Shown here piece after piece: positions 1 to 64,000 of a stretch of DNA of 64,000 bases (position 1 is its first letter; the number at the start of each line of letters is the position of its first letter). The stretch is taken from positions 1 through 64,000 of the forward strand of contig JAPOZO010000060.1 in NCBI GenBank assembly GCA_026706025.1, in the 5' to 3' direction. This stretch comes from Candidatus Poribacteria bacterium. GTDB lineage: Bacteria; Poribacteria; WGA-4E; WGA-3G. Both the position numbers and the translations under genes were made by a program. The notes below the pieces were generated by a model. The model was not told the DNA's origin. It searched no databases and worked only from the letters and a program-made list of their open reading frames with translations.

Positions 1-65
1 TCTACTTCTACACACTCCAGACTGCAGACTTTGCTGCGACGCGACGGATGGTTATCCTGAAGTAA
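1..65 (+). CDS. C-terminal tail of a secreted protein (partial)
   Basis: Only the last 20 codons are in the window, read from base 3 and ending at TAA 63-65. They encode a tail beginning YFYTLQTADF and ending TRRMVILK. This matches the ends of the two beta-helix proteins at 28.7 and 32.4 kb (YFYTLTAGDF ... TRKMLIRK). The tail resembles the FlgD-like or type-A C-terminal sorting domain seen on secreted modular proteins in several Gram-negative phyla. The missing upstream part probably carries an export signal and a passenger domain, but that cannot be seen. The terminator at 195-243 probably ends this transcript. Confidence 0.7.
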   Translation, partial: YFYTLQTADFAATRRMVILK

Positions 66-187
66 ATGAGTTATCAGTAAGAATAGTTATCAGTTATCGG
101 TTATCAGTTTTCAGTTAAGAGAGTTCTTGTAACTGACCACTGATAACTGACAACTGACGACTTTTTTCTTGAAAACTGATAACTATT
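62..187. repeat. TTATCAGTT-type palindromic repeat
   Basis: Repeated words TTATCAGTTATC and TTATCAGTTTTCAGTT on the left are answered by ACTGATAACTGACAACTGAC on the right, giving a long imperfect inverted repeat. The same family recurs at about 11.9, 13.0, 27.0, 35.8, 40.8, 43.9, 60.7 and 61.8 kb, almost always between genes. Confidence 0.75.
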
Positions 188-194
188 AAAAAAT

Positions 195-243
195 AAAACG
201 CCCCGATCCGCCGATTAACCATTGACATTGGGGCGTTTTTTAT
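195..243 (+). terminator. Rho-independent terminator
   Basis: A perfect 10-bp stem, AAAACGCCCC (195-204) with GGGGCGTTTT (230-239), has a 25-nt loop and runs into further T residues. It lies downstream of the partial gene ending at 65. The long loop is slightly unusual. Confidence 0.65.
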
Positions 244-268
244 GTACGTGAGTTCAACAAATAATAAT

Positions 269-390
269 AGGACTTACAAAAAATCACGGAATTACACCTA
301 TTACCACGCGGTAGGTGCATTTAGGAATGTAGATCGCATTTGGGCGCGTACGCCGCAAAACCACACCTACAAAGGAATTGCCTAAGTCCT
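269..390. mobile_element. Degenerate copy of the AGGACTTAC inverted-repeat element
   Basis: AGGACTTA at 269-276 is answered by TAAGTCCT at 383-390, giving a 122-bp segment. This is the size and end sequence of the two better copies at 1620-1739 and 18536-18658. No target-site duplication is visible here, so it is probably an older or damaged copy. Confidence 0.45.
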
Positions 391-418
391 CAAGATATAA
401 CAGAATACAAAGACTTAA

Positions 419-571
419 GTTAAAAAAAGATCAAAAGATGAATTCTACGGAACAGATCTAAACTGGGTTCAGGGTGACACACGCGTTGGGCTACCTGATC
501 AGACGTATAGTCCATCTGTTGGTCCGGGATTCTCGGGACAGCGTGGCATCCATTGGCCGTGTCCACCCTAA
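419..571 (+). pseudogene. Possible 3' remnant of a protein gene
   Basis: After an in-frame stop at 416-418 the frame stays open to TAA 569-571. It reads as protein-like sequence (DEFYGTDLNWVQGDTRVGLP, then a GPGFSGQRGIHW segment ending CPP). No start codon or ribosome site was found and the fragment is about 50 codons, so it looks like the 3' end of a gene whose 5' part is lost. I do not recognise the family with certainty. It could also be a chance open frame. Confidence 0.3.
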
Positions 572-652
572 CGGTATTAACGGCGTACTGCCTGTCCCAT
601 AAAGTCAAAAAACTTGAATTAAATTGCCGGACCAAAGAAATGGAGCGACAAC

Positions 653-1618
653 GTGCATATTTCCGTTGCTGATGCGCGAGAACTCGCGGAAACCTTTTTA
701 ATAAAAAGTGAGATGTCCGAAACCGATGCCGCGATTATCGCCGATATTCTATTGGAAGCCGAACTCCGCGGGCGAAAAACACATGGCTTTATTCGCTTAA
801 CTGGAATTAAGAACCGTTATGCGCAGGCCGAAAGAACTGACATTCAGGTTGACAAGGAAGAGGGACTCTGCGTCCGGATGGATGGTGGTAACCAACCCGG
901 CTATCTTGTTGCCTATCGGGCAATGGAACTTGCAATTGAACGCGCGAGGCGCAACGGCGCGAGCATCGTTGGCGTTTACAATACATCACACTGTGGCATG
1001 GCGGGATATTATGTTGATATGGCGCGAAAAGCGGATGTCGTTGGATTGCTTTTTGCGGATTGTCTGCCCCGCATTACACCCGAAGGTGGCACGGAGGCTC
1101 TCTTAGGAACAAATCCGATCGCTGTCGGAATCCCATCTAATACAGTACCACTCCTATTTGATATGTCTACCGCTGCGATCACTAATGGCGATCTGCTCGT
1201 CGCTATGCGAGATGGTATCGCAATCCCTGAAGGACTTGCATTTGATACAACGGGTAAGTCGACAACCAATGCTGATGCAGCATTGAAGGGGAGTGTCCGT
1301 CCGTTTGGTGGTCATAAAGGGTTTGGACTTGCACTCGTAACGCAAATCCTAGCGGGGGTCTTGGTCAACGCCGCGACAATTCCGCCGCCCGGCACCAATT
1401 ACGGTCTACTTATTATTGTGATAGATCCGACAAGCTTTGTGCCGTTGGCGCAATTCAAAACAGAAGTTGATAGGCTCATCGCATGTGTCAAGGAAAATCG
1501 AACGGAATCAGGGGTTACGGAAATTCTGATCCCTGGTGAGCGAGCTTACCGTCAACGGGATACCCATCTCGCTGACGGTATTTATTTTGACGACGCGCTT
1601 TTGAGTCAATTCACTTAA
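653..1618 (+). CDS. Ldh-family (malate/L-lactate-type) dehydrogenase
   Basis: The 321-residue product belongs to the Ldh_2 family, NAD(P)-dependent oxidoreductases acting on 2-hydroxyacids such as malate, lactate, sulfolactate or ureidoglycolate. Family marks are the N-terminal HG pair in RKTHGF, the segment SHCGMAGYYVDMAR, the glycine-rich GGTEALLGTNPIA near residue 150, and PFGGHKGFGLAL near residue 220. It is a little short for the family (about 340-350). The start is GTG 653, with GGAG at 642-645 seven bases upstream. The stop codon lies inside the TTAAA target duplication of the inverted-repeat element at 1620-1739. The substrate cannot be deduced. The next gene is an oxidoreductase of another family. 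Confidence 0.85.
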   Translation: MHISVADARELAETFLIKSEMSETDAAIIADILLEAELRGRKTHGFIRLTGIKNRYAQAERTDIQVDKEEGLCVRMDGGNQPGYLVAYRAMELAIERARRNGASIVGVYNTSHCGMAGYYVDMARKADVVGLLFADCLPRITPEGGTEALLGTNPIAVGIPSNTVPLLFDMSTAAITNGDLLVAMRDGIAIPEGLAFDTTGKSTTNADAALKGSVRPFGGHKGFGLALVTQILAGVLVNAATIPPPGTNYGLLIIVIDPTSFVPLAQFKTEVDRLIACVKENRTESGVTEILIPGERAYRQRDTHLADGIYFDDALLSQFT

Positions 1619-1619
1619 A

Positions 1620-1739
1620 TAGGACTTACGTACATTGCGCAAATATCGGACATTTAAACGCAAAAAGCGGTGTTTTTCGTCCTTTAAACCCCCTGAATCC
1701 TCCTTATCAGGGACTTTAAGCGGAAATGCGTAAGTCCTA
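1620..1739. mobile_element. MITE-like element, family 1 (5-bp target duplication)
   Basis: The 11-bp ends TAGGACTTACG and CGTAAGTCCTA are perfect inverted repeats. Both sides are flanked by TTAAA (1615-1619 and 1740-1744), a 5-bp target-site duplication. The 120-bp element has no coding capacity, so it would be a non-autonomous element mobilised in trans. Its interior differs from that of the copy at 18.5 kb. Confidence 0.8.
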
Positions 1740-1754
1740 TTAAACAAATTGTAG

Positions 1755-1774
1755 GCGCGATCTCCGAGTCGCGC
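1755..1774. repeat. REP-like hairpin upstream of an oxidoreductase gene
   Basis: GCGCGA (1755-1760) pairs with TCGCGC (1769-1774) after TGTAG. It resembles the TGTAGGAGCGAGC hairpins at 20.6 kb. It lies just before the ribosome site of the gene starting at 1792 and could influence its mRNA. Confidence 0.4.
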
Positions 1775-1791
1775 GGAAAGGAAAATTTACT

Positions 1792-2793
1792 ATGGCAGCT
1801 TTTAAAGCAGGTATCATCGGTTGTGGTGGACGTGGGCGCGCCCATGCACGCGGGTATCAAGCATCTCCAGATGTTGAGATCGTGGCGTGTTCCGATCCGA
1901 TTGAAGACGCGAGGAACGCTTTCGCGGAACAGTTTGAGGTGCCCAATACCTACGAAAGTTATGAAGAGATGCTGGCTAAAGAATCGCTCGATTTTGTCAG
2001 CGTCTGCACGTGGATTGCGCTCCATAGGGATATGGTTATCGCTGCTGCCAACAGCGGCATTAAAGCCATCCATTCTGAGAAACCGATGGCACCGACATGG
2101 GGCGATGCCAAAGCACTCTATCAGGCGTGTGTGGATAACGACGTGGTGATAACGTTCTGCCACCAACGCCGTTTTGGCGCACAATTCATTAAGGCAAAAC
2201 AACTGGCAAATGAAGGGGCAATCGGTGAATTGCGCCGCCTTGAGGGTTCATGTTCAAATCTGCTTGACTGGGGAACACATTGGTTTGATATGTTCCTTTT
2301 TTATAATAACGACGAACCTGTTGACTGGGTAATCGGTCAAATAGATGTAGCAGAAGAGAAACTCGTCTTCGGGACGCAAGTTGAGACAAGCGGTCTATCC
2401 TGGTTCCGCTGGAAAAACGGTGTCGAGGGTTTATTGACAACCGGTGGTGCCTCTTCACAAGGGTTCTCGAATCGTCTCATCGGCACTGAAGGTATTATTG
2501 ATGTCGGTGGTGGCGCGCCGGTCCGCCTGCTACGCGCGGAGTCTGACGGTTGGGAAACGCCTGATTTAAGCGACATCCCGAAAGGCGATGACACAGTTTT
2601 CTCTGTTCTTGACCTTATTGACAGTGTTAAGACTGGACGTGAGCCGGAACTCAGCGGACGTAAAGCACTGCAGGGGGCGGAACTTATTTTTGCGACGTAT
2701 GAGTCGAGCCGGCGGCGGGCAAAGATTAATTTACCCCTCACAGTAGATGATTCGGCTTTGCTGACGATGGTTGCTAATGGAGACATCGGTTAA
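1792..2793 (+). CDS. Gfo/Idh/MocA family oxidoreductase
   Basis: The 333-residue product is a two-domain NAD(P)-dependent oxidoreductase of the glucose-fructose oxidoreductase / inositol dehydrogenase family. The N-terminal Rossmann motif is IIGCGGRGRAHARGYQ (residues 7-22), and HSEKPMA near residue 100 is the family EKP signature. The HQRRFGAQF segment leads into the C-terminal alpha/beta substrate domain. Start ATG 1792 has AAGGAA about 10 bases upstream. Family members oxidise or epimerise sugars and inositols; the substrate is unknown. It may be co-transcribed with the upstream dehydrogenase, though a MITE-like element lies between them. A second, distant family member is at 60858-61805. 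Confidence 0.9.
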   Translation: MAAFKAGIIGCGGRGRAHARGYQASPDVEIVACSDPIEDARNAFAEQFEVPNTYESYEEMLAKESLDFVSVCTWIALHRDMVIAAANSGIKAIHSEKPMAPTWGDAKALYQACVDNDVVITFCHQRRFGAQFIKAKQLANEGAIGELRRLEGSCSNLLDWGTHWFDMFLFYNNDEPVDWVIGQIDVAEEKLVFGTQVETSGLSWFRWKNGVEGLLTTGGASSQGFSNRLIGTEGIIDVGGGAPVRLLRAESDGWETPDLSDIPKGDDTVFSVLDLIDSVKTGREPELSGRKALQGAELIFATYESSRRRAKINLPLTVDDSALLTMVANGDIG

Positions 2794-3278
2794 GTCTTAG
2801 TTCTATAAGCTGCAGGCGCGGTTTACCACCGCGCACTGTAGCAGTATCACATGCCTTGTGTTTTTCTGTAATTTTTATCAACCTAATTGAATCTTTTGCG
2901 TCTAACAAAGATTAAAGGGGATTTCATACACCTGTCCCGCAAGACCATAAAGTTTTAAAGAATATGTAAAAATATTGCAACCTTTTTATCCTTAAAACGC
3001 GTCTTATGACATAAGTGTATATTGTCTAACGTTTAGACTTGAAATGAAAAAACAAGTCAGAAGCAGTAATAGATACGACGCAGTTCTCGACACACTCCAT
3101 TCAACGCCAGAGGCATGTCTAACGTGCAAAAAGCGTTTGCCGGACACCGCTTGATATGTTGAAGCGTGGAGGTGCCGATACCGGGATAAGGTCCGAACCT
3201 GCCCGGAAAATATGTGAATCAACGCGAAGCACCGAATCTTTGCAATCTTTCGGACTCGCGAAAAGCAGGGAGAAACGA
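2794..3278. other. Intergenic region with one hairpin
   Basis: No convincing gene was seen. A 7-bp hairpin, GCGCGGT (2816-2822) with ACCGCGC (2828-2834), follows TGCAG and resembles the REP-like hairpin at 1755. It has no T-run, so it is not an obvious terminator. The rest is AT-rich leader DNA before the giant gene. Confidence 0.4.
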
Positions 3279-6200
3279 GTGCAAAAAATTAAGAATATGT
3301 ACGGTGTTGCTTATAAACCGGCACACAAAAATCGAAACCAACACAAACTCGGAAACAATCCAACCCCCAAATCACCAATCCGTTCGCGATGGGTGAATTT
3401 TCTCTTTTTTCAGATTTTTGTCTGTTTCACAGCTTTAATGATTTCTACCGATGTATCGGCGGTGTCTTCTGTAACACTGTCTGTTGTTGATACCGAGGGA
3501 GATGATACGATTTTCAATGGTGATAACCAGAGGTTGCGTATTACTATCTCATTATCAGATGATCCGAGTGACCTCGGTCCGTATGATTATATCCTCAAAG
3601 TAGATGGTCATGACGAGGTTCAAATTGGTAGTCCCGGTACTATAGAGGAAAATCAAACAAAAACTGTCGTTGAGGCTTGGAATGGCGGTAATCTTTCAGA
3701 GGGCACCTATACAATTCGTGTGGAAATTCGTGAAAACGGTGCGGCTCCTGATGCTGAGGCATCATTTTCAGACGAGGCAACAGTAACCTTAGACAGAACT
3801 GCCCCGGAGATTTCAATTGGCACCGATCTCACCGAATTCTCGCCAAATGGAGACAGATTCCTTGATGCCGTTACTGTCTATTATAGTGTAGATGAAGATG
3901 TCACAGAGAGTGAATTGGAATTTTTTCGCGTCGTTAATGATAGCGAAACTCAGTTTGGGCGACCTGAGCGGCTTGAGGAAACTGCTGGAGAACATACATT
4001 CTTTTGGGATGGCGCAGACAGAAATTTCAGAATTTTTCCAGATGGACAGTACAAACTAAGAATTAAGGTAGTTGACAAAGGTGGAAATTCTACGCAATCG
4101 GATAAAACCAACCCGATTACTATTGATACGCAAGCACCTGTAATATCTCGTGTTGTTGCTAATGAGAACCTGACCATTGTTAATGGTGTTTTTATCAATG
4201 CCCCTATTCAATCGATTAAAATGACGGCAGACGATTTAGGGGGTACACCGATTGATTTTACCGACGTGGACACGGCTCTAATGGTGGAGGCACAAGATGA
4301 TACGACTATAAAAGGATCCCTCAGCCAGGAGGGTCAATCATTGACATTGTCCTTCGGCAACCGCTTGGATACAGCATCCGAAAACGGCGAATATACTATT
4401 TCAATAGCTGTTGCTGATAGAGCTGGAAACCTCGCCGAAAAAACGTTGAATTTCACCTTTGATAACATCGCACCGAATTTGACAGAAGTCGCTACTTCAA
4501 ACGGCAAGTTGACCCCCGGTAGCGGCGTTAGCACATGGACAAATTTTGTTGAGGCAACGCTCAGTGATAATATTAAAAATGGCCTCAGCCTTTTCGACTC
4601 CACAATTCGACTCACCGGACCCAATGGTACTGTATTGGGACAGCAGACACAACCAACTGCTAATAAAATCCGTTGGCTCTTCCTATCGCCGCTCTTGGCG
4701 CGGGATGGCCTTATGGATGGTACGTATACAATTGAAATTGATGGAGTGGACAAAGCCGGGAACCGGACAGGGGCTTTACAAATACCTTTTATCTTTGATA
4801 ACCTTCCACCGTTGGTCACCTTAGGTCCTACAGAAGAATCTCCCTTCACGCTTAATCAGGATACCATTTACCACGCGCAGCCGCTTTCACAGATTGTCGC
4901 AACGTTTGATGATGCAGGTGTTGGTGTTGATTTGGATGGAGATACACGTGTTACTTTCGGCACGAAGGATGCTGGTGATGGACTCAACACACTCCCCGGA
5001 CGCGTTATTCTGGCAAAGGATCGCGATCAATTAGCTTACGTCTTAGAAACGCCACTGACAAGCCGAGACGGAACCCAAGATGGACACTATGTACTCAACG
5101 TTCAAGCTACAGACATCCTCGGTAATACAGAAACGTACAGATACCAATTTGTCTACGATACGCAACTCCCCGCACTCGTTTCTACGGCACCGGCTGCCAA
5201 TGAGACCGTCTCAGAACTATCGCAAGTTGAGATCGTACTTGATGAAGCAACCAGCGGTATAGATTTCATTCAGAGTACCTTCCGATTGACTCGCAGTGTT
5301 GACGGAAACGCTGTAGATGTACCTGTGAATCTGACGAGTAACGGCACAGATGCAGCGACCTTGACGCTCGCAAAACCGATTGCCTTAGATGGTTCAGATG
5401 ATGGTACCTACATAATTGAAATCTCCCCGATGGACTTAGCCGGTAACGTCGGGGTTACCGTTCGCCGCGAATTCTATCTCGTCAGTCAAAGCCAACCTGA
5501 GATTCGATTGACAATGCCAGAAACTACAACTGTCAATAATTTGACTACGGTTGTCGCTGAACTCAGTGGATACATCGGTGCCGGTATTGATCCCAATGCC
5601 TCGACACTAACTGTCAGAAATGCCCAAGGGGCTCTTATCACATCGACTGAACTTGAACGTAATGAAGTAAATAACCTGTTAACTTGGAACATAGAAACGC
5701 CTCTTCCACGCGACGGCAGTGCAGATGGTGAATACACTGTAACCGCAACCTTCGTCGATTTTATTGGACAACGTTTAACACAACAATTTCAACTCCTTTT
5801 AGACACACAATTTCCCGCGATCGAAAGCGTACAGGTCGCAACCGATTCCAAACCCGAACTTGCCACGGGTAGCACAACAATCGTTGCTGAAGGTTTTTCA
5901 CAAATCATTGTAACCTTTGAGAACGCGCAAGAAGATCTCGTTAGTGGTATTGACTTCGCCAATACAGGTGTTACGTTCACCAATCCCTCTGGCGAAAGTA
6001 TATCTGTTAACCGGTTGGATGACGGTGCCAATGTCTTGACCCTTGATTTTCCAGCATTAACGCAGCGCGGTGAGTATGTACTCTCTGTTACGCCCCAGGA
6101 CCTCGCTGGGAACCAAAGTGCCGCCCCGCTTGTTTACCGGCTGCGGGTTGACGTGCCTTTGCCTACAGTCACTTCGGTTCTCATTGGCGATAAACTCGGC

Positions 6201-9200
6201 ACTATCGTTTACCTTAACGGCGATGCCACTAACATAGTTGCCACTTTCGCTGATTTGAGTGGGGCAGGGTTAGACTTGGATGATGGCGGTTCAACGATCG
6301 CCGTCACTACTGAATCAGGGCTACCCGCACCCGGCATTACCACATCCAATGGGACAGATCAATTAACGTGGACACCCACAGTGCTCCCGACTGATGGCAG
6401 TGCTGATGGTCGTTATACCGTCACCGTCACACCGAAAGACAAAGCCGGGAGGCAAGGTGATGTTATTTTTCGTCAATTCGTTTACGATACACAGGCACCA
6501 CGCATCACTGCCGCTACGCCGGTCTCATTGATTCAACCCGTTACCTATATCAACGGTTCTCTCACACAACTTCAATTCACCGTTGAAGATGTCGGACCCG
6601 CAGGTTTAGCGTTAGACGAACAGACAATAGAACTCCTTGATGCCCAAGGTGCCTCTGTCAGTGCCACGCTGACATTTGATGAACTAAACAGTCAATTGTA
6701 TCTCACACTCGACGCGCCGCTTGCACAAGATGGAAGTGCCGATGGCGAATATACCGTGCAATTGCCGCTTGTTGATAGATCCGGAAATGTTTTGGATTCG
6801 GAGCAGGTCTTCGTTTACGATTCTCAAGTGCCTCGTATTTCATCGGTTTCGGTAAACACGGAATCACCATTAGAACTTTTCCCACAAGAGGTTGTTGAGG
6901 TTCCAGAATCTATTAGCAGTATTACACTCCAATTTCAGGACGCGATGGGGATTGACTTCATCAATACCGGTGTTACGCTGACCAATCCGGCTGGTGAGAA
7001 CATCGCTGTTAACCGTTCTGATGACGGTGGAAATGTCTTGACCCTTGATTTCCAAGTATTAACCCAGCGTGGTGAATATATTCTCGCGATTACACCGCAG
7101 GATTTGGCTGGAAATCAGAGTGCTGCACCGTTTGTTTACAGATTCCGCGTCGGTGTCCCTTTACCCACAGTCACTTCGGTTCTCATTGGCGATAAACTCG
7201 GCACTATCGTCTACGTCAACGGCGAGGCAACCAATATCGTCGCGACTTTCGCTGATTTGAGTGGGGCAGGGTTAGACTTGGATGATGGCGGTTCAACGAT
7301 CGCTGTCACTACTGAATCAGGGCTACCCGCACCCGGCATTACCACATCTAATGGAACAGATCAATTAACGTGGACACCCACAGTGCTCCCCATTGATGGC
7401 AGTGCCGATGGACGCTACACCGTCGTTGTTACACCCAAAGATAAAGCCGGGAGGCAAGGCGATGCTGTCTATCGGCAGTTCGTTTACGATACACAGGAAC
7501 CACGTATCACCGCTGCTACACCAATGTCATTGACGCAACCCGTTACCTATATTGGTGGATCTCTTACGCAATTTCAGTTTACTGTTGAAGACGTAGGCCC
7601 CGCAGGTTTAGAACTATCGGAACAGACGATAGAAATTCTTGATGCCCAAGGCGTGCCCGTCGATGCGATATCCACATTTGACGAGATAAACAGTCAACTG
7701 TATCTCACGCTTGATGCTCCGCTTGCACAGGATGGGAGCGCGGATGGTGAATACGTCGTCAAGGTCTCGCTTGTTGACCAATCAGGAAATATGTTGGAGT
7801 CGGCACAGAGTTTCGTTTACGATTCTCAAGTACCTCGTGTCTCCTCGGTCTTGATAAATACTGAGACACCAGTAGAACTCGTTCCACAGCAAATTACCGA
7901 AGTTGCGGAATCTATCAGCAGTGTTACGCTTCAATTTGAGGAAGCAACACGAGTTGATTTCGCGAATACCGTCGTCAGTTTAGTCGGTCCCGATGAACAA
8001 CCGATTCCGATCAACGTCTCAGCTGATGGACTTACGCAACTGACCGCGCGTTTTGTCGCACTCACCCAAGCTGGATTGTACACACTGTCTGTCACACCGC
8101 AAGATATAGCAGGCAATGTTGCCCAAGGGGCTGTACAATACGCTTTTCGCCTTGATTTCGTCTTGCCGAGTGTCAGTATTGTCGAATTGGGCGGACAAAT
8201 TGGGGATGTTGTTTTCCTCAACGGCAGTGATGCCACAATAGTCGCCACTTTGCTCGACGGGACTGGCACCGGACTCGCTTTAGGGGATGGTGGTTCAAGC
8301 ATTGTTGTGACGGGACCCTCAGGGACAATTGTTCCCGGTCAAACTCACACAGATGGCGAGAACCGGTTAACATGGCAACCTATATCGCTCCCGACTGATG
8401 GCAGTGCTGATGGTCGGTACACTGTGGCAGTTACACCTGTTGATAAAGCGGGTCGGCAAGGCGATGTCGTTTATCGACAGTTCATTTACGATACAGAAAA
8501 CCCGCGTATCACTGCGTCTTCTCCCATAGTGTTGAGCCAACCGGTGTCTTACATCAGCGACGGCTTGAACCAGTTTTCGTTTACTGTTGAAGATGTCGGA
8601 CCGGCGGACCTGCTTCTGGAAGCACAATCCATTGAGTTAATAGACGGTTCTGGAAATGTCGTCCCGGCAACGTTGACATCCGACGAGTTAACAAATCAAC
8701 TCTACTTGACCCTCTCGCTCCCGTTCGCTCGAGATGGAAGCGTTGATGGTACGTATACAGTCAGGTTATCCCTCATTGACAGAGCCGGTAATACCTCGAA
8801 TTCGGAACACCTCTTGATCTATGATTCTCAAGTGCCACAACTTTCTGCTGTCACGGTAAATACCGAACCACCGATAGAACTTGTTCCGCAAGGAACTGCC
8901 GAGGTTTTGGAACCCATCAGCAGCATTACGATTAAGTTTGGCGAAGCAACGAGAGTTGATTTTGTCAATACAGTGGTTACGCTCGTGAGTTCCGGTGTCG
9001 CTGCTACCTCTGAAGTAGTGGACATCCCGCTTACATTGCAAGATGACGGTACATCTCAGATAACTGCCAGTTTTCCGGAATTAAATCAACTTGCTACGTA
9101 TGTCCTCTCTGTCACACCACAAGATATCGCTGGTAATGTCGCCACTGCACCTATTAATTACACTTTCATTCTCGATATACCGTTGCCGAGTGTCAGTTCT

Positions 9201-11882
9201 GTTGTTATAGGCGACGCCGAGACAGTAGCTGGCGGCGATGTTGTTTACGCCAATGCAAGCAACATGATTATAGGCGCGGTACTTGAAGACCCAACAGGGA
9301 CAGGATTATCCTTCGGCAGTGACGGATCGGATATTACGGTAGCAGACATGGAGGATTTAGTTGTTCCCGGTCAAATCAGTTCTAATGGCGTAGACCTGCT
9401 CGTTTGGAAACCGATAACACTCACGACTGATGGCACTACCGATGGACGATATAGTGTATATGTTACACCTGTTGATAAAGCCGGACGCGAGGGAAACACC
9501 GTTTATCGCGAATTCATTTATGATACGCAAGAACCAGAGATAATCGCTGCTGACCCGATAGATTTAAGTCAACCGGTCTCCTATATCAGTCAGAGTTTAA
9601 CGCAGTTCCACTTTACAGTTGTAGATGTCGGTCCTGCAGATATTGAGTTATCGGATCAGAAAGTGAGCCTCCGGGATGCAAATGGCAATTTAGTCCCTGC
9701 GCAGCTCACTAATGATACGAATAACCAACTCTTTTTTACGCTTGACCAGCCTTTACCTCTTGACGGTAGTATGGATGGTGAATACACCATTGTTATTGAG
9801 TTAGGAGATAAAGCTGGCAATGCCTTCACAGTTGAACATAGCATCGTCTATGATACGCAAGCACCGACGCTTGTTAGTACAGTCCCCGCTGATGGTTCAC
9901 TTCTCACCGAAGATGTCACACAGGTACAGGTAACGCTCAATGATGCGGGTGGTAGTGGTATCGACTGGACAAGGACTACGATAACACTGGTTAACCCGAG
10001 TGGACTCCAAATATCAGGTGAAATTGTCAGTAACGGCACAACAACCTTAACGCTTAGCACGAATCAACTCGTTGAGGATGGACGATACACTATCCGTGTT
10101 CAAGCTGTTGACCGCGCCGGAAACGGACAAGCAACCCGATTTGAACGGAATTTCCTATTGTCAAGGCGTTTGCCTACAATCGTTTCAACGGAACCGGTTA
10201 CAGCACCAGTAGACGAGGCCTTCACGAATGAAGAAATTGAGCAGATAGAAGTGGAACTCGAAACAGATGATGAAAATCATCTATCAACACTTCGCCTCTT
10301 AAATCCGGGGGATCAAGTTGTTGCTGGCCAACAACAGCGGGCATCTGGCAAGTTAATTTATAATCTGGTTCGACCCCTCGCGACTGACGGTTCCGAGGAC
10401 GGCCGCTATACGATTGAGTTTACGCCAATCAGTGCTTCCGGGCGCAACGGTGAAACGCAACGATTGACGTTCATATATGACACACAAGCACCAGAAATTG
10501 AAAGCGATGATGTAATCAATCTTGTCGTTGCACAACCCGGGGTTAATAATTCACTGACAGAGATTCGCGTCAACCTCACCGATAATACATCTGGTATTGA
10601 TTGGGAAAATCTCGACGAAAAATGGTTAACTTTTGAGCGATTATCACCAAACGCATCCAAAATTTCAGGGCGAGTTGACGACGATGGACAAGGTAACCTC
10701 ACTTTCCGCCTCACGGCACCCCTCGCAGACAACGGTTCCGCAGATGGCGAGTACCGAATTACCGTTAACCCCAAGGACCGCGCAGGAAACGATGATGAGC
10801 CTTATGAAAGGGTCTTTATCTACGATACCAGTCCGCCAATGATTGATGCTGGCACATTACTTATTAACGATGCTCCATTGCTTGTTGACATTAACACGGA
10901 CAATTATCCGACCGCAGTCTCTACAACCGGTGGTGTGGTCATACAAGCAAATATCTTTGATACAGGCTTGGGGGTCAATCTTGCACAATCAAAAATTACT
11001 GTGAGGCGTCCGGACGGATCGGAACTTTCTGGCAACACGCAGCAAAACGGCGTAGACACGATCGTTTTTAAATCAGATGGATTGACCCTTCGAGGAAACT
11101 ATCAAGTCGAAGTTACCAGTATTGGAAACGACTCCGAACTCCTCGGATTCGCTCCAACCGATTCCATCACAACAGAATTTCTCTATGAAACAGGTGAACC
11201 TACCGCTACTGTAACCAGTGATGGTGGTGAAACCGAACTAACCGATGAACCACTGCCGTTAGAAGGCACAGCCACCGACCCGGCGGGCACACAGCGCATC
11301 GGTGAAGGCGAAATTCCTGTTCAGGCATCCGGTGTCTGGCTTGTCGAAATCGTAGGGACCGGTCCAGACGATCAACCGATTGCCCCGGTCCCAGCGGTCG
11401 ATGACAGCAACGCGCAAGAAGAACCGTGGAGCCGCTGGTCAATCGACTTCCTGCCGACGCGTTCGGGTGAATACGACTTAGATGTCCGCGTCACAGATAA
11501 CGCAGGCAACTACGCCGTTTATGACATCGGAAAGTATACAATGTCTGTATCCCTCACCTTCCGTGGTTCAACATTTGGGTGGCCAAATCCGCTCCGCCTC
11601 TCACAACGAGATGTCGCTTTCTTCTCCTTTGATGTTAATGTACCCCTCGGGGAGACGATCGAACTCACTTTGAGCATCTATGATTGGAGTGGAGATATGG
11701 TGCTATCACAAACCTATCCGGATGTTGTTTCCGGACAGCGGAACGACCAATTGGTTAAATGGAATTTGGAGAACCAGTCAGGTAACACTGTCGCAAGAGG
11801 GCTCTACATCTTCCGTTTAGAAGCCGTCAATGCAGCAGGAAACAGTGCAAATGTTGTGGGCAAGGTGCTTGTTGTTGACTAA
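3279..11882 (+). CDS. Giant secreted Ig-repeat protein (about 2,867 aa)
   Basis: I place the start at GTG 3279 because AGGGAG (3267-3272) precedes it at good spacing. The open frame continues upstream to ATG 3156. A basic N-terminal stretch is followed by a hydrophobic segment at about residues 38-61 (WVNFLFFQIFVCFTALM ... VSA), which fits a signal peptide with a long N-region. The remainder is about 23 Ig-like modules of 85-115 residues, recognised by repeated DGSADG[ER]YTV then D.AGN endings. Four larger units of three modules each lie at 5814-9861. The C-terminus (WPNPLRLSQRD ... GLYIFRLEAVNAAGN) resembles FlgD-like Ig or type-A sorting domains. It probably acts as a long surface or adhesin-like protein. 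A PorV-like gene follows 115 bp downstream. Confidence 0.85.
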   Translation: MQKIKNMYGVAYKPAHKNRNQHKLGNNPTPKSPIRSRWVNFLFFQIFVCFTALMISTDVSAVSSVTLSVVDTEGDDTIFNGDNQRLRITISLSDDPSDLGPYDYILKVDGHDEVQIGSPGTIEENQTKTVVEAWNGGNLSEGTYTIRVEIRENGAAPDAEASFSDEATVTLDRTAPEISIGTDLTEFSPNGDRFLDAVTVYYSVDEDVTESELEFFRVVNDSETQFGRPERLEETAGEHTFFWDGADRNFRIFPDGQYKLRIKVVDKGGNSTQSDKTNPITIDTQAPVISRVVANENLTIVNGVFINAPIQSIKMTADDLGGTPIDFTDVDTALMVEAQDDTTIKGSLSQEGQSLTLSFGNRLDTASENGEYTISIAVADRAGNLAEKTLNFTFDNIAPNLTEVATSNGKLTPGSGVSTWTNFVEATLSDNIKNGLSLFDSTIRLTGPNGTVLGQQTQPTANKIRWLFLSPLLARDGLMDGTYTIEIDGVDKAGNRTGALQIPFIFDNLPPLVTLGPTEESPFTLNQDTIYHAQPLSQIVATFDDAGVGVDLDGDTRVTFGTKDAGDGLNTLPGRVILAKDRDQLAYVLETPLTSRDGTQDGHYVLNVQATDILGNTETYRYQFVYDTQLPALVSTAPAANETVSELSQVEIVLDEATSGIDFIQSTFRLTRSVDGNAVDVPVNLTSNGTDAATLTLAKPIALDGSDDGTYIIEISPMDLAGNVGVTVRREFYLVSQSQPEIRLTMPETTTVNNLTTVVAELSGYIGAGIDPNASTLTVRNAQGALITSTELERNEVNNLLTWNIETPLPRDGSADGEYTVTATFVDFIGQRLTQQFQLLLDTQFPAIESVQVATDSKPELATGSTTIVAEGFSQIIVTFENAQEDLVSGIDFANTGVTFTNPSGESISVNRLDDGANVLTLDFPALTQRGEYVLSVTPQDLAGNQSAAPLVYRLRVDVPLPTVTSVLIGDKLGTIVYLNGDATNIVATFADLSGAGLDLDDGGSTIAVTTESGLPAPGITTSNGTDQLTWTPTVLPTDGSADGRYTVTVTPKDKAGRQGDVIFRQFVYDTQAPRITAATPVSLIQPVTYINGSLTQLQFTVEDVGPAGLALDEQTIELLDAQGASVSATLTFDELNSQLYLTLDAPLAQDGSADGEYTVQLPLVDRSGNVLDSEQVFVYDSQVPRISSVSVNTESPLELFPQEVVEVPESISSITLQFQDAMGIDFINTGVTLTNPAGENIAVNRSDDGGNVLTLDFQVLTQRGEYILAITPQDLAGNQSAAPFVYRFRVGVPLPTVTSVLIGDKLGTIVYVNGEATNIVATFADLSGAGLDLDDGGSTIAVTTESGLPAPGITTSNGTDQLTWTPTVLPIDGSADGRYTVVVTPKDKAGRQGDAVYRQFVYDTQEPRITAATPMSLTQPVTYIGGSLTQFQFTVEDVGPAGLELSEQTIEILDAQGVPVDAISTFDEINSQLYLTLDAPLAQDGSADGEYVVKVSLVDQSGNMLESAQSFVYDSQVPRVSSVLINTETPVELVPQQITEVAESISSVTLQFEEATRVDFANTVVSLVGPDEQPIPINVSADGLTQLTARFVALTQAGLYTLSVTPQDIAGNVAQGAVQYAFRLDFVLPSVSIVELGGQIGDVVFLNGSDATIVATLLDGTGTGLALGDGGSSIVVTGPSGTIVPGQTHTDGENRLTWQPISLPTDGSADGRYTVAVTPVDKAGRQGDVVYRQFIYDTENPRITASSPIVLSQPVSYISDGLNQFSFTVEDVGPADLLLEAQSIELIDGSGNVVPATLTSDELTNQLYLTLSLPFARDGSVDGTYTVRLSLIDRAGNTSNSEHLLIYDSQVPQLSAVTVNTEPPIELVPQGTAEVLEPISSITIKFGEATRVDFVNTVVTLVSSGVAATSEVVDIPLTLQDDGTSQITASFPELNQLATYVLSVTPQDIAGNVATAPINYTFILDIPLPSVSSVVIGDAETVAGGDVVYANASNMIIGAVLEDPTGTGLSFGSDGSDITVADMEDLVVPGQISSNGVDLLVWKPITLTTDGTTDGRYSVYVTPVDKAGREGNTVYREFIYDTQEPEIIAADPIDLSQPVSYISQSLTQFHFTVVDVGPADIELSDQKVSLRDANGNLVPAQLTNDTNNQLFFTLDQPLPLDGSMDGEYTIVIELGDKAGNAFTVEHSIVYDTQAPTLVSTVPADGSLLTEDVTQVQVTLNDAGGSGIDWTRTTITLVNPSGLQISGEIVSNGTTTLTLSTNQLVEDGRYTIRVQAVDRAGNGQATRFERNFLLSRRLPTIVSTEPVTAPVDEAFTNEEIEQIEVELETDDENHLSTLRLLNPGDQVVAGQQQRASGKLIYNLVRPLATDGSEDGRYTIEFTPISASGRNGETQRLTFIYDTQAPEIESDDVINLVVAQPGVNNSLTEIRVNLTDNTSGIDWENLDEKWLTFERLSPNASKISGRVDDDGQGNLTFRLTAPLADNGSADGEYRITVNPKDRAGNDDEPYERVFIYDTSPPMIDAGTLLINDAPLLVDINTDNYPTAVSTTGGVVIQANIFDTGLGVNLAQSKITVRRPDGSELSGNTQQNGVDTIVFKSDGLTLRGNYQVEVTSIGNDSELLGFAPTDSITTEFLYETGEPTATVTSDGGETELTDEPLPLEGTATDPAGTQRIGEGEIPVQASGVWLVEIVGTGPDDQPIAPVPAVDDSNAQEEPWSRWSIDFLPTRSGEYDLDVRVTDNAGNYAVYDIGKYTMSVSLTFRGSTFGWPNPLRLSQRDVAFFSFDVNVPLGETIELTLSIYDWSGDMVLSQTYPDVVSGQRNDQLVKWNLENQSGNTVARGLYIFRLEAVNAAGNSANVVGKVLVVD
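5814..9861 (+). repeat. Four tandem ~1-kb units inside the giant gene
   Basis: Each unit is about 334 codons and holds three Ig-like modules, ending respectively in PQDLAGN, DKAGR and D.SGN/AGN motifs. Units begin near 5814, 6826, 7831 and 8836. The middle module of units 1 and 2 (about 6170-6500 and 7172-7502) is nearly identical in DNA at a spacing of 1002 bp. Units 3 and 4 are more diverged. The pattern indicates serial duplication, with the first two copies the most recent or homogenised. Confidence 0.8.
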
Positions 11883-11886
11883 GAAA

Positions 11887-11986
11887 GAAGTTACCAGTTA
11901 CCAGTTGTCAGTTACCAGAGGGAATAGTAACCAGTTACCAGATTAACTCCCTCTTAACTGGACACTGGACACTGGTAACTCTAAAA
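11887..11986. repeat. TTACCAGTT variant of the palindromic repeat
   Basis: GTTACCAGTTACCAGTTGTCAG on the left is answered by ACTGGACACTGGTAACT on the right. It is a TTATCAG to TTACCAG variant of the family seen at 62-187 and fills the gap between the giant gene and the PorV-like gene. Confidence 0.6.
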
Positions 11987-11997
11987 AAGGAGAATTC

Positions 11998-12981
11998 ATG
12001 ATGCTGAAAAGGGGAGCCGTTCAAATCGTAATGGCACTTCTCATAATAACTGCAGCTGCCCCAAGTTTGCACGCTGATATTAACGATGGCGCGGGAACAG
12101 TCGGTGCCGCTTTCCTGAAAATTGAAGGTGGCAGCCGACCCGCCGGATTGGGCGGTGCCTTCGCTGGACTTGCTAACGACATCAATACCATCTTTTGGAA
12201 TCCAGCAGGGTTAACCGCCGTCAATGACCGAGAATTGACCGCGATGCAACACTTTTCGTTCGCAGAAATTAACAACCAAACCATCGGATACGCGCAGCGC
12301 ATAGAACGGCTCGTTTGGGGTGCCAGTTTCCTCGGTAGTTTCACCGAAATTGAACGCCGACAGGGACCAACCGAAGATCCAGATAGTACCGCAACGATCG
12401 GTGGGTTTGCTACAGGTTTATCCCTCGCCTATCCACTCGGCGAAGCAATATCAGTTGGTGGTACAGCAAAGATAATTTCAGAGCAACTGGATATTCAGAA
12501 CGCCTATGGAGTTGCAGCAGATGTCGGATTAATTTTGCGCTTGCTTGACAATCACCTCGGTATTGGTGTTGCTGTTCAAAATGCGGGGGTCTTAGACGGT
12601 GGAGAAAACTTGCCGATGGCACTTCGGGCAGGAGTCGCTTACAGAACGTGGAAACAACCTGCTGCAGAAGCAGAGACAGATAAACCGATGCCGGCGCAGG
12701 AGGTATGGGCATTGGTCGCAGACGCACATCTCCCGCTTCTTGATGCAAATCCGAGTTTTCATATCGGGGCAGAGCGGTGGTTTTACGAGAGTATCGCGGC
12801 ACGCGTCGGATATCGAATCGGTCTGAACCAGAATCCAAGCGACGGATTAGCACTCGGCATCGGCGTACGACGCAGTGGTGAAGACGCGTTAGCAAGTATC
12901 GACTTCCAGTTTGATTACGCTTTCGTACCAGATGCTTATGTCGGCAACGCACATCGCGTCTCTTTCATCACACGCTTCTAA
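11998..12981 (+). CDS. PorV/PorQ family outer-membrane protein
   Basis: The 327-residue product has an N-terminal signal peptide (residues 1 to about 28) and the family opening AAFLKIEGGSRPAGLGGAF, then DINTIFWNPAGLTAV. These are typical of PorV/PorQ (UPF0164-like) beta-barrel proteins. PorV takes part in the type IX secretion outer-membrane shuttle in Bacteroidota, and relatives occur in other phyla. Start ATG 11998 (or 12001) follows AAGGAG closely. The C-terminus ends in an aromatic residue (ITRF), as expected for a barrel. Its place directly after the giant secreted protein supports a role in exporting or anchoring it, but no core type IX genes are in the window. Confidence 0.75.
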   Translation: MMLKRGAVQIVMALLIITAAAPSLHADINDGAGTVGAAFLKIEGGSRPAGLGGAFAGLANDINTIFWNPAGLTAVNDRELTAMQHFSFAEINNQTIGYAQRIERLVWGASFLGSFTEIERRQGPTEDPDSTATIGGFATGLSLAYPLGEAISVGGTAKIISEQLDIQNAYGVAADVGLILRLLDNHLGIGVAVQNAGVLDGGENLPMALRAGVAYRTWKQPAAEAETDKPMPAQEVWALVADAHLPLLDANPSFHIGAERWFYESIAARVGYRIGLNQNPSDGLALGIGVRRSGEDALASIDFQFDYAFVPDAYVGNAHRVSFITRF

Positions 12982-12982
12982 A

Positions 12983-13208
12983 TAGTTATCAGTTGTCAGT
13001 TTTTATAGTTGTCAGTTATCGGTTATCAGTTGTCAGTTAAGAGGGTTCTTGTGGAGGACCGTTGAGGTTAGTGTCCAAGCAACAGCAAACCTCAAGGCAG
13101 ACTGGCAACTCTTAAAATTGACTGCCTATTGCTGACTGCTATTCTTTCTGACAACTGAAAGATTTTTTCTCCGAAAAAATCGTACTGACGACTGACAACT
13201 GACAACTA
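12983..13208. repeat. TTATCAGTT-type palindromic repeat with inner hairpin
   Basis: It starts TTATCAGTTGTCAG and ends ACTGACGACTGACAACTG. It includes the inner hairpin GATTTTTTCTCCGAAAAAATC near 13159-13180. It lies between two converging genes, the PorV-like gene and nadA, where it may act as a bidirectional transcription end. Confidence 0.65.
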
Positions 13209-14336
13209 TTAAACACTTGCCTCAAGCATTCGTTCAATTGGCGTGCGGGCTTTGTCTATCGTCTCAGGACTCAGCGTAATCTCATATTCATCAAGGTCCT
13301 CGTCCCGATCAATCGCTTCCAAGATCTTTGCTATCTTGCCCAAATTGACTTGTGCCATGTGGGAACATCGGACCGAGCATGCTGTCCAGAATTGAACTTC
13401 TGGAAATTCCTGCGCCAAGTTAGAAGTTAACTCACATTCCGAGGCAACGAAAGCACGTTCGAGTTGTTTAGCTGCAACACGTTCCGCTATGTCCTTCATA
13501 ATCTGACTGGTACTGCCGTAAAAATCTGCTTCCTTTAAGACATTCGGCCGGCATTCCCAGTGCGCATATAACTTACGGTGGGAGTGTCCTTTCGGGATTT
13601 CAAAGGATTCACGGATGCCGAGAAGATCATCAAGTGTGAATTTTTCGTGAACCTCGCAAACTGCCCCGCGTGCTGTGTTGTCTTTGCCGGGATAGACGAC
13701 ATTTTTCTCGTCCTTCAACTCTTCCTCTAAATTCTGCGCGAAGAAGATATCCGGCACAAAGATCAGTGTATCCCCGGGCATAGATTTAGCGATGTGTGCT
13801 GCATTCGCTGACGTACAGCAGATATCCGATTCTGCTTTCGCGTCGGCGTAACTATTGATATAGATCATCACTGGTGCCCCGGGATACAGGGATTTCAGTT
13901 CCCTAACATCTTCAGCACCGAAGTTATCGGCGAGCGAGCACCCCGCTGTTTTATCGGCAACTAACACCGTTTTGCTCGGATTCAAAATTTTTGCTGTCTC
14001 CGCCATAAACGGTACACCGTTAAAAATTAGATACGGCGACTCTGTTTTCGCGGCATACATGCTCAAGCCGAGCGAATCGCCCTGCTCTTCTTTTTCCGAC
14101 AATCCAAAGACCAGCGGCTCCATATAGTTATGACCCAGCATCACAACGTTATGTTTCTGTTTCAATGTCCGTATTTTATGGACTGTCCTCGCGTGAGCCT
14201 CTATGTCAAGAAACGTTAAGCTTGGATGATGGCGGTTGTACAACTCCTGCTTAACGTCTTCAATACTGAGATCTGTCGTACAGTCTGGTGCATCTGTTGT
14301 ATGGGAAGTTTCTCCCTTAGAATGCATGCTGATCAC
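13209..14336 (-). CDS. nadA: Quinolinate synthase
   Basis: The 375-residue product makes quinolinate from iminoaspartate and dihydroxyacetone phosphate, the second step of de novo NAD synthesis. The enzyme uses a [4Fe-4S] cluster. Motifs seen are HNYMEP near residue 69, KTAGCSLAD, INSYADAKAESDICCTSANA, CEVHEKF, HWECRP and the C-terminal WTACSVRCSHM. These supply the conserved cysteines and substrate residues. There is an N-terminal extension of about 40 residues; an internal Met at residue 4 is an alternative start. No nadB or nadC is nearby. A good promoter lies upstream (14479-14508). Both termini are complete. Confidence 0.95.
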   Translation of the reverse strand: MISMHSKGETSHTTDAPDCTTDLSIEDVKQELYNRHHPSLTFLDIEAHARTVHKIRTLKQKHNVVMLGHNYMEPLVFGLSEKEEQGDSLGLSMYAAKTESPYLIFNGVPFMAETAKILNPSKTVLVADKTAGCSLADNFGAEDVRELKSLYPGAPVMIYINSYADAKAESDICCTSANAAHIAKSMPGDTLIFVPDIFFAQNLEEELKDEKNVVYPGKDNTARGAVCEVHEKFTLDDLLGIRESFEIPKGHSHRKLYAHWECRPNVLKEADFYGSTSQIMKDIAERVAAKQLERAFVASECELTSNLAQEFPEVQFWTACSVRCSHMAQVNLGKIAKILEAIDRDEDLDEYEITLSPETIDKARTPIERMLEASV

Positions 14337-14478
14337 GCTCCAAGTTGATCACTAATAAAAAGGGCTGCTTCTCTACAAACTAACGAAATGGAAAAATTGT
14401 GAGTCTTGTCGCACTTTAGGATGTAAGAGATTGGCAAACTGCAGACGCTATTAGCGATTCTTTTTATTCATTCCTATT

Positions 14479-14508
14479 AGGATACACTTAACATATTTCT
14501 TTTGTCAA
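14479..14508 (-). promoter_or_regulatory. Probable promoter of nadA
   Basis: On the minus strand TTGACA (14508-14503) and TATCCT (14484-14479) are separated by 18 bp. This would give a leader of roughly 135 nt before the nadA start. Confidence 0.5.
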
Positions 14509-14535
14509 GTCCTAATCTATCGAAATGCCATATAA

Positions 14536-15210
14536 ATGCAAAATCTATGTCAAATTTCTTGCGTAAAAAGGAAAATTTGCGCTGCGGCACTTATTTTATT
14601 CCTAATTTGCGGGTGGACACCGACTGCAGAGAGTATTTCCGTTAAACTGAGAGGAAAAATTGCCTTGGCTGGAATTCTTTCAGGCCTCGCTTATGCAACA
14701 CACGTGCTTGTTAAACGCGATAGGCGGGCAATAGAGAAATTGGAATTTCACCTCGGCCCGCCTGATGGCGTTGTTCAGTTTGAACGTGGATTTGACTCGT
14801 GGCGTATTAACTACTATAGAGAGCAGTGCTATCTGTTTAGGAACAACCGTTTCATCGGAAAAAAAGTGTTTAAGGTTCCCTTTTCCAACTCTGACGCGTC
14901 CCCAAATTCCATAGAACCGCTTCGATGGAAGGGTGGAAGCCTGGAAGGAAGAAATACGCTTCCAATCTTCCAGTCTTCCAATCTTTTGCCCTTTCTTATT
15001 GATACGCCCGTTTTAGGGAACCCCAGGTGGTTGCAGCTTTCCCCTTTGCGTCCACAGCGAGTCCCTCAATTTGTATCTTCCGATCTTTATCGGTTGGGAG
15101 ACGAAGGTCTGCTTCGGTCGCTTTCAAGTTGGTCGTCACGAAGATTGTGTCTAACATGGTGGCATCTTCACGCACGCCGATACGCAGCACCGTCTCACCG
15201 GCTTCCTTGA
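14536..15210 (+). CDS. Small membrane/exported protein with read-through 3' end
   Basis: The frame encodes an N-terminal hydrophobic segment (CAAALILFLICGW) resembling a signal or anchor, a second short hydrophobic stretch near residue 45, and a compact region with LEFHLGPPDGVVQFERGF and YREQCYLFRNNRF. The plausible protein ends near residue 115. After that the frame runs through a GGAAG/CTTCC-rich repeat (about 14929-14994) and then antisense through the last 215 bp of the gene on the other strand. The original stop may have been lost when the repeat arrived. No clear ribosome site precedes ATG 14536. I do not recognise the family. Confidence 0.45.
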   Translation: MQNLCQISCVKRKICAAALILFLICGWTPTAESISVKLRGKIALAGILSGLAYATHVLVKRDRRAIEKLEFHLGPPDGVVQFERGFDSWRINYYREQCYLFRNNRFIGKKVFKVPFSNSDASPNSIEPLRWKGGSLEGRNTLPIFQSSNLLPFLIDTPVLGNPRWLQLSPLRPQRVPQFVSSDLYRLGDEGLLRSLSSWSSRRLCLTWWHLHARRYAAPSHRLP

Positions 15211-15664
15211 ACTTCCATTCCCGTTCAAACGTCCCACCGTCTAACCAATGATTGATACGGTCCCAATGCCAAAAACCACCTTGTGCGACACCCCAGCGGA
15301 ACTCGGTATTCTGGGTTTTTTGCGCATCTTCGTCCGGGTCGGCAGGTTGCCAAGTCACCCAAAATGAATCACTATTCCCATCCCAAGCAATGACATGCCC
15401 CCACAGCGCGTAGGTATCCGGCTGAGGAATATTGATAATAAACTCAGCGTAGCCTGTACCACCGCCACCTGTGGCAGGATCCCCTTCCATCCAGATGAAT
15501 TTCCCATCAGAAGCATCTTTATCATCGGCAATGATCATCGGTTCTACAATCTCGTCTGCCAACTCGGCTTCAAGCGCAATTTCGACTTCAGCACTAAGCT
15601 CCACAATTCCACATAAGAATACAGTAAGTATCATCAGCGTCAATATTGTTCCGTGTTTCACCAA
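14996..15664 (-). CDS. Secreted carbohydrate-binding-like domain protein (copy A)
   Basis: The 222-residue product has a signal peptide ending near ELSA (residue 25) and a single beta-rich domain. Its opening EAELADEIVEPMIIADD and the motifs YAEFIINIPQPDTYALWG and SFWVTWQPADPD recall CBM35/CBM6-like or malectin-like sugar-binding domains. The start is TTG 15664 or GTG 15661, preceded by AAGGAGA. It is a tandem paralogue of the gene at 15735-16388: the middle of the protein, including RINHWLDGGTFEREW, is nearly identical. The tail KAATTWGSLKRAYQ is a variant of the C-terminal motif shared with two other secreted proteins here. The ligand is unknown. Confidence 0.75.
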   Translation of the reverse strand: MVKHGTILTLMILTVFLCGIVELSAEVEIALEAELADEIVEPMIIADDKDASDGKFIWMEGDPATGGGGTGYAEFIINIPQPDTYALWGHVIAWDGNSDSFWVTWQPADPDEDAQKTQNTEFRWGVAQGGFWHWDRINHWLDGGTFEREWKFKEAGETVLRIGVREDATMLDTIFVTTNLKATEADLRLPTDKDRKIQIEGLAVDAKGKAATTWGSLKRAYQ

Positions 15665-15734
15665 AGGTCTCCTTTCTACTCTCTAAGATACGAGCGGTTG
15701 TATTAAACCGCCCGTAGTCAGGTTAAGTCAATTA

Positions 15735-16388
15735 CTATCTCCCTGCTTTCAGCTTTCCCCACGTTGTCGCGAGTTTATCTTGTGGTTCAACAGGCGTTAA
15801 AGAATCTTCCGGAATCGGATCGCGAGGGTTGACCTCTGCTTCGTCCTCGGAGAGGTTATCAGTGATGTAAATAACATCCAACATACAAGCATCTTCCCGG
15901 ACTGCGATGCGGAGCGTGGTTTCTCCAGCTTCCGCTATCTCCCATTCCCGTTCAAATGTGCCGCCATCTAACCAGTGATTGATACGGTCCCAGTGCCATT
16001 CATTGCCTTGGGCGACACCCCAGCGGAACTCGGTGTTCTGGGTTTCTTGCGCGTTTTCATCGGGATCAGCAGGTTGCCAGGTTACCCAGAATGAATCGCT
16101 GTTGCCATCCCATGCAAGGACTTTTCCCCACAGGGCGTAGGTGCCGGGTGCTGAAATATGGAGCTTATATTCTGCCCAACCTTCACCACCACCACCCGTG
16201 GCAGGATCCCCTTCCATCCATATAAATTGCCCCCCGGAAGCCGCATCATCATCGGCAACTATCATTGGTGCTTCAATCGTATCCGCCGCTTCTGCTTCAA
16301 TTGCTCGTTCATAACCATAACTTATGCCGACCGTGAGTAATAAACCGAAGGTGAAAAGTGTACCAAATACCAATGTCTTGAAACACAT
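15735..16388 (-). CDS. Secreted carbohydrate-binding-like domain protein (copy B)
   Basis: The 217-residue product has a signal peptide (residues 1 to about 26, ending near ISYG) and the same single domain as its downstream paralogue. Shared segments include FIWMEGDPATGGGG, YALWGKVLAWDGNSDSFWV and TEFRWGVAQG. Start ATG 16388 follows AAAGGAG. The C-terminus is a linker plus LTPVEPQDKLATTWGKLK, almost the same as the tail of the LamG protein at 18698-19483. The 70-bp gap to copy A suggests an operon made by gene duplication. The fold resembles CBM35/malectin-like modules, but I cannot name a ligand. Confidence 0.8.
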   Translation of the reverse strand: MCFKTLVFGTLFTFGLLLTVGISYGYERAIEAEAADTIEAPMIVADDDAASGGQFIWMEGDPATGGGGEGWAEYKLHISAPGTYALWGKVLAWDGNSDSFWVTWQPADPDENAQETQNTEFRWGVAQGNEWHWDRINHWLDGGTFEREWEIAEAGETTLRIAVREDACMLDVIYITDNLSEDEAEVNPRDPIPEDSLTPVEPQDKLATTWGKLKAGR

Positions 16389-16459
16389 AAAGATATCTCC
16401 TTTTTCTTAGTAAAGTTTTGCCCTTTAGAATGCCTTGGGCATACCTGTTAACTACCATT

Positions 16460-17422
16460 CTACGGAGCTCGAATTTTGCCCCACTGCTGAATCTGTAATG
16501 CTGATGGCACTACTAAAAGTACGTCCGAACGACTGTTAGACCATTTCGGTTGCGCCGCCCAAGCACCGTTGTTAATCAATTCATGGCGTTCACTGCCATC
16601 GGCACGCATGACGTGGATAACCCATCTGCCATCTTTCTCAAATTGAAAAGCGATGGTATCACCGTCTGGTGCCCATGCTGGAACCGCTTCATCGGTAGGT
16701 GTATCGGTGAGAACTTTCTTGTTCCCACCATCAACTGCATCCATGATATACAGGTCAAAGTCAGCAAGCGCTGCCTCGGCATGCATTGAAGCGTACACAA
16801 TCCGACTCCCATCGGGCGACCAAGCCGGATACGTGTCCATCAGAGGTTGATCCGTCAACCGTTGTTCAACACCACTATCTACATTAACGACGTATATATC
16901 CCAGTTGAGTTCCCGCTTTGAATGAAAAACAAGCCTGTTGCCATCAGGTGACCAAGCCGGTGCCTCATCTTCAAATGGGTTTTCGGTGAGATGCTCGACC
17001 TCGTCATTATTGAGATGAAGCAGATAGATGTCGAAATGCCCACCTCGATTTGATGTAAAGGCGAGGCGCGTGCCATCAGGTGACCAAGCCGGTGCCTTAT
17101 CTGTCGCAGGGTGATGCGTTAGACGTTGCTGATTGGTGCCGTCAACTTGCATCACATAAATCTCGTGATTCCCATCTCGTCGAGAGAAAAAAGCGATCTG
17201 AGTGCCGTCCGGTGACCACGTCGGATAGTAATCCGCTGCAGGATTGTGCGTGAGATTTATAGGGCGCTTTCCTGCCGTATCTGTCAGATAGATTTCCCAA
17301 TCGCCGCTCACATCCGAGGCAAACGCAATTGTCATTAGTGGATGGGGTTGCCCCATAGCACTATCAACAACAAAGAGGAACATCACAAAAATACTACTTT
17401 GACATACTAACAGAACTCGCAT
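16460..17422 (-). CDS. Secreted TolB-like beta-propeller protein
   Basis: A start at ATG 17422 gives a normal signal peptide (MRVLLVCQSS ... SAMGQ). The longer open frame to 17533 would overlap the upstream gene. The mature protein of about 300 residues is built from six PD40/TolB-type repeats of about 43 residues. Each carries a WSPDG motif and an (I/L)AF.S.R.G..(E/D)IY strand, as in YYPTWSPDGTQIAFFSRRDG. This is the number expected for a six-bladed propeller. Such proteins usually act in protein interactions in the periplasm. It lacks the Tol-Pal-specific N-terminal domain of true TolB, so it should not be called tolB. It sits 25 bp behind the SDR gene. Confidence 0.8.
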   Translation of the reverse strand: MRVLLVCQSSIFVMFLFVVDSAMGQPHPLMTIAFASDVSGDWEIYLTDTAGKRPINLTHNPAADYYPTWSPDGTQIAFFSRRDGNHEIYVMQVDGTNQQRLTHHPATDKAPAWSPDGTRLAFTSNRGGHFDIYLLHLNNDEVEHLTENPFEDEAPAWSPDGNRLVFHSKRELNWDIYVVNVDSGVEQRLTDQPLMDTYPAWSPDGSRIVYASMHAEAALADFDLYIMDAVDGGNKKVLTDTPTDEAVPAWAPDGDTIAFQFEKDGRWVIHVMRADGSERHELINNGAWAAQPKWSNSRSDVLLVVPSALQIQQWGKIRAP

Positions 17423-17447
17423 TTTTTGTCTATTTTTTTTAAGATTA

Positions 17448-18506
17448 TCAGAACTTTCCGTCACGCACTTCAAAGTGGGTCGGTTTGCCGAGGGTTGTGC
17501 CACCAACCCGCACCCACTCTGCAACCCATTCAATCATTTGTCCTAAAGAGACGTGTGGATACCCAAACAGTTGATGACACCGAGATGCGTTGCTCAACAG
17601 TGCTGTTGATGCCTCTTCCCCATCAAAATGCGGCGATTTGTTAAAAATCGTCCCGAAACACGACGCAAGGTATCGTATCGAAACAGTCTCCGGTCCCGTC
17701 ACATTCAGCACCAGCGGTGGACTTTGGCAGTGCGAGAAAGCCCGCAATGCGATCGCGTTTGCATCACCTTGCCATATCACATTCACATTACCCATCTGGA
17801 GCGAAATCGGTTCTTCGGCATAAACTTTTTCAGCGATGTCCAACAGTATCCCGTAGCGGAGGTCTATCGCGTAGTTCAGCCGCAAGATAACTATCGGTGT
17901 ACCGAATTGCAGTGAAAAATAGGTACATATCCGTTCACGACTTAGACAGGATTGCGCGTATTCACCCATCGGATCAACGGGTGAGCTTTCAGTCGCACCA
18001 CCGTGGGAGACCGGAGTCAGCGGGTAGACGTTCCCCGTTGAAAACACAACCAACCGCGCAGATCGAAACTTTTCTGCTACGCGTCCTGGCATATAACCGT
18101 TCATTGCCCAAGTCAGACCTTCATTGCCGACTGAACCGAACTTCCTACCCGCCATCAAAATTACATTTGGGATGTCAGGTAGATTTTGCAAGCAGTCTTC
18201 CGAAAGTAGATCTGCAGTGATTGTTTCAATACCGGCTCCTTGCAAGTCTTCTTGCACGCCCGGGATCGAAAAACGGGAAACACCTATCACCTTTTTAGCG
18301 ATACCTGCGTGATCAATAGCGCGTTTCGCCTGCTTAGCGAGTGTTGGGCCCATCTTCCCGCCAACACCAAGGATAAGGATATCCCCTTCCAGTGCAGCAA
18401 CTGCCCCTATTACCTCGTCTGTCGGTTCGGATAGATGTGACTCTAACTGGACCTCTGTTTGTATCAAGGTGTTACACAAATTTGGCAAGGATTGGGAACC
18501 TGTCAT
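17448..18506 (-). CDS. NAD-dependent epimerase/dehydratase-like protein (extended SDR)
   Basis: The 352-residue product has a Rossmann start, ILILGVGGKMGPTLAKQA (residues 45-62), a variant of the usual GxxGxxG. Other family marks are VILMAGRKFG, FSTGNVYPLT, the active-site Tyr in MGEYAQSC, and later LNVTGPETVS, typical of sugar-nucleotide epimerase/dehydratase relatives. The usual YxxxK is YAQSC here, so the catalytic Lys is missing at the expected place. The enzyme may use a different mechanism or bind substrate only. The nearby genes do not reveal a pathway. The upstream flank carries a MITE-like element at 18536-18658. Confidence 0.75.
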   Translation of the reverse strand: MTGSQSLPNLCNTLIQTEVQLESHLSEPTDEVIGAVAALEGDILILGVGGKMGPTLAKQAKRAIDHAGIAKKVIGVSRFSIPGVQEDLQGAGIETITADLLSEDCLQNLPDIPNVILMAGRKFGSVGNEGLTWAMNGYMPGRVAEKFRSARLVVFSTGNVYPLTPVSHGGATESSPVDPMGEYAQSCLSRERICTYFSLQFGTPIVILRLNYAIDLRYGILLDIAEKVYAEEPISLQMGNVNVIWQGDANAIALRAFSHCQSPPLVLNVTGPETVSIRYLASCFGTIFNKSPHFDGEEASTALLSNASRCHQLFGYPHVSLGQMIEWVAEWVRVGGTTLGKPTHFEVRDGKF

Positions 18507-18535
18507 GTCATCATCTTATCTAAAGCAAGCATGTT

Positions 18536-18658
18536 CAGGACTTACGCAGCGTGCTCTTTTGTAGCATAGGCTGTTAGCCTGTGCACTGAAAACGTCTCTG
18601 TTTTTTGAGAGTTTACCCGCTAACAGAACGTCGTATCGTCAAAATTGCGTAAGTCCTG
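18536..18658. mobile_element. MITE-like element, family 1 (ATGTT target duplication)
   Basis: The perfect 13-bp inverted ends CAGGACTTACGCA and TGCGTAAGTCCTG bound a 123-bp element. It is flanked by direct ATGTT repeats at 18531-18535 and 18659-18663. It has no coding capacity. It is the best-preserved of three copies in the window. Confidence 0.85.
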
Positions 18659-18697
18659 ATGTTTAAGGGACAGGTCCTGAAACCTGCCCCCAACGCG

Positions 18698-19483
18698 TTA
18701 TCGGATCAATTTAATGTTCGCCCAAGATGTGGCAAGTTTACCTTCTGGTTCTACCGGTGTCAGGAATGACGCGGCATCTTGGTTCATGCTCGCTTTAATT
18801 TCGTCTGCTGAGAGCGCACGGTCCCAAAGCCGAACCTCGTCAACGCTTCCCGTCCAGGCTTCACCACCCCAAGTACCGATAGTCACCGCACTCGTGTTTT
18901 GGGCAGGCGCAACCGGATTGCCCGATTCTTCCGAGTACGTTACCTCACCGTCTAAGTAGATTTCCACTAAACCGCTGTTATCATCGGTATGGGTATAAGC
19001 GAGATAATACCACTTGCCGAGTTCCAATTCTGTTTCGTTATCGTTGATGTCCTTGAATCCGCCGGCAGCACCGTTCGTCCAGACTTTGATGCCGTTTGCT
19101 GGATTCATCCCGAACCCGAAACCGATATGCCGAGTTGCACCGCTCGCCCGAGTGCCAAAGATAATGGCGTGTGCGCTTGGAAGCCTGTCCAACTGCACCC
19201 ACGCTGCTTGTGTAATTGCGCCTTCGATATGAAAGGCGGTATCGTCTTCAACAACGACGTGATCTGCGGCAGCCGCAAATTGGAGTGCCTTCCCGAACTC
19301 TCCATCAACCCATTTTGCATTGCCCATCACTTCACCTTCAAAACCGTTTGCGGAAAAGTCTTTCGTTGTGCTACCAGAACCTTCGTCAAGCGGCATGTAT
19401 AAGACAAGTCCGTCCATTAGGTCGGCGTGGGAAAATGTGACACATACAAGTAAACAAAGTGTGATTATTGAAAAAATCTTCAT
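18698..19483 (-). CDS. Secreted LamG-domain protein
   Basis: A start at ATG 19483, with AAAGGAGAC upstream, gives a 261-residue protein with signal peptide MKIFSIITLCLLVCVTFSHA. One laminin-G-like/concanavalin-like domain fills the mature part: LVLYMPLDEGSG near the N-terminus, FEGEVMGNAKWVDGEFGKAL, then WVQLDRL, WYYLAYTHTD, VEIYLDGE and the closing SVDEVRLWDRALSADEI. Such domains bind sugars or proteins outside the cell. The tail FLTPVEPEGKLATSWANIK almost repeats that of the secreted protein at 15735-16388, although the main domains are unrelated, pointing to a shared sorting or attachment signal. Confidence 0.85.
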   Translation of the reverse strand: MKIFSIITLCLLVCVTFSHADLMDGLVLYMPLDEGSGSTTKDFSANGFEGEVMGNAKWVDGEFGKALQFAAAADHVVVEDDTAFHIEGAITQAAWVQLDRLPSAHAIIFGTRASGATRHIGFGFGMNPANGIKVWTNGAAGGFKDINDNETELELGKWYYLAYTHTDDNSGLVEIYLDGEVTYSEESGNPVAPAQNTSAVTIGTWGGEAWTGSVDEVRLWDRALSADEIKASMNQDAASFLTPVEPEGKLATSWANIKLIR

Positions 19484-19636
19484 GTTGTCTCCTTTGTTGA
19501 AAAGTGAAAACAGTCTAATATTACGCAAATAGCAGAAAAGCATGGATATCCTTTCCTACTTGAACCATATCGTAGCAAATTTTCATTTTTGCTTCAAGAC
19601 AGAAAATGTTAATTTTCGGAAAAGATCGGTCGCGCA

Positions 19637-20611
19637 TTAAGGTGATACGCTTTTTGCACAACGGAATCCAAGCGCGCCGATACCCGCATACGCTGGACTT
19701 GTCCCGTGGCGGTTTGAGGCACGCAACCACTCAGGTTCGCTGTTCCACCCGCCACCTCGGATGACGCGGAAGTCTACAATGTTCTCAAAGTCGTTGACAA
19801 TCTCCTCAACATTATTCGCGCCAGCAACTGGGTTTCGGCGTGGAGAATTCGCATAGAAATCGGCTTGATATTCGTCAAGGCACCACTCCCACACGTTACC
19901 TGCGACATCATGTACACCGTAGTCGTTCGGTGGATACTCGCCGACAGGGGTTGTCTCACCAAGCTTTTTACCGTAGTTTGCCCTATTAAAATTAATGCCG
20001 TTGCCCCACGGATACTGTTTTTTCTTTAATCCACCCCGCGCCGCTTTCTCCCATTCCGCCTCCGTCGGTAAACGCTTGTCTACCCAAACAGCGTAAGCCA
20101 TCGCTGCATACCAACTCACATAACGTACTGGCTGGTCGCGCTCACCAAGAGGGAAATTATTTCCATTCCAGTCCAGCAAGTACTTACCATCGTGGAACTT
20201 TTCATTAATCTGTTCTTTCTGCCACGCTGGATTCGCAAGAACGAAATCCTTAAATTCGCCGTTGGTTATCTCGTTCGCGTCTATGTAAAATGCGTCAAGG
20301 TGAACGGTATGCACTGGCTGTTCGTCGTTATCAGCGTCACCATCATTACTACCCATCTGAAATTCGCCTTCTATAATCAGAACCATTCCATCTGGGATAA
20401 TGGGTTCAGGTGCGGGTTCAGGAGCGGGTTCAGGTACAGGTTCAGGTACGGGTTCAAGGACTGATGTACTACTATCAGTACTTGTTGGATCTGCGCGCAT
20501 CAGTTCTACCGGACCAACTTCCTCGTCTTCTTCACGTTGCCCACAACTGACTATATAAACAGTTAAAAAACATATAAGTGCCAAACCGAACAGTCTAAAT
20601 AAGATTTTCAT
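19637..20611 (-). CDS. Lipoprotein with formylglycine-generating-enzyme-like domain
   Basis: A start at ATG 20611, preceded by AAAGGAAA, gives a 324-residue protein. Its lipoprotein signal ends in TVYIVSCGQ (lipobox Cys near residue 22), followed by an acidic stretch and a PEPVPEP-type proline-rich linker. The C-terminal 240 residues are an FGE-sulfatase domain: GEFQMGSNDGDADNDEQPVH, RLPTEAEWEKAARGG, NVWEWCLDEY, FRVIRGGGW and GFRCAKS. True FGE converts Cys to formylglycine in sulfatases, while many relatives have other roles such as hydroxylation or ligand binding. Position on the lipid-anchored side favours a binding or unknown periplasmic role. No sulfatase gene is in the window. Confidence 0.85.
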   Translation of the reverse strand: MKILFRLFGLALICFLTVYIVSCGQREEDEEVGPVELMRADPTSTDSSTSVLEPVPEPVPEPAPEPAPEPIIPDGMVLIIEGEFQMGSNDGDADNDEQPVHTVHLDAFYIDANEITNGEFKDFVLANPAWQKEQINEKFHDGKYLLDWNGNNFPLGERDQPVRYVSWYAAMAYAVWVDKRLPTEAEWEKAARGGLKKKQYPWGNGINFNRANYGKKLGETTPVGEYPPNDYGVHDVAGNVWEWCLDEYQADFYANSPRRNPVAGANNVEEIVNDFENIVDFRVIRGGGWNSEPEWLRASNRHGTSPAYAGIGALGFRCAKSVSP

Positions 20612-20640
20612 CAAAATTATTTCCTTTATACCAGCGTTAC

Positions 20641-20819
20641 GCTCTTGCTGTAGGAGTGAGCCGTGTCTGCAATCTTTGCTGTAGGAGCGAGCTGCGCTCG
20701 CGATCTTCAATATCATCGTCTTGCTGTAGGAGCGAGCTGTGCTCGCGATCGTGAAATAGTGCCTTTCTTGCGTAGGAGCGAGTGTTTTTGCTTGGGTGTT
20801 TCCGCACGCTCGCGACCCT
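20641..20819. repeat. Four tandem REP-like hairpins (TGTAGGAGCGAGC)
   Basis: Four irregularly spaced copies of the unit TGTAGGAGCGAGC..GCTCGCGATC lie between the lipoprotein and glutamine synthetase genes. In the best copies GCGAGC pairs with GCTCGC around a 3-nt loop. The last copy carries an inserted TTTTTGCTTGGGTGTTTC segment, which itself recurs near 27.8, 28.5 and 51.3 kb. The consensus resembles the REP sequences known from Pseudomonas. No RAYT transposase gene is visible. Confidence 0.7.
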
Positions 20820-20824
20820 CAATA

Positions 20825-22159
20825 TCAATAAACTTCCAAGTATTTATCAGTTTCCCACTGGCTGACACTCAAGTGATAGTCGCGCCACTCCTCGCGTTTC
20901 ACCTGAATATAATAATCGGCGTACACTGTTCCGAGTGCGTTCTTGATCACTGCGTCCTGTTCAAGCGCGTCCGCAGCTGCGTCAAGTGTCGCCGGTAGGG
21001 AATCTATCCCGCGTCGTTGCAGTTCATCTTCTGAGACTTCATAGAGGTTATCCTCGTTTTGCACGCCCGGATCAATCTGGTTTTCGATGCCATCGAGACC
21101 GGCTGCGAGTAGGACTGTCGCCGCAAGATAAGGGTTCGCTGCTCCGTCGCCTAAGCGGTTTTCGATGCGTCCCGGTGCTGGAATCCGAATCATCTGTGTC
21201 CGATTGTTTGCACCGTAGGTAACATAAACCGGTGCCCACGATGAACCCGAACGCGGGGGTCTACGAACTAAACGTTTGTAACTATTCACAAGTGGATTCG
21301 TGACGGCTGTGACCGCATCCGCGTGTTTGAGGACCCCACCTGTGAACCAGTAAGCGAGTTGCGACAAGCCATTTTTATTACTTTCATCAAGGAATAAATT
21401 TGTCTGATTATCTTCATCCCAAAGGCTCATGTGAAAGTGTGCCCCGTTGCCTGTCAGGTTTGTGAACGGCTTCGGCATAAAGGTTGCCAGCAATCCTTGT
21501 TCCTCAGCGAGTGTTTTGACCATCCATTTGAAGAAGGTATGCCGATCGGCTGTCGTGAGTGCGTCCGAATAAGTCCAGTTCGTCTCAAACTGACAGGTTC
21601 CATCTTCGTGATCGTTGGCGTAGGGCTCCCACCCTAATTCCTGCATATATTTAATCAAGGTAGTCATCATATCAAGATTGCGGTGCAATGCCCTTAAGTC
21701 ATAGCACGGCTTATCTAAAGTGTCGAGTTTGTCCCACGGCGCGTAGGCACGCGACTCATCCTGTTTTAACAGCATGAATTCCGCCTCAATGCCAACATTG
21801 AAGACATACCCTCTCTCCTTCGCTGCATCTAATTGCCGCCGTAGAATTGTTCTCGGACAGTAGTGCCACGCTTTACCTTCAACATACATATCCCCCGCCA
21901 CCCATGCTATGTTTTTTCGCCATGGGACGATTGTCAACGAATCAAAGTCGGGGATGCTCGCCATTTCCGGGTCGTGCGGATATTGTCCTATTTCACCAGC
22001 GGCAAAGCCTCCGAAGCCTGCTCCCTCTTCTGCCATATCTTCAAGGTGCGTCGATGGAATAACCTTCGCCTTCGGGGCACCACTCATCTCAACAAAAGAG
22101 CAGAGGAAAAACTCAATACCATTCTCTTCAACGAAACGTTTGACCTGTTCTCGGGTCAT
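20825..22159 (-). CDS. glnT: Glutamine synthetase, GlnT/GSIII-like type
   Basis: A start at ATG 22159 with GGGAG upstream gives 444 residues, the normal size for the GlnT branch. It would join glutamate (or a related acid) with ammonia or an amine, using ATP. Catalytic-domain motifs seen are GIEAEFMLLKQDE (metal-binding Glu), NLTGNGAHFHMSLWD, NSYKRLVRRPPRSG, NNRTQMIRIPAPGR, then ENRLGDGAANPYLA. These match the GS active site, with the branch-specific change of NGSGMHxH to NGAHFH. Some GlnT-type enzymes are gamma-glutamylmethylamide or glutamate-amine ligases, so the true substrate is uncertain. It stands alone; its neighbours are unrelated. Confidence 0.85.
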   Translation of the reverse strand: MTREQVKRFVEENGIEFFLCSFVEMSGAPKAKVIPSTHLEDMAEEGAGFGGFAAGEIGQYPHDPEMASIPDFDSLTIVPWRKNIAWVAGDMYVEGKAWHYCPRTILRRQLDAAKERGYVFNVGIEAEFMLLKQDESRAYAPWDKLDTLDKPCYDLRALHRNLDMMTTLIKYMQELGWEPYANDHEDGTCQFETNWTYSDALTTADRHTFFKWMVKTLAEEQGLLATFMPKPFTNLTGNGAHFHMSLWDEDNQTNLFLDESNKNGLSQLAYWFTGGVLKHADAVTAVTNPLVNSYKRLVRRPPRSGSSWAPVYVTYGANNRTQMIRIPAPGRIENRLGDGAANPYLAATVLLAAGLDGIENQIDPGVQNEDNLYEVSEDELQRRGIDSLPATLDAAADALEQDAVIKNALGTVYADYYIQVKREEWRDYHLSVSQWETDKYLEVY

Positions 22160-22433
22160 GAAATTGTTCTCCCATAGTTTGTGTAGGAGGTCGTGCCTCA
22201 AAAGTGAGACGAAATACCCCCCAAAAGTCGCTTTCCCCAGAATACGAAGCGACTCATGTATTTTCATAATGTAAAAAGACTATGTATAAAATGCCAAACC
22301 ATGATAACATTATATCTGAAGCCCTGGAAATTTCAAGGTTGATTTTTGGCGTCAAGTTTAGGAGACTGGCAAGCTGCACCACTTTACAATACAAGTTTGA
22401 TTGGCAAGCCGCACCAGAACGAAAGGAAAAACG

Positions 22434-23972
22434 ATGGCATTTTTTCCCCGTTTTCATACAAAAGAGTCGCTTTTAATTGGTGTATTAATCGTTGTCTATC
22501 TGTTACCAATATGGTTGTTTACCTATTTTCCGACACAAGACGGTGTAAGCCATGTCTATAATTCACAGATCCTAACAGAATACAACAATCCTGAATATCA
22601 GTTTCGCGACTATTACGAAATTAATTGGTACCCCTTTCCGAACTGGCTTTCCCACTTTTCGTTGGCAGTGTTAATGTTCATATTTCCTGCTCTCATCGCC
22701 GAGAAAATCTTTCTGAGCCTCTATGTCATCCTCTTTCCACTCGCAATCTATTATTTCCTCAACGCTGTACAACGCGGACGACATGCCCTCGTCATACTGA
22801 GCTTCACCTTTGTTTACAATTATCTTTTTCTCATGGGCTTCTACAACTTTGCTATCAGCGTCCCCCTCTTTTTCCTCGCACTCGGCTATTGGTGGAAACA
22901 TAAGGACGATTTGAACAAGAGCCGTATCATCCTACTCAACCTACTCATTGTTATCACCTATTTTGCACATCTCATCTCTTACGCCTTCATCTTATTCTCT
23001 ATCGCCTTGCTGGCACTTCTCCATTTCAAACGAGACTTCAAGCGAATCCTCATCACAGGGTGTTCCGTCTTACCCGCAGCCATGTTGCTGCTCGTCTACC
23101 TTCCCACCTCTGACTTACTGGCGGGAGAGCCTCCCGAATTTGGATTCGGACGGGTCGGAGAACTGTTCGCGAATCTGATCGGTATGCACGTACTCATCTC
23201 TTACACCGAACCCCCAAGTTGGATTTCTGTTGCCATCTCTGCTTTTCTGATCTTTCTCGTTGGCGTAACATTCTGGAAAAATAGAAAGGATACCACAGCA
23301 GAACATCCCGGACAAAAAGCGTTTCTCTATCTCTCTGTAGTGCTTCTTGGTCTCTATTTTATTCTACCTAATTCCATCGGTCCCGGCGGTTGGGTCAATG
23401 ACAGACTCGCCATTTTAGCCACCCTTGCCATATTTGCCTGGTTTCGTGGATTCGACAACCTCCAATGGAAACGCGCATTTACAGCCATCGTCACGTTGCT
23501 CGCGCTTGTTAACCTCGTTTATGTCGGTGTTCTATTCAAAAACCTTAATGCCGAAATCCGAGCGTTTAACGCTTTTGTCCAACGGGTTGAAAAAAATAGT
23601 GTTATCCTCCCACTTCACTTTGATCCGAGAGGTAGCTCAAAACGCGTCGGCATCTTTGTCAACACTGCCAATTACTACTGCCTTGACAACGGTTGTATCA
23701 ATCTTGGCAACTACGAAATACAGTTTGACTACTTTCCTGTCCGTTTCAACGCCGACTTTGAAACGCCATTAGACGAAAAAGAGTGGGTGCAGATCGTCCA
23801 CTGGCAGCCGGAAAAGATAGACCTCTGCAACTATGCTGACAACGTGGATTATCTATTGCTATGGGACACGCCAGACGAGCCTATCGTTGCTGAAGCAATT
23901 GAAGCGTGTTATACACTGATTGCATCGGAAGGGAAGTTGAAACTCTATAAAGGGCAGCGAACAGCACGCTGA
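22434..23972 (+). CDS. Polytopic membrane protein, possible GT-C-like glycosyltransferase
   Basis: Start ATG 22434 follows AAAGGAAA and gives 512 residues. About ten hydrophobic segments are visible, from LLIGVLIVVYLLPIWLF (residues 11-27) to a last helix near residue 365 (IVTLLALVNLVYVGVLF), followed by a soluble C-terminal domain of about 140 residues. The first loop between helices contains TQDGVSHVYNSQIL; acidic residues in this loop are a feature of GT-C glycosyltransferases that use lipid-linked sugars. The architecture fits that class, but no family signature is certain. It is convergent with the outer-membrane gene downstream. Confidence 0.6.
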   Translation: MAFFPRFHTKESLLIGVLIVVYLLPIWLFTYFPTQDGVSHVYNSQILTEYNNPEYQFRDYYEINWYPFPNWLSHFSLAVLMFIFPALIAEKIFLSLYVILFPLAIYYFLNAVQRGRHALVILSFTFVYNYLFLMGFYNFAISVPLFFLALGYWWKHKDDLNKSRIILLNLLIVITYFAHLISYAFILFSIALLALLHFKRDFKRILITGCSVLPAAMLLLVYLPTSDLLAGEPPEFGFGRVGELFANLIGMHVLISYTEPPSWISVAISAFLIFLVGVTFWKNRKDTTAEHPGQKAFLYLSVVLLGLYFILPNSIGPGGWVNDRLAILATLAIFAWFRGFDNLQWKRAFTAIVTLLALVNLVYVGVLFKNLNAEIRAFNAFVQRVEKNSVILPLHFDPRGSSKRVGIFVNTANYYCLDNGCINLGNYEIQFDYFPVRFNADFETPLDEKEWVQIVHWQPEKIDLCNYADNVDYLLLWDTPDEPIVAEAIEACYTLIASEGKLKLYKGQRTAR

Positions 23973-23993
23973 GAACGGAATCCAAACGCTATT

Positions 23994-25199
23994 TCAATAC
24001 TCGCCGCGGAGCGTGAGGGTTGCGATCGTATGTGTATAGTTGAGAAAGTCAAGAAACGGATCTTCTTCGTTCGTTCGGTTTTGCGTTATCTGATAATCGG
24101 CGTTCAGTGTCAGGTATGGGTTGAATTGCCAGTTCAACTGCACATTCGCGCCTATCTGTGTATCTTGACGATTTGGCGCATCTTCCGTAATAATTCCCGA
24201 CTCGTCCAGAATCTGTCTGCCTTCAAACGCTACCCACAGTCTGGAGAGCCGAAGCCGAAGCCACCGACCGGAATCAAGTCGGTAGAAGGAACTTGCTGCG
24301 ACTTCTGTGCTGACGAAATTAAAGAAATCGACATTCGAGCGGTTCAGGAATAGGTTAACTTCCTCCTGAAACATGAGCCGTTCAGTTGCTACCTGTATCA
24401 GTTTCGCAGCACCGATATGCCGCCAATCTTTTCGACGTTCATTGTCCTCAAGCCCTGTTATACCCAAGATGAGGTTGTTCAAATTGGTTTGGTAGCTGCC
24501 GTGTTCTATCCCGTATTCCAGTTTGCCGAGCATCTGTTTAAGTAGCCCAAACTGCAGACGCGTCGTCACTTTATGGCTGTTAGAACCGACAAGTAGGAAG
24601 TCTTCTCTACGCGAGTCTTCATCGTCAAACCGGTGTAAGCGGAAATTATATTCCAGCACCCGTCCGAAGCGCAGACCGAGTTGTTGGTCTATGTTGTTAT
24701 AGACATCCAAGGTGCGGACGAAACGTTGTAACTGATACGAGGCAACGAGCGGTGGTAAACTTGTAACAGGCTTAAAGTTAAGTTCACTCGAAAGCGTGTT
24801 ACTGAATGCATCGAATTCGTTGAGTTTGCCTTCGGCACCACTGTAGTTTTCAACTTGGGGCGTATATTGTAATTGGACGCGAAGTTTATCGGCTATCGGT
24901 AAATCTCCGCCTAAGGTAACACCGAAACGATTAATCAAACCTGAAAGTTGCGGATCGTCTTCTCCAGCGAGACTGCTCGTGTACGGATCCACACTCAAAC
25001 CGAGTTCAATATGATTGTTGAACGTGTTCGAGAGATGCGCATTGACTATCAATGCCGCGGACTCGGTTTCGGGCTTTTCAGGCTCCTTTTCAAGGAGACT
25101 CCGTCCAAGTTCGGTCTGAAGCTGCGCACAGAGCGAACTCGCTCCGAGATGTATAAAGGTGAGGAGACATAATCCTAAAGAGAAGAACTTTTTTTTCAT
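23994..25199 (-). CDS. Outer-membrane beta-barrel protein
   Basis: The 401-residue product has a signal peptide (MKKKFFSLGLCLLTF ... SSLCAQ). The mature chain alternates polar and hydrophobic residues in short amphipathic strands, for example HIELGLSVDPY, LRVQLQYTPQVE, YLTLNADYQITQN and the closing ATLTLRGEY. The aromatic final residue is typical of barrel proteins inserted by BAM. No enzyme signature was recognised. It may be a porin-like or structural barrel. The stop lies 21 bp from the end of the convergent membrane gene. Confidence 0.65.
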   Translation of the reverse strand: MKKKFFSLGLCLLTFIHLGASSLCAQLQTELGRSLLEKEPEKPETESAALIVNAHLSNTFNNHIELGLSVDPYTSSLAGEDDPQLSGLINRFGVTLGGDLPIADKLRVQLQYTPQVENYSGAEGKLNEFDAFSNTLSSELNFKPVTSLPPLVASYQLQRFVRTLDVYNNIDQQLGLRFGRVLEYNFRLHRFDDEDSRREDFLLVGSNSHKVTTRLQFGLLKQMLGKLEYGIEHGSYQTNLNNLILGITGLEDNERRKDWRHIGAAKLIQVATERLMFQEEVNLFLNRSNVDFFNFVSTEVAASSFYRLDSGRWLRLRLSRLWVAFEGRQILDESGIITEDAPNRQDTQIGANVQLNWQFNPYLTLNADYQITQNRTNEEDPFLDFLNYTHTIATLTLRGEY

Positions 25200-25262
25200 T
25201 ATCTTTTATAGATTTTGCTGCGCAAAGTTGAATAAGTTTGTGCCCGCAATCCTATTTGTCCT

Positions 25263-25463
25263 TTAATTGTTGCGTTTTTCACCGCTCGCGTGGATATCCT
25301 GAAGAACCCTTCCCTCCTCAAGTTTATCCAGCCATGTATGTCGATTGACAGAGCAGTCACCTGTTACTGGGTTACACTGCAAAAAGAAGCCAATCAGCCC
25401 ACCGGGGGTAAGTTTCTCTGCCAGAATTTCCACTGCAAGTTCATAAAGTTCCATATCTGTCAA
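25263..25463 (-). CDS. Small paralogue of the PIN-partner protein
   Basis: The domain beginning LTDMELYELAVEILAEKL closely matches the neighbour's MTNIEFFELGIATLLEEL. Both continue with a (F/R)LQCNP/LRQCEP segment, an R-H-x-W-L-D-K motif, then L.(D/E)I. I place the start at the TTG near 25463, aligned with the neighbour's ATG and preceded by AAAGG. An ATG at 25619 would overlap the upstream gene by 122 bp and add about 50 unmatched residues. The product is about 66 residues. Small proteins of this kind sit beside PIN-domain genes in other bacteria, so this may be a duplicated antitoxin-like partner; that is inference. Confidence 0.55.
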   Translation of the reverse strand: MTDMELYELAVEILAEKLTPGGLIGFFLQCNPVTGDCSVNRHTWLDKLEEGRVLQDIHASGEKRNN

Positions 25464-25497
25464 TTTTTGAACCTTTTTTGGCGGCAGTTTTTTCTCT

Positions 25498-25758
25498 TCA
25501 GCAAGAACCTCTTTCGCCAGGGATGCGAATTTTCGATCCAACTGACCTGCCGCGCGCGTTTTGAATCTTTTTGATTTCTTTGAGACCCGTTTCCCTATCA
25601 ATTTTATCAAGCCATTCATGCCGCTCAGCCGTATAATCGCCTATCCCTGGTTCACACTGTCTGAGGAACCGAGACACGCCAGCTGGACCGAGTTCCTCCA
25701 AAAGTGTTGCAATACCGAGTTCAAAAAACTCAATATTAGTCATCTTTAGTACGTTCAT
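25498..25758 (-). CDS. Small protein paired with the PIN-domain gene
   Basis: The 86-residue product overlaps the end of the PIN gene by 23 bp, and AGGAGG precedes ATG 25758, so the two are translationally coupled. The conserved part (residues 6-60) contains FELGIATLLEELGP, FLRQCEPGIGDYTAERHEWL and DKI. The last 25 residues are basic and do not match the paralogue. The GDYTxERHxWL pattern is one I associate with small conserved proteins near PIN or other toxin genes, especially in cyanobacteria. A role as antitoxin or regulatory partner is likely but unproven. Confidence 0.6.
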   Translation of the reverse strand: MNVLKMTNIEFFELGIATLLEELGPAGVSRFLRQCEPGIGDYTAERHEWLDKIDRETGLKEIKKIQNARGRSVGSKIRIPGERGSC

Positions 25759-26221
25759 TTCTAATTTCCTCCTGTAACCAAGTATAAGGGTTTTCGACGC
25801 GAACTTGAAGTAGTGCCCTGATGCGGTTCACTCTTCTGATCAACCTATCGTCTGTTGTGAGGAAGACATCAACCCTGCTGCTCTCTGCACAGGCAAGATG
25901 CAAGGCATCAAACCATTTAAATCCCAAGGCTTCAAGCTCTTGACCTCTCGTATTTTCAATTGCCCCTACCAAAACGTTTTGATACGCACGATCCAACTGA
26001 GCTCTCATGTAACCGCGTTGGATTTGATTTGGGGTGTTGTTGACTTCAACAATTAATACATCACTCGTAATCCAGAGCCATCGTTCTGTGAAACAGTACT
26101 TGAGAAGCGTCTGGATAGCTTCAGTCTCCCGACGAATCCGAGTCTGTGTCTGATCATTAAATGAACCATTCAAACAACACGTATCAAGGTAAATTTTCCA
26201 GTCGTAAAAAGGTGTTTTCAC
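25736..26221 (-). CDS. PIN-domain ribonuclease-like protein (VapC-like)
   Basis: The 161-residue product has the acidic residues of PIN nucleases in order: Asp in IYLDTCCLN near residue 13, Glu in VEVNN near residue 59, Asp in KWFDALHLACAE near residue 104, and Asp in FLTTDDRLIR near residue 123. PIN domains use these to bind metal and cut RNA, and many are toxins of toxin-antitoxin pairs. The partner here appears to lie downstream and overlapping, unlike the usual vapB-vapC order, and is itself followed by a paralogue. The gene sits 23 bp downstream of thiG on the same strand. Confidence 0.8.
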   Translation of the reverse strand: MKTPFYDWKIYLDTCCLNGSFNDQTQTRIRRETEAIQTLLKYCFTERWLWITSDVLIVEVNNTPNQIQRGYMRAQLDRAYQNVLVGAIENTRGQELEALGFKWFDALHLACAESSRVDVFLTTDDRLIRRVNRIRALLQVRVENPYTWLQEEIRNERTKDD

Positions 26222-26244
26222 GCAGTTACTCTGACCTTTTGCCT

Positions 26245-27018
26245 TTACTCAATCATCCCCGCTTGTGGACTTGAGGCGGTCGCATAGAGTTTCCGAGGAA
26301 TCCGTCCTGCTAAAAACGCAGCTCTACCGGCTTCAATCCCTTTCTTCATCGCCTCCGCCATCAGCACTGGACGATGTGCTTTCGCCACGGCTGTATTGAG
26401 CAAAACACCGTCGCACCCCAATTCCATCGCTATCGCCGCATCCGATGCTGTCCCGACCCCCGCATCCACAATAAGCGGCACCTGCACGAGGTCCCGAATA
26501 ATCTGGATGTTATACGGATTCCGAATCCCCATTCCTGAACCAATCGGCGCGCCTAACGGCATCACAGCCGCACACCCAATATTTTCCAATTTCTTACACG
26601 TAATCGGGTCGTCATTACAATACGGCAGCACAGTAAAACCATCTTTCACAAGCGTTTCCGCCGCGCTGAGCAGCTGCTCCACATCCGGGAATAGCGTCTG
26701 TTCATCCCCAATCACTTCGAGCTTGATAAGCGAGGTTTCAAGTGCTTCGCGCGCAAGATTCGCAGTTAGAATCGCGTCCTTCGCTGTGAAACACCCAGCG
26801 GTATTCGGGAGAATCGTCATACCCCGTTCACGCAGGAGTGCGAACAGATTTTCGCCAGATGTATCATCCGTCCATTTCACACGACGCATTGACACCGTAG
26901 CAATCTCGGCACCACTCGCCGCAATAGCCTCCGTCATGATATGAAAATTCGGGTACCCCGCCGTTCCAATGAGTAACCGTGATGTATATATTTGATCTGC
27001 GATTTTGAATTCTTGCAT
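26245..27018 (-). CDS. thiG: Thiazole synthase
   Basis: Start ATG 27018 gives 257 residues. An upstream ATG at 27057 lies in a repeat and adds only basic residues. ThiG condenses deoxyxylulose phosphate, dehydroglycine and the ThiS thiocarboxylate to form the thiazole phosphate of thiamine. Family marks are [23 protein letters not shown], the Schiff-base Lys in [39 protein letters not shown], and [26 protein letters not shown] (phosphate-binding). Its partners thiS and thiO are about 9 kb away on the same strand, separated by two opposite-strand genes. Confidence 0.95.
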
Positions 27019-27038
27019 TTTTTGTTTCTTTTTTAACG

Positions 27039-27123
27039 GGTATCGGTTATCAGCCATCGGCTTTCAGCTAAGACTCAAAAGACTTCTTATCTAACTGCTG
27101 ATTGCTGACCGCTGACGACTACT
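27039..27123. repeat. TTATCAG-type palindromic repeat upstream of thiG
   Basis: GGTATCGGTTATCAGCCATCGG is answered by CTGATTGCTGACCGCTGACGACT. It occupies the leader of thiG and separates it from the HEPN/nucleotidyltransferase remnant. Confidence 0.5.
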
Positions 27124-27124
27124 C

Positions 27125-27485
27125 TTATTTTTTATACAGTGCCACGCCGACACGTTCGATCTGCTCAACCATCTCAGGGTTACGGATATTCTGAAAGATA
27201 GATAGATCAATAGTATAAGGGAGCAGCTGGTCATCGAGATCGTTTGTAATCCGAGAAAGGATTGTGTGCGTTAGCGCATCGTCACCGCATACCTTGTGCT
27301 TCAAGGAAGTTTTTCAACGTCTTCCAAGCAAGTTCATGCGTGTATTCAAACCCTTGTATTAATCCTTGTGCTTCTAAGTCTGAGAGTTCTCGTTGTTCCG
27401 CAAGTTTGACAGCTGCCTTTAATCGGGCAAAAGCCCTTTCAAAGCTGTTTGCGCGTTGAATCCAACGAACCTCTTGACTTTGCAT
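27125..27485 (-). pseudogene. Fused remnant of a HEPN/nucleotidyltransferase (MNT) pair
   Basis: The first part (ATG 27485 to TGA near 27282) encodes RWIQRANSFERAFARLKAA and EYTHELAWKTLKNFLEAQG, the N-terminal half of the HI0074-type HEPN substrate-binding protein. In another frame, the following bases to TAA 27127-27125 encode DALTHTILSRI, LDDQLLPYTIDLSIF and NPEMVEQIERVGVALYKK, the C-terminal end of an MNT-type minimal nucleotidyltransferase. The middle of both genes, including the HEPN RxxxxH and the MNT GSx..DxD motifs, is missing. This is best explained by one deletion across an overlapping HEPN-MNT toxin-antitoxin pair. Confidence 0.75.
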
Positions 27486-27509
27486 AGTGTTGTGCCTACA
27501 ATTCATCAC

Positions 27510-28436
27510 CGTCTATTTTCAATTAGTATAGCACCGTCAAAGCCTCTTTATCAAGTCATTTTTTACGCGAGATCAGGGCTATTTAGTTCTCGGTTTTTTC
27601 GTCCAACTTTGCGGCGTACTCGCCCATAAGCGACCTGCTTTGGACACCCGGGGTCCCCACCCGTTACTGGGAAGGGACCCCGGTAGGTGCAGTTTTGCGG
27701 TGTACCCATAGGTGTCAATTTTAGAAAAAATAACCGTCGCGACCCCCAGGCCGGTAGGTTCGGTTTCTAACCGAACCGGATACTACGCGGAAACCTTGAT
27801 GACTTCAAAACCCTCTTCAGTCCCGTAGGGTTTATTTGCTTGGGTGTTTCTTCACTATGTTTATAGAAAAACGTTGAAAAAAACAATTTAGCCCTGTAAG
27901 GGGTTTTTGATAGGGTGTTTCTTCAGCATGTTTATCTCGATGGTCTATAAAACACTGTCCAAAATCCCTAAATTGACACCTATGGTGCAGTTTTGCGGCA
28001 TACTCGCCCCGGGGAATGCCTACATGAAGTTTAATAAAATATTTGGGTAATTCTATGTTCCTCCAAACCCGGTAGGTGCGGTTTCCTAACCGCACCGGAC
28101 TTCCACAAAAAATTACCCGATTAAATTCTTAATCTTCATTAAGGCATTCATACCGTTGATTCATGCAATCTGCATTCCTAACCGAACCTACACAGAGTGT
28201 CCTATCAATTCTAAACTTTACTATAATATTACTTAGTTTGTGGCACTCTTTCTGTAGCAGAGGCTGTTGGTTTCCTGTGTCAAAAATTTTACACACCCAG
28301 AAAAATAATTTCCCTTTTTTAATTATAATTTATAGTTAGATTCAGACTTTATAATTTTTTATTTGAAAAATTATAATAATTGGCATACCATAACTTATCA
28401 CTTACGCATCAGCACTTTTTATAGTGAAGTTTAGAA
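27510..28436. other. Repeat-rich intergenic region, no gene seen
   Basis: The region carries several copies of the GGTAGGTGCGGTTT..AACCGCACC palindrome (about 27700, 27750 and 28070), copies of the TTGACACCTATGGTGC unit in both orientations (about 27710 and 27975), and two TGGGTGTTTCTTC-type units (about 27840 and 27910). After about 28200 it is very AT-rich with no recognisable unit. No supported gene was found. It forms the left flank of the beta-helix gene pair. Confidence 0.6.
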
Positions 28437-28608
28437 TTATAGTAGAGCCCGTAATTATTTGCACTCATGAAAACCGTAGGCGTGTTTTTGCTTAGAAGAA
28501 ATCCGCAGAAACACCCTATCAAAGACCCCAAGCAAAAACGGTGTTTCTTCGAGGTAACCCAACCCCTACGAGCAACAAGTGTAAACTTATTTTCGGATTT
28601 TACTATAA
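28437..28608. mobile_element. MITE-like element, family 2 (copy A)
   Basis: The ends TTATAGTAGAGCCCG and CGGATTTTACTATAA form an imperfect 15-bp inverted repeat around 172 bp. The subterminal parts GTAATTATTTGCAC and ACAAGTGTAAACTTATTTTC are shared with copies at 36.1 and 38.7 kb. The centre differs, carrying a GTTTTTGCTTAG / CAAGCAAAAAC inverted unit. It has no coding capacity. Confidence 0.7.
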
Positions 28609-28728
28609 TAACCCAAGTTGCTACTAACGGGTTTTTGAGCGTTTCAACACAGTTTTTCAGATACTTTCCCCACCCCAGAGGGGTGAAATTGCTTCGCAGT
28701 GAGAATAGAAAAAGGACGGTAATTTTCA

Positions 28729-31700
28729 ATGAAAAGTTTATTTACATCTCATAAACTGATAGTGGTACTTTTTACCGCGCTATTTACGCTGACGCTCCAC
28801 AATATGAGTACCGCGCAAACGCATATCCATGTAGACGCCGCCAAGGGTGTAAATGCCGCCACCGGCAGAGGTGCCGCAGCCGCGCCGTATAAATCCATTA
28901 CCTACGCCTTGGTGATTAGCGAGAAAAGCGACCTGCCAGCTCCGTGGCATGTCCACATCCACCCCGGCACCTACGATGCGGCTCCCGCGAAACCCGCAAA
29001 CGAGCGCGAGGTTTTCCCGATTCGACTCCGGTCTAAGATGGTTATCCAAGGCACGACCACTGCCACCGACTGTATCCTTGATGCGCAACACCTCGGTGAA
29101 ACCGAAACGCCAATCCTCCTCGGTGAAGATGTCGGAGAGGTCTCCATCCGGAATTTGACGGTTCAGAACATGAATCGGACTGGTACCAGTACTGATGGCG
29201 GTGGCATCGTTTTCTGGGATACGGGGGGCAGGCGTGAGGCTGCCAGCAGCATTGAGACGTGTATCATTCATAATAATGCTCCGAATGGCGTCGCCACGAA
29301 TCTATCGCTTACTCTCACCGGCAACACCTTCAGTAACAATTCCCTCCAAGGGGTGTGGACAAATACGAGCCTGACAGTTCTCAAGAATACCTTCAGCGAT
29401 CATGTCACCGGTCTGTGGATTGAAGGGGACTCAACAGGGTATATCTCCGATAACACCTTTCAGAACAATGTTAGTCATCATAACGCTGGAGGGATCCACG
29501 TAACAGGCACATTAAACGGTAACATTACCCACAATACCTTTACTAACAATCATGGTGATAATGTTGGGGGTGGTTTCGTTGTTCAGAATGGTTTGAACGG
29601 TAACGTCACTCACAATACTTTCACTGGCAATATAGGTAAGGGAGGCAATTCGGCGGGTGGGTTTACAACTATATTGATGACCGGCAATATCACCCACAAT
29701 ACCTTTACCGACAATACCGGTGGTCAAGGCGGGGGATTTCTCGTTCAGCATTTTACTGGCAACATTACTCACAATGAATTTATTAGGAATACGGCAAGAA
29801 GTAGTGGAAGTGGGGGTGGGTTTAGGGCAAACAGTGGAAAAGTTTCCTCCGTTACTCACAATCTCTTTGATAGTAATAGTAATTCAGCCCCGTCGCATGC
29901 CCCCGGCGGGGGTGCCGGTGCGGTCTTGCTGTATAATAATCGTGTGATTTCGGAATTTACCAACAACATTTTCTTTAATAACACTGCAAGTCGCGGTGTT
30001 TCCTCGGTTTCCGTAGATGATGACAATGATGATGCGCCTGCGCGCTTCACGAACAATCTGTTCATGGTTGCTGATGGTCTTTCTGCGGCAGCATCCATTC
30101 CTGCTGTCTTCGTGAATATTCCCGGGAGTCGTTTCCACAACAATATCTTCAGTGGTATGAAGACCGCCATCTCCATCGGCGGTGACCTTGATCTACCCAT
30201 AACCCATAACCTCTTTCACAATATTGGAATGGACTTCGTTAATAGTGTCGGCAACGATTTGGCATTCTGGGAACTCTTGGCGGACGGTGCCAACAATAAC
30301 ATCACAGGCGACCCGCTGCTCGTAGACGCAGCGAATGGCGATTTTCATCCGATTGCGGGGAGTCCTACGATTGATGCAGGCACGAATACATACGCACCCG
30401 CCGATGATTTTGAGGGTGCCGCCCGACCCGCCGGTGCCGCTGTAGATATCGGACCCTATGAATACGGGGCAACAAAACGACCAACCACAGTTGCTGACGT
30501 TCCTACAGACGTTCCCGAAACCGAAACACCAACAATCACTACAGACGTTCCCGAAACCGAAACACCAACGACCGCTGCAACGGTTAACATCTCACCCACC
30601 TCAGTGGCATCAACGGCTGTTGGCGAACAGATGGAATTTTCGCTGAACATCACAAAAAGCGAAACCGTCTCTGGGTATCAGGCAACCCTGCAGTTTGATA
30701 CGACTGCCCTACGTTATGTCTCAAGTGCAAATGGTGATTATCTACCGGCTGGCGCGTTCTTTGTCGAGCCCGTTGTCGAAGGAGATCTCATCAAACTCAA
30801 CGCTGTATCTCTCGCTGGCGAAAGCAAGGGAGACGGCACGCTCGCCACTTTCACTTTTGAAGTGATCGCAGTCAAGGCATCCACTCTAACACTATCTGAT
30901 GTGCTGCTCACGAATACCGCGGGTGAGACTTCCGTTCCGAAAGTTGAAAACGCCGAGATCACTGAACCAACTGCTGACGTTCCCGAAACGACCGCCGCGA
31001 CGGTTAACATCTCACCCGCCTCAGTCGCATCCGCTGCTGTTGGCAAACAGATAGATTTTTCGCTGAACATCACAGGCGGCGAAGCCGTCGCCGGGTATCA
31101 GGCAACCGTGCAGTTTGACACAACCGCCTTGCGGTATGTTTCAAGTGCCAATGGCGATTATCTACCGGCTGGCGCGTTCTTTGTCGACCCCGTCGTTGAA
31201 GGCAATCTCATCAAACTCAACGCTATATCTCTCGCTGGTGAAAGCAAAGGGGACGGCACGCTTGCTACTTTCACTTTTGAGGTGATTGCAGCGAAGGCAT
31301 CCACTTTAACCTTATCTGATGTGCTGCTCACGAGCAGTGCGGGTAAGGCTTTTCTGCCAACAGTTGAAAATGCGGAGATAACGGAACCCACCGGGCTCAA
31401 AGGCGATGTGAACGGTGATGGCGTTGTAAATGTTCAAGATTTAGCGTTAGTTGCTGGACAGTTGGGGCAAACAGGCACAAATCGTGCGGATGTTAACGGC
31501 GATGGGGTCGTCAACGTGCAGGATCTTGCCATCGTTGCGGGTGCGTTAGGCACGACTGCCACCGCACCTGCTCTATATCCGCAAGTCCTACAAATGTTCA
31601 CCGCTGCGGAGGTCAAACAGTGGCTTTCCACCGCACAGCAGTTGGACCTCACGGATACAACGGCACAGCGCGGTATCCTCTTCTTACAACAACTCCTCGC

Positions 31701-32007
31701 AGCGTTGACACCCAGAGAGACAGCACTGCTGCCTAACTACCCAAACCCATTCAATCCGGAGACGTGGATCCCATATCGGTTGGCAAAACCTGCCGATGTT
31801 CGCATCGCTATCCATGCCGCAGACGGTCAGTTGGTTCGGGTATTAGTGTTGGGCAACCAACCTGCTGGTATGTACCAGAGCCGCAGCCGTGCAGCGTATT
31901 GGGATGGCAAAAACGAAGTGGGTGAACCCGTCGCAAGTGGCGTGTATTTCTACACATTGACGGCAGGTGATTTCACCGCAACCCGTAAAATGTTAATTCG
32001 GAAGTAA
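28729..32007 (+). CDS. Secreted beta-helix protein with two cohesin domains, dockerin and sorting tail
   Basis: The 1092-residue product has a signal peptide (residues 1-29, ending STAQ). Residues about 30-590 form a right-handed beta-helix with repeated (N)ITHNTFTNN and DNTFQNN turns, typical of NosD/pectate-lyase-like folds. Two cohesin-like domains follow at about 616-750 and 757-890 (YQATLQFDTTALRYVSSANG, then LATFTFEVIA and LTLSDVLLT). A dockerin lies at about 892-940, with two calcium loops of the form DVNGDGVVNVQDL. The C-terminus from about 1000 has LLPNYPNPFNPETWIPY ... GVYFYTL, a type-A-like sorting domain. ATG 28729 has AAAGGA upstream. It probably lies on the cell surface, where cohesin and dockerin could bind partner proteins. 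Confidence 0.85.
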   Translation: MKSLFTSHKLIVVLFTALFTLTLHNMSTAQTHIHVDAAKGVNAATGRGAAAAPYKSITYALVISEKSDLPAPWHVHIHPGTYDAAPAKPANEREVFPIRLRSKMVIQGTTTATDCILDAQHLGETETPILLGEDVGEVSIRNLTVQNMNRTGTSTDGGGIVFWDTGGRREAASSIETCIIHNNAPNGVATNLSLTLTGNTFSNNSLQGVWTNTSLTVLKNTFSDHVTGLWIEGDSTGYISDNTFQNNVSHHNAGGIHVTGTLNGNITHNTFTNNHGDNVGGGFVVQNGLNGNVTHNTFTGNIGKGGNSAGGFTTILMTGNITHNTFTDNTGGQGGGFLVQHFTGNITHNEFIRNTARSSGSGGGFRANSGKVSSVTHNLFDSNSNSAPSHAPGGGAGAVLLYNNRVISEFTNNIFFNNTASRGVSSVSVDDDNDDAPARFTNNLFMVADGLSAAASIPAVFVNIPGSRFHNNIFSGMKTAISIGGDLDLPITHNLFHNIGMDFVNSVGNDLAFWELLADGANNNITGDPLLVDAANGDFHPIAGSPTIDAGTNTYAPADDFEGAARPAGAAVDIGPYEYGATKRPTTVADVPTDVPETETPTITTDVPETETPTTAATVNISPTSVASTAVGEQMEFSLNITKSETVSGYQATLQFDTTALRYVSSANGDYLPAGAFFVEPVVEGDLIKLNAVSLAGESKGDGTLATFTFEVIAVKASTLTLSDVLLTNTAGETSVPKVENAEITEPTADVPETTAATVNISPASVASAAVGKQIDFSLNITGGEAVAGYQATVQFDTTALRYVSSANGDYLPAGAFFVDPVVEGNLIKLNAISLAGESKGDGTLATFTFEVIAAKASTLTLSDVLLTSSAGKAFLPTVENAEITEPTGLKGDVNGDGVVNVQDLALVAGQLGQTGTNRADVNGDGVVNVQDLAIVAGALGTTATAPALYPQVLQMFTAAEVKQWLSTAQQLDLTDTTAQRGILFLQQLLAALTPRETALLPNYPNPFNPETWIPYRLAKPADVRIAIHAADGQLVRVLVLGNQPAGMYQSRSRAAYWDGKNEVGEPVASGVYFYTLTAGDFTATRKMLIRK

Positions 32008-32009
32008 GT

Positions 32010-32400
32010 GCTGAAAACCCCAGGCCCGGTAGGTGCGGTTTGATGAAGTGTAAGAAAATAAATCGGTAATTCTATATTTTCCCCAGGCCCGGTAGGTGCG
32101 GTTTGCAACCGCACCATAGGTGTCAATTTAGCGGCACCCCAGGCCCGGTAGGTGCGGTTTCTAACCGCACCGGATACTTCGCGAAAACCTTCAGATGCAG
32201 CGTTTGCGGAACACGGGTTCCGCTAAAGAAGAAACCGAGAACGGAATTCAAGAGGAGTTTGAAGTTATTACGGTTGCCGTGTCGTATCCGGTTCGGTTGC
32301 AAACCGAACCTACCGGACCGGGGGATTCAGGCGGTTATTTTTTCTAAAATTGACACCTATGGTGCGGTTTCTAACCGCACCGGATCTTAGGCACAAACCT
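32010..32400. repeat. Cluster of GGTAGGTGCGGTTT palindromic repeats
   Basis: At least four copies of GGTAGGTGCGG with matching CCGCACC or CGAACC arms occur near 32025, 32090, 32140 and 32300-32390. Two TTGACACCTATGGTGC units occur in opposite orientations near 32112 and 32350. The cluster fills the gap between the two beta-helix genes, and no gene was seen in it. Confidence 0.7.
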
Positions 32401-32429
32401 TTAGACGGAAAAAAAGGAGTTTACTTTCC

Positions 32430-35400
32430 ATGAAAATGTTAATCACATCTCACAAATCAATTGTCCTGCTACTTGCAGCCCTGCTACTTATAGTCCCACC
32501 CGTAAGCAACGCACAAACCTACTCCCATATCTATGTGGACGCTGCCAACGGTGTAAACGCCGCCACCGGCAGAGGCACCGCAGCTGCGCCCTATAAAACC
32601 ATTACGTTTGCGTTATTAATCAGCAACAAAAACAACCTCCCGGATCCGTGGCACGTACATATCCGCCCTGGCACCTACACTGCGGACCCAGCGAAACCCG
32701 CAACCGAACGCGAAATCTTTCCGATCCAGCTCCGAACTGACATGATCTTTGAAGGCACAACCAATGCCAAGGAATGTATCATTGACGCACAACACACAGG
32801 TAGGACAATAGTCCCGATTCTGCTCGGTGAAAACGCTGAAGGTGTCCACATCCGGCACCTGACGATACAAAACATGTTGATGTATTTAGACGACACCCAC
32901 CCAAAACCCAGAGTGAGTGCCCAAATTATTCTCCGCGGCGCGGGACAAAAACCGAACACGCTAAAAGAGTGTATTGTCCGTCTAGATCCAAAAATAAAAG
33001 AGCAGTCTATAGTGTGCGGTGGTTTGTGGACGAACATGCCTCTCGTGCTTGTTGAGAATACTTTCAGCAATAATGATTTTAGAGCCGTGATCGTTTTTAA
33101 TAATAGTGTCGTTGCTACCAATAATACCTTTAAAGATATCAACTGGGAAGGACTCTACATAGGTCATAATTCTCCAGGTGCTATTTCTACAGGTGATATT
33201 ACAGGGAATTTTTTTGGTAGTCCAATACAAGTTGGAAGAAATGTGACGATACGTGGTTCATTAAATGGAAATATTAGGGATAATACCTTCAACGGCGGTG
33301 GGGTTTTTATTGAAGGAACAATGAACGGGGATGTTACCGGCAATACTTTTAGTCATTGCAGAGGCAGGTCTTATTCTCCGCAAGGTCATGAGGGGGGTGG
33401 TGGACTCGCTGTTAAAACCTTGAATGGGAACATCACGCACAATGTTTTTACGAACAATGAACCGCGCAAGCCTGGAACACCCGGCGGAGCGGTCCATGTT
33501 GGCACCTTGAATGGGAATCTCACGCACAATACTTTTACGAATAATATAACTAATCACTATGGCGGAGGGGTCTATGTTGAAACCTTCAATGGGAATCTTA
33601 AGCACAATACTTTTACGAATAATACATGTCGTTTCGGCGGGGCCGGGGGCGGTTTTTTTGCGAACGACATGACGGGTGATATTGCTTACAATGAATTCAC
33701 AGGGAATACAGGCGGAGGCGTTACAGTTGCTGAGAAACCAAACGGTAATGTTACACATAACATCTTTGATAGCAATAGCGTCATGGGGCGTACGGATCAT
33801 GCGGCCGGCGGACTCATGCTCGGTTGGCGCCCTGCATCTAAATCCGAAGGTATCGTAGAGGTCAGCAACAATATTTTCTTCAACAACAAGGTAGGCGATC
33901 AGCATCAGGGGCCTAAGGGGGTTACGTTAATGGCACGGGTCCCCGTTCACATTATTAATAATGTTTTCATGACGACTGCTGATGAACTCTCTGAAGGGAA
34001 ATATAAACCGCATATCTGGCTGGCCTCACCCGAAAGCCGGCTCCACAATAACATCTTCGACGGCATGCATGTTGCTATCTACATCGACGGTGCTTCCGCT
34101 CTCCCAATTACGCATAACATATTTCACGATATTAGGCAGGATATTGTCTCGCAAGGCGGTGGCGGTCTTGGAAACGATGTGGCGTTTTGGGAACTACTTG
34201 CCGAAAATGCCAGTAACAACCTTGCTGTCGCACCCCTCTTTGTGGATCCGCTCGGTGCAAAAGACTTCCATCTACAAGCCGGAAGTCCTGCGATTGATGC
34301 CGGGACAAACGCCTACGCACCTGATGATGATCTTGACGGTGCCGCACGACCCGCCGGTGCCGCTGTGGATATCGGACCCTATGAATACGGGGCAACAAAA
34401 CGACCCAACACAGTTGCTGACGTGCCTTCAGACACTCCCAAAACGGATACACCCGTTACCGATGTTACCGAAACGGATACACCCACGACCGACGCTGACG
34501 TTCCCAAAACAACCGATGCGACGGTTAACATCTCACCCGCCTCAGTGGAATCCGCTGCTGTTGGCAAACAGATAGATTTTTCGCTGAGCATCACAGGCGG
34601 CGAAGCCGTCGCCGGGTATCAGGCAACCCTGCAGTTTGATACGACTGCCTTGCGGTATGTCTCAAGTGCGAATAGCGATTATCTACCGGCTGGCGCGTTC
34701 TTTGTCGACCCCGTCGTCGAAGGCAATCTCATAAAACTCAACGCCATATCTCTCGCTGGCGAAAGTAAGGGTAACGGCACGCTTGCCACTTTCACTTTTG
34801 AGGTGATCGCAGCGAAGGCATCCACTCTAACATTATCTGATGTGCTGCTCACGAATAGCGCAGGAGAGACTTTCGTTCCCACAGTTGAAAACGCCGAGAT
34901 AACGGAACCCACCCGGCTCAAGGAGGATGTCAATGGGGACGGCACTGTTAACATCGCCGATCTCGCATTAGTCGCCGCAAATCTCGGAAAGACAGGACCG
35001 AATGCTGCGGATGTCAATGGGGATGGCACTGTTAACATCGCCGATCTCGCATTAGTCGCTGGCGCGTTAGGCACGACTGCCGCCGCACCTTCGCTATATC
35101 CCGAAGCCTTAGAAATGTTCACTGCTGCAGAGGTCAAACAGTGGCTTTCCACCGCACAGCAGTTGGACCTCACGGATACAACGGCACAGCGCGGTGTCTT
35201 GTTCTTACAACAACTCTTGGCAGCGTTGACACCCAGAGAAACAGCACTGCTGCCTAACTACCCAAACCCGTTCAATCCGGAGACGTGGATACCCTATCAA
35301 TTAGCAAAACCCGCAGATGTGACAGTTCGCATTTACGCTATGGATGGGAAGTTAGTGAGAACACTCGCACTCGGACACCAAGCCGTCGGCAAGTATCATC

Positions 35401-35528
35401 ATCGTAGCCATGCAGCGTATTGGGACGGCAAAAACGAGGTGGGTGAATTTGTGGCAAGTGGCGTGTATTTTTATACATTGACCGCAGGTGATTTCACCGC
35501 AACCCGTAAAATGTTAATTCGGAAGTAA
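32430..35528 (+). CDS. Secreted beta-helix protein with cohesin domain, dockerin and sorting tail
   Basis: The 1032-residue product is a paralogue of the preceding one, with start ATG 32430 after AAGGAG. It has a signal peptide (ending VSNAQ), then a beta-helix at about residues 30-640 with repeats such as NGNITHNVFTNN and NGNLTHNTFTNN. A single cohesin-like domain is at about 696-830 (YQATLQFDTTALRYVSSANS, LTLSDVLLT). The dockerin is at about 832-882, with paired DVNGDGTVNIADLALVA loops, and the same sorting-type tail starts with NYPNPFNPETWIPY at about 942. The 3' third is far more similar to the first copy than the beta-helix part is. A putative carbohydrate substrate cannot be named, and no catalytic residues are evident. 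Confidence 0.85.
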   Translation: MKMLITSHKSIVLLLAALLLIVPPVSNAQTYSHIYVDAANGVNAATGRGTAAAPYKTITFALLISNKNNLPDPWHVHIRPGTYTADPAKPATEREIFPIQLRTDMIFEGTTNAKECIIDAQHTGRTIVPILLGENAEGVHIRHLTIQNMLMYLDDTHPKPRVSAQIILRGAGQKPNTLKECIVRLDPKIKEQSIVCGGLWTNMPLVLVENTFSNNDFRAVIVFNNSVVATNNTFKDINWEGLYIGHNSPGAISTGDITGNFFGSPIQVGRNVTIRGSLNGNIRDNTFNGGGVFIEGTMNGDVTGNTFSHCRGRSYSPQGHEGGGGLAVKTLNGNITHNVFTNNEPRKPGTPGGAVHVGTLNGNLTHNTFTNNITNHYGGGVYVETFNGNLKHNTFTNNTCRFGGAGGGFFANDMTGDIAYNEFTGNTGGGVTVAEKPNGNVTHNIFDSNSVMGRTDHAAGGLMLGWRPASKSEGIVEVSNNIFFNNKVGDQHQGPKGVTLMARVPVHIINNVFMTTADELSEGKYKPHIWLASPESRLHNNIFDGMHVAIYIDGASALPITHNIFHDIRQDIVSQGGGGLGNDVAFWELLAENASNNLAVAPLFVDPLGAKDFHLQAGSPAIDAGTNAYAPDDDLDGAARPAGAAVDIGPYEYGATKRPNTVADVPSDTPKTDTPVTDVTETDTPTTDADVPKTTDATVNISPASVESAAVGKQIDFSLSITGGEAVAGYQATLQFDTTALRYVSSANSDYLPAGAFFVDPVVEGNLIKLNAISLAGESKGNGTLATFTFEVIAAKASTLTLSDVLLTNSAGETFVPTVENAEITEPTRLKEDVNGDGTVNIADLALVAANLGKTGPNAADVNGDGTVNIADLALVAGALGTTAAAPSLYPEALEMFTAAEVKQWLSTAQQLDLTDTTAQRGVLFLQQLLAALTPRETALLPNYPNPFNPETWIPYQLAKPADVTVRIYAMDGKLVRTLALGHQAVGKYHHRSHAAYWDGKNEVGEFVASGVYFYTLTAGDFTATRKMLIRK

Positions 35529-35859
35529 TTCGACTTTTATTGCAGGTGCGAGCTTCAACTCGCACCATAAGTGTCTATTTAGCGATTTTCCGTGCCATTC
35601 TCGGCATAGTCAGTCTGAACTCTGATTTCTGTGATTTCTCTGATAAGATCTCTGATGAAAAATAAGGGTCTGATTGTGGTATTGAAGTTTCTACAAAGAT
35701 GGGGTTTCCGGGGCATTGGTGAGTTGTCATGCCTGGGTTTTCAGTGTTCATTTTCTTCAAACTGACAACTGAAAGATTTTTTTCGCAGAAAAAAATCGTA
35801 CTGACGACTGACAACTTCTTGTGATACGATGTTACGCAGCTGTTGTGTTCACAAACACA
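35529..35859. repeat. Repeat-rich gap between the beta-helix genes and thiS
   Basis: It contains a GCAGGTGCGAGCTTCAACTC palindrome near 35541, a TAAGTGTCTATTTAGCG unit near 35567, and the TTATCAG-type repeat with inner hairpin GATTTTTTTCGCAGAAAAAA near 35776-35797. No supported gene was seen. Confidence 0.55.
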
Positions 35860-36075
35860 CTATCCGCCTTGGACAGCACGGATGATCTCTACATCGCTAT
35901 TTTCACGAAGTTCCGTCGCCTGCCACGCCGTTTTCGGAATAACTTCCCGATCCACAGCGACAGCGATACCCGCCTGCCCCGGATCTAATTCCAAAGCGAT
36001 GAGCAGGTCATAAACATTTGAATTGAGGCAAACCTCTGTTTCTTCGCCATTCACGTGTATTTTCATTTTTTTCAA
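35860..36075 (-). CDS. thiS: Thiamine sulfur-carrier protein
   Basis: The 71-residue product is a ubiquitin-fold sulfur carrier. It starts MKKMKIHVNGEETEV and ends in the functional Gly-Gly (IIRAVQGG), which is adenylated and converted to a thiocarboxylate to donate sulfur to ThiG. The internal segment GIAVAVDREVIPKTAW is typical of ThiS. Start ATG 36075; ATG 36066 is also possible, and the ribosome site is weak. It is the last gene of the thiamine operon running from 40.7 kb. The gap to thiO copy 1 is filled by a MITE-like element. No ThiF is in the window. Confidence 0.9.
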   Translation of the reverse strand: MKKMKIHVNGEETEVCLNSNVYDLLIALELDPGQAGIAVAVDREVIPKTAWQATELRENSDVEIIRAVQGG

Positions 36076-36113
36076 ATGTGGTTACTTACGGCACGCAGCA
36101 TGTACATGCTACC

Positions 36114-36263
36114 TTATAGTAAAATCGGAAAACATGTTTACATTTTTCCCGTTCGTAGGGGCTGGGAATGTAATACAAGGAATGGATTTAGTCTATTCCC
36201 AGACTAAATCCCCCAGCCCCTACGAGTTACCGTGTGTGCAAATAATTATGGGATTTACTATAA
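36114..36263. mobile_element. MITE-like element, family 2 (copy B), supplies the thiO stop codon
   Basis: The ends TTATAGTAAAATCGG and GGGATTTACTATAA form the inverted repeat of a 150-bp element in the opposite orientation to copies A and C. It contains a GTAGGGGCTGGG / CCCAGCCCCTAC inner pair. Its right end overlaps the end of the thiO gene at 36258, and the TAG stop codon comes from the element's TTATAG end. Confidence 0.75.
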
Positions 36264-37391
36264 AAACCGGTTTAGTTGAAACGGAGCGATTGTCTCTGAA
36301 GTCTCACCCGTCAAAATCAGTTTAGCAATCTCATAAGCCGTAATGGGTGTGAGTAAGATACCGTTCCGATAGTGTCCCGTTGCGTATATCAAGTTCTCGA
36401 CGGGCGTTGCACCGAGTATAGGGGCATTGTCCCTACTGCCCGGACGTAAGCCCGTCCATGTCTCCAGAAGTGGCAGCTCGTAAATGCCCGGCACCGCTTC
36501 CCACGCGCCGCGGAGCAGTTCAAACACGCCACCACCCGTTAAACGTGTGTCAAATCCCATTTCCTCACTCGTCGCACCGACGATCAGTCTGCCATCGGTT
36601 CTTGGTACCAGGTATACCGACATCGGATATCTTGCTCTGACAGTACGGATGACATTTTTAACCGTAATACCGGCTTCCATCTGAAACGCCAACATCTGTC
36701 CTTTCACAGGGCGTACCGGTGGGCGGAGGGCATCTGGCAGTCCTTCAATTTGGGCAGACCAGCACCCTGCTGCGAGAATTAACGTATCAGCTGCCCGAAA
36801 ACCGCCTTGTGTTTGAACACCAGTTGCGACTCCGTTTTCTATAACGATGCGCTCAATCGTTCTATTTTCATGCAGCACGCCTCCACAAACCTGAAAGGAA
36901 CGCTGGAGCGCCTTTACCATCAGACGGTTATCAACTTGATGATCGGTCGCACAGCGAATGGCTGCAGTCACACGAGGTGAAAGAGCCGGTTCGATTTCAC
37001 GTGCTGCGCCTCCAGTCAACCACTCGACATCTAATCCTAAGTCCTGTTGTGAAGTGTGGAGATGCCGCAGTTGATGTGTATCATCAGGCTCTAATCCAAC
37101 AATGAGCGTGCCTTCTGCCCGATAACCGACGGACATCTCTGCATCCGCCTCTAATTCGCGAACCCATTGCGGATAACGTTCTAAACTTTGACAGCCGAGT
37201 TTGAGCAGTTCCGGTTCTTCGTTATGTGCTTCAGCGAGGGGAGCAAGCATCCCAGCGGCTGCCCAAGAGGCAGCGCGCCCGGCTTCAGCACGATCGTAAA
37301 TGGTGACGGTGGCACCCGATTTCGCGAGCTGCCACCCGATACCGAGTCCAATTACACCGCCACCGATGATAAGAACTTTTTTATTTACCAT
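36258..37391 (-). CDS. thiO: Glycine oxidase (thiO copy 1)
   Basis: Start ATG 37391 gives 377 residues. The frame also extends upstream to 37436, but that part is duplicated DNA from the end of the neighbouring gene. ThiO uses FAD and oxygen to turn glycine into the imine needed by ThiG. The FAD-binding motif is IIGGGVIGLGIGWQLAKSGA near the N-terminus. WAAAGMLAPLAEAH, LIVGATSEEMGFD and the C-terminal ETWTGLRPGSRDNAPILG with YATGHYRNGILLTPITA are characteristic. It is about 80% identical to copy 2 by eye. Its last residues differ (QLNRFL instead of QLDRFSKA) because a MITE-like element truncates the 3' end. Confidence 0.9.
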   Translation of the reverse strand: MVNKKVLIIGGGVIGLGIGWQLAKSGATVTIYDRAEAGRAASWAAAGMLAPLAEAHNEEPELLKLGCQSLERYPQWVRELEADAEMSVGYRAEGTLIVGLEPDDTHQLRHLHTSQQDLGLDVEWLTGGAAREIEPALSPRVTAAIRCATDHQVDNRLMVKALQRSFQVCGGVLHENRTIERIVIENGVATGVQTQGGFRAADTLILAAGCWSAQIEGLPDALRPPVRPVKGQMLAFQMEAGITVKNVIRTVRARYPMSVYLVPRTDGRLIVGATSEEMGFDTRLTGGGVFELLRGAWEAVPGIYELPLLETWTGLRPGSRDNAPILGATPVENLIYATGHYRNGILLTPITAYEIAKLILTGETSETIAPFQLNRFL

Positions 37392-37398
37392 TAATTCA

Positions 37399-37425
37399 GT
37401 AGGTGAAACGACTATTCTGCCAATA
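37399..37425. repeat. Scar of the thiY-like gene end left by thiO duplication
   Basis: These 27 bp match 38858-38884 at 25 positions. In the second location the sequence covers the stop codon and last codons of the ThiY-like gene, as in CTATTCTGCCAATA. Here it lies just upstream of thiO copy 1, so the duplicated unit included the end of the neighbouring gene. Confidence 0.75.
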
Positions 37426-37511
37426 CATTTTTTCACTTTGCATGAAAAACGTGGGACTAACCGCTGGCAATTTCAAAACGCTGACGAACCGTTAAAAAAC
37501 ATCCACAGATC

Positions 37512-38651
37512 CTACGCCTTTGAAAACCTGTCCAATTGAAACGGGGCGATTGTCTCTGAAGTTTCACCCGTCAGAATCAGTTTGGAGATCTCGTAAGCTG
37601 TGATGGGTGTGAGTAAGATGCCGTTGCGATAGTGTCCTGTTGCGTATATTAAATTTTCGACAGATGTTTTACCGAGTATGGGCGCATTGTCTTCGCTACC
37701 GGGACGTAGACCTGTCCATGTTTCGATAAGTGGTAGATCGTAAATACCCGGCACCGCTTCACACGCTCCGTGGAGGAGTTCATATATACCCCCAACGGTC
37801 AGATCCGTGTCAAACCCCAACTCCTCGGTTGTTGCCCCGACGATAAGTCTACCATCGCTTCTCGGCACTAAATATACCGGCATCGGATACCTCGCCTTGA
37901 CGGTACGGATGACGTTTTTGAGCATAATGCCTTCCCGCATTCGCAACGCCAACATCTGTCCCTTCACGGGGCGCACGGGCGGGATAATCGTATCCGGTAA
38001 CCCGCTGAGCTGCCCAGACCAGCATCCTGCGGCGAGAATACACACATCTGCACTCTGAAAACCGTCTTGTGTTTGAACACCTGTCGCGGTTCCGTTTTCT
38101 ATGACAATTCTTTCAACAGTGCTATTCTGATGCAACACGCCGCCGCGCCCCTGATACGCACGCTGGAGTGCCTGAGCCATCAGTCGGTTATCAACTTGAT
38201 GGTCAGTTTCACAACGAACAGCTGCCGTCACGTAGGGTGAAAGTGCCGGTTCAATTTCACGTGCTTCTTGTCCGCTCAACCACTCCACATTCAACCCTAA
38301 ATCTTGTTGTAAGGTATAAGCATGCCGGAGTTGAATCGCATCATCCGGTTCAATGCCTATAATGAGCGTGCCTTCTGCTCGGTAACCTATTGACATCTCT
38401 GTTTCTGTCTCTAACTCATCGACCCATTCCGGGTAGCGCGCCAAACTTTGGTTGCTGAGTTTGAGGAGGTCGAGCTCGTCGATATGTGCTTCAGCAATTG
38501 GACCGAGCATACCGGCGGCCGCCCAAGAGGCACCGCGTCCGGCTTGTCCGCGCTCATAAATGGTGACAGCGGCACCCGCTTTCGCCAGCTGCCACCCGAT
38601 ACCCAGTCCAATCACACCGCCACCAATGATGAGAATCTTCTTATTTGTCAT
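37512..38651 (-). CDS. thiO: Glycine oxidase (thiO copy 2)
   Basis: Start ATG 38651 gives 379 residues with the full family set: LIIGGGVIGLGIGWQLAKAG for FAD, SWAAAGMLGPIAEAH, LIVGATTEELGFD, and the C-terminal ETWTGLRPGSEDNAPILG with ATGHYRNGILLTPITA. It supplies the glycine imine for thiazole formation. Its C-terminus (QLDRFSKA) is intact, unlike copy 1. It follows the ThiY-like gene in the riboswitch-controlled operon, separated by a truncated MITE-like element (38721-38857). Two nearly alike glycine oxidases in tandem suggest dosage or divergence of function. Confidence 0.9.
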   Translation of the reverse strand: MTNKKILIIGGGVIGLGIGWQLAKAGAAVTIYERGQAGRGASWAAAGMLGPIAEAHIDELDLLKLSNQSLARYPEWVDELETETEMSIGYRAEGTLIIGIEPDDAIQLRHAYTLQQDLGLNVEWLSGQEAREIEPALSPYVTAAVRCETDHQVDNRLMAQALQRAYQGRGGVLHQNSTVERIVIENGTATGVQTQDGFQSADVCILAAGCWSGQLSGLPDTIIPPVRPVKGQMLALRMREGIMLKNVIRTVKARYPMPVYLVPRSDGRLIVGATTEELGFDTDLTVGGIYELLHGACEAVPGIYDLPLIETWTGLRPGSEDNAPILGKTSVENLIYATGHYRNGILLTPITAYEISKLILTGETSETIAPFQLDRFSKA

Positions 38652-38720
38652 CGTTTTGAAAATCAATCCTTTTTAATGGGCGAATTTCGCGCAGGCAGCC
38701 CATTGTTCTTTAGATCAGGT

Positions 38721-38857
38721 TTATAGTAGAACCCGTAATTATTTCCACACATGGGAACCGTAGTAGGGGTTGGGGGATTTAGTCTGGGGTTAGACTAAAT
38801 CCGTTCCCTGTATTACATTCCCAACCCCTACGAGCGACAAGTGTAAACTTATTTTTC
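38721..38857. mobile_element. MITE-like element, family 2 (copy C, truncated)
   Basis: The left end TTATAGTAGAACCCG and the subterminal GTAATTATTTCCACAC match the other copies. The centre carries GTAGGGGTTGGG / CCCAACCCCTAC and GGATTTAGTCTGGGG. The right side stops at AAACTTATTTTTCG and lacks the terminal TTTACTATAA. The break lies exactly where the 27-bp sequence shared with 37399-37425 begins. Confidence 0.65.
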
Positions 38858-38870
38858 GTAGGTAAAGCGA

Positions 38871-39929
38871 CTATTCTGCCAATATATTAATAAAACAATC
38901 TTTTGCTTTGACTCTTTTGGGGATTAACCCCTTTTCGTATGCAAATTTTGCAAAAGCGTCCCATTTTTCTACGGATTGCACCTGTGTTGTCGCGAATACA
39001 TCAAGTGTATCCCGAAATGCCAATTCTTCTAATTCTTTACTGGCATCAGGGTTTGCCTGAAAAAAGAGTTGAAGCGCAGCATCGGGTTTTTCCTTCGTAA
39101 ATTTAATCGCCTCCTGAATCGCCAGCATCAGTTTTTTGGCAGTTTCTGAATGGTTTTCCAAGTAAGCGTCGTTCGTAATAATTACTAATTCATAATAATC
39201 CGGAATACCGTATTTTTCAAGTGCGAAATATCCAGCTTCCGCACCTTCAAGTTTCAACAAGTTAATCTCGTAATTCCGAAAGGGTCCGATCACTGCATCA
39301 ATTTGACCGCTTAGCATAGGTGCCACAATATTCGCGCCTACGTTTATTAGTTCGTAGTCATCTTCGGATAATCCAGCATTCGCCGCGATGGCGTTAAACA
39401 AAAGTACATCCAACGGTGCGACTGTGTATCCGATTTTTTTTCCTTTGAAATCTGCAGGCGTTTTAATGCCGGTCTTCTTCAGAAAACTAATCGTGTTAAG
39501 CGGATGCTCGACGAGTAAGCCGATGGATTTGACCGGCAAAACTTCCTCACTCGCGCGCGCAATTGTCACGCTTTGTTGGTAACTAACGGCAAACGGATAT
39601 TTCTCTGCCGCTACCAATTTGAGTGGGGCATCTGGATCACCACCCCAGAGTAATTCGACTTCCAATCCATGTTTGGCGAAGATCTTATTCTCTTGCGCAA
39701 CATAAAGCGGCGCGTGGTCTATGTTGGGTGCCCAATCAAGAAGCAACGTAACTTTCTCTGCAGTGGCTTGCGGTTTCTGGCTTGCGGTTTTAGACGACTC
39801 GCCTTGGTGTGTATCTGCGTTGGCATCTGCAACAAACCAGTGTTTGCTAATACCTGATGGCTGATGGCTGATGGCTGTTAAAAGTATACCACAACTGATG
39901 AGAAACATTAAGCAAATTGCTGTTTTCAT
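38871..39929 (-). CDS. ThiY/NMT1-like ABC transporter substrate-binding protein
   Basis: A start at ATG 39929, preceded by AGGAAA, gives 352 residues. A signal-like N-terminus (MKTAICLMFLISCGILLTA) is followed by a polar linker and the NMT1/THI5-like binding domain: TLLLDWAPNIDHAPLYVAQ, LLWGGDPDAPLKLVA, KYPFAVSYQQSV, FKGKKIGYTV and IDAVIGPFRNYEIN. Family members bind thiamine pyrimidine precursors such as formylaminopyrimidine, or other small molecules, for import. The operon context (TPP riboswitch, ThiX-like permease, thiO, thiS) supports a thiamine-precursor role. The Cys in LISCG could be a lipobox Cys for membrane anchoring. Confidence 0.8.
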   Translation of the reverse strand: MKTAICLMFLISCGILLTAISHQPSGISKHWFVADANADTHQGESSKTASQKPQATAEKVTLLLDWAPNIDHAPLYVAQENKIFAKHGLEVELLWGGDPDAPLKLVAAEKYPFAVSYQQSVTIARASEEVLPVKSIGLLVEHPLNTISFLKKTGIKTPADFKGKKIGYTVAPLDVLLFNAIAANAGLSEDDYELINVGANIVAPMLSGQIDAVIGPFRNYEINLLKLEGAEAGYFALEKYGIPDYYELVIITNDAYLENHSETAKKLMLAIQEAIKFTKEKPDAALQLFFQANPDASKELEELAFRDTLDVFATTQVQSVEKWDAFAKFAYEKGLIPKRVKAKDCFINILAE

Positions 39930-39970
39930 GAGATTTTCCTTTCTGATTGTCCGATAGGCGTGAGGCACGC

Positions 39971-40735
39971 CTACCGAGTATCTAATGTATTGTGCTGATG
40001 TCGCCACGGCATTACGTAACGCTCCAGCAGCGTCATCAATCCAAAGAGACCTAAACCTAAAAGCGTTAAACAAAAAATAGCTGCAAATACCAATGAAACT
40101 TGGAGCTGCCCATTCGCGTACAACATCAGGTATCCGAGCCCTGCTTTGGCACCTACCCATTCACCGATGACAGCACCAATCGTAGAAATTGATATACCGA
40201 TCTTCGCACCGGAGAAGATAAACGGGAGTGCTGATGGAATGCGGACTTTCCAAAGTATCTGCCACCGAGTCGCCCGCAAAATCCGAAATAGATTTACTGT
40301 GTCCGGATCAGTGGATTTCAAACCGTCTAATGTGTTCAGCACGATCGCGAAGAACACAATCAGTGCCGCCATAACGACTTTTGAAGCAATCCCGAAGCCG
40401 AACCACAGTACCAACAGCGGCGCGATAGCAAATACCGGCACCGTTTGTGAACCGATAACATACGGATAGAAGGCTTTCTCCAGCACAGGAAACTCGAACA
40501 TCAGCACTGCTAACGGAATGCCGATGCTAACCGCGAGGGCAAACCCAAGGAGCATCTCTTCCAAGGTTACAAGCGTATGTTTCAGTAATTGCGTATGTTC
40601 CACAAATAGTGTCACTACAATTTTTGACGGTGCTGGCAGAATATAGCGCGGTATATCAAAAAGATACACACTTCCTTCCCATATCCCTAAAACTGCGAAT
40701 AGGATCGCTATAGGGACCGCGAATTTACTGAACAT
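39971..40735 (-). CDS. ThiX-like ABC transporter permease
   Basis: Start ATG 40735 is chosen because AAGGAG lies nine bases upstream. The TTG at 40744 and ATG at 40741 are too close to it. The 254-residue product has about six transmembrane segments and the permease (BPD_transp_1) EAA-type loop, seen as ILRATRWQILWKVRIPSALPFIFSGAKIG. This matches the TauC/SsuC/ThiX type of permease. It pairs with the binding protein 41 bp downstream. No ATP-binding subunit lies in the operon, so it must come from elsewhere. It is the first gene after the TPP riboswitch and its terminator. Confidence 0.85.
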   Translation of the reverse strand: MFSKFAVPIAILFAVLGIWEGSVYLFDIPRYILPAPSKIVVTLFVEHTQLLKHTLVTLEEMLLGFALAVSIGIPLAVLMFEFPVLEKAFYPYVIGSQTVPVFAIAPLLVLWFGFGIASKVVMAALIVFFAIVLNTLDGLKSTDPDTVNLFRILRATRWQILWKVRIPSALPFIFSGAKIGISISTIGAVIGEWVGAKAGLGYLMLYANGQLQVSLVFAAIFCLTLLGLGLFGLMTLLERYVMPWRHQHNTLDTR

Positions 40736-40758
40736 ACGCATCAACTCCTTATTAACCT

Positions 40759-40807
40759 AAAAAAGCCGCCTTCCATTTTGGATATATGCCAAAAGGAAGC
40801 AGCTTTA
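40759..40807 (-). terminator. Intrinsic terminator in the thiamine leader
   Basis: On the minus strand, AAAGCTGCTTCCTTTTGG pairs with CCAAAATGGAAGGCGGCTTT around a short loop and ends in TTTTTT. It lies between the TPP aptamer and the ribosome site of the permease gene. It is therefore likely to be the riboswitch-controlled terminator, although a repeat of about 160 bp separates the two. Confidence 0.75.
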
Positions 40808-40967
40808 TTAGTTATCAGAGGAATGGTTATCAGTTCGGTTTTCTCTCACTGCGAGGCATGAAAAACCTTTCAGTTTTCAGAAAGAGAGTTTGGGATTACC
40901 AAAACCTCTTAACTGACAACTGACAACTGATAACTATTAAAACTGACGACTGATAACTACTCTCACT
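40808..40967. repeat. TTATCAGTT-type repeat inside the riboswitch leader
   Basis: GTTATCAGAGGAATGGTTATCAG on one side is answered by TGACAACTGATAACT and CTGACGACTGATAACT on the other. It sits between the TPP aptamer and the terminator on the same transcript. Confidence 0.7.
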
Positions 40968-41042
40968 ATTTCCCTACGCTGGCATAACCCAGATCAGGTT
41001 CAATGGGTGTTTTCTCAGCTCCTACTCAGATAAGAGCACCCC
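40968..41042 (-). promoter_or_regulatory. TPP riboswitch aptamer (THI element)
   Basis: Read on the minus strand, the aptamer starts GGGGTGCTC and contains the hallmark CTGAGA (41018-41013), then AACACCC, GAACCTGATCTGGGT and TAT-GCCAGCGTAGGGAA. These are the conserved core and P4/P5 of the TPP riboswitch. It senses thiamine pyrophosphate and should shut off the downstream transport and thiazole genes when the vitamin is abundant. Confidence 0.95.
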
Positions 41043-41061
41043 ATAATGTTGTTCAAGTATT

Positions 41062-41091
41062 ATTATACCTTATCCTTATCTTTTAATGCAA
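41062..41091 (-). promoter_or_regulatory. Promoter of the thiamine operon
   Basis: On the minus strand, TTGCAT (41091-41086) and a perfect TATAAT (41067-41062) are 18 bp apart. The expected start is only a few bases before the TPP aptamer. Confidence 0.7.
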
Positions 41092-41308
41092 GTGTTCATT
41101 TTCCGGTCTACAGGGTCATTCAATTGTCGGTTTTTGGTGTTGTCCTTTGCGCAGGCATTAACACTTTATATATGTTATGTTTTAAAACAAAACGCAGAAA
41201 ATTTCGCAGCCTGTCGCAGCCTGTCGCAGCGGATCCTAAAAAAAAAGACATCCAATCCAATAATTTCTTAAAATTGAATGATCCTGTTCCGGTATATACA
41301 ACACTTCT

Positions 41309-41337
41309 TTGCATACTGGTTCTTATTGTGTTATACT
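41309..41337 (+). promoter_or_regulatory. Promoter of the ArsA-like gene
   Basis: TTGCAT (41309-41314) and TATACT (41332-41337) are separated by 17 bp. They lie about 40 bp before the ArsA-like start codon and diverge from the thiamine promoter. Confidence 0.6.
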
Positions 41338-41379
41338 ATAAAAAGTACGATACAAACTACAATACATAGGAACTTAATA

Positions 41380-42561
41380 ATGCGCATTATCCTTTACACA
41401 GGTAAAGGTGGGGTCGGCAAAACCACTATCGCCGCTGCCACGGGCATCAAACTTTCTCAGCTCGGTTATAAGACAATTGTAATCTCGCTGGATGTCGCAC
41501 ATTCACTCCGTGACGCTTTTGATAACCACGAAAAACTCGTCCGCCAGCGCAAAGAAAAACAGATCCAAATCAGGGAAAATCTCTGGATACAAGAAATTAA
41601 CGTTCAAGAAGCAATTATCGAATACTGGGACGACGTTTACAACTATATTCGTTCGTTGTTGAATCGTTCTGGGCTTGACAGTCTCGTAGCAGAGGAGATA
41701 GCCGTGTTTCCGGGGATGGAGGAGATTTGCGCGCTCCTCTATATCAACCAATATGTGCGTGAAAAGAGTTACGATGTAATTATCCTCGACTGCGCGCCCA
41801 CCGGGGAATCGCTCCGCTTCGTGAGTATCCCAACGACCTTGGAGTGGTACATGAACCATATCTTCAAGTTGGAACGCAATCTGGCGAAAATTGCCGGTCC
41901 CGTCATCGAAAAAGTGAGCTCTGTTCCGATCCCCCGAGATAACTATTTTCAAAATATCCAAGACCTTTTCGATAAATTGGAAGGGATTGACAATGTGCTG
42001 ACAGACCCCAAGATCACCACAGTACGTTTGGTAACGAACCCAGAAAAAATTGTTATTAAAGAGACACAACGCGCATTTATGTACTTTTGCCTTTATGGAC
42101 TCTGTATAGACGCAGTGATTATCAATCGCATCTTTCCGGACGGTGTTGATGCCGCATACTTTGAAGCTTGGAAACAGGCACAACAACACTATATTAAAGA
42201 GGCAATGGACTATTTCTCGGACGTGCCAATCTGGAAAGTGAACCTCTTCGCAGAAGAAATTGTCGGAGAAAAGGGGCTGCACCGATTAGCAGAAGCACTC
42301 TATTCCGAAATTAATCCAGCAGATCAGTTTTCTAAAGAAAAACCGTATCAATTCCAAAAAACAGCAAATGCCTATCAATTGTCTATGCGTCTGCCTTTTC
42401 TAAGTAAAGAGGAAATTGGATTGACAAAACATGGCGATGAATTGATCGTCACAATCGGTGGCTTTAAGCAACACGTCGCATTACCACGAACCCTCTCTAC
42501 AAAAAAAACAACAGGCGCAAAACTAACCGGGGACCAGTTGGTGATTAAATTTGAGATTTGA
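41380..42561 (+). CDS. ArsA-like ATPase with C-terminal HSP20-like domain
   Basis: Start ATG 41380, with AGGAA upstream, gives 393 residues. The deviant Walker A motif is YTGKGGVGKTTIAAATG (residues 6-22), typical of ArsA/GET3. The A-loop ISLDVAHSLRDAF and switch II region ILDCAPTGESLRF follow. The last 45 residues (LTKHGDELIVTIGGFKQHVALP) match the alpha-crystallin-like ArsA_HSP20 domain. GET3/ArsA-type ATPases insert tail-anchored proteins or drive arsenite efflux. With no arsenic genes around and an attached chaperone-like domain, a chaperone or targeting role is the better guess. Confidence 0.85.
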   Translation: MRIILYTGKGGVGKTTIAAATGIKLSQLGYKTIVISLDVAHSLRDAFDNHEKLVRQRKEKQIQIRENLWIQEINVQEAIIEYWDDVYNYIRSLLNRSGLDSLVAEEIAVFPGMEEICALLYINQYVREKSYDVIILDCAPTGESLRFVSIPTTLEWYMNHIFKLERNLAKIAGPVIEKVSSVPIPRDNYFQNIQDLFDKLEGIDNVLTDPKITTVRLVTNPEKIVIKETQRAFMYFCLYGLCIDAVIINRIFPDGVDAAYFEAWKQAQQHYIKEAMDYFSDVPIWKVNLFAEEIVGEKGLHRLAEALYSEINPADQFSKEKPYQFQKTANAYQLSMRLPFLSKEEIGLTKHGDELIVTIGGFKQHVALPRTLSTKKTTGAKLTGDQLVIKFEI

Positions 42562-42601
42562 GCGGAAAAGTTAATGATAAACAATATTAGTTGAGAGATG
42601 T

Positions 42602-43330
42602 ATGGGAACCAAAACGGACAAATCGGCTTTTGCTGTAACAGTTACAACGCTTCTAACGTTCTTAATAGCAAGCCGCATTGGAACTATTTGGATTCTCTAT
42701 CCAAATGTGTTGATTGCGGTCTCTTTATTTTTTTACTGTGTCCGACAAACTGATGAAGATGCGTCACTACTCTCAAGCAGTTCTATTTTTGGGATCGCAA
42801 CGGTGTTAATGTACACACCCATGGATTGGTTATTTTCTCGGAAGGTACACCTCATTTTTTATCTGCGTTCAGATTTTTTTCCGAATATGACAACACCGAT
42901 TGTGCTAATCTTAAATTGGGTGGTGTTCGCAACTCTTACAGCCTACTTTTATCAAAGGCTTGCAGTGGTTTGCCAAACCCGTTTTGCATCGGATCCTGAA
43001 AATCCGAAGAGCGGTTTGATAGGAACCACGATGTTGGCGGCAGGTGTCACGGGCATCAGTGCTGCAATTGGAAGTATCACAATTTACGCGCTGGGCGGAT
43101 TACATTTGTGGCAATGGAATGCAACACAGATTGATCGGATACCACAGATTGCGTCTGTACCAATTTTTGTGCCGCTCGCTTTTCTACTCACCTTTCTACT
43201 GTGTCCCTACCTTTTCGGGGTCGCTGGCAGTTTTCTGAGGGAACAACATGCAGGTATCGCAGGGATACGGTGTGGCATTTTTATAGGGGCACTGCAGTTT
43301 CTGAGTTTCCTTCTATTTTTTTACGCATAG
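42602..43330 (+). CDS. Six-helix membrane protein of unknown function
   Basis: The 242-residue product has about six hydrophobic segments, including LLTFLIASRIGTIWILYPNV, LMYTPMDWLFSRKVHLIFYL, VLILNWVVFATLTAYFYQRL and the last pair near residues 190-240. No signature was recognised. It lies 40 bp after the ArsA-like gene and 56 bp before hslV in the same direction, so it may be co-transcribed. If the ArsA-like protein handles membrane proteins this could be a client or partner; that is speculation. Confidence 0.6.
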   Translation: MGTKTDKSAFAVTVTTLLTFLIASRIGTIWILYPNVLIAVSLFFYCVRQTDEDASLLSSSSIFGIATVLMYTPMDWLFSRKVHLIFYLRSDFFPNMTTPIVLILNWVVFATLTAYFYQRLAVVCQTRFASDPENPKSGLIGTTMLAAGVTGISAAIGSITIYALGGLHLWQWNATQIDRIPQIASVPIFVPLAFLLTFLLCPYLFGVAGSFLREQHAGIAGIRCGIFIGALQFLSFLLFFYA

Positions 43331-43386
43331 AAATAGGCGTGCCTATTCGTATATAATTTTAATTGCAGGAGAGGAAAATCAATAGT

Positions 43387-43941
43387 ATGCGAATTCGTTC
43401 AACAACGATCTTAGCCGTTCGGCGCGATGCCCAAGTCGCTATCGCAGGCGATGGTCAAGTCACTTTAGGCGATACTGCGATTAAACACGGCGCACGCAAA
43501 ATTCGCAAAATCCATAACGACAAAGTGCTGATCGGTTTCGCAGGTTCCGCATCGGATGCAATCACACTGTATGAAAATTTGGAGAAGAAACTTGAGCAGT
43601 ACCGGGGAAATCTTCAGAAATCAGCAGTAGAACTCGCACGGGAATGGCGTAGTGACAGAGTCCTTAGACAGGTAGACGCACTAATGATCGCCGCAGATGC
43701 TAACGACAGTTACCTTATTTCTGGAAACGGCGATGTGATCGCACCGGACGACGATGTTGTCGCCATCGGTTCGGGTTCTTCTATTGCCCTCGCAGCCGCA
43801 AAAGCCATGCTCAAATACTCAGACTTGACCGCAAAAGAGATTGTTTCAGAGGCACTTCAACTCACGAGTGAAATTTGTATTTATACCAATGCACGAATTG
43901 AAACTGACACAATAGAGGAGGAGTTATCAGTTAACAGTTAA
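43387..43941 (+). CDS. hslV: HslV protease subunit
   Basis: Start ATG 43387 follows AGGAGAGG. The 184-residue product is the proteolytic subunit of the HslVU ATP-dependent protease. A five-residue propeptide (MRIRS) precedes the catalytic Thr of TTILAVRRD. Family marks are AIAGDGQVTLGDT, KIHNDKVLIGFAGSASDA, ISGNGDVIAPDDDVVAIGSGSSIALAAA and EICIYTNARIE. The end reads IEEELSVNS; the last residues (SVNS) and the stop come from a TTATCAGTTAACAGTTAA repeat that begins at 43924. HslU follows 97 bp downstream. Confidence 0.95.
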   Translation: MRIRSTTILAVRRDAQVAIAGDGQVTLGDTAIKHGARKIRKIHNDKVLIGFAGSASDAITLYENLEKKLEQYRGNLQKSAVELAREWRSDRVLRQVDALMIAADANDSYLISGNGDVIAPDDDVVAIGSGSSIALAAAKAMLKYSDLTAKEIVSEALQLTSEICIYTNARIETDTIEEELSVNS

Positions 43942-44032
43942 CAGTTACAAGCGGGCTCGGGTTCATCAAACACCTTTCGGTAACCCCAACGCCTCTTAAC
44001 TGAAAACTGACGACTGACGACTGATAACTAAC
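43924..44032. repeat. TTATCAGTT-type repeat between hslV and hslU
   Basis: TTATCAGTTAACAGTTAACAG forms the end of hslV, and ACTGAAAACTGACGACTGAC closes the repeat just upstream of hslU. The gap normally found between these paired genes is only a few bases, so the repeat has been inserted or has grown here. Confidence 0.65.
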
Positions 44033-44038
44033 GAAACT

Positions 44039-45526
44039 TTGGAGAAATCAAATAAAACGCATGAAAAGAGCACTTTAGCAGATGCACTTACGCCGCGGCA
44101 GATTGTCGAGGAACTCGATAAATATATCATCGGGCAGTTTGAGGCAAAACGCTCCGTCGCTATCGCCCTCCGCAATCGTTCGCGGCGACAGATGTTGGGT
44201 GAAGATATACAAGACGAAGTCTCACCTAAGAACATTATCATGATAGGTTCAACAGGTGTCGGTAAAACTGAAATCGCACGCAGGCTTGCACGTCTTGTTG
44301 ACGCCCCCTTCATCAAGGTAGAGGCATCAAAATATACCGAAATTGGCTACGTCGGTCGAGATGTTGAATCCATGATTCGTGATCTCACTGAGACTGCCAT
44401 TAGCCGCGTCAAAGCCGAACAGACCGAGGTCGTTGAGGAAAAAGCACGGGAATTCACTGAAGAACGCCTCCTCGATTGTATTTTTCCGATTCCACGCTCT
44501 TTGCAGGAGCGTCCCCGCTTAGAAAAGGATATGCTTGACGAACCTGAGGAAGTGGATGACGACGTGGTACTCCAACTACCTTTCGATCTCGGAACCGACG
44601 CGGAAACCGAAGCCGAAGAAGACCGAGAGAAAGAACGAGAACGCCATCTCAAAACCCGTGAAAAATTTAGAGAATGGCTACGCGAAGGTAGACTCGAGGA
44701 TAAACCTGTTGAAATCAATGTCAAGCATCAGAGTATGCCCTTTGTTGAAATCTTCTCGCCCGGCGGCATTGAGGAGATGGATATCAACTTTAAGGATATG
44801 TTTAGTAACATCCTCCCGAATCAGACGAAGAAGCGACGCGTTCCGGTCTCCGAGGCACGCACTATCTTGATGCAAGAAGAATCTGAAAAACTCATTGATA
44901 TGGATGCTGTTATCAGCGAAGCCATTCAGCGTGTTGAAAACTCCGGTATTGTCTTTTTGGACGAAATTGACAAGATCGCAGGTAGAGAATCTCGCCACGG
45001 ACCCGATATCTCCCGGGAAGGTGTGCAACGCGATATCCTGCCCATCATTGAAGGTAGCACGGTGACATCGAAATACGGCGCGGTGCGCACACACCACATC
45101 CTGTTTATCGCCGCCGGCGCGTTTCATGTGTCAAGCCCCTCTGACCTCATCCCAGAACTACAAGGTAGATTTCCAATTCGAGTGGAACTGAAAAGCCTGA
45201 ATAAGAACGACTTTAAATCTATTTTGACGGAACCGAAAAACGCGTTAGTAAAACAGTATACCGCACTACTCAAAACTGAAGGGATAGAGGCGACTATTAC
45301 TGATGACGCGATTGACGAAATCGCCGCCCTCGCGTTTCAAGTTAACGAATCCGTTGAAGACATCGGTGCACGCCGCTTGCACACTATCATGGAAAAACTC
45401 TTTGAAAATCTCTTTTTCGATGCACCTGAACTCGATAAAAAAGAGATCACTATTGATGCCGACTATGTCAAATCAGAGTTGGATGAAATCGTCAAAGACC
45501 AAGATTTGAGCAGGTACATTCTTTAA
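44039..45526 (+). CDS. hslU: HslU ATPase subunit
   Basis: The 495-residue product is the unfolding ATPase of HslVU. Motifs are [17 protein letters not shown], Walker [19 protein letters not shown], pore loop [11 protein letters not shown], Walker [28 protein letters not shown] and the ending DQDLSRYIL. The gene has no in-frame ATG at its start. TTG 44039 is the best candidate but lacks a convincing ribosome site, perhaps because the repeat before it displaced the original one. The I-domain between about residues 145 and 225 carries an acidic insertion of about 38 residues relative to E. coli ([10 protein letters not shown] and [17 protein letters not shown]). Confidence 0.9.
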
Positions 45527-45638
45527 GCAGATTGTCCGGGTGATGTTTTCCTCGTACGCATGTGGTGCAATTGGCAAAGAAAATATTAAACCTTATCAGT
45601 ACCGGTTTGTCCAATGGACAAGCAGAGGGAAACTGATC

Positions 45639-46811
45639 GTGCGGCAGCTCCTAATTTTTACCCTTCTATTCATTTATGTCGCGCTCCTACCGAACAGTTC
45701 CGCTCAAGATGGAACACAATGGCGCGCGTCAGAGAGTAGCAAAGCCCCCTCCAATACAACAGCGATAAATGCCATAAAATTCTCCACTGACGGGACACAC
45801 CTCGCTATCGCCATCGCCAATGGTATCACGTTGTACGATACCTATACTGGGAAAGAATTGGCACAGCTCTCTGTGCTGCTGGATACCGTGACCGCGTTAG
45901 CATTCTCGCCTGATAACCGAACAGTTGCAAACGCGAGCGAAGATGCTACTATCCGCCTCTGGGACGCTCACACTGGTGAGCACAGAACAGATTTCATAGG
46001 GCATACCCACCCTGTTGTAACCTTGGCATTCTCACCTGATGGTAACACCCTCGCCAGTGGAAGTTTCAAAGAAATTCGTCTCTGGAACTTAACCACAGAC
46101 CTGCCGATCCGCACCTCAGTCTTTCACGGACACTCGGATATGGTCACCACATTGGCATTCTCACCGGATAGTAAAACACTTGCCAGCACAAGTTTTCACG
46201 GCACAATTTTGTTATGGGATGTAGAAACCAGGCAACGCCGACACAGTCTCCCCGCACATACAGATTCAATCACAGCACTCACCTTCTCGCCTGATAATCA
46301 AACGTTAGCAAGCGGCGGATATTGGAGTCGAGACGCAGAAAGCACAATTCACCTATGGAATACGTACACCGGGCAACTCCTGACAACCATTAAAGGACAC
46401 ACCGAGCCGGTTTTCGCCTTAGCATTCTCACCGGATAGCGAGATGCTCGCAAGCGCGGGTTGGGATAACGCAATTCGTATGTGGCACCCACAGACAGGAC
46501 AATTACAGGCAATTTTTGAAGGCGATACCGCGCCAGTCCTTGCATTAGCGTTTTTACTCGTTAATGGAGGTAAAGAGTCAAGCCATACTTACGGCAGAAC
46601 ACTCGCAAGTGCAAGTCTTGATGGCACAATCCAATTGTGGCCCTTAACATCTATACCAAGACCTTGGGATGTCAACGCCGACGGTGTTGTAAACGTTTTA
46701 GATTTAACCTTTGTTGCCGCACGTTTCGGACAAGTAACACCAGACCTTAACAATGACGGCATCGTCAACATTTTGGATTTGATTATCGTTGCAAATCATA
46801 TCGGAGAATGA
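45639..46811 (+). CDS. Secreted 7-blade WD40 protein with dockerin
   Basis: I place the start at GTG 45639, after GAGGGA, because it gives a signal peptide (MRQLLIFTLLFIYV ... SSAQD) like that of the neighbours. The frame extends upstream to 45540. The 390-residue protein has seven WD40 repeats of the form LAFSPD..TLAS.S.D.TI.LWD, the number needed for one closed propeller. A dockerin follows at about residues 343-390, with loops DVNADGVVNVLDL and DLNNDGIVNILDL. The propeller may bind proteins outside the cell, and the dockerin could attach it to a cohesin. First of three tandem genes of this type. Confidence 0.85.
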   Translation: MRQLLIFTLLFIYVALLPNSSAQDGTQWRASESSKAPSNTTAINAIKFSTDGTHLAIAIANGITLYDTYTGKELAQLSVLLDTVTALAFSPDNRTVANASEDATIRLWDAHTGEHRTDFIGHTHPVVTLAFSPDGNTLASGSFKEIRLWNLTTDLPIRTSVFHGHSDMVTTLAFSPDSKTLASTSFHGTILLWDVETRQRRHSLPAHTDSITALTFSPDNQTLASGGYWSRDAESTIHLWNTYTGQLLTTIKGHTEPVFALAFSPDSEMLASAGWDNAIRMWHPQTGQLQAIFEGDTAPVLALAFLLVNGGKESSHTYGRTLASASLDGTIQLWPLTSIPRPWDVNADGVVNVLDLTFVAARFGQVTPDLNNDGIVNILDLIIVANHIGE

Positions 46812-46870
46812 AGGCTGCATCTTTCATGACCAACCGAAGCACATCGTGCCTGTCACAGGAATAAAAAACA

Positions 46871-48970
46871 GTGAGATACCTTATTTTTACGCTTCTATTG
46901 ATACTGACACTACTTTTGTCAAACGGATATACCCAAGACTACACAACATGGAACTTACCCGAAGGCGCGAAACGACTCATTGGAAAAGGCGAAATAACTG
47001 GCAATATTGCTTTTTCTCCCGATGGCACCCGACTCGCTGTCGCGAGTTCAATTGGCACTTGGATATACGATGCACACACCGGAAAAGAACTCGTATTGCT
47101 CACTGGACACAGTGAACGCATTCGTGCTGGAGCATTCTCTCCAGATAGCAGAATATGTGCCAGTGGAAGTAGCGACAATACGATTCGGTTGTGGGACGTG
47201 TCTACCGGACAACACCTCGTAACACTCACGATGCATAGTGACTCGGTTGAGACTTTAGCGTTCTCGCCGGATGGAAAAACCCTCGCAAGCGGGAGTAGGG
47301 ACAAACGAATCCTTTTGTGGGATGCAGAAACTGGGGAACATCGGAATACGCTCACAGGGCACACCGGTGGCATCAGAGTAGTGGTGTTTTCACCAGATGG
47401 TAAAAACCTTGTTAGTGCAGGTCAGGACGATACAATCCGAGTGTGGGATCCGCGTACAGGCGGGCCCCTCACTACGCTCACCGGTCATACAGGACCTGTC
47501 TCTATTCTGGCATTTTCGCCAGATGGAAAAACGCTCGCCAGCGATGGTGTCGGGCATATGATTCAGCTATGGAACACTGACACTTGGCAGCGGCAGTTAG
47601 CCATCAGAACACACTACGATTCAATCTATACCCTCGCGTTTTCACCAGATGGCAAAACGATCGCGAGTGGCGGCGGTTGGCACGACAACGTACTGAGGAT
47701 GTGGGATGTCTATACTGGCGAACATAAAAATGCGCTCCACGGACACACTGGTAGTATTACCGCAATAGCATTTTCACCAGATGAAGCAACTGTCGCAAGT
47801 GTAAGCAAGGACGATACAATTCGAGTATGGGATTTAAACATAGAACAACCTCGCTTCATTCTCATCGGACATGTAAACGTCGGTACGGAGGTGGTGTTCT
47901 CACCAGATGGCGCGACACTTGCCAGCGGCGGCGATTGGCCCCAGAATACAATCCAATTGTGGAATCCAGACACCGGTGCCTTGAAGGATACCCTTGAAGG
48001 GCATACGGATCGTATCAGTGCATTGGCATTTTCTTCGGATGGCAGAACGCTTGCAAGTGGAAGTTGGGATAAGACGATTCGATTGTGGAATACACACAAT
48101 GCTGAACTCAAAACTACCCTTGAAGGGCAGAGGCGTGAGGTTCAGTCATTAGCGTTCGCACCGGATGGAAAAACCCTTGCCAGTGGAAGCGGTTGGGAAG
48201 ATACAATCATACGGCTATGGGATACGGACATTGCACAGCAAATTGGGAGGCTTGAAACCTACACACGTTGGGTTTATGCATTGGCATTTTCACCGGATAT
48301 CCAAGGCACGTCTGGAATGTTCCTCGCGAGCGGAAGTGGTGACGGCACGATTCGAGTGTGGCATCTCGACTCAGGGAGTGCAACTACAGATAGACCGCAG
48401 ATGACGCTGACAGCGCATCGAGATGGCGTTCTCGCTTTGGCATTCTCACCAGTAGGGGTTGGGTTACCCAACCCCTATAAATATAACTGGATTCTTGCGA
48501 GCGGCAGTCGGGATGGCACGCTCCAATTGTGGAAATTAACTGTGGGAGAACCAACGCCGCGTTCTTTAGCCCTTCAGGGTCATACGGCTGATGTCCAGGC
48601 AGTAGCATTTTCGCCCGATGGAAAAACCCTTGCCAGCGCGAGTAACGACGAAACAATCCGCTTGTGGAATGTCCATTCGGGTGAACACTACAAAACCCTT
48701 TATGGTCACACGGATAGCGTCACTTCACTGGCATTTTCGCCCGATGGAAAAACCCTTGCCAGCGCGAGTTTAGATAATACAATTCTCTTGTGGGAGTTTG
48801 AACCCGAATTGGCACAAAACCGCTGGGATATTAACGGTGATGGACTTGTAAACATTCAGGATTTAACATTAATTGCATCGCAGTTTGGACAGAACACACC
48901 CGATCTTAATGGCGATGGCATTGTTAATATCCTGGATCTGGTACTTATAGCGAACCACCTCGGAAAATAG
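46871..48970 (+). CDS. Secreted 14-blade WD40 protein with dockerin
   Basis: The start is GTG 46871, with AGGAA upstream. The 699-residue product has a signal peptide (MRYLIFTLLLILTLLLS ... TQD), 14 WD40 repeats (two seven-blade propellers) and a C-terminal dockerin at about residues 652-699 (DINGDGLVNIQDL and DLNGDGIVNILDL). Blades 13 and 14 share an identical DNA stretch of about 39 bp at a spacing of 126 bp, a recent blade duplication. Blade 12 reads SPVGVGLPNPYKYNW where SPDGKT is normal, because a palindromic repeat has entered the frame (48453-48477). The strand after LASGSRDGTLQLW remains intact, so the fold may tolerate it. Confidence 0.9.
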   Translation: MRYLIFTLLLILTLLLSNGYTQDYTTWNLPEGAKRLIGKGEITGNIAFSPDGTRLAVASSIGTWIYDAHTGKELVLLTGHSERIRAGAFSPDSRICASGSSDNTIRLWDVSTGQHLVTLTMHSDSVETLAFSPDGKTLASGSRDKRILLWDAETGEHRNTLTGHTGGIRVVVFSPDGKNLVSAGQDDTIRVWDPRTGGPLTTLTGHTGPVSILAFSPDGKTLASDGVGHMIQLWNTDTWQRQLAIRTHYDSIYTLAFSPDGKTIASGGGWHDNVLRMWDVYTGEHKNALHGHTGSITAIAFSPDEATVASVSKDDTIRVWDLNIEQPRFILIGHVNVGTEVVFSPDGATLASGGDWPQNTIQLWNPDTGALKDTLEGHTDRISALAFSSDGRTLASGSWDKTIRLWNTHNAELKTTLEGQRREVQSLAFAPDGKTLASGSGWEDTIIRLWDTDIAQQIGRLETYTRWVYALAFSPDIQGTSGMFLASGSGDGTIRVWHLDSGSATTDRPQMTLTAHRDGVLALAFSPVGVGLPNPYKYNWILASGSRDGTLQLWKLTVGEPTPRSLALQGHTADVQAVAFSPDGKTLASASNDETIRLWNVHSGEHYKTLYGHTDSVTSLAFSPDGKTLASASLDNTILLWEFEPELAQNRWDINGDGLVNIQDLTLIASQFGQNTPDLNGDGIVNILDLVLIANHLGK
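48453..48477. repeat. Palindromic TAGGGGTTGGGT repeat inside a WD40 gene
   Basis: TAGGGGTTGGGT and ACCCAACCCCTA are perfect inverted arms around one base, 25 bp in all. The same sequence appears between genes at 48985-49044 and within the family-2 elements. It is translated in frame as part of VGVGLPNPYK. Confidence 0.85.
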
Positions 48971-48984
48971 GTGAAATCGTGATC

Positions 48985-49044
48985 CGTAGGGGTTGGGTCC
49001 CCCAACCCGTGTATTTCGTAGCGGTTGGGTCCCCCAACCCGCGC
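48985..49044. repeat. Two tandem GGGTTGGGTCCCCCAACCC hairpins
   Basis: Two imperfect copies of GTAGGGGTTGGGTCCCCCAACCC lie near 48985-49009 and 49018-49041, between the second and third WD40 genes and just before the third gene's ribosome site. Confidence 0.7.
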
Positions 49045-49073
49045 AGGCTGAAAACCCTTTTAGGAGGCATTTT

Positions 49074-51203
49074 ATGATCAAGAAAAAACTATCCAATTTC
49101 CTATGCCTGATTTTTGTCACATTCCTCCTATTGGTGCTATTTGCGTTACCACAAAACGTTCACGCCCAAGACTCCCGTTACAGAAATCTGCCTGAAGGTG
49201 CTAAAGTTCGGTTCGGCAAAGGTTTTATTACCGATATAGAATTCTCACCGGATGGCACACAGTTTGCTGTCGTCAGTTCAATTGGAGTTTGGCTCTACGA
49301 TGCGCGCACCCATGAAGAAATCGCTCTGCTCACCGGACATACAGGCTGGGTTCAGGCAGCTGCGTTTTCACCGGACAGTATGACACTTGCCAGTGCCAGC
49401 TTGGACCGCACAGTTCGGATCTGGGATGCTAAAACCGGACAACACCGGACTACGCTCTATGGACATGAGAATTTTGTCTATAGCGTTGCGTTCTCCCCAG
49501 ACGGAAAAACGATCGCGAGTGCGAGTTCAAATGAGATTCGCTTGTGGCATGCAAATACCGGCAGACAGAAGAACGTCCTGGCAAGACATGCGAGGTGGAC
49601 ATACGCCTTAGCATTTTCACCAGATGGAAAGATCCTCGCCAGTGGAGACTCAGAGGGCGACATCCAACTCTGGGATCCATCCGCGGGTAAATTGATGAAG
49701 ACGCTCGAAACTAATCTGGGTTTCCTCTATGGACTCGTTTTCTCACTGGACAGCGCAACCTTGGCAGCGAGTGGTTCTGGCACCACCATCCTTTTGTGGG
49801 ATGTTGGGACAGGTCGCCAATTATCAACCTTCATGTTCGGAGAAAGCACTCGCGGCATTCCCGCACTTGCGCTCTCGTCCGATGGCACAATATTGGCGAG
49901 TGGACATCGGGATAACAAGGTGCGTTTGTGGGATGCTCGCACTGGGGGGCTTAACGCAACGCTTGAGGGACATACTGCCGACATCCGGGCACTCGCCTTC
50001 TCACCTGATGGCGGAGACGCTTCTGGAACAACGCTGGTCAGTGCAAGTGAAGATAGCGTGCTTCATTTTTGGGACACCCAAACTAAAGAATTTCAGACAC
50101 CCCTTACAGGGTGGACAGAAGGGTTCACGACGCTGGCACGCTCACCTGATGGCACCACTATTGCCAGTGGAGGGGGTTCACGGGGCAACTTCGTTCGCTT
50201 GTGGGATGCGTCTACAGGGGAACTCCAAGCAGTCCTTGACGGGCACACCGATCTAATTGCAGCTGTGGCATTCTCACCAGATGGGACAACTCTCGTCAGT
50301 GCAGATTGGGATGGCATGATGTACCTATGGGATACCTCCACCCGAGAACGATATGTTACACTCTCTGGGCATACGGGAAGGATCTTTGCCGCCGTTTTTT
50401 CTTATGATGGGAACAGACTTGCCAGCGTCAGTTATGATGATACCATTCGAGTATGGGATACGCACACTGGCGAACTGCAAGCTACCTTTGACAGGCAAGA
50501 GGCAGATGGGTTAACGTTTTTGCATGATGGCAGCCTGCGTGCCTGTGGGGGATGGAAGGGACCCGAAACACTCCGGGTGTGGGATGTCTATACAGAAAAA
50601 TCCGTAACCCCCGAAATCGGTAGAGGACTTGATCCAGGACTCAACACCGTCGTCGCGTTCTCACCGGATAAGAAAACGATTGCCATCGGAACCCACCGCG
50701 GCGGCATTAGTTTGTGGCGCGCAGACACGGGCGAACATGTCCTCTACTTTACGAGAGGACACGCACATGATGTCACAACCTTGGCATTCTCGCCAGATGG
50801 CAGTCTACTCGCCAGCGGTAGTTACGACAACACCATTCGCCTCTGGGAGGCATCTACCGGCGATCAAATTGCCCTCTTAACAGGACACACGAACGTGCTT
50901 TCAATTACAAGTGCTGCTGCTATCAGCACCGTTTCATTTTCACCGAACCACACATCTCCAGATTTCGATGCAACCGCCGATTGGGACCTTGCCAGTTCAA
51001 GTCATGATGGCACAATTCTCTTATGGGACCTCGCGCCGTCCCTTGCACAAACGCCGTGGGATGTCAACGCTGATAGTGTTATAAACATTTTGGACGTCAC
51101 CTTTATTGCCTCACGTTTCGGGCAGAAAACGCCAGACCTTAACGGTGATGGCATCGTCAATATTTTGGATCTGGTACTCGTTGCTCAGCACCTTGGAGAA
51201 TAG
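49074..51203 (+). CDS. Secreted 14-blade WD40 protein with dockerin
   Basis: Start ATG 49074 follows AGGAGG. An upstream frame to 48993 only reads through the hairpin repeat. The 709-residue product has a signal peptide (MIKKKLSNFLCLIF ... NVHAQD), 14 WD40 repeats and a dockerin at about residues 661-709 (DVNADSVINILDV and DLNGDGIVNILDL). The first dockerin loop has Ser in place of the usual Gly after Asp, which may weaken calcium binding at that loop. The N-terminal RYRNLPEGAKVRFGKG is shared with the neighbouring family members. It is probably a surface interaction scaffold. Confidence 0.9.
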   Translation: MIKKKLSNFLCLIFVTFLLLVLFALPQNVHAQDSRYRNLPEGAKVRFGKGFITDIEFSPDGTQFAVVSSIGVWLYDARTHEEIALLTGHTGWVQAAAFSPDSMTLASASLDRTVRIWDAKTGQHRTTLYGHENFVYSVAFSPDGKTIASASSNEIRLWHANTGRQKNVLARHARWTYALAFSPDGKILASGDSEGDIQLWDPSAGKLMKTLETNLGFLYGLVFSLDSATLAASGSGTTILLWDVGTGRQLSTFMFGESTRGIPALALSSDGTILASGHRDNKVRLWDARTGGLNATLEGHTADIRALAFSPDGGDASGTTLVSASEDSVLHFWDTQTKEFQTPLTGWTEGFTTLARSPDGTTIASGGGSRGNFVRLWDASTGELQAVLDGHTDLIAAVAFSPDGTTLVSADWDGMMYLWDTSTRERYVTLSGHTGRIFAAVFSYDGNRLASVSYDDTIRVWDTHTGELQATFDRQEADGLTFLHDGSLRACGGWKGPETLRVWDVYTEKSVTPEIGRGLDPGLNTVVAFSPDKKTIAIGTHRGGISLWRADTGEHVLYFTRGHAHDVTTLAFSPDGSLLASGSYDNTIRLWEASTGDQIALLTGHTNVLSITSAAAISTVSFSPNHTSPDFDATADWDLASSSHDGTILLWDLAPSLAQTPWDVNADSVINILDVTFIASRFGQKTPDLNGDGIVNILDLVLVAQHLGE

Positions 51204-51421
51204 AGGGTGACCTATAAAGACTAAGCAGATACGTCTTCCTGTAGGCGCACTTTCCACGAGCGTTCGTCTTTACAGCATTAAGTCCTGGTAAATAGACCTT
51301 TTCGATTTTCCGTCAGGTGCTGAACCCGTAGGCGTTTTGCTTGGGTATTTCCGCGGATTTCCCCAGGGTTTCCCGCCCGTTATCTATCATCGATGAACCT
51401 TTTAAACTTGTTGGAGGAAAT

Positions 51422-52228
51422 ATGAAAATCAGTCTAATGAAATTTCTATCGGTATTCTTTTCTGGCATCCTTTTACTATCCGGCTGCGGCTCCGATACCC
51501 CCGAAAGTGATGAAACCATTGTCACACCCACGCAAGAAAAAAAGATACCGAGCTATTATCCTGATGCTATCGGTAACCGGTGGGCTTATCGAGAAGCGGA
51601 TGGGTTTGAATGGGAGCGAACAGTTTCAAGAGAACGCATTATTCAAGGGAGAGTTTACCGTGTTTTTGACTACAATCCGCCTATTGAAAACACGCCATTT
51701 GACTATCTAAAAACGCCATCTTATCGTGTCACACAAAATCGAGTGCTTTTCTTTGTAGGTGAAGAAATTAATCGCTATTTTGAAGTTGATTTCGCAAATG
51801 CACTGAGGACGCAAGTATTTCCGGGTGAAAACATTGAAGTTGAAGTGAAAGCAGTCTCGGAACATGAACTTGTGTTCTTTCGTATCCCGCCAATCGGTAA
51901 TTTGCGATGGGATGTCCTTGATCTGAAAGTCAAAGGGAATATCGTCTTCCTGGATTTAGATGGACTCAAACTTCCATTTGAGATACATCATCTGATAACA
52001 GGAGCTGTTGTTGGTGGCGGCTCAATCCAAACACCAGCGGGCACTTTTGAAACGACTGCTAAAGTTGAATACAAATCACAAATCACCACAAGTATCTTGG
52101 ACGAAGCGGAGACAACCACAGAAAAAACTGATACTATCTGGCTTGCACCTGATGTCGGCATCGTCAAATTACAAAATCCAGATCGGACAGTTGAGTTAAT
52201 TGAGTATTCTCTACAAGAAGAACTTTGA
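51422..52228 (+). CDS. Lipoprotein of unknown function
   Basis: Start ATG 51422 follows GGAGG and gives 268 residues. The signal ends in the lipobox LLSGCGS (Cys near residue 22). A polar segment leads to a beta-rich domain beginning YYPDAIGNRWAYR and containing VFDYNPP, NIEVEVKAV and IQTPAGTFETTAKVEY. Its end, IWLAPDVGIVKLQ, is a pattern I have seen in secreted proteins of unknown function. No catalytic residues were recognised. It stands alone between the WD40 array and sppA. Confidence 0.75.
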   Translation: MKISLMKFLSVFFSGILLLSGCGSDTPESDETIVTPTQEKKIPSYYPDAIGNRWAYREADGFEWERTVSRERIIQGRVYRVFDYNPPIENTPFDYLKTPSYRVTQNRVLFFVGEEINRYFEVDFANALRTQVFPGENIEVEVKAVSEHELVFFRIPPIGNLRWDVLDLKVKGNIVFLDLDGLKLPFEIHHLITGAVVGGGSIQTPAGTFETTAKVEYKSQITTSILDEAETTTEKTDTIWLAPDVGIVKLQNPDRTVELIEYSLQEEL

Positions 52229-52391
52229 TCCTTCAGCTCTTCAGAGCGGAGGTGTTGATTTGACAGCAAGCCTCCTTAAAACCCGCGTCATCTGCATAAT
52301 CCGTATCATCAACGATTTAAAGAAGAAAAAGAGAACGCATCTCAATCCTAACGCTTGACAAATATTTATACACCGCAAAAGAATTTGCAAC

Positions 52392-52420
52392 TTGACACAC
52401 TCTCCATCTTGTGGTAGAAT
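52392..52420 (+). promoter_or_regulatory. Promoter of sppA
   Basis: TTGACA (52392-52397) and TAGAAT (52415-52420) are separated by exactly 17 bp. They lie about 40 bp upstream of the sppA start codon. Confidence 0.7.
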
Positions 52421-52459
52421 AGCATCGTCAAATCAGATACAAAAAAGAAGGACAAATCC

Positions 52460-54292
52460 ATGAAATTATTAAAAACGTATGCCTCTCTACTGATACTGTT
52501 TCTCCTCGTTTCCCCGATATTTGCTGAGGGACACGCAGCAGAAGAAACACCGCCTCCCGTTAAGAAATACGCTGAATTCACACTGAGCGGCACCTACGCC
52601 GACACCAAGACAGTCAGCACATTCGGTGCCTCCTCAACAAAGACACTGCGGGGACTTTTTAAGAAATTAGATGCCCTCCAAACAGACGATGATCTCGCTG
52701 GTATTATCTTCAAAATAGAAGGGGTTAGCGTAGGATGGGCAGTGCTTCAAGAAATCCGCACCAAACTAAACGAATTCCACGAAACAGGAAAAGAGACGAT
52801 CGGTTATCTCGAAAGCGGTGGTAATGCCGAGTACCTTCTTGCTGCGACAATGGATCGCATCGTCCTAATGCCTACCGGAAGCCTCAATTTAACCGGTTTA
52901 CGTGCTGAAATCCTTTTCTATAAAGGGCTGCTGGACAAACTGGATATTGAGGCAGATATGCTGGCAATGGGAAAATACAAATCTGGTGTTGAACCCTATA
53001 TGCGTGACGGTATGTCGGATGAATTTCGTGAGTCGATGACTGCGCTGCTTGATGATCTGTACACCCAATTCCTGAACCACATCGCTGAAAATCGAGACGG
53101 TATCACCGAAGCAAGTGTTGCGAATTTAATCAACAGCGGTCCGTTCACAGCAGAAGAGGCAGAGGAGAAAAAATTAGTTGATGCTTTACAATACTACGAC
53201 GAATTGGTAGCCTCACTGAAAGCAGCATCTCCAGACGAAGATGTTCAAGTTGCCAAACCCGGATATGAGCGCAAACGAAAAGTGCCGGATATGAACAGTT
53301 TCGCCGGACTTATGCAGCTATTCAGTATATTGAATCCGCCCCAACGTGCGCAAGCTGCATCGGAAAATCAGATCGCGCTTATCTATGCCAGCGGCCCCAT
53401 TTTACCCGATATTGACTCACCTTTCATCTCAATGTCAGCAATTACGCCAAAAGAACTAAAGAAGGCATTTGAAAAAGCACGCACGGATGATTCCGTTCGG
53501 GCAGTCGTGCTACGTATTGACAGTCCCGGCGGTTCCGCACTCGCTTCAGACTTAATTTGGCGAGCGGTGATGCTCACACAACGCGAAAAACCGGTCGTCG
53601 TTTCCATGGGAAATGTCGCTGCCTCCGGTGGTTACTATATTGCGATGGCAGCAGGGACAATCATCGCACATCCGAGTACACTGACAGGTTCAATCGGTGT
53701 ATTCGGCGGTAAACTGAATCTGAAGGGACTCTACAATAAAGCAGGTTTGACAAAGGAGATCATCGCACACGGTCAGAACGCTACCTTGTATTCGGATTAC
53801 GGCGGTTTTACACCCACCGAGCGGGAACGCGTCGAAAAGATGATGAAGACCGTCTATGAAGATTTTGTCAACAAAGCAGCAACAGGAAGAAATAAATCCT
53901 TTGACGAAATCGACGAAATCGCACAAGGACGTGTTTGGACAGGTAAACAGGCGAAGGAGATTGGGCTTGTCGATGAAATCGGAGGACTTGATACTGCGCT
54001 GTCTATCGCGAAGAAACAGGCAGGGTTTGCCGAGGCGGACGAAGTTGGCCTTATCGTCCTACCGAAGCAGCGTCCGTTTTTTGAACAAATCTTAGAGCAG
54101 ATGATCGAAGATACAGACGGTTCAATCCGTAGGGGCTGGGTTACCCAGTCCCTACAATTCACCGCCAACCATCCTGTGTTATCTATGTTAGGCACGCCAT
54201 CACAGCATATTATCACGTGGTTGAACCTGTTTGGCTTTGAGAATGGCACACAAATCGTAACAATTTTACCTTATGATATTTTAATTCGGTGA
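52460..54292 (+). CDS. sppA: Signal peptide peptidase SppA (67K type)
   Basis: The 610-residue product is an envelope protease that degrades cleaved signal peptides, with duplicated N- and C-terminal halves. It starts with a hydrophobic signal/anchor (LLKTYASLLILFLLVSPIFA). The catalytic Lys174 is in GKYKSGVEPYMR and the nucleophile Ser389 in GNVAASGGYYIA. RIDSPGGSA and LTGSIGVFGGK support the assignment. Near residue 557 the palindrome GTAGGGGCTGGGT..CCC is translated in frame as part of IRRGWVTQS, so the C-terminal region is altered or extended. A strong promoter lies upstream, and the next gene begins 4 bp after the stop. Confidence 0.92.
   Translation: MKLLKTYASLLILFLLVSPIFAEGHAAEETPPPVKKYAEFTLSGTYADTKTVSTFGASSTKTLRGLFKKLDALQTDDDLAGIIFKIEGVSVGWAVLQEIRTKLNEFHETGKETIGYLESGGNAEYLLAATMDRIVLMPTGSLNLTGLRAEILFYKGLLDKLDIEADMLAMGKYKSGVEPYMRDGMSDEFRESMTALLDDLYTQFLNHIAENRDGITEASVANLINSGPFTAEEAEEKKLVDALQYYDELVASLKAASPDEDVQVAKPGYERKRKVPDMNSFAGLMQLFSILNPPQRAQAASENQIALIYASGPILPDIDSPFISMSAITPKELKKAFEKARTDDSVRAVVLRIDSPGGSALASDLIWRAVMLTQREKPVVVSMGNVAASGGYYIAMAAGTIIAHPSTLTGSIGVFGGKLNLKGLYNKAGLTKEIIAHGQNATLYSDYGGFTPTERERVEKMMKTVYEDFVNKAATGRNKSFDEIDEIAQGRVWTGKQAKEIGLVDEIGGLDTALSIAKKQAGFAEADEVGLIVLPKQRPFFEQILEQMIEDTDGSIRRGWVTQSLQFTANHPVLSMLGTPSQHIITWLNLFGFENGTQIVTILPYDILIR
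54129..54155. repeat. Palindromic GTAGGGGCTGGGT repeat inside sppA
   Basis: GTAGGGGCTGGGT pairs with ACCCAGTCCCTAC (one mismatch) around one base, 27 bp in all. It is read in frame within sppA. The sequence belongs to the same family as the copies at 48.4 and 49.0 kb and in the family-2 elements. Confidence 0.8.
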
Positions 54293-54296
54293 TCTT

Positions 54297-55139
54297 ATGA
54301 AATCTAAGAGTGAATTTTCGGCGCAGCTTGCAAGCCGAAACTTGCTTGACAAAAGCCACGTAGACCTAACTGACGAACAGGTCGCTTTTTTTCAAGAGAA
54401 CGGATACCTGAGCATCCCGCGCATCACGACGGATGAAGAAATCGAATGGCTTAAAGGCATTTACGATGAACTTTTCACGGAACGAACCGGAGAGGCGCAA
54501 GGACGTTACTTTGATCTCGCTGGCCCGCGTGCGCACAACGGGCGGGAGACGTTACCGCAAGTATTGGGGCCTGAGGCACAATTCCCTGAACTCCGCGAGA
54601 CTGTCTATTTCCAAAACGCCCAACGACTCGCCGCAAAGTTGCTCAGCGTAGAGGCTGAAAAAGTCAGCGGTGGCGGACACATGATTTTGAAACCCGCACA
54701 CTACGGCAATGAAACGCCGTGGCATCAGGACGAAGCGTACTGGAACCCCGAAGTCCTACCACACAGCCTAAGCGTCTGGCTACCGCTTGATAAAGCAACG
54801 CTTGAGAGCGGATGCCTCCAATTCATCCCAAAATCGCACAAAGGAGAGGTGCGTTGGCATCGGCATATTGACAATGATCCGCTCGTACACGGGTTAGTGA
54901 CAGATGATGTTGACATATCGGAGGCAGTTGCCTGTCCGATACCCGCAGGCGGTGCAACGTTCCACCACTGCCGGACTTTACACTATTCCGCCCCTAATAG
55001 CACGGCAGCAGCACGTAGGGCATATATCCTCGTCTTCGGCAGTCCACCGAAAAAACTGGATAAGCCAGCACACCGTCCGTGGCAGAAGGAAGAGCAAGAA
55101 GCACTCTCGAAACTGGAGTCTTTGGCGGCAAATTCGTAA
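54297..55139 (+). CDS. Phytanoyl-CoA dioxygenase family (PhyH) protein
   Basis: The 280-residue product is an Fe(II)/2-oxoglutarate dioxygenase. It has the QVAFFQENGYLSIPR opening, the iron-binding His and Asp in PWHQDEAYW, the distal His near TFHHCRTLHYSAPN, and an Arg in AARRAYIL for 2-oxoglutarate. These enzymes hydroxylate small molecules; the substrate is not deducible. The start lies 4 bp after sppA, so they may be co-transcribed, though the functions are unrelated. The family is large in sponge-symbiont genomes as far as I know. Confidence 0.88.
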   Translation: MKSKSEFSAQLASRNLLDKSHVDLTDEQVAFFQENGYLSIPRITTDEEIEWLKGIYDELFTERTGEAQGRYFDLAGPRAHNGRETLPQVLGPEAQFPELRETVYFQNAQRLAAKLLSVEAEKVSGGGHMILKPAHYGNETPWHQDEAYWNPEVLPHSLSVWLPLDKATLESGCLQFIPKSHKGEVRWHRHIDNDPLVHGLVTDDVDISEAVACPIPAGGATFHHCRTLHYSAPNSTAAARRAYILVFGSPPKKLDKPAHRPWQKEEQEALSKLESLAANS

Positions 55140-55286
55140 TGTCGCTTGCGCGCGGTGAAAGCGTTTTGGAAACGGTGTTTTCTTGTCAGTAAAAGTGCGT
55201 AGCTTGAAACGAAGTGGAAAGCGGATCTACGGAAAGGGACATTAAAGCCCAAATTCACCTCACCGAACCGCAAGGAAAACTAAAAA

Positions 55287-56306
55287 ATGAAGATTATTTG
55301 TACCGGCATCAGCTGTTCGGGGCGCAAAGAGTTGATGGCAAATTTTAAAATACTCTGTATGAAACAGAGACTGAACATCGGCTTCTTCAATATTGGCGAT
55401 GTTATGCACAGTGCTGCAGCGGAATCTCGTGTCCATTTTACAGACAAAGTACTCGATTCAGATCCAGCCGTTTTATCGTTGGCACGGCGCACCGCTTTCT
55501 ATGAAATCGCACGACGCGCCGAATCGTATGAACATGCCATCATCGGACTACACGCCTGCTTTCGGTGGCGCGGAAGTCTTATCGAAGGATTCTCTTTCAA
55601 AGATATTGAAATCCTCCTGCCCGATCTTCTGATTAACGTTGTTGACAATATCACCGATATATCGGAACGGATGAAAGAAAGTGGACAATGGTCAGGTATG
55701 GATAATTCCACACTCAACGTTTGGTTAGACGAGGAAGAGTTCCTGACGCGACAAATCGCACATTTCACAGAGAAACCACACTACACCGTCGCAAGACAAC
55801 ATGATCTTGAGAATTTTTACGAACTCCTCTTTTCACCGAAACCGAAATTTTACCTCAGTTATCCGATTACACTTCTCAGAGACACTCCAAAGGAAATTGA
55901 AAAAATCCGAGAGATCGGCGAAAAATTGAGTCGGTCATTTATTGTTTTTGATCCGCTCACAATTAAAGATATGGCACTGGTGACCGCTGGTGGAGATGGG
56001 AGTGTCCCCACGACTATGGGTGAGATGGACGACGGCGTGATTGAACAGATTAAAACTCGAACAATCTCACGGGATTACCAATTCGTCCACCAGAGCGATT
56101 TTGTCGTTGTCATCTATCCGACAGACAAATTGTCGCCCGGTGTTCTCAGCGAAATGAACTATGCAACTCGCCATAACAAACCGGTGTACGCCGTCTACAC
56201 AGGAACGCGAAGCATTTTTTTTGAGAACTTATGCGACCGGATCTTTGACACCTACGAGGAGTTAACAGATTTTCTGACGACCACGTATAAAGTAGATGAA
56301 AATTGA
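55287..56306 (+). CDS. Fusion of kinase-like N-domain and deoxyribosyltransferase-like C-domain
   Basis: The 339-residue product starts at ATG 55287 after AAGGAAA. The N-terminal half opens IICTGISCSGRKELM, a degenerate P-loop like that of small nucleotide kinases. It continues with FFNIGDVMHSAAAE and AIIGLHACFRWRG, which resemble adenylate-kinase-type nucleotide-binding segments. The C-terminal half has FYLSYPITLLRDTP, FIVFDPLTIKD, QSDFVVVIYP and LSPGVLSEMNYATRHNKPVYAVY. These match the fold of nucleoside 2-deoxyribosyltransferase-like proteins with their Asp and Glu active-site region. A role in nucleotide salvage or signalling is plausible but unproven. Confidence 0.65.
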   Translation: MKIICTGISCSGRKELMANFKILCMKQRLNIGFFNIGDVMHSAAAESRVHFTDKVLDSDPAVLSLARRTAFYEIARRAESYEHAIIGLHACFRWRGSLIEGFSFKDIEILLPDLLINVVDNITDISERMKESGQWSGMDNSTLNVWLDEEEFLTRQIAHFTEKPHYTVARQHDLENFYELLFSPKPKFYLSYPITLLRDTPKEIEKIREIGEKLSRSFIVFDPLTIKDMALVTAGGDGSVPTTMGEMDDGVIEQIKTRTISRDYQFVHQSDFVVVIYPTDKLSPGVLSEMNYATRHNKPVYAVYTGTRSIFFENLCDRIFDTYEELTDFLTTTYKVDEN

Positions 56307-56525
56307 CACCAAATTAAGCGGAGGAACGAGAAAAAGAGGAAACAATAAAAAAGAATCACCTCAATTTTCAATCGTATTGCCTTCATCAATCCTGTCATCG
56401 TCAGTCATATTAAGTTATTCTGATTCTAAAACTTCAAGGTTTTCTGTTACGAAACTAATATTCTAAATTCTGACCGAGTGGTGCGTCGGCGCATCACTGC
56501 ACTATCGTTGAAAGGTTCTTACCCT

Positions 56526-57059
56526 ATGGTTGATGCGTATTACACAACTGACGAATCTCATTATAATGAGTGTCTTGAAAAAGGCACCATTGTTCCGACG
56601 AAAGATTGGTATGGTAAAAGGTTTTGCATCGAGGATTTTTTAGCAGGCGATCATAAATATATTTTTCTCTTCGTCAATGATCGTTATAGTATTTTTGACG
56701 AGGACGGAAAGGACAACACCTTCGGTTTCGTCTTGGATGCCGAGGCATTGGTCACAGAGAGCAATGCCCTTGTAGGCCCCGACCTGCTAAACGAGTATCG
56801 CGTCCTGATCAACGAATGCGCAACGTTTTCTGTCCAACAAAACCCAGCACTCAAAAATGTCCAATTGATTGTTCGAGGCGTCCTTGCTGGTGCTGTTACC
56901 GAACCCGGCGTTGCTGAGACAATGCTCCTTTTCAGAACACGTGTATCTGAACTTCAAAACGAACATCGCTGTCGGGGAGAGGCAGCACTAAAACTTTTGC
57001 GAGAATCAACGGAACCGTTGGAGCTGCTCGTCGGTGGGTCTTCACCATCACCGGAATAG
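56526..57059 (+). CDS. Protein of unknown function
   Basis: I prefer ATG 56526 (AAAGG upstream), giving 177 residues; GTG 56478 would add 16 residues. The sequence begins MVDAYYTTDESHYNECLEKG and continues with WYGKRFCIEDF and YIFLFVNDRYSIF, then a mixed alpha/beta region (EALVTESNALVGPDLLNEY). The opening loosely resembles proteins with the YHxT..N...ILxxG pattern of ADP-ribosyltransferase-like folds, but this is too weak to name a function. No signal peptide. It lies before the ATP-grasp gene in the same direction, with about 100 bp between them. Confidence 0.5.
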   Translation: MVDAYYTTDESHYNECLEKGTIVPTKDWYGKRFCIEDFLAGDHKYIFLFVNDRYSIFDEDGKDNTFGFVLDAEALVTESNALVGPDLLNEYRVLINECATFSVQQNPALKNVQLIVRGVLAGAVTEPGVAETMLLFRTRVSELQNEHRCRGEAALKLLRESTEPLELLVGGSSPSPE

Positions 57060-57156
57060 CACAACCCCGGTAGGTTTGCTTTCTCAGCACGCGTCAGATG
57101 CACGCAAACTTAAGCGAAAACCGGTTAAAACCGAGCGAAAACCCATAGTTAAAAAT

Positions 57157-58038
57157 ATGAAAATTGGTATCCTCTCTCGGGGACCTCAAAACCACTCCAC
57201 ACGCAGTCTCAGCGAAGCTGCCTGCAATGCAGGACACACCGCAGAAATTTTAGATCCCTTCGGGTTTTACCTCCATGTCGGTGGTACCAGCAACCGGATC
57301 ACATATCACGGAAAATCGGTAGAGGATGTCGATGTCCTTATACCACGGCTCAGCCGCACAACGGCGCAATACGGCGAAGAGGTCGTGGCACACTTCGAAT
57401 GGATCGGCACCCCTGTAATCAATCGCGCAAAACCAATTGCAGCAGCACGACACAAATTCCATTCGCTCCGTATCCTCGCACAGCATGGCTTACCCATCCC
57501 ACCAAGTCTCACCGTCGGTTCCTCCGAATTTTTAGAGAACGCCGTAGCCAAAACGGGAGATTACCCATTTATTTTGAAACCGTTCTACGGCACACACGGC
57601 AGAGGTGTTATGTTAATAGATACACCGACATCACTCACGTCAGCAGTGGATGCCCTCTGTGATCTCCATCATGATTACGTAATCCAACCTTTTATTGTAG
57701 AGGCAGGCGGGGTGGACATCCGCGTCCTCGTCGTTGGAGGCGAAGCAATCGCTGTGATGAAAAGAAGCGCGCCTCCCGGCGAATTCCGAGCAAATATCCA
57801 CAAAGGTGGCGTTGGGGAGGTGGTTACGCTACCAGAAAACTATATCAACACCGCTATCAAAGCCGCCGCCGCACTGGAACTGGAGATAGCCGGTGTCGAT
57901 CTACTCCAAACAAACCAAGGACCCGTCGTCTTAGAAGTCAATCCATCACCGGGGTTTGAGGAACTGGAAACGGTCACAGGGATTAATATCGCAGCTGTGA
58001 TCATCGAATTCGCAGCGAAGTTTACACAAAACCGATGA
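57157..58038 (+). CDS. RimK-like ATP-grasp ligase
   Basis: Start ATG 57157 gives 293 residues; the frame extends upstream to 57034 without support. The RimK-type ATP-grasp domain is visible: VDVLIPRLSR, the ATP-binding FILKPFYGTHGRGV, VIQPFIVEAGGVDIRVLVVGG, and the metal-binding end LLQTNQGPVVLEVNPSPGFE. Enzymes of this type join an amino acid to a carboxylate of a protein or small molecule. The gene overlaps the next by 4 bp (ATGA), so the two are translationally coupled. The ligase with a glycosyltransferase suggests a conjugated product, but the substrate is unknown. Confidence 0.85.
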   Translation: MKIGILSRGPQNHSTRSLSEAACNAGHTAEILDPFGFYLHVGGTSNRITYHGKSVEDVDVLIPRLSRTTAQYGEEVVAHFEWIGTPVINRAKPIAAARHKFHSLRILAQHGLPIPPSLTVGSSEFLENAVAKTGDYPFILKPFYGTHGRGVMLIDTPTSLTSAVDALCDLHHDYVIQPFIVEAGGVDIRVLVVGGEAIAVMKRSAPPGEFRANIHKGGVGEVVTLPENYINTAIKAAAALELEIAGVDLLQTNQGPVVLEVNPSPGFEELETVTGINIAAVIIEFAAKFTQNR

Positions 58039-59255
58039 TGCAAACTAACGCTGCGCTACGAAAGGATACAGTTGCCTGTATGGATGATACCCCGAAAAAG
58101 ATCTTAATGTTCAATCATGAATTCCCACCGATCGGCGGCGGTGGCGGTTGGGTGAGTTATTTCTTAGGCAAACACTTCGCGGCGGCAGGACACGATGTGC
58201 ATCTGATTACTTCGCAATTTCGTGATTGCCCGAAAGACGAGGAGGTGGAAGGCTTTCATGTGCATCGCGTACGCGCGCTTCGGAAAAACCCTGATGTATG
58301 TGCCGTACACGAGATGCTGACTTATGCCGTAAGTTCAAGTCTCCATGGATTACGGTTTGCCAAGCAGTTTCAACCGGATATCGTCCAAGTCTTTTTCGGC
58401 ATTCCCGCCGGTGGCGGTGCTTATCTTCTACAAAAACGGCGCAACGTGCCGTATGTCATATTTCTGGGCGGGCGCGATGTGCCGAGCCGTAATCCTGATC
58501 CACCTTATTATCGGTGGTTATATCTGTTACTGAAACCCGTCATCCGAGCGATTTGGGGAAACGCATCAGCGGTCGTCGCTTGTAGCGAAGGCTTGCGCGA
58601 ACTTGCGCGAGAGACGGATTCGGATGTAAAAATGGATGTGATCCCCGATGCTGTGGATTTGGAAACTTTTACACCCGTCCAACGCGACGCCTATCCAGAA
58701 AAGGTACGGGTTCTCACAATTGGGAGGCTTATCCCTCGCAAAGGGTTCCAATTTCTAATCCGCGCGCTTCCCCAAGTCCTTGAAAAGGTCTCACATAACT
58801 TTGAAATAGAGATCGTCGGCGATGGACCGTATCACGGAGAACTCCTGAAATTAGCAGAAAATCTCGGTGTAGCATCACATCTCCACTTTGCAGGTTCAGT
58901 CCCATATCCGAAATTGCCAGAAAAATATAGTGATGCCGACCTCTTAATTTTACCTTCACTCGCAGAAGGAATGCCGCTTGTCGTCTTGGAGGCGATGGGA
59001 ACAGGACTTCCGATCATTGCCAGTCGCGTTCAAGGTATCGATGAACTTGTGGGCGATGGGGTTAACGGTGCGCTGTTCGATCCCGGCGATGTTGATGGAC
59101 TTGCGCACTGCCTTGTCAAACTGATTAATGCCAATGAAGGGCGCATTGAAATGGGCAAAGCGAGTATTGAACGCGTCAAACCATACGATTGGAAAAACAT
59201 CGCAAACGCTTATTTAAGCCTCTATGCTGATATTTTAGCCAAAGGAGAAAAATAA
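58035..59255 (+). CDS. GT4 family glycosyltransferase
   Basis: The 406-residue product is a retaining GT-B glycosyltransferase. The N-terminal domain opens ILMFNHEFPPIGGGGGWVSYFLGKH with a glycine-rich loop and has VVACSEGLRELA. The C-terminal domain has LTIGRLIPRKGFQFLIRAL, IVGDGPYHGELLKLAE and the E-x7-E type motif SLAEGMPLVVLEAMGTG. It transfers sugar from a nucleotide sugar to an unknown acceptor. The start ATG 58035 overlaps the RimK-like gene; ATG 58080 is an alternative. It is followed 4 bp later by the polyol-dehydrogenase-like gene, so all three are probably one operon. Confidence 0.9.
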   Translation: MMQTNAALRKDTVACMDDTPKKILMFNHEFPPIGGGGGWVSYFLGKHFAAAGHDVHLITSQFRDCPKDEEVEGFHVHRVRALRKNPDVCAVHEMLTYAVSSSLHGLRFAKQFQPDIVQVFFGIPAGGGAYLLQKRRNVPYVIFLGGRDVPSRNPDPPYYRWLYLLLKPVIRAIWGNASAVVACSEGLRELARETDSDVKMDVIPDAVDLETFTPVQRDAYPEKVRVLTIGRLIPRKGFQFLIRALPQVLEKVSHNFEIEIVGDGPYHGELLKLAENLGVASHLHFAGSVPYPKLPEKYSDADLLILPSLAEGMPLVVLEAMGTGLPIIASRVQGIDELVGDGVNGALFDPGDVDGLAHCLVKLINANEGRIEMGKASIERVKPYDWKNIANAYLSLYADILAKGEK

Positions 59256-59259
59256 AAAC

Positions 59260-60714
59260 ATGTACCCAATCAAGGTCCTTGCGATCGGGGCAGGCGGCTT
59301 ACAACGCGCCTTAACCCATGAATTCGTTCATATCCTCAATCAGCGAAATCTCTACAACGGCGGTATTTTTGTCGGACAGCCGCGCGGTACCGAGAAAGCC
59401 GATGCCTTTAACCGACAGAACGGGACATACCACGTCGTCACGTTTGACTTAAGTGGTATCCACGACATCCAACAGGTTTCAAGCGTTGTTGGGGCAACAA
59501 CACTCGCTACAGAAACCGGTCGTGAGCAGTTCTATGCACAGACGGAAAACCCGCTTGACCTTATCCTTATCGGCGTAACCGAAGCAGGGATCGCTAAAGG
59601 CGAACTCGCAATGGATGTGCTCGATGAGACCCTTTACCGCTATTTCTGTCGTCACGGCGCAGGCGCAACACTCTGCGTCATCAACACTGATAACCTCCGA
59701 AATAACGGCGATGTGATCCGTGATATTCTCTGCAACGAGTATCCAAAACGGAGCGATGATTACGCGGTATGGTTAGAGACAAACGTCGGTTTTCTGAACG
59801 AAATGGGCGACCGGCTTGTGCCACAGGTCTATGCTGTTCCTGACGAGATTCAGGCAGCTGCAAGGGCACAGATCGAGGGAAAAGATGAATTAATAACTTA
59901 TGCGGAGGCATTACCCGCAACGCCGCTTATTCTGGAAGATTTAGGCGACATGCTACGCGTGCCGTTCGGTGAACTTCAGGACTACGGCGTCATTGTCAGT
60001 CAAGAGAACATCGAGCCTTATCACGATTGGAAACTGCTCTTGGTGAATTCTGTACATGTACCGGGGATTACGCACAAAGGGGCACTCTCCGGCATTGAAT
60101 ACGTCAACGAAGCAGCGTCACACCCAACGTTTGCACCACACCTCGAACGTCTGATGAATGGATATGCCGAGATCGTAGCAGCAGACATCCCGATAGCAGA
60201 TAAAAGTGCACATGCCTACACACTGGAGTTTGTAGATCGCATCCGCCGAGTCAAAGACGACAACGCTCGGATTAACATCATTGAAACCGTGAAACTCCGC
60301 GAACGCGCTGCGGATATTGTTCGCTCACCGAACTACGATGCCAGCACCGAACTTTTTAAATCCGATTTTGCCTATTCCTTCGCGACGGTACTCCGATTTC
60401 TAACGCCAAACGCAATCTCGTCTCTTGATGACTACAGGGGTATTACCGACACCGGTACAGCGTATGAAATCCGAGACCCTGACCGAACAATACAGGATGT
60501 TCTAAGGGGGGCATTTGGTGCAAGTCAAATAGATGTGCAAGGACGGATTGCGTCTATTTTCTCAAATACGACATTATGGTCCCCTGCCAGTGGGACACCG
60601 TTGCGTGGCTTGCATGAGAATCAGGATTTTACCGAGCGCGTCGCAGGCTATTATCATCGGTTGGTTAATGGGGAGACGTGTCTTGGGGTTTTGGAGAGTA
60701 TTAATGCAGAGTAG
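59260..60714 (+). CDS. Mannitol/polyol dehydrogenase-family protein
   Basis: The 484-residue product follows AAAGGAGA. It has a Rossmann start (VLAIGAGGLQRALTHEF) and family marks NTDNLRNNGDVI (the SCDNL region), VNSVHVPGITHKGALSG and ERLMNGYAEIV. These are typical of mannitol dehydrogenase and fructuronate/tagaturonate reductases. These enzymes interconvert ketoses and polyols or uronates with NAD(H). The canonical K-xx-LNxxHS segment is changed to LMNGYAE, so the specificity or activity may differ. It may provide or use a sugar acid linked to the adjacent glycosyltransferase. The C-terminus ends near a repeat. Confidence 0.75.
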   Translation: MYPIKVLAIGAGGLQRALTHEFVHILNQRNLYNGGIFVGQPRGTEKADAFNRQNGTYHVVTFDLSGIHDIQQVSSVVGATTLATETGREQFYAQTENPLDLILIGVTEAGIAKGELAMDVLDETLYRYFCRHGAGATLCVINTDNLRNNGDVIRDILCNEYPKRSDDYAVWLETNVGFLNEMGDRLVPQVYAVPDEIQAAARAQIEGKDELITYAEALPATPLILEDLGDMLRVPFGELQDYGVIVSQENIEPYHDWKLLLVNSVHVPGITHKGALSGIEYVNEAASHPTFAPHLERLMNGYAEIVAADIPIADKSAHAYTLEFVDRIRRVKDDNARINIIETVKLRERAADIVRSPNYDASTELFKSDFAYSFATVLRFLTPNAISSLDDYRGITDTGTAYEIRDPDRTIQDVLRGAFGASQIDVQGRIASIFSNTTLWSPASGTPLRGLHENQDFTERVAGYYHRLVNGETCLGVLESINAE

Positions 60715-60857
60715 CCATCAGCCATCAGCAGTCAACTATCAGAGGACTGGTTATCAGTTATCAGTTACAAGAGATTTTTGATAATCCCAACGTGAATACT
60801 GATAACTGAAAGATTTTTTCGCAGAAAAAAATCGTACTGACGACTGATAACTGATCG
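60715..60857. repeat. TTATCAGTT-type repeat with inner hairpin
   Basis: TTATCAGTTATCAGTTACAAG is answered by ACTGACGACTGATAACTG. An inner hairpin (GATTTTTTCGC with GCAGAAAAAAATC, about 60810-60832) follows. It separates two converging genes. Confidence 0.7.
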
Positions 60858-61805
60858 CTAAAGGCTAATAACCCCTTTTTTCCGTTGAAGCACGGCATCA
60901 TAGAACCGCATTGTACCAACGCAGTCTTGGATACTCGATACCGGTTCCCGACCCTCACGAATAGCATTGACAAATTCGGTAAGGCTAATGCCATCGCCAG
61001 TCAATTCGCCATTTCGCTGATCAGAAAAGTTTGAGGTGAAGCTGTTCCCAGATTCGGTGAAGTGTTGAGCACCCCACAACCCGTCTAAAACGATATATTC
61101 ATGCTGACCGGTAATTTCGATGTAGTCATAATTGCGCTGCCATAAGCGTTGGCTGCTCAGCTGCAAACTTCCGACCGCGCCATTTGTATATTCTACACCG
61201 ACAGCAAATGCACCTTGTCCATCAACTTCATTGTGAAAAACGCTGAGTTCCTTCACATCCGCACCAGCGATATGCCGCGCCAGATCAAAGTGATGGATCG
61301 CGAAATCAAGCAGATAACTTTTGACTGTCGGGTATTTCCCGCTACAGAACGAGCAGAAGAGTTGGGTAAGTGTGCCGAAGGATTCAGTCTGCATAATCCG
61401 CCTTGCCTCTCGCACACCGAGACTGAACCGCCGTTGGAAGTTCACCATGAGTGTCTTATCGTGTTTCTCTGCGGTTTCTGCCAAAGCAATCGTTTCTTCG
61501 AGAGATGGCGCAGGCGGTTTTGGTGTAAATACATGATATCCCGCCGCGAGCGTTTCAAGCACAAGCGGCTGCCTTGGGTCAGGTCCCATAGAAATAATCA
61601 CTGCTTCCAAGTCTTCTTTTTCAAACATTTCGTGCCGATCCGTGTAATATCTACCTGTGCCGAATTTGCCAGCGGCATCCTTAGCACGATTTTCGTCTGC
61701 ATCGCAAACCGCTTGCAACGCGACGGGTGCGAGATGTAACGCGGGATAAATAGTGTGCCGTGCGAAACCGCCAGCACCGAGAAATCCTATCCGAAGAGGT
61801 TCCAT
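60858..61805 (-). CDS. Gfo/Idh/MocA family oxidoreductase
   Basis: The 315-residue product has the Rossmann motif GFLGAGGFARHTIYPAL at residues 8-24, a changed EKP region (FTPKPPAPS) near residue 94, the QRRF segment, and DFAIHHFDLARHI, which carries the usual substrate-domain His. The start ATG 61805 follows AAAGGAAA. It is distant from the family member at 1792-2793. It would oxidise or reduce a sugar-type substrate with NAD(P). The Lys of EKP is kept (TPKP), so catalysis is plausible. No partner genes are obvious. Confidence 0.88.
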   Translation of the reverse strand: MEPLRIGFLGAGGFARHTIYPALHLAPVALQAVCDADENRAKDAAGKFGTGRYYTDRHEMFEKEDLEAVIISMGPDPRQPLVLETLAAGYHVFTPKPPAPSLEETIALAETAEKHDKTLMVNFQRRFSLGVREARRIMQTESFGTLTQLFCSFCSGKYPTVKSYLLDFAIHHFDLARHIAGADVKELSVFHNEVDGQGAFAVGVEYTNGAVGSLQLSSQRLWQRNYDYIEITGQHEYIVLDGLWGAQHFTESGNSFTSNFSDQRNGELTGDGISLTEFVNAIREGREPVSSIQDCVGTMRFYDAVLQRKKGVISL

Positions 61806-62140
61806 ATCTGTTTCCTTTAGTGGTTATCAGTTATCGGTTATCAGTTTTCAGTCCGGGTTGCGATTGTTGAACATCTTGTGTTAATCTTTCAACCACCATT
61901 GAATCGCGACGTGATAAAAAGATGTTGGTAAACCACAAAGTAACCGACAACTGTTAAAAAAATTTGTATGCAATTTAGCACAACCTTAGCGGACTGTAAA
62001 GGAAATTTTTGTGCTAATGCCAAACGAACGATGGAATTTTCTATTCAACCTAATTACGAAAATCGAGTCAAAAGATAAAGCGCAGAATTTCTGATTGCTG
62101 CGGTTATAACACACAGAATTTGGATGGTACACAAAAAAGA
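61806..62140. other. Divergent intergenic region
   Basis: It carries a short TTATCGGTTATCAG repeat remnant (about 61823-61850) and another ACCGACAACTGTTAA at about 61944. The remainder is AT-rich, with no gene seen. It must hold the promoters of the two divergent genes, but none was clear to me. Confidence 0.4.
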
Positions 62141-63511
62141 ATGTCTAAACAAGTAGGTGACCAACGGCGGAACTTCCGATTTGCACTCCTGCAAGGCACT
62201 TTCATGCGAATCAACCTCGCATTTGCGGATTCCGCGACAGTGCTTCCTGCTTTTATCCATAAATTAAGCGGTTCCGACCTTCTGGTAGGTTTAACCGGTT
62301 CAATGATGACAGTAGGGTGGATGTGGCCACAACTGCTAATGTCCAATCTACTGGAACACCGTCCACGCAAAATGCCGTTTTATGCCCTCGGTATGAGCGT
62401 CCGCGTTTTGGCATGGCTCGCCGTCTTTTTCTGCACCATCACAATAGGTGAGCAAAACCCAATGTTGCTCGCCGCCTGCTTTCTCGGATTCTACTTCTTA
62501 TCCTCCTCCGCCATGGGTGTTTCAACGCTCCCTTACATGGACATCGTCTCCAAATCTATAGAACCGCAGCGGCGCGCCCGTTTTTTTAGTCTGCGACAAC
62601 TGTACGGTGGGTTTTTCGCCATCTGGGTCGGATTCCTCGTGCGGGCTGTTCTCGGAAATGAAGCCGAATTTACGGGCATTTTGGGACGGATTACACAGAT
62701 TTTCAAGACGTTCACGATGTACTTTATCGGCACCATCTGTAATGTGGAAACGGACCTCGGTTTTCCCTATAACTACGCCTTTCTCTTTATCTGTTCGGTG
62801 ACTGCAGCGTTTCTTTCATTTATCAGTTTTTTAGGCGTGCGTGAACCGATCCACCCTGTTCAACGAACACGGCAACCCATTTCACAACATCTAAAACAGG
62901 GACCGCACTTCCTCCGAACAGACGCAAATTACCGACGCTTTATTCTCTTTCGCGTCTTTGGGCATTTCTCTGGAATGGCATCCCCTTTCTACATCCCTTA
63001 TGCACTGAACGAACTCGGACTTTCTGAGGCAACGATAGGCTTTTTTATTGTCTGTTCCGCGTTGAGCGGTGTGATTTCAAACACAATATGGGGATATGTC
63101 GGCGAGAAGTATGGGGTACGATGGCTCCTGATTATTACGGCAGGGTTGATGGGTATTCCTGCCGCAATCGCCTTTTCTTCGGGTGTATTGCCAGTGTCGT
63201 TACAAATGCCAGCCTTTTTGCTGATTTTCATAGTCGGTGGTATTTTGGGGAACGGCATGATGGTGGGTTTTATGGCATACATGCTGAATATCGCACCACC
63301 ACGGAACCGTCCGACTTACATCGGCTTTATGAACACATTACTCATGCCTGTAGGTTTCGCCCCAGTGTTAGGTGGAATTCTCGCACCGCATATCGGTTAT
63401 CGGTGGTTGTTCGCCATTTCAATCGGCATCTCTATCGCCGGCTTCCGCATCGCTACCGGTTTGCAAGAAATTATGCACGATAATGAAGTAGAAACTGAAA
63501 CCGAAGCATAA
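62141..63511 (+). CDS. MFS transporter
   Basis: Start ATG 62141 gives 456 residues (a TTG at 62120 adds seven). About twelve transmembrane segments are visible, with the loop-2/3 basic motif LLEHRPRKMPFYALG and the central loop IHPVQRTRQPISQHLKQGP separating two six-helix halves. C-terminal half motifs include GYVGEKYGVRWLLI and NRPTYIGFMNTLLMP. It resembles a major facilitator of unknown substrate. A loop of about 40 residues between helices 5 and 6 (about residues 175-215) is longer than usual. There is no regulatory gene next to it. Confidence 0.85.
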   Translation: MSKQVGDQRRNFRFALLQGTFMRINLAFADSATVLPAFIHKLSGSDLLVGLTGSMMTVGWMWPQLLMSNLLEHRPRKMPFYALGMSVRVLAWLAVFFCTITIGEQNPMLLAACFLGFYFLSSSAMGVSTLPYMDIVSKSIEPQRRARFFSLRQLYGGFFAIWVGFLVRAVLGNEAEFTGILGRITQIFKTFTMYFIGTICNVETDLGFPYNYAFLFICSVTAAFLSFISFLGVREPIHPVQRTRQPISQHLKQGPHFLRTDANYRRFILFRVFGHFSGMASPFYIPYALNELGLSEATIGFFIVCSALSGVISNTIWGYVGEKYGVRWLLIITAGLMGIPAAIAFSSGVLPVSLQMPAFLLIFIVGGILGNGMMVGFMAYMLNIAPPRNRPTYIGFMNTLLMPVGFAPVLGGILAPHIGYRWLFAISIGISIAGFRIATGLQEIMHDNEVETETEA

Positions 63512-63675
63512 TACCTTATTGCGTCTCCTTTCTATATCCTATGACTCGGTTTTCATACTGTTATTTTTTTTTACGGCACATTTTGTAGTTGTTGTGGTAT
63601 ACTTAAAAAAGAGCGCAGAAATCGTTCGCCATCCCTCACAGATAGCACCCAATTCCCTAAGAGGAACCTGATCGC

Positions 63676-64000
63676 ATGAAACTCACCTCATTTTTCATCC
63701 TTTTAACGCTATTTACCTTTTCAACACTATACCTACCGATCAGTTCCGCCCAAGATTACACGCAATGGAGTTTACCCGACGGTGCCAAAACCCGCATTGG
63801 TAAGGGCAGTATCAATGATATGCAATATTCCCCAGACGGTGCTATATTAGCAGTCGCGGGTTCTGTCGGTATTTGGCTCTACGACGCGGAGACCTTTCAA
63901 GAACTTGCCTTGCTCAGGAAAGGTGAGGACAGTGTTCGTAACATATCGTTCAGTCCGGATGGCAGAACCCTCGTGAGTGGGAGTGCGGACAAGACAGTCC
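63676..64000 (+). CDS. Secreted WD40 protein (partial, 5' end)
   Basis: ATG 63676, preceded by AGAGGAA, starts a protein that runs off the window after 108 codons. Signal peptide MKLTSFFILLTLFTF ... SSAQD is followed by YTQWSLPDGAKTRIGKG, shared with the WD40 genes at 46.9 and 49.1 kb (LPEGAK.R.GKG). Two WD40 blades are already visible (MQYSPDGAILAVAG and SFSPDGRTLVSGSADKT). By analogy a dockerin should follow outside the window. A TATACT sequence about 75 bp upstream may be part of its promoter. Confidence 0.85.
   Translation, partial: MKLTSFFILLTLFTFSTLYLPISSAQDYTQWSLPDGAKTRIGKGSINDMQYSPDGAILAVAGSVGIWLYDAETFQELALLRKGEDSVRNISFSPDGRTLVSGSADKTV

Follow-up and report, generated by a model that had tools for sequence, protein, structure and literature searches.

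In-frame GTAG-headed palindromes in protein genes of Candidatus Poribacteria and their empty-site alleles

Protein-coding palindromes were previously known mainly from Rickettsia, with scattered cases among the GTAG-tagged REPs. RPEs (Ogata et al, 2000, 2002, as summarized in PMC10969869) are elements of ~150 bp, in ten families, found in alphaproteobacteria; they lie in frame within unrelated protein genes, presumably where folding tolerates them, and are patchily distributed among orthologues (PMC10969869). Intragenic GTAG-tagged REPs occur, for example, in uvrA of Opitutus terrae; some lie inside ORFs or provide an ORF's TAG stop codon, and two Xanthomonas species have different REPs at nearly the same position of recB (PMC3733652, in which Poribacteria are not mentioned). 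REPs usually number more than 100 copies per genome (PMC2817692).

The window analyzed here is a stretch of 64,000 nucleotides and part of a 6.27-Mb Candidatus Poribacteria genome. Poribacteria are bacterial symbionts of sponges. Two protein genes of the window contain a short GTAG-headed palindrome, which we consider, with good confidence, to be a dispersed, non-autonomous, REP-like element whose landings swap target bases and which is kept in frame in indel-tolerant loops and termini.

A palindrome family inside and between genes

The in-frame copies in the WD40 gene and in sppA belong to a 27-letter palindrome with the consensus GTAGGGGYTGGGTNACCCARCCCCTAC (Table 1). A reading made beforehand from the sequence only had described the former as a perfect 25-bp palindrome at 48453-48477; apart from an unpaired centre base this is accurate, and the symmetry extends by one base on either side (GTAG...CTAT). 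The sppA copy, described as a 27-bp relative (54129-54155), is indeed in frame and has one mismatched pair. Further copies had been placed between genes (48985-49044) and inside "family-2" elements; the former are two related hairpins, and at 36155-36223 and 38763-38831 the two arms are split by an insert of 45 nt.

Table 1. Coordinates of the palindrome copies in the window and of the genes that carry them.
Feature	Positions	Strand	Basis or remark
WD40-repeat protein gene, C-terminal dockerin-like segment, 699 aa	46871..48970	+	long ORF, PF00400; AlphaFold2
27-bp palindrome GTAGGGGTTGGGTTACCCAACCCCTAT, in frame	48452..48478	+	predicted peptide VGVGLPNPY(K)
SppA-like gene of 610 aa, peptidase S49; S49 domain lies upstream of the palindrome	52460..54292	+	long ORF, PF01343
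27-bp palindrome GTAGGGGCTGGGTTACCCAGTCCCTAC, in frame	54129..54155	+	predicted peptide (I)RRGWVTQSL
Two intergenic GTAG-headed hairpins of the palindrome family, GTAGGGGTTGGGtccCCCAACCC and GTAGCGGTTGGGtccCCCAACCCGC	48986..49044	+	
GTAGGGGCTGGG/CCCAGCCCCTAC arms split by 45-nt insert, apex of MITE-like element	36155..36223	.	
Arms GTAGGGGTTGGG and CCCAACCCCTAC with the same 45-nt sequence between them, in opposite orientation to 36155..36223	38763..38831	.	
Single palindrome arm GTAGGGGTTGGG adjoining GAAGAAA..CCCAAGCAAAAAC repeat	28558..28569	-	

The nearly perfect palindrome carries GTAG at both ends, that is, on both strands, and agrees with the REP description of a GTAG/GTGG head followed by a hairpin of 20-40 bp. 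It is open in two of the three frames in either orientation, yielding VGxGLPxPY or RRGWVTQPL, and the third frame leads to a TAG stop. At one locus (L074) this TAG is the stop codon of the gene; in relatives the gene stops at that position too, by TAA or TAG. Rfam returned no match within 46000-55000.

Half-sites (GTAGGGGTTGGG, at most one mismatch) occurred 10 times in the window, compared with 0.22 expected from shuffling. The genome was surveyed by pattern searches and by inspection of fetched stretches. At three mismatches or fewer, GTAGGGGYTGGGTNACCCARCCCCTAC was found 37 times, and its reversed-pattern control not once. When sister families are included, whose two arms show symmetrical differences (TTGGG, CTGGG, TTAGG, TTCGG and CGAGG), the fetched stretches hold ~47 copies, ~14 of them verified as genic and ~30 intergenic or MITE-borne. 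Of 24 genomes of the genus, 23 carry the family, as do 4 of 6 from one other genus (g5) in the order; no copy turned up in the 10 genomes from other genera.

Elements of 96-112 bp with inverted TATAGTAAAATC ends carry at least seven copies at their apex, and ~9 more copies have one recognizable end. Such copies would travel as passengers of these ~100-bp MITE-like elements, at whose apex they are seen. The likeness to MITEs with TA-type ends (IS630/Tc1-mariner-like) is one of TIRs only, and the gene-borne palindromes differ from them: TATAGTAAAATC ends are absent from solitary and genic copies alike.

Alleles with and without the palindrome

Relatives of the SppA of the window, with 68-95% identity, were found at 32 Candidatus Poribacteria loci. 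Among 33 poribacterial SppA alleles the GTAG palindrome is present in 8 (some degraded, all in frame), and 7 have at its site another repeat (GGAAGGTTGGAAGATTGGAAG...), likewise in frame, of which further copies are dispersed in these genomes; the 18 having neither read SIQL/V-PLQL. In the AlphaFold model, the residues encoded by the palindrome lie between helices 540-553 and 563-570, in a linker of low confidence, a placement that is indicative only because confidence in the model is low (mean pLDDT 55).

Two close orthologues of the WD40 protein (L060 and L061, 84-85% identity) have a AACAGCACGGCTC-type sequence in place of the palindrome, reading TCACCA-AACAGCACGGCTC-AATATAAC compared with TCACCA-GTAGGGGTTGGGTTACCCAACCCCTATA-AATATAAC in the window, a net difference of +15 nt. 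At the protein level, relatives read SP-NSTAQ-YN. Because these two orthologues have the NSTAQ-type sequence between the same flanks, VGVGLPNPYK took the place of NSTAQ/NSTPQ at this blade, and not of an SPDGKT turn, as had been thought. The AlphaFold2 model predicts that the insert (residues 528-537) makes a loop, of low confidence, between strands 520-525 and 538-546.

The same pattern was found in at least 12 other proteins of this genome. Their Pfam assignments comprise LarA-like, MurJ, CarB, Ham1/RdgB, KsgA, hydantoinase A (HyuA), BatA/vWA and a second WD40 protein; others have no assigned family. For LarA-like, MurJ, RdgB, CarB and KsgA, orthologues with and without the palindrome exist in the same genus, and orthologues of both kinds were also found for HyuA, BatA and others. 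In ~69 alleles measured from five genes, all length differences were multiples of 3. The genome of the window gave one full match each for LarA-like, MurJ, CarB, KsgA and RdgB; therefore, the palindrome-bearing gene is probably the sole copy. When compared with solved homologues of KsgA, LarA-like, MurJ and CarB, the inserts align as gaps between conserved segments.

Had the residues in the WD40 protein and SppA been present in relatives without the palindrome, chance would have been implied, with G-rich codons of two genes being self-complementary and no repeat element involved. For both genes, palindrome-free orthologues were found and lack these residues. Beyond the low copy count within the window nothing speaks for chance, whereas the excess of half-sites and the 37 genomic copies contradict it. 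Empty alleles and copy number together rule it out, and we assign it practically no weight. Just as little is assigned to an artefact of assembly or binning. Although every record is a metagenome-assembled genome, the identical insert occurs at the identical codon in several independent assemblies, two single-contig genomes (G005 and G010) carry the family, G005 has it at orthologous sites (L226, L243 and L261), and reading frames are intact. The independent assemblies and single-contig genomes rule this explanation out.

Unrelated repeat families occupy the same protein loops in related species, namely, in SppA, CarB, RdgB and KsgA. In CarB, the genome of the window has a double GTAG palindrome, three relatives have CAGTTACCAGT-type repeats, and another has GGAAGAATGGAAG-type repeats. 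The RdgB site also contains a double GTAG palindrome in the genome of the window; in relatives it holds TCAGTTGTCAGT, GTAGGGATAGGTcttgtACCTATCC or CGGCTATCGGCT repeats or is empty. KsgA alleles are empty, short-loop, palindrome-bearing or composite. By a rough estimate (~50 GGAAG-type copies per 5.8-Mb genome, ~14 genomes compared), a repeat lying by chance no more than 60 bp from a palindrome is expected at ~0.7% of sites; such a coincidence was seen at 2 of ~10 coding sites. Tolerance of these loops is the simplest reason for their recurrent occupation.

Intact hairpins are strong (-19 to -22 kcal/mol, computed), which would be in keeping with retention of the palindromes for a function, either as an mRNA hairpin (in pausing, stability or regulation) or through a useful peptide. 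Where palindromes are common to two species, both arms changed in 6 pairs, compared with 2.4 expected, which could also speak for a function. However, 38 of the 44 changed pairs were altered on one side only. Change of one arm at a time looks like decay rather than like a conserved hairpin, and as a sign of conservation the compensatory changes are weak (6 double compared with 38 single changes). Presence among orthologues is, moreover, patchy, and unrelated repeats appear at the same sites instead. Retention for function is, hence, improbable. The added peptide would most likely be tolerated rather than useful, with later changes wearing down the palindrome but leaving the reading frame open.

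Replacement junctions and candidate modes of spread

Wherever an empty allele could be aligned (all of 14 sites, inside and outside coding sequence), 5-18 nt of it are missing and the 27-bp palindrome stands in their place. The net gain was +9 to +22 nt overall and +12, +15 or +18 nt in genes; a clean insertion of +27 was seen at none of these 14 resolved sites. Because a clean 27-bp insertion would also keep the frame, yet none was seen, simple transposition as the last step is disfavored. Given the divergence of the empty alleles (roughly 5-25%), later indels or small deletions could account for some of the replaced bases.

These alleles suggest that a short GTAG-headed palindrome disperses through the genome and sometimes lands in genes, each landing exchanging 5-18 nt of target for 27 bp. 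Only in-frame landings persist, at the ends of proteins or in loops that tolerate indels; purifying selection would account for this pattern.

Local origin by template switching at quasi-palindromes (hairpin correction) would produce palindromes without any dispersal, and the LarA-like alleles L110-L112, whose hybrid arms combine a 33-bp form with a 27-bp one, are compatible with such a process. The same 27-bp sequence, however, lies at dozens of unrelated loci, beyond the reach of local correction, and none of the 14 empty alleles contains a quasi-palindrome of its sequence, which makes this origin very unlikely.

For solitary copies, one candidate mover is a resident RAYT (HUH/Y1) transposase that would recognize and cut at GTAG and transfer a single strand in trans, as for a true GTAG-REP. 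The GTAG head of the palindrome is consistent with this possibility, as are the Y1 transposases, which 22 of 24 genomes contain. Several RAYT-type Y1 loci are flanked by other GTAG-REPs (GTAGGTKCGGTTT...AACCGMACC), and near a RAYT-like locus, L276, there is a GTAGGCGAGGTT..AACCTCGCC hairpin that resembles the sister GCGAGG family.

On the other hand, none of the 53 Y1_Tnp loci inspected (a part of all Y1 hits) was flanked by GTAGGGGYTGGG; linkage to a RAYT through flanking repeats was observed among them for other GTAG families only. Because no mobilizer flanked by the family was found at these 53 loci, mobility of the palindrome is deduced from its distribution only. Elements of the IS200/IS605 family insert cleanly, unlike the palindrome with its loss of target bases at every junction. 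GTAG pre-exists in the empty allele of the LarA-like site and of one intergenic site, which would suit such an enzyme, but is absent from most empty sites, and the palindrome has GTAG at both ends, compared with the one-ended head of REPs. Movement by a RAYT is, in sum, a doubtful possibility.

The other candidate for solitary copies is templated patch copying at gaps arising in replication or repair. Short-patch illegitimate recombination is a known mechanism. The replacement junctions fit patch copying better than single-strand transfer by a RAYT. Neither model is directly supported, because microhomology of GTAG/CTAC with the empty sites was not significant (p = 0.09 and 0.14). We tentatively propose that poribacterial palindromes may spread by short replacement, with a palindromic single strand patched over 5-18 nt of target rather than inserted. 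If so, a class of palindromes would be moved by templated patching and not by transposition, and would continually supply new loop peptides to essential proteins at recurrent sites.

Relation to REPs and RPEs

The sequence-only reading had likened the hairpins to REP- or RPE-type repeats that insert without breaking the frame and create new peptide segments. New segments and an intact frame were found; insertion has to give way to replacement, and strict membership fails for REPs on copy number and cognate RAYT, and for RPEs on size. The window's genome has 37 copies, or ~47 with sister families (range ~32-47), fewer than is usual for REPs, and the inverted flanks of a cognate RAYT were seen at none of the 53 Y1_Tnp loci inspected. 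These genomes do contain other GTAG-REPs and the RAYT genes belonging to them (the GTAGGTKCGGTTT family), as in the REP/RAYT system (PMC2817692); in contrast, the palindrome family studied here was not found flanking a RAYT.

With RPEs, as described in PMC10969869, the palindromes share their in-frame position in unrelated protein genes and their absence from some orthologues. They are set apart by a length of 27 bp compared with ~150 bp, by a GTAG head at both ends, by the target bases swapped out, and by the phylum itself.

With before-and-after alleles in KsgA, CarB, MurJ and RdgB across a genus, it becomes directly testable how new protein segments arise from mobile palindromes, whether landings recur in loops, and whether a palindrome can spread by replacing DNA instead of inserting into it.

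Intragenic GTAG-REPs resemble the poribacterial palindromes in the GTAG head, the 20-40 bp hairpin, dispersal and occasional location in ORFs or at a TAG stop (here L074). The poribacterial palindrome differs from them in being nearly perfect, in having GTAG on both strands, in that no RAYT with matching flanks was found at the loci inspected, in its documented replacement junctions, and in the several unrelated families per site. The principle of in-frame palindromes is, thus, already known from Rickettsia RPEs and intragenic GTAG-REPs; new are the phylum, the before-and-after alleles of core genes, the junctions that show replacement, and the finding that unrelated families occupy the same sites repeatedly.

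Carriers of the GTAG palindrome

The GTAG palindrome forms the apex of 96-112-bp MITE-like elements, the inverted ends of which are TATAGTAAAATC. Two split copies in the window share a 45-nt insert (GGATTTAGTCT...AGACTAAATCC) in opposite orientations, and the nesting at both runs from MITE-like element through palindrome to inner element. At the LarA-like site of three fetched loci (L110, L111, and L112), hybrid palindromes combine one arm of the 33-bp form (GGGGAAACYGGGT) with the other of the 27-bp form, which suggests arm exchange or template switching.

Positions of repeat-associated features in the window and in fetched loci (L; position after the colon)
Feature	Location
MITE-like elements with apical GTAG palindrome	L070:4004, L076:4046, L078:4041, L079:4051, L084:3940, L093:4055, L096:4079
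Split GTAG palindrome arms, 45-nt insert between	window 36155-36223
Split GTAG palindrome arms, 45-nt insert between	window 38763-38831
CAGTTATCAGTTA-type inverted repeats	window 82-196, 11889-11980, 40800-40945, 43922-44029, 60750-60855
RAYT-like Y1 transposases with GTAGGTKCGGTTTNNNAACCGMACC flanks	L064:1357-1914, L065, L214, L223, L274, L275

Gene context

Three consecutive WD40 proteins are encoded in tandem (window 45540-51203), and a dockerin-like segment (DVNGDGVVNxxDL...) closes each of them. At L074:4035, the TAG of the palindrome is the stop codon of a gene; the relatives of this gene stop at the same place.

Other repeat families

Another inverted repeat family, of the CAGTTATCAGTTA type, is dispersed in the window, and CarB of relatives (L145, L146, and L158) contains a related, in-frame CAGTTACCAGT-type sequence. 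A separate GTAG-REP family (GTAGGTKCGGTTTNNNAACCGMACC), clustered at window 27754-32361, occurs on the flanks of RAYT-like Y1 transposases.
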